This document shows positions 1 through 35,415 of a stretch of 35,415 nucleotides of DNA, piece by piece. The translations under genes were made by a program, and so were the position numbers. Numbering within the stretch: position 1 is the first letter of the stretch; the number at the start of each line of letters is the position of its first letter. The stretch spans positions 1 to 35,415 of the forward strand of contig JAFVBB010000016.1 in the NCBI GenBank assembly GCA_017480225.1. Direction: 5' to 3'. This stretch comes from Bacteroidales bacterium. Its GTDB lineage: Bacteria > Bacteroidota > Bacteroidia > Bacteroidales > P3. A model generated the notes under the pieces. That model worked only from the letters and a program-made list of their open reading frames with translations. It did not search any database and was not told the origin of the DNA.

Positions 1-1980
1 GGCAAAAGGGTGAAGATAGACTCGCTGGTGTTCGTGGGCAACAGCGAAGTGAGCAGTTTCGTCCTTGAGAACCAGATGGATCACACCCACGACGTGCATT
101 ACGGCAAGTATTGGTACCGTCCGTGGCGCATACTGACCAAGGCGTTTTGGAAAAAGAGCCGCTATGTGGAAGGCGATTTCCGCGACGACCTCACGAAGTT
201 GATAGCCTACTACAACCAGGAGGGCTACCGCGATGCAAGGGTTGTCAGTGACACGGTGTACGATGTGCCACAAGATGAACTGAAAATTAGTGAGAAAAAG
301 AAGGCCAGCCAAGACCGTGTGAAGGTGAGGGTGAACCTTTACGAGGGACGCAAGTACTATTTCCGCAACATCACGTTCAGTGGCAACACCATCTATCCGG
401 ACGACATGCTACGCCGTGCGTTGCGTATAGAGAAAGGCGACACCTACAACCGCACTACCCTGGAGCAAAATATGACCTATAACCCCTCCGGCACCGACAT
501 CACGTCGCTTTATTCGGACAACGGCTATTTCTTCTTCCGTGCCACGCCGGTGGAGGTGGCTGTGGATGGCGACTCCATCGACATAGAGGTGCGCATCGTG
601 GAGGGCAAACAAGCCAGGATACGCAACGTGTGGGTTGAGGGCAACACTGTCACCAACGACAAGATTATCATGCGCGAACTGCATACCCGGCCGGGCGACC
701 TGTTCAGCCGCGACGCTGTGCTTCGCAGCCGACGCGAGCTCGTCACGCTGGGATATTTCAAGGAAGAAAACCTTGTGCCCGAGCCTCGCCCCAACCGCGA
801 GGACGGCACGGTGGATATCGTCTACAAGGTGGAGGAAGGCTCGACGAGCCAGGTGCAGCTGCAAGGAGGATATGGCGGACGCGACTTGATAGTGGGGCAG
901 GTTGGATTGCAGCTCAACAACTTCAGTGTGGCCAACATTTTCAACAAGAAAGCCTGGCTGCCCTTCCCTGCAGGTGATGGACAGCGGTTGTCAATCAGCG
1001 CAATGACCAATGGTAGTTATTACTACGCCTTCAGTGGTTCGTTCACCGAGCCGTGGCTTGGCGGTCACAGGCCGCAGAGCCTCACTGTCAGTGCCTACCA
1101 TCAAATGATGAACAATGGCTTTTGGTCGAGTGACACCATGAGCAACTACTTCAGCATACGCATCACTGGCATCGGGGCGAGTTTCTCGCGCCGTGTGAAA
1201 TGGCCCGACGATTATTTCATCGTGTCGCATGGACTATCGTACAAACGCTACGACCTGAATAACTACACACAACTTGGCACAGGCAGCTTCTCGACTGGTG
1301 TTTCCAACGACTTCAACTATGGACTGACCATCAGCCGCAACTCGTATGACTCACCAATGTATACCCGCAGTGGATCGGAAGTGTCGATAAGCGCTTACGT
1401 GACCCCGCCATACTCGCTTCTCAATGGCCGTGACTACTCCAGTGTGAGCGACCAGGAACGCTTCCGTTGGCAGGAGTATTACAAAATTAACCTGCGCGGC
1501 GGATGGATGCTCAATCTGGTGGGCGATGTGGTGCTCAGCACGCGCTTCCGCTTTGGTTTCATCGGCCATTATAACAATGACATAGGCACAACGCCGTTTG
1601 GCCGCTACTATCTTGGAGGGTCGGGATTGCAGTCCTATTCTCTTGATGGCCGCGAGCAGGTACCCCTGCGTGGATATACGGACAATTCGCTCAGTCCGGA
1701 GGCGGGCAGCTCTGTGTTTGACAGGTTCACTCTTGAGTTGCGTCAGCCCATCATCGAGAACTTCCAGACTACAATATGGGTGCTGGGCTTCCTTGAGGGC
1801 GGCAACTGCTGGAACTCACTCAAGGACTTCCAGCCGTTCAAGATGTACAACTCGGCAGGTTTGGGCGTGAGACTCTTCCTGCAAGGCATCGGCATGGTTG
1901 GAGTTGACTGGGGCTACGGCTTCGACGGAGTGAACGGAGGCTCGCATGTACATTTCTCAATAGGGCAAAGCATCGACTAA
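1..1980 (+). CDS. bamA: BamA outer-membrane assembly factor, 5' partial
   Basis: This is the C-terminal 659 residues of BamA (Omp85), the outer-membrane barrel that folds and inserts other beta-barrel proteins. The frame is open from base 1, so the GTG at 10 is not the real start; the signal peptide and first POTRA domains lie upstream of the window. A POTRA domain is visible at the beginning (VKIDSLVFVGN), followed by two more, with typical FRNITFSGNTIY and IRNVWVEGNTV strands, to about residue 280. The 16-strand barrel follows, with the Bacteroidota signature FSGSFTEPWLGG and the loop-6 motif LRGY (VRGF/Y in the family). It is followed after 2 bp by two ompH/Skp genes, the usual Bacteroidales order, so periplasmic chaperone and insertase are probably made together. 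Family assignment is secure. Confidence 0.95.
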   Translation, partial: GKRVKIDSLVFVGNSEVSSFVLENQMDHTHDVHYGKYWYRPWRILTKAFWKKSRYVEGDFRDDLTKLIAYYNQEGYRDARVVSDTVYDVPQDELKISEKKKASQDRVKVRVNLYEGRKYYFRNITFSGNTIYPDDMLRRALRIEKGDTYNRTTLEQNMTYNPSGTDITSLYSDNGYFFFRATPVEVAVDGDSIDIEVRIVEGKQARIRNVWVEGNTVTNDKIIMRELHTRPGDLFSRDAVLRSRRELVTLGYFKEENLVPEPRPNREDGTVDIVYKVEEGSTSQVQLQGGYGGRDLIVGQVGLQLNNFSVANIFNKKAWLPFPAGDGQRLSISAMTNGSYYYAFSGSFTEPWLGGHRPQSLTVSAYHQMMNNGFWSSDTMSNYFSIRITGIGASFSRRVKWPDDYFIVSHGLSYKRYDLNNYTQLGTGSFSTGVSNDFNYGLTISRNSYDSPMYTRSGSEVSISAYVTPPYSLLNGRDYSSVSDQERFRWQEYYKINLRGGWMLNLVGDVVLSTRFRFGFIGHYNNDIGTTPFGRYYLGGSGLQSYSLDGREQVPLRGYTDNSLSPEAGSSVFDRFTLELRQPIIENFQTTIWVLGFLEGGNCWNSLKDFQPFKMYNSAGLGVRLFLQGIGMVGVDWGYGFDGVNGGSHVHFSIGQSID

Positions 1981-1982
1981 CC

Positions 1983-2612
1983 ATGCGCAGAACTGTCATT
2001 GCATTGCTTCTCCTTGCCTTGTCCCCGCTTGGTGGCATGGCGCAAAAGTATGCCTGCGTGAATACCGACTACGTCCTTAAGTCGATACCCGATTACGCCA
2101 ATGCGCAGAAAAGGCTCGACAAATATGTGGCCGACTGGCAGAGCGAGTTGCAGGAGGTTGCCAACGAACTGAATGAGTTGCGCTCCGACTTTGAGCAGGA
2201 CAGTTACCTGCTCCCTGACAACTTGAAGAAGCGCCGACAGGAGGAGATACGTGAAAAGGAGGCAGAGTTGCGCCAACTTCAGCAACAGCGATTCGGCGCA
2301 GGTGGCGACCTGGACAAGAAGCGTGCCGAGTTGATGAAGCCGGTGCAAGACAGGGTGTACAACGCCATCGAGCGGCTGGCTCGCGAGAAAAACTATGCCT
2401 TTGTTTTCGACAAGGCTGGCAGCTCAACGGTGCTTTTTGCCGCAAAAAAATACGACATAAGCGACGATGTCCTCGAACTGTTGGGATACAAGCCCGGTGC
2501 ATTGTCGACCCCACCGCCTGCCGATGACAAGGGCAGCCGCCGTCCAACCAACCCGGAAATGCGCAATGGCGACCCCTCTATGCGCAACCCTCTCGACAGC
2601 CGCCCAAGGTAG
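1983..2612 (+). CDS. OmpH/Skp family periplasmic chaperone (first copy)
   Basis: A 209-residue protein with an N-terminal signal peptide (MRRTVIALLLLALSPLGGMA) and the OmpH/Skp pattern: a short beta start (YACVNTDYVL), a long charged coiled-coil hairpin from about residues 40 to 125 rich in Glu, Gln, Lys and Arg, and a return to the small beta body near AFVFDKAGSS. Skp proteins are trimeric periplasmic chaperones that hold unfolded outer-membrane proteins in a tentacle cage before BamA inserts them. It starts 2 bp after the bamA stop, so the two are very likely cotranscribed. It is longer than its neighbour because of a Pro/Arg/Asp-rich tail from about residue 170, probably disordered; its role is unknown. 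Confidence 0.88.
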   Translation: MRRTVIALLLLALSPLGGMAQKYACVNTDYVLKSIPDYANAQKRLDKYVADWQSELQEVANELNELRSDFEQDSYLLPDNLKKRRQEEIREKEAELRQLQQQRFGAGGDLDKKRAELMKPVQDRVYNAIERLAREKNYAFVFDKAGSSTVLFAAKKYDISDDVLELLGYKPGALSTPPPADDKGSRRPTNPEMRNGDPSMRNPLDSRPR

Positions 2613-2646
2613 ATTACATTGCAATAAACATCACAAACGCATAAAG

Positions 2647-3150
2647 ATGAAGAAATCGATTATCGCCATTGCCATAGTGCTGCTTGCCACGGTGGGCAGC
2701 GCCACGGCGCAGAACAAAGTGAAGCTGGGTCACATCAACTCGCAGGAACTCATGCAGATTATGCCTGGACGTGACTCTGTGCAGACCATTTTGCAGAAGG
2801 AAGTGGAGGAACTTGAGGAAACCCTCAAGCAAATGCAGAGTGAGGCTGAGAAGCGTGTCAACGACTACACGGCCAACCAGGCCGGATGGACCGACCTCAT
2901 CCGTCAGGCTCGCCAGCGCGAAATCCAGCAAATGAGTGCCAACATCCAGGAGTTCCAGCAAAACGCGCAGGCTCATCTGCAAGAGCGTGAGGCAGAACTC
3001 ACCAAGCCCATCATCGACCGCGCGAAGAAAGCCATTGACGATGTGGCGCGCGAGGGCGGCTACAACTACATCTTCGACGGAGCCACGCTCCTTTACATGC
3101 AGGACAGCGAGGACATTATGCCGCTGGTGAAGAAGAAGCTCGGCCTCTGA
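2647..3150 (+). CDS. OmpH/Skp family periplasmic chaperone (second copy)
   Basis: A 167-residue Skp/OmpH protein. The start at 2647 is chosen because it gives a clean signal peptide (MKKSIIAIAIVLLATVGSA, then TAQ) directly before the conserved VKLGHINSQELMQIMP segment; an upstream in-frame extension would only read through the previous gene. Residues 45 to 125 form the predicted coiled-coil arms, and the C-terminal YNYIFDGATLLYMQDSEDI returns to the beta body. Two adjacent ompH genes behind bamA are the common Bacteroidales arrangement; they are divergent from each other, so they may form separate or mixed trimers. A strong terminator follows at 3194. Confidence 0.92.
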   Translation: MKKSIIAIAIVLLATVGSATAQNKVKLGHINSQELMQIMPGRDSVQTILQKEVEELEETLKQMQSEAEKRVNDYTANQAGWTDLIRQARQREIQQMSANIQEFQQNAQAHLQEREAELTKPIIDRAKKAIDDVAREGGYNYIFDGATLLYMQDSEDIMPLVKKKLGL

Positions 3151-3193
3151 CCGTGCATTGACAAATCGAGAAAAATGGGCTAAACGTCCAGCA

Positions 3194-3256
3194 AGCGACA
3201 CCCCGGTGCCACTGTCAACACGGTTGGCGGCAGTCGGGGTGTCGCTCTTTCTTTTT
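3194..3256 (+). terminator. Intrinsic terminator after the bamA-ompH-ompH run
   Basis: A perfect 12-bp stem (AGCGACACCCCG at 3194-3205 with CGGGGTGTCGCT at 3235-3246) encloses a 29-nt loop that can fold further (CAAC with GTTG). It is followed by a T-rich tract (CTTTCTTTTT). It ends only about 6 bp before the proposed ribD ATG, so ribD needs its own promoter inside or upstream of the hairpin, or is reached by read-through. Confidence 0.85.
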
Positions 3257-3261
3257 GGGTT

Positions 3262-4188
3262 ATGCAACAAGTCGACGAGTTGTACATGAGGCGCTGTCTT
3301 GCCTTGGCCTCACTGGGTCGCGGCAGGGTGAGCCCCAACCCCATGGTTGGCTGTGTGGTGGTGCGCGATGGAGTGATAATCAGCGAGGGCTACCATCAGC
3401 AGTTCGGCCACAACCATGCCGAGCGCAATGCCTTGTTCCGCCTGGACGAGGCCAGGGGCGCCACCCTTTACGTCAGCCTTGAGCCATGCTCGCATCATGG
3501 CCACACCCCGCCGTGTGCCGACCTGGTTGTGGAGCGAGGAGTGAGGCGTGTGGTGTGTTGCAACGATGACCCCAACCCGCTCGTTGACGGCGGCGGCTTC
3601 CGCAAGCTGGAGGCTGCGGGCATCGAGGTTGTTCGACATGTGCTTGAGGCCGAGGGCAGGGAACTAAACCGCCGCTTCTTCACCTTCATGGAGAAACGCC
3701 GTCCGTACGTCATACTAAAATGGGCTGAAAGCCGCGATGGCTACATGGCGCCGTCAGCCGATGGCGGCTATTGGATAAGCACGCAGCGACAGAACCGCAT
3801 CAACCACCGTTGGCGCACAGAGGAGGCTGCCATACTCGTGGGCAGCGGCACATACTTGCGCGACCATCCAAGCCTCACGCCGCGTCATTATCTGGGCCCC
3901 AGTCCGCTGCCTGTCGTCCTCGACAGGCGCTCGCGGCTGGCCGGTGTGCCTTCTCACTGGCTTCACCTGCATTCCTCCACGGTTGGGGAAACACTGCACG
4001 AGCTCTATGTCCGCCGTGTGCAGAGCGTCATTGTCGAGGGTGGCAGTCTGGTGCTCGACGCCTTCATTGCCAGCGGCCTTTACGACGAGGTGCGCGTGCT
4101 GCGTGGCAGCGGTGACCTGGGCGGCGGACTGAAAGCCCCGGCCATTCCGCCTGTGGAGCCAGGCCGGTTAATCATTGTCGAACCATGA
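3262..4188 (+). CDS. ribD: Bifunctional riboflavin biosynthesis deaminase/reductase RibD
   Basis: RibD carries out two early steps of riboflavin synthesis: deamination of the pyrimidine product of GTP cyclohydrolase II, then NADPH-dependent reduction of its ribosyl group. The N-terminal deaminase domain has the zinc site H52-A-E54 and the PCxxxGxTPPC motif with C76 and C85. The C-terminal reductase-like half begins near RPYVILKWAESRDG and contains the conserved ILVGSGTYLRDHPSLTPR and EGGSLVLDAF segments. At 308 residues it is a little short for a full RibD, mostly at the C-terminal end. The ATG at 3262 precedes YMRRCLALA, the conserved N-terminus. The stop overlaps the next start (ATGA), implying coupled translation with the fucosidase. 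No FMN riboswitch is visible upstream. Confidence 0.93.
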   Translation: MQQVDELYMRRCLALASLGRGRVSPNPMVGCVVVRDGVIISEGYHQQFGHNHAERNALFRLDEARGATLYVSLEPCSHHGHTPPCADLVVERGVRRVVCCNDDPNPLVDGGGFRKLEAAGIEVVRHVLEAEGRELNRRFFTFMEKRRPYVILKWAESRDGYMAPSADGGYWISTQRQNRINHRWRTEEAAILVGSGTYLRDHPSLTPRHYLGPSPLPVVLDRRSRLAGVPSHWLHLHSSTVGETLHELYVRRVQSVIVEGGSLVLDAFIASGLYDEVRVLRGSGDLGGGLKAPAIPPVEPGRLIIVEP

Positions 4189-5978
4189 AGAGACTCATTC
4201 TTTCAGCAATGCTTGTGGCGGCGCTGTCGCTGTCGGCACAACCATCCAAATCCAAGCAGGTGCCGACCTGGGACAAGCTCAACGCACGCCCCTATCCGCA
4301 GTGGTTCAGCGACGCCAAGCTGGGCATTTTCATCCATTGGGGGCTGTATTCGGTGCCGGCCTTTGCCGGTACCGAGGGCTATGGCGAGTGGCTCTACAAG
4401 GGGCTGCTCTCCGACAATGGCCCTCGCAAGCGCATCATGTCCCTGTATGCCGACACCACGCTGCCTGTACACGAGATGTATGGCCAGTTGACCGACCACT
4501 GGCACGCCGAGCTGTGGCAACCCTCCGAATGGGCTGCGCTCTTCAAAAAGAGCGGTGCGCGCTACGTGATGCTCGTCACCAAGCACCACGACGGCTACTC
4601 GCTGTGGGACGACCCTTTCCAGCCGCAATGGAACAGTGTTGTCAGCGGGCCGCGACGCGACATTGTGCGCGAGCTCACCGACGCGGTGCGCGCCGAGGGT
4701 CTTCGCATGTGTTTCTACTATTCTCTGCCCGAATGGAGCAACCCGCTGCACCGCTGGACGGTGGATCCCGACACGGCCATAGGCCGTTATGTCGACGAAT
4801 ATATGGTGCCGCAGTTCGTCAGCCTGGTGAGTGCTTATCTGCCAGACGCCATCTTTGCCGACGGTGACTGGGACTTCACCCCGGAGCAGTTCCATTCCAT
4901 AAGCCTCATCGACTGGTACTACCGCACCGTTGGTCCCGACGCAATAGTCAACGACCGCTGGGGCAGGGGCACGCGCCACGGCTTCCGCACGCCCGAATAC
5001 AGCGCGGGCATCAGCGACACCTCGCGCCCATGGGCAGAGTGCAGGGGCATAGGGCGCAGCTTCGGCCTTAACCGCAACGAGCGGCTGGAGAATTACCTCA
5101 CCGACCGTGAGCTGATACAGCACTTCTGTGAGCTGGTGGCACACGGCGGCGGGCTCACACTCAACATAGGCCCCGCCGCCGACGGACACATACCTTTCAT
5201 CCAGCAGGAGCGTCTGCTTGCCCTCGGTCGTTGGCTCGACGTGAACGGCGAGGCCATATATGCCAGCCGTGCGTGCGCTGTGCCGTGCCACCGCGAGAGC
5301 AGCTTTGCCCCAATGCCTCCCTGCCGCCACATCGACTTCGACTGGGTGCGCAATGCGCCGCTGAAGAACATGCCGGTCGATAACTTCAGCATCGAATGGG
5401 TGGGCGAGGTGCAGGTCGCCGCCGACGGCGAATACACCCTGCGGGTAGAGGGCAACGACGAGGCCACCGTCTTCCTTGGCGACAGCGCCACTCCGTTGCT
5501 GCACTACAACAGCGCGTGGGCCGACAATGCCGGCGCGCAGGCCTCGGTGCGCCTCAGTGCGGGCTCGCACCGCGTCGTGGTGCGCTATGTCGAGAAGGAT
5601 CTTGAGGCCATCGTGCGCCTGCTTTGGAGCCGCGACGGGGGGCTCTCATTCGAGCCCGTGCCTGCCGGATGGCGCGGCACCGCCAGTTGGCAGCGCACCA
5701 CGCGCTGCTTCACGCGACGCGACGGCAACCTCTATGTGATCGAGTTCGAGCGGCCTGGCTCCCTGCTTGAGTTGCCCGGTATGCCACGCTTGCCGAAAGG
5801 CACGGTGGTGACCATGCTGGGCACGTCGACACCGCTCAAGTGGAGGCAGGGCAGGGACGGCAGCCTGCGCATCGACCTCAACGCCATTCCTCGCCACGAG
5901 CTCAACGAACTCGACCACGCCTGGGTGCTCAAATTCGAGGGCGCCGCGTCTGCCGCCATGCCGGAAGCCGGTGAATAA
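4185..5978 (+). CDS. GH29 alpha-L-fucosidase with PA14-like domain
   Basis: A 597-residue exported glycoside hydrolase (signal peptide MKRLILSAMLVAALSLSA) that should remove terminal alpha-L-fucose from glycans. The catalytic barrel covers about residues 25-345: WFSDAKLGIFIHWGLYSVPAF, YVMLVTKHHDGYSLW, and IFADGDWDF, where D226 sits at the position of the GH29 nucleophile. The late motif TLNIGPAADGHIP is also typical. Residues about 375-485 look like a PA14-type beta domain (FSIEWVGEVQVAADGEYTLR, then a DEATVFLG stretch), inserted before the usual C-terminal beta-sandwich (LYVIEFERPG... VVTMLGTSTPLKW). The PA14 part probably binds sugar. Its start overlaps the ribD stop, an odd pairing of a host- or diet-glycan enzyme with vitamin synthesis and without SusC/SusD genes nearby. 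The general acid is not assignable by eye. Confidence 0.9.
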   Translation: MKRLILSAMLVAALSLSAQPSKSKQVPTWDKLNARPYPQWFSDAKLGIFIHWGLYSVPAFAGTEGYGEWLYKGLLSDNGPRKRIMSLYADTTLPVHEMYGQLTDHWHAELWQPSEWAALFKKSGARYVMLVTKHHDGYSLWDDPFQPQWNSVVSGPRRDIVRELTDAVRAEGLRMCFYYSLPEWSNPLHRWTVDPDTAIGRYVDEYMVPQFVSLVSAYLPDAIFADGDWDFTPEQFHSISLIDWYYRTVGPDAIVNDRWGRGTRHGFRTPEYSAGISDTSRPWAECRGIGRSFGLNRNERLENYLTDRELIQHFCELVAHGGGLTLNIGPAADGHIPFIQQERLLALGRWLDVNGEAIYASRACAVPCHRESSFAPMPPCRHIDFDWVRNAPLKNMPVDNFSIEWVGEVQVAADGEYTLRVEGNDEATVFLGDSATPLLHYNSAWADNAGAQASVRLSAGSHRVVVRYVEKDLEAIVRLLWSRDGGLSFEPVPAGWRGTASWQRTTRCFTRRDGNLYVIEFERPGSLLELPGMPRLPKGTVVTMLGTSTPLKWRQGRDGSLRIDLNAIPRHELNELDHAWVLKFEGAASAAMPEAGE

Positions 5979-5996
5979 CGCTCAACAACAGGGACT

Positions 5997-6599
5997 ATGT
6001 TCGACGACACCTACCGCACTTTGGCCGCCCCCTCCGAGGGGCTCTACAAGGAGAAGGGCAGCAAGTTCTTGGCATTCGCCTACCCGGTGCGCAGCCTCGA
6101 CGAGGTGAAAGTTCGCCTCGACAGCCTGCGCAAGGACTACTTCGACGCCCGCCACCACTGCTATGCCTACATCCTCGGTCCGCGCAAGGACGCCTTCCGC
6201 ATGAACGACGACGGTGAGCCCAGCGGCACAGGCGGTCGCCCCATTCATGGGCAGCTGCTCTCCGCCGACCTCACCGACACGCTTGTCGTCGTGGTGCGCT
6301 ACTTCGGCGGCATACTGCTCGGCGCCAGCGGCCTGGCCAACGCCTACAAGACCGCCGCGCGCGACGCCCTGGCGCACGCCGACATCGTGTATCGAACCAT
6401 CGACATTCGCTACCGCCTGCGCTTTGCCTACGAGGCCATGAACGACGTCATGCGCCTGCTCAAGGACTACGGCCTAAAGCCCCTGGAGCCCGACTACGGC
6501 ATGGAGTGCATCCTCGCGGTGGCTGTGCGGCAAAGCCGCAGCGTGGCCTTCTACGACGCGGTGTGCGAGCTGCGCACCGTGGCAATCGACATTCTTTAG
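5997..6599 (+). CDS. yigZ: YigZ/IMPACT (UPF0029) family protein
   Basis: A 200-residue member of the YigZ/IMPACT family. The N-terminal domain contains the family signature DGEPSGTGGRP at residues 72-82 and the RYFGG..LGASGL stretch that follows; the shorter C-terminal domain has a ferredoxin-like pattern. The eukaryotic relative IMPACT regulates translation by competing with GCN1; the bacterial role is not well established, so only the family is claimed. The ATG at 5997 is 18 bp after the fucosidase stop, suggesting the same transcript. Its TAG stop (6597-6599) overlaps the stop of the opposing flavodoxin gene. Confidence 0.9.
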   Translation: MFDDTYRTLAAPSEGLYKEKGSKFLAFAYPVRSLDEVKVRLDSLRKDYFDARHHCYAYILGPRKDAFRMNDDGEPSGTGGRPIHGQLLSADLTDTLVVVVRYFGGILLGASGLANAYKTAARDALAHADIVYRTIDIRYRLRFAYEAMNDVMRLLKDYGLKPLEPDYGMECILAVAVRQSRSVAFYDAVCELRTVAIDIL

Positions 6600-7192
6600 A
6601 ACCCGATTCTCGACAGCCAGCGGTCGATGGCGGGCAGGCGCTGCTCCATGCCGTTGCCGTCAACGTCCTGCGTGACGATGCACAGGCCGTCGCGGTGGTC
6701 GCTGTGGGGTGTGGCCTTGGCGATGTCGCGCAGCGTCTCGTACTCGGCGGTGTAGGCCGTGCAGAAGGGTATCACCAGCTTGCCTTTGAAATCGTAGTCC
6801 TCGAGGAACGTGAAGACCGGCATCGGCGCTGTGTACCACCACACCGGCACGCACACGAACACCACGTCGTAGCGCTCCATGCCGGGCACCTTGCCCAGTA
6901 TGTCCGGGCGCTTGCCGCTTTCCTTCTCGGCCTTGGCCTCGCGGGTGCAGTCGTCGTAATCGGCAGGGTAGGGCTGCACGCGTTTGATCTCGAACCAGTC
7001 GGCCCCGAGCTTGTCGGCAATGTGGCGTGCTGCCGCCTTGGTGTTGCCGCTCCAACTGAAGCAGGCAACGAGGATTTTCTTTTCGCTCATGTCGTTTGCG
7101 CCTCTTTTTGCGAAAGGGTTCTGTGCGCCGGCAGCCATCGGCGTGAGCACGGCAGCGGCGGCCATCAGCATGATTGCAATCTTTTTCATCAT
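6596..7192 (-). CDS. Exported flavodoxin-family protein
   Basis: A 198-residue flavodoxin fold protein. The first part (MMKKIAIMLMAAAAVLTPMAAGA, then Q) is a clear signal peptide, so the mature protein should act in the periplasm or on the envelope. The flavodoxin core begins at KKILVACFSWSGNTK, with the SWSGNT phosphate loop that would hold FMN, followed by DVVFVCVPVWWYTAPMPVF and LVIPFCTAY, typical of the Flavodoxin_4 group. A longer open frame extends upstream to 7432, but that extension runs through the repeat element at 7367-7458 and is low-complexity, so 7192 is preferred (7189 is also possible). Flavodoxins are normally cytoplasmic electron carriers; export implies a different redox partner. 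A promoter-like TACCTTTG lies at 7253-7246. Confidence 0.85.
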   Translation of the reverse strand: MMKKIAIMLMAAAAVLTPMAAGAQNPFAKRGANDMSEKKILVACFSWSGNTKAAARHIADKLGADWFEIKRVQPYPADYDDCTREAKAEKESGKRPDILGKVPGMERYDVVFVCVPVWWYTAPMPVFTFLEDYDFKGKLVIPFCTAYTAEYETLRDIAKATPHSDHRDGLCIVTQDVDGNGMEQRLPAIDRWLSRIGF

Positions 7193-7223
7193 AGTGTGTT
7201 GTGTTTCAGTGTTGTTGTGTGAT

Positions 7224-7240
7224 GGGCGCATTTTGCGCCC
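7224..7240. promoter_or_regulatory. Perfect palindrome near the flavodoxin transcription start
   Basis: GGGCGCA-TTT-TGCGCCC is a perfect 7-bp inverted repeat. It lies just downstream of the TACCTTTG box, so it would cover the start of the transcript. It may be an operator or a hairpin that protects the 5' end; the sequence alone does not decide. Confidence 0.45.
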
Positions 7241-7245
7241 ACTCG

Positions 7246-7277
7246 CAAAGGTACGCATTTTTTCCGCATAAGGTAAA
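7246..7277 (-). promoter_or_regulatory. Candidate promoter of the flavodoxin gene
   Basis: On the minus strand, TACCTTTG (7253-7246) matches the Bacteroidota -7 box TAnnTTTG, and TTTA (7277-7274) lies 20 nt upstream at the -33 position, one change from TTTG. The leader to the ATG would be about 50 nt. Confidence 0.55.
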
Positions 7278-7366
7278 AAAAGATTGATTGGCGACGGAGG
7301 CTGGCGCAGGGTATGGGTCGGTGGCCGTAGGCAGGGCTCTTTCGAGGCATTGGGGCAATACAAACA

Positions 7367-7458
7367 CCGTCTGTTCTTCGATTGTTCTCCGATTGTTCTT
7401 CGATTGTTCTTCGAATTAATATCGAAGAACAATCGGAGAACAATCGAAGAACAGACGG
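7367..7458. repeat. 11-bp-unit palindromic element, copy 1
   Basis: A 92-bp hairpin element. The left arm is CCGTCTGTTC, then three 11-bp units (TTCGATTGTTC, TCCGATTGTTC, TTCGATTGTTC) and TTCGA. The 7-nt centre is ATTAATA. The right arm carries two units in reverse complement and ends GAACAGACGG. The outer 37 bp of both arms pair perfectly; the left arm has one extra unit that would loop out. It is preceded by GGGGCAATACAAACA, similar to the flank of copies 2 and 3. It sits between divergent genes, so it is unlikely to be a terminator. The unit length of 11 shifts frame, giving open frames in several phases. Confidence 0.93.
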
Positions 7459-7548
7459 CCTTGAGGCGGTGTCAGCGCGTTGATTGAGGCGGTTGCGTGA
7501 GGGTTGGGTGAGGCTGTGCCGGCGGGCGATTGCTTCTGCGAGGCAAAG

Positions 7549-7584
7549 TTTTTTTCGCCATGTCGGTTTTTTTTTGTAATTTAG
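7549..7584 (+). promoter_or_regulatory. Candidate promoter of the PorE-like gene
   Basis: TAATTTAG (7577-7584) after a run of T resembles the T-tract plus TAATTTTG boxes seen upstream of ackA, kbl and trpS in this window. A clear -33 TTTG is missing. The leader would be about 90 nt. Confidence 0.4.
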
Positions 7585-7679
7585 CGCACCAAAACAACCC
7601 TGCCGGGTGCGCCTTGGCGTGCCTGCAAAGGGTTGGTTGACGCATTGATACAACACAGAATAAAGCAAGAGGAAGATAT

Positions 7680-10397
7680 ATGAAAACTCTCAAGAAGGGC
7701 ATCGCGCTGCTGTTTATGGCCATGTTTGTCGCCTCCGGTGCACAGGCACAGAAGAGCCTGGCCGAGAAAGCCGACAACCTTTTCGACCAGAACCGCTTCG
7801 TCGAGGCTTTGGAGCAGTACACCAAGGCCTACGAGCGCATCAAGGGCAACCAGGCCGAGAAGAGCCGCCTTTACTTCCAGATGGCGGAGTGCTACCGCAT
7901 GATGTACGACTACCCTCATGCCGAGCGTATATACAAGAGGCTTGCCACCGAGGGCTATGCCGAGAAGGAGCGCAAGCTGTACTTCAACCTGGCCGAGATG
8001 TGCCGCTTCGAGGAGAAGTTCGAGGAGGCCGACCAGTTCTACACGAAATATCTTCAGATGGAGCCTGGCGACAGCTACGCCCGCAACCGCCAGAAGTCGC
8101 TGGTCTATGCCAACCAGTTGAGCATCAACCGCACGCGCCATGAGGTCACGAAGATGGACGAGTGGAGCAGCGAGTACAACGACTGGGCTCCGCGCTTCGT
8201 CGGCGACGACACTACCAAGCTCATATTCACCACCTCGCGCTTTGCCGAGGGCGAGGGTCTCAACGCCGACCCCTGGACCAACCAGGCGTTCAGCGACCTG
8301 TACCAGGTGTTCCAGGACCGCAACGGCCGTTGGTCCGACCGTCCGGAGCCTTTCGACAAGAGCGGGCGCATCAACAGCAAGGTGAACGAGGGTGAGCCCT
8401 GCTTCTCGCCCGACGGCAACACCGTCTACTTTACGCGCTGCGACATCCGCGAGCGCGAGGTGATGGGCTGCCGCATCTACGTGTCGCAGCGGGCCGCGGC
8501 CACGCTCGACAAGAAGAAGTCGCAGAAGAAGGCTCCGGTCAAGAAGTCGACGGCTGCCGACAAGAAGAAGGGCGCCGGCTCCAAGCAGGAGGCCGCCACC
8601 GAGCCGGCCGCCGGTGAGTGGAGCGAGCCGGTGGTTGTGGTGCTGGGCGACTCGGCCTACAACTACCTCTACCCGGCGGTGTCGAGCGACGGGCTGACCA
8701 TCTATTTCTCCAGCGACATGCCGGGCGGCTTTGGCGAGTACGACCTTTGGAAAGCCACCCGCAAGAGTGTGGCCGACGACTTTGGCCGGCCGGTGAACCT
8801 CACCTCGGTCATCAACACCCCCGGACGCGAGGTGATGCCCCTGCTGCGCGGCGACTCGTTGCTCTATTTCTCCAGCGACGGCCATCCCGGCGTGGGTGGA
8901 CAGGACCTCTTCTCGGCCCAGCTGCGCCCCACCGGCAAGTTTGACTTCCCGCAGAACCTCGGCGTGCCGATCAACTCCTCCTACGACGAGTTGAGCATCG
9001 TGTTCTACCCCGAGGAGCCGACCAGCCGTGTGCTTGAGCGTGGCTACTTCTCGTCCAACCGTCCGTTCACCGACCCGCACAACCGTCTGCTGGCCAATCA
9101 GAACAAGAGCCGCACTCTGCCTGTGAACGACGACCTCTTCTACTTTGAGCTGCCTGCCCTCAACTACAGCATCGAGGGCACTGTGCGCGACGAGAAGTCG
9201 ATGCAGCTCATGCAGGATGTCACCATCAAGCTGGTGGGCAGCGACGGCAGCGAGCATGAGACCCGCACAGACCGCCGTGGCTACTACAAGTTCGACAGCA
9301 CCGTGGTGCGCCGCGACGTGGTGTACAAGATGTACCTCTCGAAAAAGAACTATTACAGCATCGAAGGGTCGGAGAGTACACGCGGCTACAACACCAACAA
9401 GTACATCAAGCACGACTTCCGCATGGATCCTGTGCCACGCACTCCGGTTGTGTTGCCCGAGATTAGGTTCGACCTGGCTCGCACCGAGCTCAAGGGCGAG
9501 TTCATGGATTCGCTCATGGACCTGCTCATCATCATGGAGAACAACCCCGGCCTTGTGGTCGAGATCCGCTCGCACACCGACTGCCAGCCCTACTTGGGTC
9601 TCACAAATGACACCCTCTCGCAGCGGCGTGCACAGACGGTGGTGGACTATCTTGCCAACCGTGGCATCGAGCGTGAGCGACTGGTGGCCAAAGGCTACGC
9701 CGACCGTGTGCCGCGTGTGCTCGACGAGGACATGACGGTCACCGTCAACGGCAAGGCCTACACATTCGAGAAGGGCTCGGTGATGGAGTGCGACTACATC
9801 AACACCCTCAGCGGCGACCGCCAGCAAGCAGCGCACTCGCTCAACCGTCGCATTGAGTTCCTCGTGCTGCGTGACGATTATGTGTCGCGGCGCGACATTG
9901 CGGGCCTGGCTTCCAGCGACGGCGGCAAGGTGGTGAACCTGGTCGACGACCGCCTTGACGACGTGTCAGGCCAAAGCAAGCCTGCCATCATACACGATGA
10001 AAGCACTATCGACGTGACCATGGTGAACTCCACGCGCGGCGAGATCAACTGCATAATCAACAGTTCGCAGCAAGTGCCGATGCTGATTGACGAGCGCTAC
10101 CTTGAGCCGATAGCCATTTCATGGGAAGAGGCCATGAACCTGCTCTATCAGCAGCGCATCACCAAGGAGGACTTCCCCATGCGCGACGAGAGCTTCGACC
10201 CGGAGGGCAACATCGTGGACCGCGCGCTGCTTGTCTTCAAGGAGATGCAAATCGGCGAGCAGCGACAGAGCAATGTAGAGGTGATAGTGGTGAAGGGCAT
10301 AGACTACAAGTTCATCATCAACCGCACCGGCCTGCGCCAGTTTGGCGAATACGAGTTCGACAAGCAGCGTGCCAAGCTGGTCTTCTTCGATGAGTAG
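7680..10397 (+). CDS. PorE-like multidomain OmpA-family envelope protein
   Basis: A 905-residue exported protein (signal peptide to about residue 23, SGAQA then Q). Domains in order: TPR-like helices 25-155 (YTKAYERIKGNQAEKSRLYF, EQYTKAY, KRLATEGY); a PD40-type beta-propeller about 165-490 (CFSPDGNTVYFTR, IYFSSDMPGGFGEYDLW, LLYFSSDGHPGVGGQDL), interrupted by a Lys/Ala-rich insert near 275-310; a carboxypeptidase-regulatory-like beta domain 494-585; and an OmpA peptidoglycan-binding domain about 590-735 (EIRSHTD, LSQRRAQTVVDYL, NRRIEFLVL). This order is that of PorE, the peptidoglycan-anchored component of the type IX secretion system, so that role is plausible. Beyond OmpA there is a C-terminal segment, about 770-905, resembling a retropepsin-like protease domain in which the DTG motif has become D804-E-R. 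PorE of Porphyromonas lacks this tail as far as I recall. The stop overlaps miaA. Confidence 0.75.
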   Translation: MKTLKKGIALLFMAMFVASGAQAQKSLAEKADNLFDQNRFVEALEQYTKAYERIKGNQAEKSRLYFQMAECYRMMYDYPHAERIYKRLATEGYAEKERKLYFNLAEMCRFEEKFEEADQFYTKYLQMEPGDSYARNRQKSLVYANQLSINRTRHEVTKMDEWSSEYNDWAPRFVGDDTTKLIFTTSRFAEGEGLNADPWTNQAFSDLYQVFQDRNGRWSDRPEPFDKSGRINSKVNEGEPCFSPDGNTVYFTRCDIREREVMGCRIYVSQRAAATLDKKKSQKKAPVKKSTAADKKKGAGSKQEAATEPAAGEWSEPVVVVLGDSAYNYLYPAVSSDGLTIYFSSDMPGGFGEYDLWKATRKSVADDFGRPVNLTSVINTPGREVMPLLRGDSLLYFSSDGHPGVGGQDLFSAQLRPTGKFDFPQNLGVPINSSYDELSIVFYPEEPTSRVLERGYFSSNRPFTDPHNRLLANQNKSRTLPVNDDLFYFELPALNYSIEGTVRDEKSMQLMQDVTIKLVGSDGSEHETRTDRRGYYKFDSTVVRRDVVYKMYLSKKNYYSIEGSESTRGYNTNKYIKHDFRMDPVPRTPVVLPEIRFDLARTELKGEFMDSLMDLLIIMENNPGLVVEIRSHTDCQPYLGLTNDTLSQRRAQTVVDYLANRGIERERLVAKGYADRVPRVLDEDMTVTVNGKAYTFEKGSVMECDYINTLSGDRQQAAHSLNRRIEFLVLRDDYVSRRDIAGLASSDGGKVVNLVDDRLDDVSGQSKPAIIHDESTIDVTMVNSTRGEINCIINSSQQVPMLIDERYLEPIAISWEEAMNLLYQQRITKEDFPMRDESFDPEGNIVDRALLVFKEMQIGEQRQSNVEVIVVKGIDYKFIINRTGLRQFGEYEFDKQRAKLVFFDE

Positions 10398-11316
10398 CGG
10401 CGGGCTGCTGGTCACCCTGCTGGGACCGACGGCTACCGGCAAGACCCGCCTGGCGGCCGAGTTTGCTGCCCGTGTGGGCGGCGAGGTGATAAGCGCCGAC
10501 TCGCGGCAGGTGTTCCGCGGCATGGATCTGGGCACGGGCAAAGACCTGGCCGATTACTCTGTGGGCGGCGTGCAGGTGCCCTACCATCTGATTGACATCT
10601 GCGACCCGCGCGAGGAATATTCCGCCTACCGCTTTCTTAACGACTTCAAGGACGCATATCTTGACATTGCAGGGCGTGGTCGGCAGCCTGTGCTTTGTGG
10701 CGGCACGGGGCTGTATGTCGACGCTGTGGTGCGGGGCTACCATCTGGCCGACGCGCCCATTGACCCCCTTTTCCGCGCCAGTACGCAGAGCCGCACCGAC
10801 GAGGACCTGGCTGCCGAGCTGGCCTCGTATGGCCCTCTGCACAACCACACTGACACCGAATCGCGTGAGCGCTTGCTGCGTGCGCTTGAGATACAACGCT
10901 ATGCCGCCGCCAACCCCGACGCCTACACCCACTTGCCGCCAATGCGCCACGCTGTGTTTGGCATGAGGCTTGAGCGGTCGCTGGTGATTGGCCGTATTGA
11001 GAGCCGGCTGCGCCGTCGCCTCGACGAGGGAATGACCGACGAGGTGCGGCGCCTGATGGACGAGGGCGTGCCGCCACAACGTCTGCTCCGCTTTGGCCTT
11101 GAGTACCGCCACGTCACGCGGATGCTGCTTGGCCAGTGCACCGAGGACGAGATGTTCCGCGATCTTTTCACCGACATACGCCGTTTTGCAAAGAGGCAGA
11201 TGACGTGGTTCCGCCGCATGGAGCGCTGCGGGGTGCGCATAGAATGGCTCGACGCCACGCGCCCTGCCGCCGAGCTGGCGGCGATTGTAGAGGAGCGCGT
11301 GGGTGCTGGCTACTGA
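10390..11316 (+). CDS. miaA: tRNA dimethylallyltransferase MiaA
   Basis: MiaA transfers the dimethylallyl group from DMAPP to N6 of A37 in tRNAs that read codons starting with U. The 308-residue product starts at 10390, overlapping the previous gene by 8 bp. This start places the P-loop GPTATGKT at residues 12-19, as in the family, followed by SADSRQVFRGMDLGTGKD, the catalytic and substrate-binding region, and GGTGLYVDAVVRGY. The C-terminal RRFAKRQMTWFRR is the conserved tRNA-contacting helix. An in-frame extension upstream lies in the previous gene and is not needed. The TGA stop runs a few bases past the stop of the opposing deaminase gene. Confidence 0.95.
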   Translation: MSSGGLLVTLLGPTATGKTRLAAEFAARVGGEVISADSRQVFRGMDLGTGKDLADYSVGGVQVPYHLIDICDPREEYSAYRFLNDFKDAYLDIAGRGRQPVLCGGTGLYVDAVVRGYHLADAPIDPLFRASTQSRTDEDLAAELASYGPLHNHTDTESRERLLRALEIQRYAAANPDAYTHLPPMRHAVFGMRLERSLVIGRIESRLRRRLDEGMTDEVRRLMDEGVPPQRLLRFGLEYRHVTRMLLGQCTEDEMFRDLFTDIRRFAKRQMTWFRRMERCGVRIEWLDATRPAAELAAIVEERVGAGY

Positions 11317-12338
11317 TTGGCGTACTGCTGTATCTCGTCGTGGAAAAACTCAATCTTCACCCCGGCCTGGCGCAGCAGCTCCTCGCTTTCGGCTCCCGCA
11401 TGGTATTTCCGCTCGCACACCACGCGTTTAATGCCGCAGTTGATGATCAGCATGGCGCATGTGCGGCATGGGGTCATGCGGCAGTAGAGCGTGGCGCCGT
11501 CGAGTGCTATGCCTCGGCGCGCCGCCTGGCAGATGGCGTTCTGCTCGGCGTGGACGGTGCGCACGCAGTGGTTTGATATGTGGCCGTCGGCGTCGATGGT
11601 GCGGCGGAAGAGGTGCCCCACCTCGTCGCAGTGTGGCAGCCCGCTGGGCGACCCGACGTAGCCGCTCACCAGCAGCTGGCGATCCTTCACAATGACGCAG
11701 CCCGAGCGGCCACGGTCGCACGTGGCGCGTTTGCTGACGCTGCGCGCCAGCTCCATGAAGTATTCGTCCCACGACGGCCTGCGGTAGGTGATCTGCTCCA
11801 GCACAGACTCCACCTGCTCGTTCAGCTGCTCTATCGTGCCGCCGTTGTCGAAGCGGAAGTCGGCCTGCCCTATGCAGTAGGCCAGGTTCTGCTTGTTGGG
11901 GTCGGTGTTGTCCATTTCGCGACGCTCGTTGGCCATGAATGTGTCGAAGTCGATGTGGTCGGTCTCCGAGCCTCGCAGCACGGCGCGCTCGTAGCGCACC
12001 CTCGGGTCGGCGTCGACGGCAAAGAGGTAGAACCCCTGCTTGCCGCGCAGCGCCTCCACCTCGCCCGGCGTGCGGATACTCTCTATGATGCAGTTGCAGC
12101 CCGACAGGGCAGCCTTGTCGTAGAGCTGCTCCACAATCCACGACGGCGTGTGCTGCGCGCGCAGGTCGTTGGCGACCAGTGTCATCGTGTCGCGGTTCAC
12201 CTCCAGCCCACGACGCTTTATTTCCTCGGTGAGAAACGCCCTCACAGAGTAGTGCACAAAGCCGCGGCTGCTCACCAGGTAGTCTACTATGGTTCCCTTG
12301 CCCGCGCCCAGCGTGCCGGTTATTCCGATTGTTATCAT
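11310..12338 (-). CDS. P-loop kinase-like / dCMP deaminase fusion protein
   Basis: A 342-residue two-domain protein. Residues 1-180 form a P-loop domain with GTLGAGKGT at 8-16 and an adenylate- or dephospho-CoA-kinase-like pattern (RAFLTEEIKRRG, NDLR, VIESIRTPGE-like, then VDADPRVRYERAVLRG). Residues 190-342 are a zinc-dependent deoxycytidylate deaminase: H263-A-E265 and P290-C-R-T-C294, the HAE/PCxxC site. The deaminase would convert dCMP to dUMP for dTTP synthesis. The fused N-terminal domain is similar in layout to yeast Dcd1-type and AvcD antiphage deaminases, but AvcD proteins are longer as I recall; a housekeeping role is equally likely. It has a consensus promoter at 12440-12409. Its stop overlaps the miaA end. 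Confidence 0.88.
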   Translation of the reverse strand: MITIGITGTLGAGKGTIVDYLVSSRGFVHYSVRAFLTEEIKRRGLEVNRDTMTLVANDLRAQHTPSWIVEQLYDKAALSGCNCIIESIRTPGEVEALRGKQGFYLFAVDADPRVRYERAVLRGSETDHIDFDTFMANERREMDNTDPNKQNLAYCIGQADFRFDNGGTIEQLNEQVESVLEQITYRRPSWDEYFMELARSVSKRATCDRGRSGCVIVKDRQLLVSGYVGSPSGLPHCDEVGHLFRRTIDADGHISNHCVRTVHAEQNAICQAARRGIALDGATLYCRMTPCRTCAMLIINCGIKRVVCERKYHAGAESEELLRQAGVKIEFFHDEIQQYANQ

Positions 12339-12408
12339 GTTGGCAGTGTTGTTGCTTGGTTAATCCTTCAGTTTCTTTCGCCTGCCGATGTGGCAGGCTA
12401 TCGCGGTG

Positions 12409-12440
12409 CAAAGATACTACATTTTTGCGAAATTGGCAAA
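12409..12440 (-). promoter_or_regulatory. Promoter of the P-loop/dCMP deaminase gene
   Basis: On the minus strand TTTG (12440-12437) and TATCTTTG (12416-12409) are separated by 20 nt, an exact match to the Bacteroidota TTTG-N19/20-TAnnTTTG promoter. The leader to the ATG would be about 65 nt and includes a small CCTGCC/GGCAGG hairpin. Confidence 0.78.
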
Positions 12441-12697
12441 CGATATTGTTTCGCCAGCCTCGTGGGGCGGACTCGACAGGTTGCAAAATGGCCTCGCCGC
12501 CATGTCTTCAACTTGCCAAAAACCGGCCAAAGGCATACCTCTATCACCCTCCCGCTTAGGTTGGTGATGGCAGTGTGCCGGGCGGCGGGAAGTCGTCTTT
12601 GGTCATAGGTATTGTGCTGGTTTATAATGTATTATGGTTGGTTGCTTTTGCAATGTATTGACTTCCAGCTTGTTTGCGCGTCAGGGCAATGTCAACA

Positions 12698-12800
12698 CCG
12701 TCTGTTCTTCGATTGTTCTCCGATTGTTCTTCGATTGTTCTTCGATATTAAATCGAAGAACAATCGGAGAACAATCGGACATCAGTCGAAGAACAGTCGG
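12698..12800. repeat. 11-bp-unit palindromic element, copy 2 (diverged)
   Basis: A 103-bp element with three 11-bp units per arm around a 7-nt centre (TATTAAA). The left arm is identical to that of copy 1. The right arm has changes: its outermost unit reads CATCAGTCGAA instead of GAACAATCGAA and the end is GAACAGTCGG. The arms still pair over most of their length. It is preceded by GGGCAATGTCAACA, shared with copy 3 in inverted orientation. Confidence 0.92.
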
Positions 12801-12968
12801 TTTTATGTTCTGCGCAGCAGCGTGGCACTTCGCAGAAAAATGCAATCCGCAGTGGTGTTTTTTTGCAAGATGTGTGCAATATTTGTCGGGTCGCAACGTT
12901 AGGTACGGGCGTCAACACGAGGCATGGCAGCCGTGGCGACGCGGAGAAAGAAACACTTAACACAGACA

Positions 12969-13640
12969 ATGGACAACAACAGTCAGTTGAAGGAGCTGGT
13001 GTTCGGCAAGAGCACGCTCAAACAGAATGTATACCGCACCACCAAAGAGGTGTTTGAGATGTTCCGCGAGCAGTCGAGGACTTTGGTAGACGAGTTCCGC
13101 CAGTGCGGCCGTGACGAGGGGCGCGATGTGGCCTTCGATTTTACCGATCGCGGCGACTTTGAGTTCGAGCTCAAGTTTGGTGGCGACATACTGCTCTTCA
13201 TGATGCACACCAATGTGTTCGAGTTCTCGCGCGACCATCAGGTCATGAAGTCATCATACATACGCGAGGACGCGCAGCGGTCATACTGCGGCGTGATTCA
13301 CATCTACAATTTCCTGGCCGATTCGTTCCTCTACCAGCGTGACAACGACCTCGGCTACCTCATCGGACGACTGTTTGTGAACAAGGAGCGGCACTACTTC
13401 ATTGAGGGCAAGCGTGAGCTGGGTATGCTCTACACGAATTTCGGCAACGCGCTGATTGACAGTGATGCTGTGCGGCAGGTGGTTGAGAGCGCCATCGAGT
13501 ACACCACCAATTTCGATTTGTTGACACCCCCATTCGATGAGGTGAAGGTGGTGTCGGTAGGGGAGATGCGCTACAACCTCGACAAAAAATCATTGGTCAC
13601 AGGCAAGCGTTTAGGGTTTAGGTTTCAGGCAGATAACTGA
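12969..13640 (+). CDS. Unrecognised protein of 223 residues
   Basis: I do not recognise a named family. The start at 12969 gives MDNNSQLKELVFGKSTLKQN; a longer frame to 12924 adds a basic stretch without family character. No signal peptide or membrane segment is visible. The protein looks like a soluble alpha/beta fold: a helical, charged N-terminus (residues 1-45), alternating strands (VAFDFTDRGDFEFELKFGGDILLFMMHTNVFEF), then a central region rich in Tyr, Phe and Arg (CGVIHIYNFLADSFLYQRDNDLGYLIGRLFVNKERHYF has no metal-site pattern), and a strand-rich end (EVKVVSVGEMRYN). Codon use and GC content match its neighbours, so it is probably a native gene. It lies alone between the hairpin element and tRNA-Glu. 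Confidence 0.75.
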   Translation: MDNNSQLKELVFGKSTLKQNVYRTTKEVFEMFREQSRTLVDEFRQCGRDEGRDVAFDFTDRGDFEFELKFGGDILLFMMHTNVFEFSRDHQVMKSSYIREDAQRSYCGVIHIYNFLADSFLYQRDNDLGYLIGRLFVNKERHYFIEGKRELGMLYTNFGNALIDSDAVRQVVESAIEYTTNFDLLTPPFDEVKVVSVGEMRYNLDKKSLVTGKRLGFRFQADN

Positions 13641-13679
13641 TTGTGTGGACGAGATATTAACCGCTGCGGTTGAAAAAAA

Positions 13680-13711
13680 TTTGTCCATGTCTGAAATTGT
13701 TAGTATTTTTG
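13680..13711 (+). promoter_or_regulatory. Promoter of tRNA-Glu and rpsT
   Basis: TTTG (13680-13683) and TATTTTTG (13704-13711) with 20 nt between them match the Bacteroidota consensus exactly. The tRNA begins 27 nt downstream, so transcription should start inside GCACCCGC just before it. Confidence 0.82.
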
Positions 13712-13737
13712 CACCCGCTTTTTGGAGAGAAGCAAGC

Positions 13738-13812
13738 GCCGCGTTCGTCTAGTTGGCCCAGGACGTAAGATTTTCATTCTTAAAATCGCGGGTTCGAATC
13801 CCGCACGCGGTA
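13738..13812 (+). tRNA. tRNA-Glu (anticodon TTC)
   Basis: A complete cloverleaf can be drawn. The acceptor arms are GCCGCGT and ACGCGGT (first pair G-U, common in this tRNA), the D stem is GTCT/GGAC, the anticodon stem is TAAGA/TCTTA around loop TTTTCAT with anticodon TTC, the variable loop is AAATC, and the T arm is GCGGG-TTCGAAT-CCCGC. Discriminator A is at 13812. CCA is not encoded. It precedes rpsT by 40 bp, probably in the same transcript. Confidence 0.96.
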
Positions 13813-13852
13813 CAGACGAAAAAGAACAACAAAAAAAGAACAATAACGATTT

Positions 13853-14104
13853 ATGGCACATCACAAGTCTGCTAAAAAAAGAATTCGCGCAAGCGAAAAG
13901 AAGAGAGTGGAGAACCGTTATTACGCCAAGACCATGCGCAATGCTCTGCGTGACTTCCGTGCTCTCGAAGACAAAGCGGTTGCCGCTGAGCGTATGCCCA
14001 AGATGATCAGCATCATCGACAAGCTGGCCAAGCGCAACGTGATTCACAAGAACAAAGCCTCGAACCTGAAGTCGAAGGTGATGCGTAAAGTGAACGCAAT
14101 GTAA
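13853..14104 (+). CDS. rpsT: 30S ribosomal protein S20
   Basis: The 83-residue product has the S20 signature start MAHHKSAKKRIRASEKKRV, dense in Lys and Arg, and the conserved closing helix with IHKNKASNLKSKVMRKV. S20 binds 16S rRNA early in 30S assembly. Length matches the family. It lies 40 bp after tRNA-Glu, with no promoter of its own visible, and is closed by a terminator at 14136. Confidence 0.97.
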   Translation: MAHHKSAKKRIRASEKKRVENRYYAKTMRNALRDFRALEDKAVAAERMPKMISIIDKLAKRNVIHKNKASNLKSKVMRKVNAM

Positions 14105-14135
14105 AGAAGACATTTTGTTTGAGATTGTTTTGGTG

Positions 14136-14167
14136 TTCCCTGCCTTTCGAGGCGGGGAATTTTTATT
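14136..14167. terminator. Bidirectional terminator between rpsT and the flippase gene
   Basis: TTCCCTGCC (14136-14144) pairs with GGCGGGGAA (14151-14159) around TTTCGA, with one G-T pair, followed by TTTTTATT. The last bases contain the TAA stop of the flippase gene on the opposite strand, so the same hairpin can serve both convergent transcripts. Confidence 0.85.
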
Positions 14168-15617
14168 GGGCCAGGGTGCCGGCAGACTGTCGCAGCATCT
14201 TCGCGACCTCGCGAGGGTCGGCCAGGCGGAGCAGCGGCACTGACACCAGTGCAATGAATACGGCGGCAGCCATCCACAGTTGCCAGGCCAATGCCAGCCG
14301 TGCTGCTGCTGTGTTGACGGCAAGCATTAGCAGCGTGAACAGCGCAAGCCTCCACAGTCGCAACGACGCGGTTGGCAGCGCGTAGACGCGCATTGCCAGC
14401 CAGGCCTGTGCCGCAGCCATCATGCCCTGCGCCGACAGGCTTGCCCAGGCCGACCCTGTTGCTCCAAGGCGGGGAATGAGTGCCAGGTTGAGTGCGGCGT
14501 TGAGCAGAAGGCTTGAGGCTGCGAAGATGTTGAGTTCGCGCAGCCGTCCGCCAGCGGTGAGCAGGGTGCCAAAGATATAGGTCACCCCAATGGGAATGAT
14601 GCCGAACACGAGGAGTCTGAACACTGCCGCGTAGCGCTCGGATGATGTGTTGTACATTGCCTCCATCAATGGTGAGGCCATGGCGGAGAGCGTGATTGAC
14701 GCGCCGATGGCGAAAGCCATTGTAGGAGCGAATACAAGCCTCACGCTCTGCACCAGTCCCTCGTGGTCGGCACAGGCCGTTTGCCTGGAAAATATCGGCA
14801 GCAGAGGAACGCTGACAAGGTAGGTCACCATCGTGAGGGCGTCGAGCAGCCGGAATGCCCCGGCATATATGCCAGCCTCGTCGCTTCCGGAAATCAGTCT
14901 GAGCAGTATTGGGTCAAGTCGATTGTACGATGCCATCAGCAGCACAAGCAGCGCATAGGGCGCACTCTTCCGCAGGATGGCAATGAAAAACACCCGGTTC
15001 CAGCGGAGCTTCCGCAGGTGGACCCTTCTTCCGATAACAACAAGGGCTGAGACGGCTGTGATGGCATAGGCGGCCACTTGAGCCTTGGCAAACCACAAGA
15101 TGGTGAACCGGTCGGCGTAGGGGCCGCGAAGAAGCATCCCGCAGATAGCAATCATCAGCAGCCGGTCGAGAATGGAGAAGAGGCTGTCCCAGCGAAAGAG
15201 CAACAGTGCCTCGAAGTTGCTGCGCAGGTAGAGTATCAGTGAATTGAGGAACTGCGCCAGGCACAGCCACGCCAGCAGGCTGAACTCATCGGAACCGTAG
15301 CCAAGCAATGCCCCGATGGTGAACGCGGCCACAACATAAAGAGCCAGCAGGCACAACTTGATGCCAAGAATGCCTCCCATGTGTTTGCCTATGAGGTGCG
15401 GGTGGCGGGCTATGTTGCGGGTGTTGAAGTTGGTCAGCCCCAGGTCGAGAAGGATGTTGAGGATGTAGGCCAGGTTGAATACGGCGGAATAGAGACCGTA
15501 CATTGAGTTGCCCACTGCGTTCTGCACACCGACCTCTATGCCAAGTAGCCACAAAGGCTTGACAATAAGGTTTGCAAGCAAAATCCAGAATAGCCCGGTG
15601 AGCAGTTTCTTGGGCAT
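14163..15617 (-). CDS. Polysaccharide/lipid-linked oligosaccharide flippase
   Basis: A 484-residue polytopic membrane protein with about 12-14 hydrophobic segments and few charged loops, of the Wzx/MATE-like exporter superfamily. The start MPKKLLTGLFWILLANLIVK, then YGLYSAVFNLAYILNILLDLGLTNFNTRNIAR, is the usual flippase N-terminus. Such proteins move undecaprenyl-linked sugar units to the periplasmic face for capsule, O-antigen or glycoprotein synthesis. No glycosyltransferase lies next to it in this window, so the substrate is unknown. Its ATG shares its A with the TGA stop of the preceding lipoprotein gene, suggesting coupled translation. It is the last gene of the run that begins with the Sir2 gene. 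Confidence 0.85.
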   Translation of the reverse strand: MPKKLLTGLFWILLANLIVKPLWLLGIEVGVQNAVGNSMYGLYSAVFNLAYILNILLDLGLTNFNTRNIARHPHLIGKHMGGILGIKLCLLALYVVAAFTIGALLGYGSDEFSLLAWLCLAQFLNSLILYLRSNFEALLLFRWDSLFSILDRLLMIAICGMLLRGPYADRFTILWFAKAQVAAYAITAVSALVVIGRRVHLRKLRWNRVFFIAILRKSAPYALLVLLMASYNRLDPILLRLISGSDEAGIYAGAFRLLDALTMVTYLVSVPLLPIFSRQTACADHEGLVQSVRLVFAPTMAFAIGASITLSAMASPLMEAMYNTSSERYAAVFRLLVFGIIPIGVTYIFGTLLTAGGRLRELNIFAASSLLLNAALNLALIPRLGATGSAWASLSAQGMMAAAQAWLAMRVYALPTASLRLWRLALFTLLMLAVNTAAARLALAWQLWMAAAVFIALVSVPLLRLADPREVAKMLRQSAGTLAQ

Positions 15618-17302
15618 CAGTCGGCGCTTTTTATCGGCGGCAGGGTAATGGGTGCTATTGGCCCATCATGGCGGGCTGCGCCTCCGGCACGTCGGTTGGT
15701 GGAGCTGCGGGGTTCTTTCTTTTCTACAGTCCACTGCTCCTCAATCTCCCATTTCTCGCGCAGTTGCAGTGTCTTCTCGCAAATCAGGAACCCTTCGGGT
15801 TGCCGTCCGGTGGTGTAGTCGCCAGTGGTCCATCGGCCGTTGCTGTCGGCATCGAGCACAGCACGGATGCGGTAGTCGCCAGCCGGAAGGTGTGAGAAGC
15901 GCACCTTGCCGTCGGTGACCAACGTTTGATGGCGTACGACAGTGTCTTTGCCGTCAAGGACCTCGATTACCAGAGGCATTGGCATGTGGTTGGTGATGCT
16001 GACGGTGAGTGTGCCGTAGTCCTGCGGTTTCATGCGGAAGGCCAGGCTGTCGTTCGGGTGCCCGTAAATATCGGTGAAAAGGCCTGCGTCCATCTTGGCG
16101 GAGTATTCTTCGCCCGAATGCAGTGTGGCCATGATTGTGGCTGTTAGGCCTGTACTGTCGAGCCGCAGCCTATAATTGGCCTCGGTGCTGTCTTTGAGCC
16201 TCATGACGCGTATCACGGCGCTGTCGCTCATGCTGGCTATTGGGTTCCGGAAGGCCAGTTGCAGACTGTCGTAGAATGCCTTTTGGCCGTCGCATAGAGG
16301 AATTACCAGTGCCTCCTTTGTCTCTGGCAGCTGTTGCCCTTTGCGCCCCTTCTGCGCAGGCTTGCGGTAGCGCAGGCGCAACGTGTCGGCGAGGCCATTG
16401 TCGGTCAGGACAAGCATGGTTGAGTCGCAACGCTCGTCAAGCAGCCACACCGTCAGTGTGTCGCCCCTGCGTCCGAGGGAACTTCGTAGCGGTGCTCCGG
16501 TGAGTGCGGGCGACACCATGGGCAACTGCGTGATTATCCGGATGTGGCCGGGCGAGGTGAACTCTGCGTTGAGCAGCCGCTGCCTCTGGCGGTCGGGTTG
16601 GGAGATGCACAGGGTAGCTGTACTCAGGCTGTCTATGCTGTCGGTGGCGGCAAAGAACGTGGTGTCCCACGCGGCAGCCTCGGTCGTGTCGGGCATCCAG
16701 TTTCCGTTCTTGTCGTCCATGGCAAGCAGCCGGTAGTTGCCTGCGGGTATGTAGTGAAGGGCGAACAGGCCGTCTTTGTCGGTGCGTGTGACGAATGTCG
16801 GCGTGCTGTCACCCTGCTGTATTGCGCTAACGGCCAGCGGTTCTCCCCACGGCTTACCATCGCGGGCACGTACCACCCGCCCTGCCAGCATCATGGTGTC
16901 CATCTGCGAGCCGGTGCTGAATACGTACTCGTAGCTGGGCAGCAGGTTGCCTTCGTTGAAATCGGCAATTGCTTCCTTGAACTGGAAAAGGTATGTGGTG
17001 GCTGGTTTGAGCGTGTCTTTCAGTTTGACCAGCACTCCTTTACCCTTTGTTGTATATTCGGGTTTTGTCGACATGGGGGGCGACACCAGCACGTTTGCAT
17101 CCGCGTTGCGCAGCACAACATACTCGTCGAAGCGTATGAAGAACTGGCGCGAGGTGAAGTTGCGGCTTTCGTTTGGTGGGTCGCACCCGAGTGCGGCCGG
17201 GGGGGCAGTGTCTTTCGGGCCACCGCTGGGGTAGCCTTGCCGGGCGCATGAGCCGAGAAGCAGCACCGCCGTCAACACTGTCATCGTGGCAATACCCCTC
17301 AT
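15617..17302 (-). CDS. Lipoprotein with Ig-like domains
   Basis: A 561-residue lipoprotein: N-terminal signal with lipobox LLGSC, lipidated Cys at residue 19, then QGYPSGGPKDTAPPAALGCDPPNES, a start typical of Bacteroidota Ig-like (SbsA-type Big_5) domain lipoproteins. The first domain, about 40-130, has FTSRQFFIRFDEYVVL and LVSPPM; it is followed by a carboxypeptidase-regulatory-like segment (LHYIPAGNYRLLAMDDKNGNWMPD) and a second, similar one near the C-terminus (RFSHLPAGDYRIRAVLDADSNGRWTTGDY). The acidic DxDxNGxW loops may bind calcium. It presumably sits in the outer membrane. The function is unknown. It overlaps both neighbours by 1-4 bp; the ATG overlapping the previous stop (ATGA) supports the start at 17302. 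Confidence 0.85.
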   Translation of the reverse strand: MRGIATMTVLTAVLLLGSCARQGYPSGGPKDTAPPAALGCDPPNESRNFTSRQFFIRFDEYVVLRNADANVLVSPPMSTKPEYTTKGKGVLVKLKDTLKPATTYLFQFKEAIADFNEGNLLPSYEYVFSTGSQMDTMMLAGRVVRARDGKPWGEPLAVSAIQQGDSTPTFVTRTDKDGLFALHYIPAGNYRLLAMDDKNGNWMPDTTEAAAWDTTFFAATDSIDSLSTATLCISQPDRQRQRLLNAEFTSPGHIRIITQLPMVSPALTGAPLRSSLGRRGDTLTVWLLDERCDSTMLVLTDNGLADTLRLRYRKPAQKGRKGQQLPETKEALVIPLCDGQKAFYDSLQLAFRNPIASMSDSAVIRVMRLKDSTEANYRLRLDSTGLTATIMATLHSGEEYSAKMDAGLFTDIYGHPNDSLAFRMKPQDYGTLTVSITNHMPMPLVIEVLDGKDTVVRHQTLVTDGKVRFSHLPAGDYRIRAVLDADSNGRWTTGDYTTGRQPEGFLICEKTLQLREKWEIEEQWTVEKKEPRSSTNRRAGGAARHDGPIAPITLPPIKSAD

Positions 17303-17841
17303 CCGAACAGGTCTGCTATCTCTTTGTGCAGAGCGTCAAGCGCACCATCCACGGGCGAGTGCCCTGCTGCCGACGCGAAAATGGAGGCTGCAAGCCGTGT
17401 GGGGTCGGCCGTGTCTGTCAGCTGCACCGCCGAGCTGTTCACCAGGTTCACCATCTCGTCCTTTGCCTCACGCACTGCTGCCCACAGCCCCGCGCTGACG
17501 TATACCTGCTGCGAGAGGTTGTGCTCCCACTCATCACGGATGTTCTTTGTCATGACTCCCTGCAGCAGGCGCAAGTCCATGCCAGGCTGGAAGCATCGCA
17601 GCACAAGCGAGTCGGGGCGTATGCGCTCCAGAAAGAGTGCAATGCGCTCGTAGGCCTGCAGTCGTATGGGGGTGACTGCCTTAAGTGATTCAGCCCTTTC
17701 CTGCATCTTCAGTTGCAGCATCTGCTGCTTCTGCTGGTTCTTGAACCATCCTTTTGCCACATGGTTGAAGATGGCGCCCGCAATGGCCAGTGTGCCGAGA
17801 ATGGCCAATGCCATGATGGCGACGAACAGTATTGTATTCAT
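17299..17841 (-). CDS. Membrane-anchored protein of 180 residues, conserved-looking in Bacteroidota
   Basis: The start at 17841 overlaps the Sir2 stop (ATGA). Residues 3-30 (ILFVAIMALAILGTLAIAGAIF) form one membrane anchor, followed by a Gln/Lys-rich helix (NQQKQQMLQLKMQERAES) and the segment TPIRLQAYERIALFLERIRP, which I recall from a conserved Bacteroidota family of unknown function, sometimes listed as a DUF7935-type domain (not checked). The rest is helical, with a patch WEHNLSQQVYVSAGLW. The soluble part would be cytoplasmic. The position between a deacylase and an envelope lipoprotein gives no clear hint of role. Longer frames upstream run through the Sir2 gene and are not credible. Confidence 0.75.
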   Translation of the reverse strand: MNTILFVAIMALAILGTLAIAGAIFNHVAKGWFKNQQKQQMLQLKMQERAESLKAVTPIRLQAYERIALFLERIRPDSLVLRCFQPGMDLRLLQGVMTKNIRDEWEHNLSQQVYVSAGLWAAVREAKDEMVNLVNSSAVQLTDTADPTRLAASIFASAAGHSPVDGALDALHKEIADLFG

Positions 17842-18515
17842 TGCATTAGTTGGTTTACAAGTTTGGCCACGCCGCGTGTGGCCACATCGCGTAAGAATGT
17901 GACCTTGCGCCGGGTTGGCACCTCTTTGGGGTCTACCACGTAGCAGTCGGCCTGTGGCGGCACGTAGCTGATTAGCCCTGCGGCCGGATAGACCGCCAGC
18001 GAAGTGCCTATCACTATGAGAATGTCGGCATTCGAGCAAATAGCGGCGGCGGGCTCAATGTTAGGCACAGCCTCACCGAACCACACGATGTGCGGGCGCA
18101 GCTGTGTTCCGTCGGGTGCAAGGTCGCCCATGTGAATGTCGCGATTGCCAATTTCTATGATTAGATCCGGGTTCACGTCTGACCGAGCCTTCGTCAACTC
18201 ACCGTGCAGGTGCAGCACATGCGACGAGCCCGCCCGCTCGTGCAGGTTGTCAATATTCTGCGTCACGATGACGACCTCGTAGCGTTCTTCGAGGCGCACC
18301 AACTGGCGGTGTGCCTCATTGGGTTGTGCCGAGAAGAGCTGGCGCCGCTTCTGGTTGTAAAAGTCAAGCACCATTGCCGGGTTGCGCTCGTATGCCTCGT
18401 GTGTCGCCACGTCCTCCACGCGGTATTTTTCCCACAGACCGTCCGCGTCGCGGAACGTGGATATGCCGCTTTCAGCGCTTATTCCCGCACCGGTCAGTAC
18501 AACAATCTTCTTCAT
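17838..18515 (-). CDS. Sir2-family NAD-dependent deacylase without zinc cysteines
   Basis: A 225-residue sirtuin that should remove acyl groups from lysine using NAD+, releasing nicotinamide. The start at 18515 gives MKKIVVLTGAGISAESGI, the normal N-terminus; an in-frame GTG three codons upstream is less likely. Visible: the NAD loop GAGISAESGISTFRD, TQNIDNLHERAG (85-96), the catalytic His104 in LHGEL, and GTSLAVYPA (170-178). Two departures: between residues 105 and 145 there are no cysteines where most sirtuins have a CxxC...CxxC zinc site, and the class III acyl-pocket pair Y-x-x-R is Y53-x-x-K56. I believe Bacteroidota relatives also lack the cysteines. First gene of an overlapping run with the membrane protein, lipoprotein and flippase. 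Confidence 0.9.
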   Translation of the reverse strand: MKKIVVLTGAGISAESGISTFRDADGLWEKYRVEDVATHEAYERNPAMVLDFYNQKRRQLFSAQPNEAHRQLVRLEERYEVVIVTQNIDNLHERAGSSHVLHLHGELTKARSDVNPDLIIEIGNRDIHMGDLAPDGTQLRPHIVWFGEAVPNIEPAAAICSNADILIVIGTSLAVYPAAGLISYVPPQADCYVVDPKEVPTRRKVTFLRDVATRGVAKLVNQLMQ

Positions 18516-18649
18516 AACCTGCACAACGCACCGCCAGCCACTATTATTGCACCTGCGCTGAAAAAAAACAAAGAGTATATCCCAGCGGCAAACGCAACTG
18601 AAATTAGAGTGTCACTCTGTGGCGAGGAACTCTATTTGTACTGGTGCGG

Positions 18650-20791
18650 CTACCTTTCTACCAGCGTCATCTCATCCACCAGGTGGCGTGCACCGGCGTA
18701 CTTGTCGATGATGAAGAGGCAGTAGCGGATGTCGAGCGAAATGTTGCGGCAGTATGCCGGGTCGAACAGCAGGTCGCTCATGGTGCCCTCCCAGCAGCGG
18801 TCGAAGTTGATGCCCACCAGCTGTCCGTCGGCGTTGAGCACAGGGCTGCCGCTGTTGCCGCCGGTGGTGTGGTTGGTGGCAATGAAGGCCACTGGCAGCT
18901 CACCCTTGGCGTTGGCATACTGGCCGTAGTCCCTGGCACTCCACAACTCCTTGAGGCGCGGGGTCACCACGTAGTCGTAGACGTCGGGGTTCTCTTTCTC
19001 CATTATTCCGTCGATGGTGCTGTAGGGTGTGTAGTAGACGGCATCCTTGGGTTTGAAGCCCTCCACATGGCCGTAGGCCACACGCAGCGTTAGGTTGGCG
19101 TCGGGGAAGAAGTTGCTGTCAGGGTACTGCTCCATCATGCCTTTTATGTAGGTGCGCATCAGGCGCTGGATGTTGTTCGTTGCGGAGTTGTTCTGACGGC
19201 GCTTTGCCTCGCTGTAGGAGTAGGTATAAGCTTCGCCGACGAGGTTGAGCGCCATGTCCTTCTTGCCGATGCCAAGCAGCAGTTCGCGGCGAAGCTTGTC
19301 GGCCGGCAGTGCGAGCAGTTTCTCCAGCTTCTTGGGATTGTTGAGAATGGATTTGTTGTAGCATTGCGTCAGCATGTCGCCAAGATCTTTCTCGTTATGG
19401 TACTTCTTGTTGAAGTAGGGGGCGTAGCCGTGCTCCCACGTGTAGAACATGGTCTCGATGAAGATGGCCTGGTCCACTTCCGAGTGCTGGTCAAAGTCCT
19501 CGAAATAGGCGCGGCTTTCGGCCAGCATCCTCTGTGCGGCGGCCTCGAGGTCGTCGTCGTCCTGAATACGCAGCAGGTTGCAGAGCTTGAAGGCGCGCTG
19601 CATGAAGTCGCTGGCAAGTACCCCCTCGCCGAAGTAGACCCACTCCAGCTCCACCTCGCGCAGCTTGGCGTAGTTGGCTTCCAGGCTGTCGAGCACACCG
19701 CTGTACTCGGGCTTGTCTTGCGCCCAGCGGCGGAACTGCTCCTCCTGCTCTATCTTCTGCTCCACGCCGTGCAGCCGCTCTATGCCGAGGCTCTCGCCCT
19801 GCCACTTCTTCCATCCGTTGGCTATGTTGGCCACGCGCGAGGCATACTTCAGCCTTTGCGCCGCCGATCGCTGCATGGCGGCGTTGTAGTGGGCAAGGCG
19901 GATGTCGCGCAGGGCGATGCGCACCGGGTTCTCCTCGCCGGCGGTCAGCGCCACGTGGTCGTGGGTCACGTAGCGGCGCGTGGTGCCGGGATAGCCGAAA
20001 ACGAAAGTGAAGTCGCCCTCTTCCACACCCTTGAGGCTTATCTCCAGGTGCTTCAGCGGCTGGTATGGCACATTGTCGGGACTGTAGTCGGCCGGTTTGC
20101 CGTCGCGGTCCACATAGACGCGGAACATGGAGAAGTCGCCCGTGTGGCGCGGCCACATCCAGTTGTCGGTGTCACCGCCGAACTTGCCGATGTTGCTTGG
20201 CGGGGCACCCACCAGACGCACATCGCGGAACACCTCGTTGACATACATGAAGTACTGGTTGCCATAGTAGAAAGGCTTGATGACGGCGCTGTAGTGCGTG
20301 CCGCCGACGGCCTCGGCGATCACCCGCTTCGAGTTGGCGTCCACAATCTTCTCGCGGTCCTGCTCGGAGGTAGTGCCGTCAATGCCCTCAAGCACCCGCC
20401 CGGTCACGTCCTCCATGCGCACCAGCCTGGTCACCGTAAGGCCAGGGCACACCAGCTCCTCGCCGCGCGTCATGGCCCAGAATCCGTGGGTGAGATAGTC
20501 GTGCTCCACCGTGGAGTGGCTCACAATCTGCGAGTAGCCGCAATGGTGGTTGGTGAGCACCAGCCCCTCGTGGCTCACAAACTCGCCCGTGCAGCCGCTG
20601 CCGAAAAGCATCACTGCGTCCTTGAGCGAGGCGTTGTTCACGTCGTAGATGTCCTGCGCCGTGATGCGCATACCGGCGCGCTGCATGGCGGCCTCGTTGC
20701 GTTGCAGCAGCATCGGTATCCACATGCCCTCATCGGCCACGGCCGGGAATGCGGCCAGCATAACAACAAGTGTTGCAAACAGTTTTCTCAT
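18650..20791 (-). CDS. dpp11: S46-family dipeptidyl-peptidase, DPP11-like (Asp/Glu-specific)
   Basis: A 713-residue exported serine exopeptidase (signal peptide to about residue 19, PAVA then D). Family S46 cuts dipeptides from the N-terminus of periplasmic peptides. The catalytic His is in TNHHCGY (His82/83) and the Ser in GGNSGSPV (Ser647); the Asp lies between them (DTDNWMWPRHTGDF region conserved). The residue 18 after the Ser is Arg665, in NFDRCWEGTMSDL. In the Porphyromonas enzymes Arg at that place (Arg673) gives specificity for Asp/Glu at P1 (DPP11) and Gly gives the hydrophobic DPP7, so this is predicted to be DPP11. Length also matches (about 720). A promoter-like TAACTTTG lies at 20821-20814, divergent with ackA. 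It would feed acidic dipeptides to an asaccharolytic or mixed metabolism. Confidence 0.93.
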   Translation of the reverse strand: MRKLFATLVVMLAAFPAVADEGMWIPMLLQRNEAAMQRAGMRITAQDIYDVNNASLKDAVMLFGSGCTGEFVSHEGLVLTNHHCGYSQIVSHSTVEHDYLTHGFWAMTRGEELVCPGLTVTRLVRMEDVTGRVLEGIDGTTSEQDREKIVDANSKRVIAEAVGGTHYSAVIKPFYYGNQYFMYVNEVFRDVRLVGAPPSNIGKFGGDTDNWMWPRHTGDFSMFRVYVDRDGKPADYSPDNVPYQPLKHLEISLKGVEEGDFTFVFGYPGTTRRYVTHDHVALTAGEENPVRIALRDIRLAHYNAAMQRSAAQRLKYASRVANIANGWKKWQGESLGIERLHGVEQKIEQEEQFRRWAQDKPEYSGVLDSLEANYAKLREVELEWVYFGEGVLASDFMQRAFKLCNLLRIQDDDDLEAAAQRMLAESRAYFEDFDQHSEVDQAIFIETMFYTWEHGYAPYFNKKYHNEKDLGDMLTQCYNKSILNNPKKLEKLLALPADKLRRELLLGIGKKDMALNLVGEAYTYSYSEAKRRQNNSATNNIQRLMRTYIKGMMEQYPDSNFFPDANLTLRVAYGHVEGFKPKDAVYYTPYSTIDGIMEKENPDVYDYVVTPRLKELWSARDYGQYANAKGELPVAFIATNHTTGGNSGSPVLNADGQLVGINFDRCWEGTMSDLLFDPAYCRNISLDIRYCLFIIDKYAGARHLVDEMTLVER

Positions 20792-20813
20792 ATCTTTTCC
20801 ATTATTCGGTGCG

Positions 20814-20821
20814 CAAAGTTA
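20814..20821 (-). promoter_or_regulatory. Candidate -7 box of the dpp11-like gene
   Basis: TAACTTTG on the minus strand (20821-20814) after a run of T and AG. It mirrors the ackA box at 20865, forming a symmetric divergent promoter pair. No TTTG is present at -33. Confidence 0.55.
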
Positions 20822-20864
20822 CTAAAAAAAAATGACTGGCGCGACCCATGTCGTTTTTTTTTAG

Positions 20865-20872
20865 TAATTTTG
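20865..20872 (+). promoter_or_regulatory. Candidate -7 box of ackA
   Basis: TAATTTTG at 20865-20872, preceded by a T-tract and AG. It matches the Bacteroidota -7 consensus. The -33 TTTG is lacking. The leader to the ackA ATG would be about 60 nt. Confidence 0.6.
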
Positions 20873-20937
20873 GCTGCCGCAAAGTTGGCGGCACTGGCCG
20901 AAAATGGTTTGTAAACCAAAAAAATAACACAGCATAA

Positions 20938-22134
20938 ATGAAAGTACTGGTTCTTAACTGCGGAAGCTCATCAATCAAGTATCAGCTGTTCGACATGGAG
21001 GGCGAGGCCCGCGTCATGGCGAAAGGCGTGCTGGAACGCATAGGCTTGGAAATGGGCGAGTTCACACACAAGTATAACGGCAAGAAGCACTACGAGCAGC
21101 TGCCTATACCCAACCACGTGGAGGGCATACGCATAGTGCTGGCCGCGCTGGTCGACAAGGAAATCGGCGTCATCGGCCACATCGACGAGGTGGGGGCCGT
21201 GGGCAACCGCATAGCCCATGGCGGCGAGCTGTTCAAGGAGAGCGTGGTGGTGACCGACGAGGTGATAGCCCAGATCAAGAGCCTCGAGCCGCTGGCTCCG
21301 CTGCACACCCCTGGCAACCTGGCGGGCATCTACGCCATGCGCGAGGTGCTGCCCGGAGTGCCGCAGGTGGCCGTGTTCGACACCGCCTTCCACTCCACCC
21401 TGCCTCCCAAGAGCTACCTCTACGGCCTGCCCTACGAGATGTACGAGAAGTACGGCGTGCGCCGCTACGGTTTCCATGGCACCAGCCACAAGTTCGTGGC
21501 CGAGAAGGCCGCGCGCATGATAGGCCGCGACTGGCACGACCTGAAGATCATCTCGTGCCACCTTGGCAGCGGCGCCTCCATCGCAGCCATCGACCACGGG
21601 CGCAGCGTCGACACCACCATGGGCATGACCTCGCTCGAAGGCCTCGTCATGGGCTCGCGCTGCGGCGACGTGGATCCCGGCGTGATCCTCTACCTCCTCG
21701 ACCAGGGCATCACCGTCAAGGAACTCACCCGGATGCTCTACAAGCAGAGCGGCCTGCTCGGCGTGAGCGGTGACAAGCAGGACATGCGCGACATCAACGC
21801 CGCCCGCAACGCGGGCGACGAGCGCGCCACCTACGCTTTCGACATGTTCGCCCAGCGCGTGAAACGCTACATCGGCGGCTACATGGCCGAGATGGGCGGC
21901 TGCGACCTGCTGCTCTTCACTGGCGGCATCGGCGAGAACGCCTGGTTCATGCGCCACCCTATACTCGAGAACATGGAGTGCCTCGGCATCAAGGTCGACT
22001 TCTCGAAGACCGATGGAGTGATGGGCGAGGACGTGGTGATTTCGACTCCCGACTCGCGCGTGGCCACCGTCATCGTCACCACCGACGAGGAGCTGGTCAT
22101 CGCCACCGACACCTTCCGCCTGGTGCGCGGATAA
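20938..22134 (+). CDS. ackA: Acetate kinase
   Basis: A 398-residue acetate kinase, which converts acetyl phosphate and ADP to acetate and ATP, the energy-yielding end of acetate fermentation. Visible family motifs are NCGSSSIKYQLF at residues 7-18, the YGFHGTSHKFV segment with a catalytic region, LGSGASIAAIDHGRSVDTTMG with MGSRCGDVDPG, and FTGGIGENAW near the C-terminus. Length is normal. The phosphotransacetylase gene pta, often its partner, is not next to it here. It is transcribed divergently from the dpp11-like gene and closed by a strong terminator at 22153. Confidence 0.97.
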   Translation: MKVLVLNCGSSSIKYQLFDMEGEARVMAKGVLERIGLEMGEFTHKYNGKKHYEQLPIPNHVEGIRIVLAALVDKEIGVIGHIDEVGAVGNRIAHGGELFKESVVVTDEVIAQIKSLEPLAPLHTPGNLAGIYAMREVLPGVPQVAVFDTAFHSTLPPKSYLYGLPYEMYEKYGVRRYGFHGTSHKFVAEKAARMIGRDWHDLKIISCHLGSGASIAAIDHGRSVDTTMGMTSLEGLVMGSRCGDVDPGVILYLLDQGITVKELTRMLYKQSGLLGVSGDKQDMRDINAARNAGDERATYAFDMFAQRVKRYIGGYMAEMGGCDLLLFTGGIGENAWFMRHPILENMECLGIKVDFSKTDGVMGEDVVISTPDSRVATVIVTTDEELVIATDTFRLVRG

Positions 22135-22152
22135 CCCTCCGGCTAAGCCACT

Positions 22153-22193
22153 GCGGCGCGACGGCAGAAACCTGCCGTCGCGCCGCTTTTTTT
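22153..22193 (+). terminator. Intrinsic terminator of ackA
   Basis: A perfect 15-bp GC-rich stem (GCGGCGCGACGGCAG at 22153-22167 with its complement at 22172-22186) and a tetraloop AAAC, followed by seven T. Very strong. Confidence 0.95.
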
Positions 22194-22220
22194 ATGCCCC
22201 AAGATGCTGATAACCATATG

Positions 22221-22312
22221 TCAACACCTGCACAACACCTGCTCAATGCCTACACATGTAGGTGTTGACAAGGCGATGGGTAGGTGTTGAGTAGGAGATG
22301 AGTAGGAGTTGG
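22221..22312. repeat. 11-bp-unit inverted array with a different unit (element 4)
   Basis: Eight 11-bp units without gaps except a 4-nt centre (ACAT, 22254-22257). Left, reverse sense: TCAACACCTGC, ACAACACCTGC, TCAATGCCTAC. Right, forward: GTAGGTGTTGA, CAAGGCGATGG, GTAGGTGTTGA, GTAGGAGATGA, GTAGGAGTTGG. The innermost and third pairs match apart from G-T pairs; the second pair is poor. The unit differs from that of copies 1-3, but the architecture, unit length and overall size (92 bp) are the same. Confidence 0.85.
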
Positions 22313-22505
22313 TCTATACTTTATGCTGATTTACAGTGAATTATGTGACACTCCTGTTCGGTTGTGAAATATTTGTGCAATGCGTTGAATGTCAATAATG
22401 TATGGAATGAGCCCCGCTCAAGTTGTGGCAATGGGGTGGGGCTGGTTGCCGCTTGGGCGGCGCCGGGCGGTGCTCGGCGCAGGAGTGAGGCGGCCTCATG
22501 TTTTT

Positions 22506-22536
22506 TTTGCCGCGTAATTATTTTTTAGTAATTTTG
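22506..22536 (+). promoter_or_regulatory. Promoter of kbl
   Basis: TTTG (22506-22509) and TAATTTTG (22529-22536) with 19 nt between them match the Bacteroidota consensus. The leader to the ATG would be about 50 nt. Confidence 0.78.
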
Positions 22537-22592
22537 CATATTCCCCCGGTTGGGGCGGCACAAATCGACAAATGATATAAAACACTGTCAAT

Positions 22593-23774
22593 ATGTACAC
22601 TAAATTTCAACAGCATCTTCAGAAAGAGCTGGCCGACATCGAAGCCGCCGGCCTCTACAAGCACGAGCGCGTCATAGAGAGCGCGCAGGGCGCCGAGATT
22701 ATGGTGAAGGGCAAGAAGTGCCTCAACTTCTGCGCCAACAACTACCTGGGTCTGGCCGACAACCCCGAGCTGATTGAGGCCGCCAAGCGCGGCATGGACG
22801 CCCGTGGCTACGGCATGGCGTCGGTGCGCTTCATCTGCGGCTGCCAGGACCTGCACAAGCAGCTTGAGAAGAAGATAGCCGAGTTCTTCGGCACCGAGGA
22901 CACCATCCTCTACGCCGCCTGCTTCGACGCCAACGGCGGTGTGTTCGAGCCCCTGCTCACCGAGGAGGACGCCATCATCAGCGACGCCCTCAACCATGCC
23001 TCCATCATCGACGGTGTGCGCCTCTGCAAAGCCCAGCGCTACCGCTACGCCAACGCCGACATGGCCGACCTTGAGGAGCAGCTCAAGGCCGCGCAGAAGA
23101 ACCGCTTCCGCATCATCGTCACCGACGGTGTCTTCTCGATGGACGGCAATGTGTGCCCCCTCGACAAGATCTATGAGCTGGCGCAGAAGTACGACGCCAT
23201 GGTGATGGTCGACGAGAGCCACTCGGCCGGTGTGGTCGGCAAGACGGGGCGCGGCGTCACCGAGCGCTACAACCTGCGCGGCAAGGTGGAGATACTCACC
23301 GGCACGCTCGGCAAGGCCTTCGGCGGCGCCATGGGCGGCTTCACCACCGGCCGCAAGGAGATTATCGACATGCTGCGCCAGCGCAGCCGTCCCTACCTGT
23401 TCAGCAACTCGATGGCGCCCGGCCTCGTGGCGGCTGGCATCCGCATGTTCGAGTTGATGAGCGAGACCAACGCCCTGCAGGACAAGCTGCACGAGAACAC
23501 CGACTACTTCCTGCGCCGCATGAAGGAGGAGGGCTTCGACTGCAAGCCCAGCGAGAGCGCCATCTGCGCCGTGATGATCTACGACGCCGCCAAGGCCGCC
23601 CGCTACGCCGACCGTATGCAGGAGGAGGGCATCTTCGTCACGGGCTTCAGCTACCCGGTGGTGCCCAAGGGTCAGGCTCGCATTCGTGTGCAGGTGAGTG
23701 CCGCCCACGAGCACGAGCATCTCGACAAGTGCATCGAGGCCTTCAAGAAGGTCCGTGCCGAGATTGAGGGCTGA
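22593..23774 (+). CDS. kbl: 2-amino-3-ketobutyrate CoA ligase (glycine C-acetyltransferase)
   Basis: A 393-residue PLP enzyme of the alpha-oxoamine synthase group that interconverts 2-amino-3-ketobutyrate plus CoA with glycine plus acetyl-CoA, the second step of threonine breakdown. It is close to E. coli Kbl throughout: NFCANNYLGLADNPELIEAA, FGMASVRFICG-like segment (GYGMASVRFICGCQD), CFDANGGVFE, ISDALNHASIIDGVRLCKA, and TGTLGKAFGG with the PLP lysine at 241, then QRSRPYLFSNS and PVVPKGQARIRVQ. Length is normal. The usual partner tdh (threonine dehydrogenase) is not in this window. It is a single-gene unit with its own promoter and terminator. Confidence 0.95.
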   Translation: MYTKFQQHLQKELADIEAAGLYKHERVIESAQGAEIMVKGKKCLNFCANNYLGLADNPELIEAAKRGMDARGYGMASVRFICGCQDLHKQLEKKIAEFFGTEDTILYAACFDANGGVFEPLLTEEDAIISDALNHASIIDGVRLCKAQRYRYANADMADLEEQLKAAQKNRFRIIVTDGVFSMDGNVCPLDKIYELAQKYDAMVMVDESHSAGVVGKTGRGVTERYNLRGKVEILTGTLGKAFGGAMGGFTTGRKEIIDMLRQRSRPYLFSNSMAPGLVAAGIRMFELMSETNALQDKLHENTDYFLRRMKEEGFDCKPSESAICAVMIYDAAKAARYADRMQEEGIFVTGFSYPVVPKGQARIRVQVSAAHEHEHLDKCIEAFKKVRAEIEG

Positions 23775-23801
23775 ACCAAACTGTTGTCACACAGTAATGC
23801 C

Positions 23802-23837
23802 ATGCGGCCGGGGCCATGCCCCGGCCGCATCTTTTTT
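23802..23837 (+). terminator. Intrinsic terminator of kbl
   Basis: A perfect 13-bp stem (ATGCGGCCGGGGC at 23802-23814 with its complement at 23818-23830), a 3-nt loop, then CTTTTTT. Confidence 0.93.
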
Positions 23838-23904
23838 GTACCGGCCACGCCGCGCGCCGGTGGGTGTGCCTGGCTGTGGACGTGGACTGCGGCTCGTCGG
23901 CCGG

Positions 23905-23937
23905 GAAAAGGAAGAGGGTGCCTTGCAGGGCACCCTC
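23905..23937 (-). terminator. Terminator of the cobalamin-controlled surface protein gene
   Basis: GAGGGTGCC (23914-23922) and GGCACCCTC (23929-23937) form a 9-bp stem with a 6-nt loop. On the minus strand it is followed by TTCCTTTTCCC, a moderately T-rich tract. It lies 30 bp beyond the stop at 23967. Confidence 0.7.
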
Positions 23938-23966
23938 AGGTTTGTTGCCAATATGGCATGATGCGG

Positions 23967-25865
23967 CTATCGCTTCACTATCTTCTGCACTGCGCTGCCA
24001 ATGCGGAGCATGTAGACGCCGCCTGCCAGCTGGCCGAGGTCGACACGGCACTGGGCGCCGCGCACGGTGAAGTTCATCAGTCTGCGGCCCGTGGCGTCGT
24101 AAAGCACTGCCTCGCTGCCGTCGGCTCCGGCCACGACTATGGCGTCGGTGGCGGGGTTGGGGTAGACGGTGAACGATGCGGACGCCACGTCGTCAATGCC
24201 GTCGCCCTGCTGGTGCAGCACAGCCACACCGGCCAGGTCGAAGCCGCCGCTGTAGTTGTCGGTGGGCCAGGGGTCGTTGATGAGGTTGCCGCGGCTGTCG
24301 CGGGTGCCGTAGCGCGGGTCGATGGAGCCAACCACGTCGACAATGCGCACGTGGGTGATGCTGTTCACGTCGAGGCCGGTGCTGTCCTTCAGCTCGTCGA
24401 GATCGAAGGGGGTGCCGTAGCCCATGCGGAACTTGCCCGCCAGGTTGTTGATCATGGTCGGGTCAGTGGAGCCGTTGCCGCCGGTCTGTACGGCGGTTTG
24501 GGTGAGGCTCACCGCCGGGAAGCGCACAAAGCGCTCGCCGTCAGAGCTCACCTCGACAAAGGCCAGTTCCAGGAAGTTGTCGTCGAATGAGTTCTCGAAC
24601 ACCGCGAAGTCGGGGCCTTTGCCGTTCTTGATGGGTTTGGCGAAAGTGAGCAGTGCGCTGCCCCCGTCGCCGAGGCTCACCACCGTGAGGTTGTCGTTCA
24701 TGCTCACGGGACCCACAGCCATCTGGTCGTCGCCGTAGCTGACAGCGGGCGAGCCCTCGACGCTGATGTCCATCGGGCCGCGCGTGACGGTGCAGGCCGT
24801 GGCCCATGCCAGGATGGCGCTGCTGTCGGCGGCGATGGCATTGCAGCCCTCGGTGCCGACACCGCCGCAGAACTCGCCCTTGGCGGGCTGGGCGGGGGTT
24901 ATCTTGGTGGTCCACACCATGATGTCCATGCCCCACTCGTCGGTGCCCACAGCTACGCCGCTGTTAGGGTCGCCCCACTTCACAAGGTCGCCGTCGGCCA
25001 CTGGCTGGTTGGTGAAGTAGTCCATGCTCGAGGTGCCGTTGACCAGCAGTGTCCACCAGTTGCCGTAGGGCGAGTCGGAGTAGGTCGTGAGGCGCAGGGT
25101 GTCGCCATTGTCGGCATACACGATGTCGCTCAGGAAAGAGCCTGCGGCTTCGTAGGCGAACCTGCCGTCGGCTGCCGCCACGCTGTCCATCATGCCTTTG
25201 ACGGTAAGCTCCTCGTCGAAGCGCACTCCCCAGGCCAGGCAGGTGTCGGGGTCGGCCCAGTTCACCGCCAGTATGGCGCTATGGCTGCCACGGCCTGCCC
25301 AGAAGGCAATCTGCGAGGGGTTGATGGTGGCGTCGCTGACCTCCGCCTCGGGAGCGCTGACGGCGTGGATGGTCATGGGGAAGACGTAGGTGTAGTCCCA
25401 GAAGCTGTATTCCCCATAGTCATAGTAGGTGCTGTCAACCACCACACCGGCCTTGGGGTCGGCCCACTTGCTGAAGTCGCCGTCGGCGAAGGTGCAGCCC
25501 ATGCCTGAGGAGGCTATGCCGTTGTTGGTGTGGTTGAAGTAGTTGCCGGGGGTGACCGCGTGCTGCTGGTCGCTCTCGCTGAAGGTGATGTCGGTCAGGT
25601 AGCCGCCGCTGGTGGTGTAGTTGAAGCGCGGGTCGGCGGCGGCAATGTCGGCCATGACGGTGGTCATGCCCACGCCCTCGTCGTCGAAGCGGTAGCCCCA
25701 TGCCAGCGCGGTGTCGGCCCAGTTCACGACGAAGACCATCTCGTTCTGTCCCTCGCCCACCCAGTAGACGATGTCGGAGGCCGCGAAGACAGCCTCGCTT
25801 TGGGCCGCGGCCACTCCGCAGAGCATACCCAGCCCGGTGATGAATGTCAGTAGTTTTTTTGCCAT
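23967..25865 (-). CDS. Secreted surface protein with T9SS tail, under a cobalamin riboswitch
   Basis: A 632-residue exported protein. The start at 25865 gives a signal peptide (MAKKLLTFITGLGMLCGVAA, then AQS); the open frame continues upstream to 26354 only through the leader, riboswitch and repeat and is not coding. Two tandem copies of one domain, about 27-155 and 165-315: compare FVVNWADTALAWGYRFDDEG with LAVNWADPDTCLAWGVRFDE. Each ends in a WW..LVNG or NHTNNG...DGDxxKWxDP stretch that recalls transcobalamin C-terminal-like (DUF4430) domains; this likeness is by eye. Next, about 400-550, is a surface-protein domain (GKGPDFAVFENSF, LAFVEVSSDGERFVRFP, GGFDLAGVAVLHQ). The end, from FTVYPNPATDAIVV, is a type A type IX secretion sorting domain. 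The riboswitch suggests cobalamin capture or a related role. Confidence 0.85.
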   Translation of the reverse strand: MAKKLLTFITGLGMLCGVAAAQSEAVFAASDIVYWVGEGQNEMVFVVNWADTALAWGYRFDDEGVGMTTVMADIAAADPRFNYTTSGGYLTDITFSESDQQHAVTPGNYFNHTNNGIASSGMGCTFADGDFSKWADPKAGVVVDSTYYDYGEYSFWDYTYVFPMTIHAVSAPEAEVSDATINPSQIAFWAGRGSHSAILAVNWADPDTCLAWGVRFDEELTVKGMMDSVAAADGRFAYEAAGSFLSDIVYADNGDTLRLTTYSDSPYGNWWTLLVNGTSSMDYFTNQPVADGDLVKWGDPNSGVAVGTDEWGMDIMVWTTKITPAQPAKGEFCGGVGTEGCNAIAADSSAILAWATACTVTRGPMDISVEGSPAVSYGDDQMAVGPVSMNDNLTVVSLGDGGSALLTFAKPIKNGKGPDFAVFENSFDDNFLELAFVEVSSDGERFVRFPAVSLTQTAVQTGGNGSTDPTMINNLAGKFRMGYGTPFDLDELKDSTGLDVNSITHVRIVDVVGSIDPRYGTRDSRGNLINDPWPTDNYSGGFDLAGVAVLHQQGDGIDDVASASFTVYPNPATDAIVVAGADGSEAVLYDATGRRLMNFTVRGAQCRVDLGQLAGGVYMLRIGSAVQKIVKR

Positions 25866-26020
25866 AATGCTTGTTTTTAGTTTTATTGTTGCTTCTTCCC
25901 AATCGACAGCGTACGGGTTGTCGCGCAACGGTTGGCAAAAACAAGCACAGGGCTGCGCCGGGGTTTGTCGCCCAGCGGCCGCCGGCATGCTTTTTCCTCG
26001 AAAGCGTAGCCCGCACAATG

Positions 26021-26190
26021 CGGTTTGGCAGGTCTTCTGGCTTGCTCTCCTCGACCCGGCCTTCCCACGCGCCTGTGGCGGTGCGCAGTGGCCTTCATGT
26101 TTGGGTCTCAGTTGGTTGAGCTTACAGCAGCGGGACTGCGCCGGACTTGCACCGGCTTCCCTTTTCAAGCCCTCGCGGGCTACCAAACCG
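26021..26190 (-). ncRNA. Cobalamin riboswitch
   Basis: On the minus strand the conserved core is plain: GAAGCCGGTGCAAGTCCGGC, then GCAGTCCCGCTGCTGTAAGC, a GCCACTG segment, and the box AAGCCAGAAGACCTGCC. The closing helix P1 pairs CGGTTTGG (26190-26183) with CCAAACCG (26028-26021). Binding of adenosyl- or another cobalamin would be expected to turn the downstream gene off. The expression platform is not clear; the start codon lies about 155 nt beyond P1. Confidence 0.95.
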
Positions 26191-26194
26191 GCTG

Positions 26195-26226
26195 CAAAAA
26201 TACTAAAAAAAACTGACCCGGCCAAA
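26195..26226 (-). promoter_or_regulatory. Promoter of the cobalamin-riboswitch transcript
   Basis: On the minus strand TTTG (26226-26223) and TATTTTTG (26202-26195) with 20 nt between them match the Bacteroidota consensus. Transcription would start a few bases ahead of riboswitch helix P1. Confidence 0.82.
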
Positions 26227-26288
26227 AAACACCGGGCTGCCGCCCCCTGCCGGAGGGCTCTTGGCGGGCTGCTGCCGCCGTGCCAGGG

Positions 26289-26391
26289 CCGTCTGTTCTT
26301 CGATTGTTCTTCGATTGTTCTTCGATTGTTCTCCGAGATTAAATCGAAGAACAATCGAAGAACAATCGGAGAACAATCGAAGAACAGACGG
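26289..26391. repeat. 11-bp-unit palindromic element, copy 3 (inverted)
   Basis: A 103-bp element: CCGTCTGTTC, three units of TTCGATTGTTC, TCCGA, centre GATTAAA, then TCGAA, three reverse-complement units and GAACAGACGG. Arms pair nearly perfectly (isolated T/C changes allow G-T pairs). The flank after the right end, TGTTGACATTGCC, is the reverse complement of the flank before copy 2, so copy 3 lies in the opposite orientation. Confidence 0.93.
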
Positions 26392-26512
26392 TGTTGACAT
26401 TGCCTTGGTGCCTCTTTCGCCTGATTTTCAGTGCTATATAAAAGAGACTTGGCGCAAGTGGCTGTGCGTCAGGGTGTGGCGTGGTGTGGCCTGTGGGGGG
26501 AGGTGTGCCTGG

Positions 26513-27268
26513 CTATACGTTCCACTTGAAGCCGGCGAAGGGGTCGGCCGGGTTGAAGTCGCTCTCGCGGCTACGCTCCTGCATCCGCGCTATGCGCCGC
26601 AGCCCCCAGCGCCACATCTTGACGTCGAAGTAGATGAAGGCCGCGAAGAGCACCATGCTCACCACGGTGGCGAGCGGGCTTGACGAGCCCTGCAGGTTGT
26701 CGCTCACCATGAGGAGCGAGTCGTAGGTGCCGTGCAGCAGCACAGGGAAGAGCAGCGCCTTGCCGAGGTGGGAGCCCCGGTGGGCCGGGTCGAATTTGGC
26801 CAGCGACACGTAGTAGCCCATGGTGACGGCGAAGAGGAAATGGGCCGGCACGGCCAGCAGGCCGCGCATGATGGCGGTGCCCATGGGGTCGGTGCCGCCG
26901 AGCACATATTGCACGTTCTCGACGCAGGCGAAGCCCATGGAGAGGAAGCAGGCGTAGACGATGCCGTCGAAGTACTCGTCGAAGTGCGGGCTGCGCCAGA
27001 TGACGAGCAGCAGTAGCAGCAGCTTCCACAGTTCCTCGCTGAAGCCCGCCACGACGAAGCCGGAGTAGAGCCCGTCGGGCACGGCGCCCTGCGGAGCGAA
27101 GGGCATGAGCAGCATCTCCTGCACGGCGGCGGGGAGCACGCTGAGGCAGCCCATGAAGAAGGTGAGGACCAGCTTGCCAAGGGGCTCGGGGTGGATCTTG
27201 TCTTTGCGGTAGACGAAGATAAGCAGCAGTGCCACCGGAACTACTGCCGAGATGAACTCGATACTCAT
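26513..27268 (-). CDS. prsW: PrsW-type intramembrane glutamic protease
   Basis: A 251-residue integral membrane protein with about seven or eight hydrophobic segments. It carries the PrsW motifs: E78-E79-L-W-K82, F113-A-C-V-E117-N118, His143 in PAHFLFAVTMGYY and His179 in LLHGTYDSLL. PrsW of Bacillus starts degradation of the anti-sigma factor RsiW; the substrate here is unknown and no anti-sigma gene is nearby. The C-terminal tail (about residues 225-251) is hydrophilic and cytoplasmic. It is transcribed divergently from trpS with a TAATTTTG box for each direction. Confidence 0.88.
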   Translation of the reverse strand: MSIEFISAVVPVALLLIFVYRKDKIHPEPLGKLVLTFFMGCLSVLPAAVQEMLLMPFAPQGAVPDGLYSGFVVAGFSEELWKLLLLLLVIWRSPHFDEYFDGIVYACFLSMGFACVENVQYVLGGTDPMGTAIMRGLLAVPAHFLFAVTMGYYVSLAKFDPAHRGSHLGKALLFPVLLHGTYDSLLMVSDNLQGSSSPLATVVSMVLFAAFIYFDVKMWRWGLRRIARMQERSRESDFNPADPFAGFKWNV

Positions 27269-27291
27269 TGCTGCGGTGTTGTTTGGTGGCG

Positions 27292-27299
27292 CAAAATTA
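27292..27299 (-). promoter_or_regulatory. Candidate -7 box of prsW
   Basis: TAATTTTG on the minus strand at 27299-27292. The leader would be about 20 nt. No clear TTTG at -33, so confidence is moderate. Confidence 0.5.
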
Positions 27300-27307
27300 C
27301 AACATTA

Positions 27308-27339
27308 TTTCCACACGTGCGTTTTTTTTTGTAATTTTG
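27308..27339 (+). promoter_or_regulatory. Candidate promoter of trpS
   Basis: TAATTTTG (27332-27339) after a T-tract, with TTTC at 27308-27311, 20 nt upstream, one change from TTTG. It probably drives the trpS-purD-mrdA-rodA-clpX run. Confidence 0.6.
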
Positions 27340-27363
27340 CAGTAAACAACACAGTGACAATCT

Positions 27364-28362
27364 ATGGCTAAAGATATAGTTTGCAGCGGTGTGCGCCCCA
27401 CGGGCAATCTTCACCTCGGCAATTATTTCGGCGCGCTGCGCAACTTTGTGCGAATGCAGGATGAGTATGACTGCTACTTTTTCGTGGCCGACTACCATTC
27501 GCTCACGACGCACCCCACGCCCGGCAGCATATACAATGACGCCAGCGCCATACTGGCTGCCTACCTGGCGGCGGGGCTGGATCCAGAGCGGTGCACGATA
27601 TACCTGCAGAGCGACCTGCCCGAAACGGCGGAGCTGTACCTCTTCCTCAACATGAACGCCTACCTGGGCGAGTTGGAGCGGGTGACGTCGTTCAAGGACA
27701 AGGTGCGGCAGAATCCCAACAACGTCAACGCCGGGCTGCTGACGTACCCCACCCTCATGGCGGCCGACATACTGATACACCGCGCCACGCGGGTGCCGGT
27801 GGGCAAGGACCAGGAGCAGCATCTGGAGATGACGCGCACCTACGCGCAGCGCTTCAACACGATGTACGGCTCCGAGCTGTTCCCGCTGCCGCAGGCGGTG
27901 GGCAGCCCTGCCGGGCTGGTGAAGATACCCGCCCTCAACGGCAGTGGCAAGATGGGCAAGAGCGAGGGCGAGGCCAGCACCATCTTCCTCACCGACGAGC
28001 CGTCGGTGATACGCAAGAAGGTCATGAAGGCCAAAAGCGACAGCGGCCCCACCGAGCCCAACCAGAAGAAGCCGGAGGAGATAGAGAACCTCTTCGCGCT
28101 GCTGCGCGCTGTGAGCACGGAGGAGACGGTGAGGCACTTCGACGAGCTGTACAACAACTGCACGATACGCTACGGCGACCTCAAGAAACAACTGGCCGAC
28201 GACATGGTGGCCTTCGTCGAGCCGCTGCGGCAGCGCATAGTGGAGCTGCGCGCCGACAGCGAGGGGTTGCGCCGCGTGATGGACATGGGGCGCGAGAAAG
28301 CCCACGAGAGCGCGAAGCGCACCCTCGACGAGGTGAGGCGCATTATTGGCTACCGTCATTGA
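27364..28362 (+). CDS. trpS: Tryptophanyl-tRNA synthetase
   Basis: A 332-residue class I aminoacyl-tRNA synthetase that charges tRNA-Trp. The HIGH-type motif is H17-L-G-N20 in PTGNLHLGNYFGAL, and the KMSKS-type motif is K196-M-G-K-S200 in GSGKMGKSEG. The central MAADILIHRATRVPVGKDQEQHLE (residues 132-155) is the tryptophan and adenylate site. Length matches bacterial TrpRS. The ATG at 27364 follows the promoter by 25 bp. It is followed by purD after 17 bp. Confidence 0.96.
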   Translation: MAKDIVCSGVRPTGNLHLGNYFGALRNFVRMQDEYDCYFFVADYHSLTTHPTPGSIYNDASAILAAYLAAGLDPERCTIYLQSDLPETAELYLFLNMNAYLGELERVTSFKDKVRQNPNNVNAGLLTYPTLMAADILIHRATRVPVGKDQEQHLEMTRTYAQRFNTMYGSELFPLPQAVGSPAGLVKIPALNGSGKMGKSEGEASTIFLTDEPSVIRKKVMKAKSDSGPTEPNQKKPEEIENLFALLRAVSTEETVRHFDELYNNCTIRYGDLKKQLADDMVAFVEPLRQRIVELRADSEGLRRVMDMGREKAHESAKRTLDEVRRIIGYRH

Positions 28363-28379
28363 CCAACAAAACACCAGCG

Positions 28380-29666
28380 ATGAACATACTGTTACTTGGA
28401 TCGGGCGGGCGCGAGCACGCCATGGCGGCAAAGCTGGCACAGAGCCCGCGATGCAGCAAACTCTTCATAGCCCCAGGCAACGCGGGCACGGCAAAGACCG
28501 GCGTGAACGTCAAGATTGACATCATGGACTTCGACGCGGTGGCGGCTTTCGTGCGCGACAACAAGATCGGGATGCTTGTTGTCGGTCCCGAGGCGCCGCT
28601 GGTGGCGGGGATAGTTGACTACTTCCGCTCGCGCAGCGAGTTCAAGGGCCTGCTCACCATCGGGCCCAGCCAGGTCGCCGCGCAGCTGGAGGGCAGCAAG
28701 GACTTCGCCAAGGAGTTCATGCAGCGCCACGGCATACCAACCGCCGCCCACCGCACCTTCACGCCCTCCACGCTGGCCGAGGGCCAGGCTTTCCTGGAGA
28801 CGCTGCGCGCGCCCTATGTGCTCAAGGCCGACGGGCTGGCGGCAGGCAAGGGCGTGCTCATAGAGAGCGACCTCGGAGCCGCCAAGGCCAGCCTGGCAGA
28901 GATGCTCGGTGGCAAATTCGGCGAGGCGGGCTCGCGGGTGGTGATTGAGGAATACCTGGACGGCATAGAGCTCAGCGTGTTCGCGCTCACCGACGGCCAT
29001 CACTATGTGATGATGCCTGCCGCCAAGGACTACAAGCGCATAGGAGAGGGCGACACGGGCCTCAACACCGGCGGCATGGGCTCCGTCAGCCCCGTGCCGT
29101 TTGCCGACAAGGCTTTCCTCAAGCGCGTGGAAGACCGCATTGTGAAACCCACCGTGCGCGGCCTGCGTGAGGAGAAGCTCGACTATCGCGGCTACATCTT
29201 CTTTGGTCTGATGAACTGCGGCGGCGACCCCTACGTGATTGAGTACAACGTGCGTATGGGCGACCCGGAGAGCGAGAGCGTCTTCCCGCGCGTGAAGAGC
29301 GACCTGGTCGACCTGCTGGAGCGTTGCGCCCACGGAATGCTCGACCGTGCCATCCTCACAGTCGACCAGCGCACGGCGGCCTGCGTGATGATGGTGGCGG
29401 GGGGCTATCCGGAGCGCTATGCCAAAGGAGCGCTGATAGACCTCGGCACCGATGCCCCCGACACGCAGCTGTTCCACTGCGGCACCGCCCTCGACGACGA
29501 GGGTCGGCTCGTCACCGCTGGCGGCCGGGTGCTGTGCGCCACGGCTTTGGCCGACACGCTGCCCGAGGCGCTGCTGAAGAGCTACAACCGGGTGGAAAGC
29601 ATCGGCTGGGAGGGTAAATACTACCGCCGCGACATTGGCCAAGACTTGCTGAAAATGATGGTTTGA
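28380..29666 (+). CDS. purD: Phosphoribosylamine-glycine ligase
   Basis: PurD joins glycine to phosphoribosylamine using ATP, the second step of purine synthesis. The 428-residue product starts at 28380 with MNILLLGSGGREHAMAAKLA, the canonical N-terminus; longer frames upstream lie in trpS. The ATP-grasp fold is evident: VVGPEAPLVAGIVD, KDFAKEFMQRHGIPTA, YVLKADGLAAGKGV, EEYLDGIELSVFALTDG, TGGMGSVSP and EYNVRMGDPE. Length is normal. It sits 17 bp after trpS and 1 bp before mrdA, so it is probably part of the same transcript although the pathways are unrelated. Confidence 0.96.
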   Translation: MNILLLGSGGREHAMAAKLAQSPRCSKLFIAPGNAGTAKTGVNVKIDIMDFDAVAAFVRDNKIGMLVVGPEAPLVAGIVDYFRSRSEFKGLLTIGPSQVAAQLEGSKDFAKEFMQRHGIPTAAHRTFTPSTLAEGQAFLETLRAPYVLKADGLAAGKGVLIESDLGAAKASLAEMLGGKFGEAGSRVVIEEYLDGIELSVFALTDGHHYVMMPAAKDYKRIGEGDTGLNTGGMGSVSPVPFADKAFLKRVEDRIVKPTVRGLREEKLDYRGYIFFGLMNCGGDPYVIEYNVRMGDPESESVFPRVKSDLVDLLERCAHGMLDRAILTVDQRTAACVMMVAGGYPERYAKGALIDLGTDAPDTQLFHCGTALDDEGRLVTAGGRVLCATALADTLPEALLKSYNRVESIGWEGKYYRRDIGQDLLKMMV

Positions 29667-29667
29667 G

Positions 29668-31545
29668 ATGGCCAACCGCTACGCAAGCCGCAACCAGGTG
29701 GTGAAGGCAATCTTCATCGTTGTGGGCGTCATCTTTGTGTGCCGTCTGGCGACGTTGCAGTTGTTTTCACCGAAGTATCGCGAGGCTGCCGAGCGGCAGT
29801 CTCTGCGCTACGTCACACAGTATCCGGCGCGTGGCTTCATCTATGACCGCAACGGGCAGCTGCTCGTGCACAACGAGGCGGTGTACGACCTCATGGTGGT
29901 GCCCCGCCTGGTCACCGGCACAGACACGGCCTACGTCTACTCCACGCTGGGCATCAGCCTTGAGGAGTTCAACGAGCGCATGGCAGCGGCGCGGAGATAC
30001 TCGCATTATGCGCCGTCGACGTTCATGAAGCAAATATCCAAGGACGAGTACGCGAAGTTTGAGAACAAGATGTTCCGCTTCACGGGCTTCTACATCACGC
30101 AGCGCACGCTGCGCATCTACGACCGCCCAATAGCGGCACAGGTGCTGGGCTTCGTGGGCGAGGTGAACGACGACGACATTGAGCGCGACCACTACTACAA
30201 GCGCGGCGACTACATCGGACGGAGCGGGCTCGAGCTGAGCTATGAGAACCAGCTGCGCGGCATCAAGGGCAAACGCATCATGCACATCGACGCCCTCAAC
30301 CGCGAGGTGGGACCGTACATGAACGGCGAGCTCGACACGCTGCCCACCGAGGGCTGCAACCTGTACACCAGCCTCGACGCCGACCTTCAGCAATATGCCG
30401 AGGACCTGATGGCCAACAAGCGCGGCTGCGTGATGGCGCTCGAACCAGCCACCGGCGAGGTGCTGGCAATGGTGAGCGCGCCGACCTACGACCCGAACAT
30501 GCTGGTGGGGCGCTCGCGAAAGCCTAACTACATTGCCCTGCGCGATGACATATCGACACCGATGCTCAACCGGGCCTTGATGGGGCAGTATCCGCCTGGA
30601 AGCATCTTCAAGGTGGCGCAGGCGCTGACGGCGCTCGACCTGGGCGTAATCACGCCGCAGACTGGATTCGTGTGCGACAAAAGCCTGGTGGGCTGCCACA
30701 ACCATCCGTCGGCGCAGTCGGTGCAGGAGGCCATCAAGATGAGCTGTAACCCTTACTTCTACCAGGTATATCGCCGTGTAATACAGCAAGGGAAGCACAA
30801 GAACCCCAACAAGGACGCGCAGTATGGGCTCACCGTATGGCACGACTACATGATGCGCTTCGGATTTGGACAGAAGTTGCCCATTGACCTGCCTCGAGGA
30901 GGCATGAGCCGTGGCAACATCCCCGACACGGCTTTCTACAACAGCAAGCGCTGGTACGGGCGCGACCGGTGGCAGTTCAGCACCATCTACAGCAACTCGA
31001 TAGGGCAGGGTGAGGTCACGGTGACGCCGCTCCAAATGGTGAACCTGGCCGCCATTGTGGCCAACCGTGGCTACTACATCACGCCCCACGTGGTGCGCTA
31101 CTATGGGCCGGACTCACTCCAGAGCGAGGAATACGGCCTCCGTCATGAGACCGGCATTGACCGCAAATGGTTCGACATTGCGGCGCAGGGCATGTACGAC
31201 GTGGTGCATGTGGCCGGAGGCACGGGGCGGCTTGCGCGGGTAGAGAACCTGGATGTGTGTGGCAAGACGGGCACTGCGCAGAATGGCTCCTCGCTGAACC
31301 CGCGTCACGACCATTCGGTCTTCATTGCCTTCGCACCCAAGGACAATCCTCAAATTGCCGTGGCCGTGTATGTGGAGAATGCAAAGGGCGGCGGCGGCTC
31401 GTGGGCGGCTCCGATAGCGGGACTTGTCATTGAGCGCTACCTCAACGGTGAGGTGAAACGCAAGGACTTCGAGCGCCATTATCGCGAAATCAATCCATGC
31501 CAGCCTCCGTTGCCTCCAAGGAAGAAGAAAACCTCAACAAGCTGA
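29668..31545 (+). CDS. mrdA: Penicillin-binding protein 2 (elongasome transpeptidase)
   Basis: A 625-residue class B PBP that cross-links peptidoglycan during cell elongation with RodA. One N-terminal membrane segment (about residues 10-30, VVKAIFIVVGVIFVCRLATL) anchors it. The N-terminal dimerisation region includes ARGFIYDRNGQLL and IGRSGLELSYENQLRG. The transpeptidase site has all three motifs: S312-I-F-K315, S359-C-N361 and K533-T-G535. Length is typical. It begins 1 bp after the purD stop and is followed by rodA after 6 bp, the standard pair; mreB, mreC and mreD are not directly upstream. Confidence 0.96.
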   Translation: MANRYASRNQVVKAIFIVVGVIFVCRLATLQLFSPKYREAAERQSLRYVTQYPARGFIYDRNGQLLVHNEAVYDLMVVPRLVTGTDTAYVYSTLGISLEEFNERMAAARRYSHYAPSTFMKQISKDEYAKFENKMFRFTGFYITQRTLRIYDRPIAAQVLGFVGEVNDDDIERDHYYKRGDYIGRSGLELSYENQLRGIKGKRIMHIDALNREVGPYMNGELDTLPTEGCNLYTSLDADLQQYAEDLMANKRGCVMALEPATGEVLAMVSAPTYDPNMLVGRSRKPNYIALRDDISTPMLNRALMGQYPPGSIFKVAQALTALDLGVITPQTGFVCDKSLVGCHNHPSAQSVQEAIKMSCNPYFYQVYRRVIQQGKHKNPNKDAQYGLTVWHDYMMRFGFGQKLPIDLPRGGMSRGNIPDTAFYNSKRWYGRDRWQFSTIYSNSIGQGEVTVTPLQMVNLAAIVANRGYYITPHVVRYYGPDSLQSEEYGLRHETGIDRKWFDIAAQGMYDVVHVAGGTGRLARVENLDVCGKTGTAQNGSSLNPRHDHSVFIAFAPKDNPQIAVAVYVENAKGGGGSWAAPIAGLVIERYLNGEVKRKDFERHYREINPCQPPLPPRKKKTSTS

Positions 31546-31551
31546 GCCCGA

Positions 31552-32793
31552 ATGTACCAAGAACACATAAAGATAGACTGGGTTACCGTGGCCATCTGGC
31601 TGGCCGTGGTCGTTCTGGGCTGGCTCACCATCTACTCGGCGACCTTCAATGCCGACCACGCGGATGTCTTTGCTTTCAAGACCCTGCACGGCAAACAGCT
31701 CCTGTGGATAGCCATATCGCTGTTCACCGCTGCCGTGTTGCTGATTATCGACCCCCGCATCTTTTCCAACGCCGCATACCCTATCTATGCCGCCGTAATG
31801 GTGCTGCTGGTGTTGACGCTTTTTCTTGCCGTCACTGTCAACGGCGGCAAATCGTGGATAGAATACAAAGGGTTCCGCTTCCAGCCCACAGAGTTCGGCA
31901 AACTGGCCACAGCGCTGGCACTGGCGAAGTGCATGAGCGGTGTGGACGTGGAATGGGGGCAGACGCGCACCAAACTGACTGCCTTGACAATCATTGTACT
32001 GCCTGCCATACTGGTGTTTCTGCAACACGACACAGGCTCCGCCCTGGTGTTTGCGGCTTTCCTTTTGCCGCTTTTCCGTGAAGGGCTGTCGGGGATGGTT
32101 CTTATATTTGGCGCTGCACTGGTGGCGCTGTTTGTTCTGGCTCTTGTTGTGAACAGATACATTCTCACAGCAGTTTTAGCAGCGGTGGCGCTGCTATACC
32201 TCTTCGTGTGGCTCAACAAGAGAACCTCGCGCGATTGGTGGCGCACTATTGGTGTGCTGCTGCTGTCTGTGGCCTTTGTCTTTTCTGTCGACTTCTTCTA
32301 CGGCAAGTTGGAGAAACACCAGCGCGAACGCGTCGATGTATTGCTGGGGAAAGCTGAGGAAAGCTACAACATGCACCAGTCGAAGATTGCCATCGGCAGT
32401 GGAGGATTCACTGGGAAAGGCTATCTGCACGGCACGCTCACCAAGGCAAATTTTGTCCCGGCGCGAGACACCGACTTCATCTTCTGCACGGTAGGGGAGG
32501 AGTTTGGATGGGTGGGCTCGTCGATTTTGGTGGCCTTGTACATTCTGCTTCTGGTCAGGCTGGTGAGCATGGCCGAGCGGCAGCGCAGCACATTCTCGCG
32601 CATGTATGGCTATTGTGTGGCCAGTGTGCTATTTGTCCACGTGTTCATCAATATCGGGATGGTGATAGGATTGCTCCCTGTCATCGGTATTCCGCTCCCG
32701 TTTTTCAGCTACGGTGGGTCGTCGATGATGGCTTTCACCATTATGTTGTTCATTTTCATTAGGCTTGACGCCACAAAAAACCAACTATACTGA
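31552..32793 (+). CDS. rodA: Rod-shape peptidoglycan polymerase RodA (SEDS family)
   Basis: A 413-residue SEDS glycosyltransferase that polymerises lipid II together with PBP2 during elongation. About ten membrane segments are visible, starting [20 protein letters not shown]. Conserved SEDS segments are [22 protein letters not shown] (the QPSE-type motif), [32 protein letters not shown] and the C-terminal [19 protein letters not shown] region between about residues 215 and 260 is a periplasmic or cytoplasmic loop with [13 protein letters not shown]. It is 6 bp after mrdA and only 2 bp before clpX. Confidence 0.95.
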
Positions 32794-32795
32794 CA

Positions 32796-34019
32796 ATGTC
32801 AAAAAACAAGACGGATCGATACTGCTCATTCTGCATGAGACCTTCTTCTGAGGCTGGGCAGATGTTTGAGGGATATTCATCATGCATCTGCGCCGATTGC
32901 GCGGGGCAGATAAACAAACTGTTTGCCCAGCAAGCAGCCGAGATGGCGCAGCACGACCTTGACAGACTGCTCGCCGACGTGCCGTCGCCATCGGCAATAA
33001 AGACTTTCCTCGACCAGTATGTAATAGGCCAGGACAATGCCAAACGCGTGCTTTCTGTGGCGGTATACAATCATTACAAGCGCTTGCGCTATAACAGCCA
33101 GCAGCACGAGAACGACGATGTCGAGATAGAGAAAAGCAACATCATTATGGTGGGTGAGACCGGCACCGGCAAGACGCTCTTGGCTCGCACCATTGCCCGA
33201 ATGCTCAATGTGCCGTTCTGCATTGCCGATGCCACCACCCTGACCGAGGCAGGCTATGTTGGTGACGACGTTGAGAACGTGCTCGTAAGGCTTCTGCAGG
33301 CCGCCGACTATAATGTCGAGGCGGCTGAGCGTGGCATCGTGTTCATCGATGAGATTGACAAAATTGCCCGCAAGAGCGAGAATACCAGCATCACCCGTGA
33401 CGTGAGTGGCGAAGGTGTGCAGCAGGCTTTGCTCAAACTTCTCGAAGGTGCTGAAGTGGGAGTGCCGCCGCAGGGAGGGCGCAAACACCCAGAGCAGAAA
33501 CTCATCAACATCAATACCCGCAACATTCTTTTCATCTGTGGAGGTGCTTTCGACGGCATTGAGCGCCACATTGCCGCCAGGCTGAAAAGCAACGTCATTG
33601 GATTTAAGGGAGACCAGGACCGCCGTGAACTCGACCGCGACAACATGCTTCAGTACGTGCAGCAGATGGATCTGAAGAAGTTTGGCCTCATTCCGGAACT
33701 TGTTGGCCGGTTCCCAGTTCTCACCAACCTCGAAGCCCTCGACCGCCCTGCCTTACGCCGTATTCTCACCGAGCCGCGCAACGCTCTCACCAAGCAGTAT
33801 GCCGAACTATTCCGCATGGACGGAGTAGAACTGCGATTTGACCCTGAGGCTCTCGACCTTGTGGTTGACCGCGCAGTGCAGTTCCACCTCGGTGCGCGTG
33901 GCCTTCGCTCTATCATGGAGGGCATCATGACCGACATCATGTTCGACCTGCCAGCCATGCAGAAAGGCTCCGTATTCACAATCACCCGCCAGCTGGCAGA
34001 ACAGAACATCAAACTCTGA
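32796..34019 (+). CDS. clpX: ATP-dependent Clp protease ATPase subunit ClpX
   Basis: ClpX unfolds tagged proteins and feeds them to ClpP. The 407-residue product has the N-terminal zinc-binding domain (C10, C13, C32, C35), Walker A GETGTGKT at 120-127, the pore loop GYVG at 153-156, Walker B VFIDEID at 182-188, the RKH loop at 229-231 and the ClpP-docking IGF loop at 268-270. Sensor 2 is in [11 protein letters not shown]. Everything needed for ClpP docking is present, so it should act with a ClpP encoded elsewhere. It lies 2 bp behind rodA rather than behind clpP as in many bacteria. Confidence 0.97.
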
Positions 34020-34170
34020 CATCACAGGCAACCACCCACCAACGGCACCTTGCCTGGTCAAGCAAGGAAAAGCATACAACACAGCTCCGCAACATAGACC
34101 TCCGAACATATCACCCCAGCATATTCAACTGCGAAGTGTATCACTGCGCGAGTGTGTTGATTCCGTTCGG

Positions 34171-34201
34171 TTGTTTTTCGGGATAGTGTGCACAATATTT
34201 G
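34171..34201 (+). promoter_or_regulatory. Candidate promoter of the C3H-module protein
   Basis: TTG (34171-34173) and AATATTTG (34194-34201), 20 nt apart, are one change from the TAnnTTTG box. The leader would be about 40 nt. Confidence 0.4.
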
Positions 34202-34248
34202 GTGCGCACTGGACGTTCATGGGGCATTAATATACAACACGACAAGAT

Positions 34249-34671
34249 ATGACACGCCTGATTGCCACCATCATCATCGGCCTTACGCTGCTTTGCGGCG
34301 GCCATGCCGACACAAAAGGCACAATCGTCAATTACCAATGCGTGCGCTGTGGCACACTGCTGCGCCTCGACCACACGCCTGCCAGTCAGGGTTGCCGTGC
34401 CGGTGGCCAACATCGCTGGCAGGAGCTGGGCGCGCTGGGACGCGACTACTACTCGTGCCGCCGCTGCAACACCCTTGTCGAGGTGTCGGCCGAGCCCACC
34501 GACCAGGGGTGCCCGGCCAAAGGACGGCACGAATGGAACCGTCTGGGACACATGGGGGACACTCACTACCGCTGCGACCGCTGCCTGCTTGAGGTAACCT
34601 GCAACCGTACGCCCTCGCCCACAGGCTGCGCGCAGGGAGGACGCCACGTGTGGCATCGCACAGACAACTAA
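34249..34671 (+). CDS. Secreted protein of three tandem C3H modules
   Basis: I do not recognise a named family. A 140-residue protein with a signal peptide (MTRLIATIIIGLTLLCGGHA) followed by three copies of a 39-residue module at exact spacing: C31/C34/C49/H55 with W57, C70/C73/C88/H94 with W96, and C109/C112/C127/H133 with W135. The pattern in each is CxxC-x14-C-x5-H-x-W, which looks like a small zinc- or metal-binding ribbon. Cys118 is an extra residue in the third. Zinc ribbons are usual in the cytoplasm; in the periplasm the four Cys could instead form disulphides. The first Met is chosen because it begins the signal peptide. It stands alone between clpX and the arginase-fold gene. Confidence 0.75.
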   Translation: MTRLIATIIIGLTLLCGGHADTKGTIVNYQCVRCGTLLRLDHTPASQGCRAGGQHRWQELGALGRDYYSCRRCNTLVEVSAEPTDQGCPAKGRHEWNRLGHMGDTHYRCDRCLLEVTCNRTPSPTGCAQGGRHVWHRTDN

Positions 34672-34710
34672 CCAGGCCTCCGTTTCCCCTCACCAACCGA
34701 CAACAGCTGC

Positions 34711-35415
34711 ATGGAACTGCAAGATTACTTCAAGCCCATCAACCCCGCCGTGGTCGACTTCCACGGCTCGCCATTCCGCCCGATGTTTGGCGGATGTGTC
34801 GACGCTTACCTGCCCGGTGGCGAATTCCCCGACTGGCGGCAGTCACGCCTCGCCATGCTGGGCATAGAGGAAGACCGAGCCTCGGTCGACGGACAGGGAT
34901 CGGCCCCGGCGCCCGACTTCATCCGGCGCAAGCTCTACCCGCTTGCCCGCCCCGCCGCCGCCCTGAGGCTGGCCGACCTCGGCAACATAACCCCAGGCGA
35001 GAACGTGCGCGACACCTATGCCGCCGTCACCGAAGTGATGGCACGGCTCATTGACAACGGCCTCACCGTGGTGGTGCTGGGTGGCTCCGAGGACCTAATG
35101 TTCCCTATATACAAAGCCTATGAGGCCGCGGGGCGCGTAATCAACATCGCCTCCATCGACTCGCGATTCAACCTCGAGGGCGGCGAGGCCGTTACCTCTA
35201 ACAACTACCTGCAGCACATCATACTGCAGCAACCCAGCCATCTGTTCGACTTCACCAACCTGGGCTTCCAGACATACTTCGTGGGACGCGAGATGATAAA
35301 ACTCATGGACGACCTCAAGTTCGGCGCGCACCGCGTGGGCGAGCTGCAGCAGAACATCGAGCTGGCCGAGCCGCTGCTGCGCTATGCCGACGTTGTGGGC
35401 ATCGACATCAGCGCC
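34711..35415 (+). CDS. Arginase/formimidoylglutamase-fold protein, 3' partial
   Basis: The first 235 residues of a protein that continues beyond the window. It belongs to the ureohydrolase (arginase/agmatinase/formimidoylglutamase) superfamily by layout: LAMLGIEEDRASVDGQGSAPAPDFIRR, then the strand-loop LTVVVLGGSEDLM at the place of the canonical GGDHS, NIASIDSRFNLEG at the place of DAHxD, and VVGIDISA at the place of DIDxxD. Two of the three metal-binding motifs are therefore altered (GGSED for GGDHS and DSRFN for DAHxD). I recall the same GGSQDL/D.RFD pattern in Bacteroidota proteins labelled formimidoylglutamase, so the family as a whole may have lost or changed its metal centre. The reaction is unknown. 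The ATG at 34711 has no longer alternative in frame nearby. Confidence 0.8.
   Translation, partial: MELQDYFKPINPAVVDFHGSPFRPMFGGCVDAYLPGGEFPDWRQSRLAMLGIEEDRASVDGQGSAPAPDFIRRKLYPLARPAAALRLADLGNITPGENVRDTYAAVTEVMARLIDNGLTVVVLGGSEDLMFPIYKAYEAAGRVINIASIDSRFNLEGGEAVTSNNYLQHIILQQPSHLFDFTNLGFQTYFVGREMIKLMDDLKFGAHRVGELQQNIELAEPLLRYADVVGIDISA

What the first reader, a model, noticed from the sequence alone, without database searches (positions are those of the whole stretch)
7367..7458. Hairpin element built of 11-bp units, copy 1
The unit TTCGATTGTTC (or TCCGATTGTTC) is repeated three times in the left arm and twice in the right, in inverted orientation, with 10-bp ends CCGTCTGTTC/GAACAGACGG. The outer 37 bp of the arms pair perfectly. 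Unequal unit number suggests units are gained or lost while pairing is kept. 11 bp is about one turn of A-form RNA or DNA helix, so either a transcribed rod-like hairpin or a protein bound to one face of DNA would see a regular array. It lies between divergent genes, which argues against a terminator. I do not recognise it as a known repeat family.
Basis: partly seen in the sequence, partly recalled or inferred. Interest (0 to 1): 0.82.

Follow-up and report, generated by a model that had tools for sequence, protein, structure and literature searches.

The report
Hairpin repeats with 11-base period
Between the genes of a bacterium related to rumen species lie well over a hundred long hairpins built from repeated 11-letter units; related species carry arrays with other letters but the same 11-letter step, so the step rather than the sequence seems to be what is kept, and none of the known repeat families tested here explains it.

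Summary
The hairpin is real and exactly placed. It is one of an estimated 160 copies in its 2.05-Mb genome: 692 hits to a 19-mer of two units, 0 for the reversed control. All 34 copies in a 435-kb sample lie outside genes (own gene caller), without preference for gene ends. The class is wider than this family: in 11 of 20 further genomes of the genus one 20-kb stretch holds arrays of period 11, mostly of other units and some mirrored into hairpins; a sample of 20 other families of the order (267 kb) held none. In a sister species the two arms vary together through changes of both partners; in the home genome this was not seen, but loop and inner arm sometimes flip as one block. Both findings fit copying of one arm from the other during replication (template switching). 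It is not a terminator, and tests speak against a REPIN: no Y1 transposase was found in this genome, and none of six such genes examined in relatives is beside an 11-bp array (four are beside GTAG-type palindromes). How copies spread, and whether they do anything, is unknown. Best reading: a DNA-level intergenic palindromic repeat class with fixed 11-bp period. New variant of a known kind.

The parts
7367..7458 (.). Hairpin copy 1, family A: three and a half units in one arm and two full units in the other, TTCGATTGTTC / TCCGATTGTTC, 38-bp perfect outer arms
7352..7366 (+). Outer degenerate units of the left arm (GGGGCAATACAAACA), in the 11-bp register seen in other copies as GCAATGTCAACACCG
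   Evidence: comparison of arms
12698..12800 (+). Hairpin copy 2, family A; far arm carries the mismatched GATG/CATC unit
12616..12668 (+). Diverged dyad (two CTGAWAACCAG-like boxes about 41 bp apart) beside copy 2; 4 mismatches in the near box, so below the cut-off used
   Evidence: row 32L
26289..26391 (-). Hairpin copy 3, family A, three full units in each arm, 48-bp arms 96% complementary
26421..26472 (-). Dyad beside copy 3
   Evidence: (row 33R)
22219..22313 (-). Hairpin of a second family (B), 11-bp unit CTACTCAACTC and variants
22327..22337 (-). Box CTGATTTACAG beside the family-B hairpin, of the type seen beside family A

Best explanation
A class of non-coding interspersed DNA repeats of one Bacteroidales genus. 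In its full form each element is a palindrome whose arms are short minisatellites with a unit of exactly 11 bp, about one helical turn. SHOWN: high copy number; confinement to intergenic DNA in the sample; period 11 kept while unit sequence differs between species and between families within a genome; coupled variation of the two arms in G012; block inversion of the core relative to the flanking dyad in a few copies of G000. INFERRED: units are gained and lost by slippage in one-turn steps. The arms are kept complementary because one arm is copied from the other when the palindrome extrudes as a hairpin during replication (template switching), which also flips the loop. Copies were spread by a trans-acting factor not identified here, and survive only between genes because insertions elsewhere are removed. 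If the elements have a function it is most likely at the DNA level (a site bound once per turn, or a structure during replication), not as a terminator or as a structured RNA.
For: Copy number and control. Intergenic, 34 of 34 (own gene caller). Period: 435 kb: 51 stretches at 11, 45 at the harmonic 22, at most 1 at any other period from 4 to 30; 20 other genus genomes, one 20-kb stretch each: 17 arrays at 11 in 11 of 20 genomes, 0 at 10, 4 at 12, 12 at 7; shuffled sequence 0 at 7, 10, 11 and 12; G012, G048, G001 positive; 20 order-level genomes, 267 kb, 0. Arm coupling in G012: 26 copies, mean arm mismatch 1.38 against 2.23 with arms re-paired, 1 of 5000 as low; the 23 with at most 4 mismatches, 0.17 against 1.20, 0 of 5000; five distinct haplotypes among the 19 copies with identical arms, differing by A-T/T-A and G-C/C-G swaps. 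Flip: of 19 dyad-oriented copies 16 have one loop orientation and 3 the other; the arm carrying the inner C follows the loop, 13/0 against 0/2, p = 0.0095; without the dyad, 18 of 18 informative copies agree. Template switching as a cause of arm homogenisation and spacer inversion: PMC8604942 (passages), PMC8794818 (abstract and outline).
Against: In G000 itself T/C variants of the two arms do not match better than re-paired arms (0.644 against 0.660), so coupling is shown in G012 only, and shared descent of symmetric subfamilies could account for part of it and of the loop result. Slippage does not by itself explain why periods 10 and 12 are rare, nor copy number. On the dyad strand, arm mismatches are U.G 21 times and C.A 4 in the 19 dyad-oriented copies, which would suit a structured single strand, though few independent events lie behind it. 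No empty site was shown, so mobility is inferred. The site upstream of the OmpA-like gene holds arrays in several species, which may mean retention or function rather than insertion. In an earlier set of mostly shorter stretches only 3 of 18 genus genomes showed a period-11 array.
Confidence: 0.5

Rival explanations
1. Architectural or centromere-like binding arrays: a DNA-binding protein contacts one unit per turn, as ParR does on 11-bp repeats of plasmid R1; the protein and the unit co-evolve, so units differ between species. The dyad is a second binding site.
For: Strict 11-bp step across unrelated units; a symmetric dyad conserved without covariation, as expected of a protein site, with a box beside 15 of 41 arrays in G000 against 0.5 expected, reversed control 0; ParR of R1 needs two 11-bp repeats (PMC9426499, passages).
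Against: A box is beside only 2 of 18 arrays in G012, 0 of 10 in G048 and 0 of 6 in G001. Position-specific matching of variants between arms is not needed by a binding array. Copies do not look evenly spaced (by eye, one search places). No candidate protein was identified or searched for.
Confidence: 0.22
2. Transcribed rod-like hairpin RNA; 11 bp is one turn of A-form helix, so each turn offers the same face to an RNA-binding protein.
For: Very stable fold, z = -13.4; arm coupling in G012; U.G 21 against C.A 4 on the dyad strand.
Against: 14 of 33 classifiable copies lie between divergent genes. The double changes in G012 are transversions without a wobble intermediate. No Rfam family reaches its gathering score at the hairpins. 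Some copies lie beyond what looks by eye like an ordinary intrinsic terminator (elements numbered 1, 14, 28).
Confidence: 0.13
3. REPIN or other miniature transposon mobilised in trans by a tyrosine (Y1), DDE or other transposase that this genome has lost or that was not searched for.
For: High copy number, palindromic form, intergenic confinement; Y1 transposases occur in 40 of 59 genus genomes searched and none was found in G000, so loss after spread is possible. One of the two tyrosine recombinase genes of G000 (XerC/XerD-like by eye) does have a family-A hairpin directly upstream, though chance proximity is plausible at one copy per 13 kb.
Against: 0 of 6 Y1 genes examined in relatives are beside an 11-bp array; four (G048, G012 contig C14, G010, G001) are beside GTAG-type palindromes, the other two (G012 C2, G003) beside neither. 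No array was found within the 20-kb stretch that holds both DDE_Tnp_1 genes of G000. Other transposase families were not searched.
Confidence: 0.13
4. Bidirectional transcription terminators.
For: Stable stems between genes.
Against: No enrichment between convergent genes (5 of 33; background 11 of 87 intergenic regions over 150 bp); no consistent T-run after the stem (by eye); what look like separate intrinsic terminators precede some copies.
Confidence: 0.02

Closest known systems
REP / REPIN with RAYT (GTAG and CGTC palindromes)
   Same: Many intergenic palindromes per genome; REP doublets form hairpins in single-stranded DNA (PMC3116915 abstract and outline; PMC3733652 passages)
   Different: REPs are 20-40 bp (abstract listing), and I know of no internal 11-bp repeat in them (recalled); no Y1 transposase found in this genome, and none of six Y1 genes of the genus examined is beside these arrays
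BOX elements of Streptococcus pneumoniae
   Same: Stem-forming repeat with a variable number of tandem boxB modules between end modules (PMC3049150 passages)
   Different: BOX is over-represented between convergent genes (same passages); that its modules are longer than one helical turn and not mirrored in both arms is recalled, not seen in a call
Long simple sequence repeats and heptamer arrays (Mrazek 2007 as told in PMC4679880, section 3; TAACTGA arrays)
   Same: Fixed-period tandem units, slippage proposed, largely intergenic for TAACTGA
   Different: Mainly direct arrays; here many arrays are mirrored into hairpins, of period 11, and one family is present at many sites
parC centromere of plasmid R1 (11-bp repeats)
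   Same: Direct repeats of 11 bp; ParR needs at least two (PMC9426499 passages)
   Different: A partition site beside parM on a plasmid; here about 160 scattered hairpins and no identified ParR

Membership tests
REP/REPIN-RAYT | Associated Y1 transposase gene in the genome | tested here: not met
   PF01797: 0 matches in G000, 97.6% complete; 5 of 14 control genomes positive. A gene in the missing part cannot be excluded
REP/REPIN-RAYT | Transposase gene flanked by the repeat in relatives | tested here: not met
   0 of 6 Y1 genes examined (G048, G012 twice, G010, G003, G001); GTAG palindromes beside 4 of 6
REP/REPIN-RAYT | GTAG or CGTC tag at one end of a 20-40 bp palindrome | tested here: inconclusive
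   Ends read CCGTCTG, which contains CGTC, in G000, but arms are 38-48 bp and the G012 family reads differently at its ends
MITE | Terminal inverted repeats and target-site duplication | tested here: inconclusive
   The whole element is an inverted repeat; flanks of 22 G012 copies were printed and no duplication was noticed by eye, no formal test
MITE | Parent insertion sequence with matching ends | tested here: inconclusive
   Two DDE_Tnp_1 and two tyrosine recombinase genes found; no array in the stretch with the DDE genes, one hairpin upstream of a XerC/D-like gene; other families not searched
Intrinsic terminator | Position at gene 3' ends and a following T-run | tested here: not met
   Contexts; sequences (T-run judged by eye)
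BOX element | boxA/boxB/boxC modules | not tested
   Comparison from paper passages only
Type II centromere (parC) | ParR-type protein binding the repeats | not testable with these tools
   No binding data; no ParR search was made
Known structured RNA | Rfam match at gathering score | tested here: not met
   only a cobalamin riboswitch and a tRNA in the window

The most novel reading that the evidence does not exclude
A new kind of interspersed repeat in which the heritable feature is the period, one helical turn of 11 bp, and not the sequence: a genus-specific factor either makes units in 11-nt steps or reads them once per turn, brings new units to many copies of a genome in each species, and is neither a RAYT nor another known mobility system.
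Probability: 0.17. Interest if true: 0.85.

Novelty: new variant of a known kind. Interest (0 to 1): 0.62.

Why it matters
High-copy palindromes are common in bacteria, but the best-known kinds are defined by a conserved sequence and often tied to a transposase. Here a genus keeps the period and form while the sequence turns over, with coupled arms in one species and flipping loops in another. That makes two open questions testable: how long palindromes stay perfect in bacterial genomes (arm-to-arm copying against selection on pairing), and what sets preferred repeat lengths such as 7 and 11.

Tried and rejected
Rejected: intrinsic terminator; Rfam family; spread on phages or plasmids (no match; 0 viral contigs); REPIN/RAYT; flanking dyad as an RNA hairpin (no covariation); dyad as a general part of the class (rare outside G000). 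Arm coupling in G000 was tested and not found. Equal unit number in both arms was 25 of 34, no more than re-paired arms give. The half-site of the dyad gave 76 viral contigs; 7 of 78 hits had a second half nearby, uninformative. A first arm-coupling run on G012 covered 9 copies (5 of 2000 as low); a second used a faulty removal of duplicates (8 copies, no effect); the third, by place, used 26 copies, and its second test left out the 3 with more than 4 mismatches, which have unequal unit numbers. Even spacing along the chromosome was judged by eye, not tested. One search read minus-strand loci in the wrong orientation; redone.

Limits and dropped rows: two of 20 stretches had been chosen for their matches (L106, L107); of the other 18 genomes 3 showed period-11 arrays, many contigs there being only 2-6 kb. 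Several order-level contigs were also short (387 bases at the least). The stretches were chosen with the hit list in view, so 34 copies in 435 kb may overstate density a little. The 20 genomes were chosen for long contigs. In one search the stretches G125 C768 and G124 C48 were picked for known hits. Gene calls are from a simple codon-usage script of mine.

Literature: searches (open-access library only) listed nothing whose title or abstract start describes 11-bp-unit hairpin repeats of Bacteroidales; most subscription papers are not held. Seen of papers: PMC3733652, PMC3049150, PMC9426499, PMC8604942, PMC13155455 passages; PMC4679880 passages and section 3; PMC8794818 and PMC3116915 abstract and outline.

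Full report
What is there. The hairpin at 7367-7458 is as described, with 38-bp perfect outer arms. It belongs to a family (A) with three copies in the window. The own genome (2.05 Mb, 22 contigs, 97.6% complete) gives 692 hits, 332 and 360 by strand, for a 19-mer of two units at up to 2 mismatches, and 0 for the reversed pattern. In 400 kb of stretches plus the window, 34 clusters of units were found, all 34 with two or more units and with both orientations. At about four hits a copy this means roughly 160 copies; the stretches were partly chosen with the hit list in view.

Where they lie. By a simple gene caller (coding fraction 0.84), 34 of 34 copies lie between genes: 14 divergent, 14 tandem, 5 convergent, 1 at a stretch end, against 26, 50 and 11 of 87 intergenic regions above 150 bp. 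At least three copies (elements 1, 14, 28) stand beyond what looks by eye like an intrinsic terminator. Hence they are not terminators.

Anatomy. In family A the core is CCGTCTG-TTC, mostly three full units and an inner half unit per arm, and a short AT-rich loop. Outside the core the 11-bp register continues in degenerate units such as CATCAAGGCAA and TGTCAACACCG. By the cut-off, 19 of 34 copies carry, on one side only, a dyad of two CTGAWAACCAG-like boxes about 41 bp apart. Where both a dyad side and the mismatched GATG unit are assigned, GATG is in the arm away from the dyad, 8 of 8; 7 further copies with GATG have no assigned dyad, one of them with GATG in both arms. A box is beside 15 of 41 arrays in G000 (0.5 expected, reversed control 0) but 2 of 18 in G012, 0 of 10 in G048 and 0 of 6 in G001; the dyad does not covary. 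A second family (B), unit CTACTCAACTC, is also present, once in the window at 22219-22313.

The period is what is kept. In the sample of the own genome 51 stretches have period 11 and 45 the harmonic 22; every other period from 4 to 30 has 0 or 1. Searched with the family-A pattern at up to 1 mismatch, 2 of 117 relatives had a hit, yet other units with the same period abound: GTAGTATTACG, GTTGTTCTTCG and CTGTTCTTTTA in G012, GTACATGCACC in G048, others in G001 and G055. In one 20-kb stretch from each of 20 further genus genomes there were 17 arrays of period 11 in 11 of 20 genomes, 0 of period 10, 4 of 12 and 12 of 7; shuffled sequence gave none at 7, 10, 11 or 12. At least three of the 17 (in G145, G069, G138) are plainly mirrored, by eye. 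An earlier set of mostly shorter stretches gave 3 of 18 genomes. Twenty genomes of other families of the order (267 kb, some contigs short) gave none. Five named genomes that carry family-A-like units (RGIG6769, RUG737, RUG197, RGIG10151, Red_deer_4_mag_30; the sheep and yak titles name the rumen) match members of this genus at the same coordinates. Outside the genus, arrays of period 11 and 7 occur in a Limisphaerales genome (5 and 6 in 110 kb) and a Verrucomicrobia genome (1, on a contig picked for it, and 18 in 68 kb).

Same site, other units. Upstream (within 900 bp) of the OmpA-like gene next to copy 1, period-11 arrays were found at a loose threshold in 9 of 29 relatives whose loci were fetched, among them G012, G010 and G067 with units other than family A; G048 has none. 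With 34 elements for 87 long intergenic regions in the G000 sample, some coincidence is expected.

How arms and loop behave. In G012 a family of about 45 copies (181 hits) was read at 26 places. Over all 26 the arms differ at 1.38 positions on average against 2.23 when arms are re-paired (1 of 5000 as low); in the 23 with at most 4 mismatches, 0.17 against 1.20 (0 of 5000). Among the 19 with identical arms there are five distinct haplotypes. In G000 no such coupling was seen. In G000 the loop is in one orientation in 16 of 19 dyad-oriented copies and inverted in 3, and the inner-arm C variant moves with it (13/0 against 0/2, p = 0.0095; 18 of 18 informative copies without using the dyad). Copies share descent, so these p-values overstate independence. 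Template switching is reported to homogenise arms and invert spacers (PMC8604942, passages) and to produce compensatory changes (PMC8794818, abstract). This is the inference on which the best explanation rests.

What moves them. In G000 no Y1 transposase was found. Two tyrosine recombinase genes were found; the one read is XerC/XerD-like by eye and has a complete family-A element directly upstream, which at one copy per 13 kb may be chance. The 20-kb stretch with both DDE_Tnp_1 genes holds no array. Y1 genes occur in 40 of 59 genus genomes searched. Six were examined: none is beside an 11-bp array, and four are beside GTAG-type palindromes. So REP/RAYT-like loci exist in the genus and are something else. 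The factor that spreads the 11-bp hairpins was not found.

Verdict. Ordinary in kind (high-copy intergenic palindromes), unusual in that period and form persist while sequence turns over. The mechanism of upkeep is inferred with moderate support; the mechanism of spread and any function are open. The odds are as first judged; mending counts did not change them.

Noticed in passing
L140 9916-10000 (genome G012): A hairpin built of 7-bp units (AATTGAA type) lies inside an open reading frame and is read through in frame; the protein looks deiminase-like by eye. Other 7-bp-unit arrays, some mirrored, are frequent in the G012 and G001 samples and absent from the G000 and G048 samples.
   Followed up: partly
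L150 13600-15000 (genome G048), L359, L360, L362: Y1 transposase genes beside GTAG-type palindromes (CCCCGTAGGGG and similar): REP/RAYT-like loci in the same genus.
   Followed up: partly
L305 4090-4285 (genome G000): A complete family-A element with dyad lies directly upstream of a XerC/XerD-like recombinase gene.
   Followed up: partly
window 26010-26202 (-): Cobalamin riboswitch upstream of a gene with a Por secretion tail, close to hairpin copy 3.
   Followed up: no
L329, L330, L335 (Limisphaerales genome G127): Arrays of period 11 with several unrelated units, and of period 7, in another phylum.
   Followed up: partly
L047 / L336 (lake Bacteroidales genome G124): Eight tandem units, six of them exactly ATTGTTCTCCG, which is a family-A unit in another register, in a distant relative and without hairpin form.
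   Followed up: no
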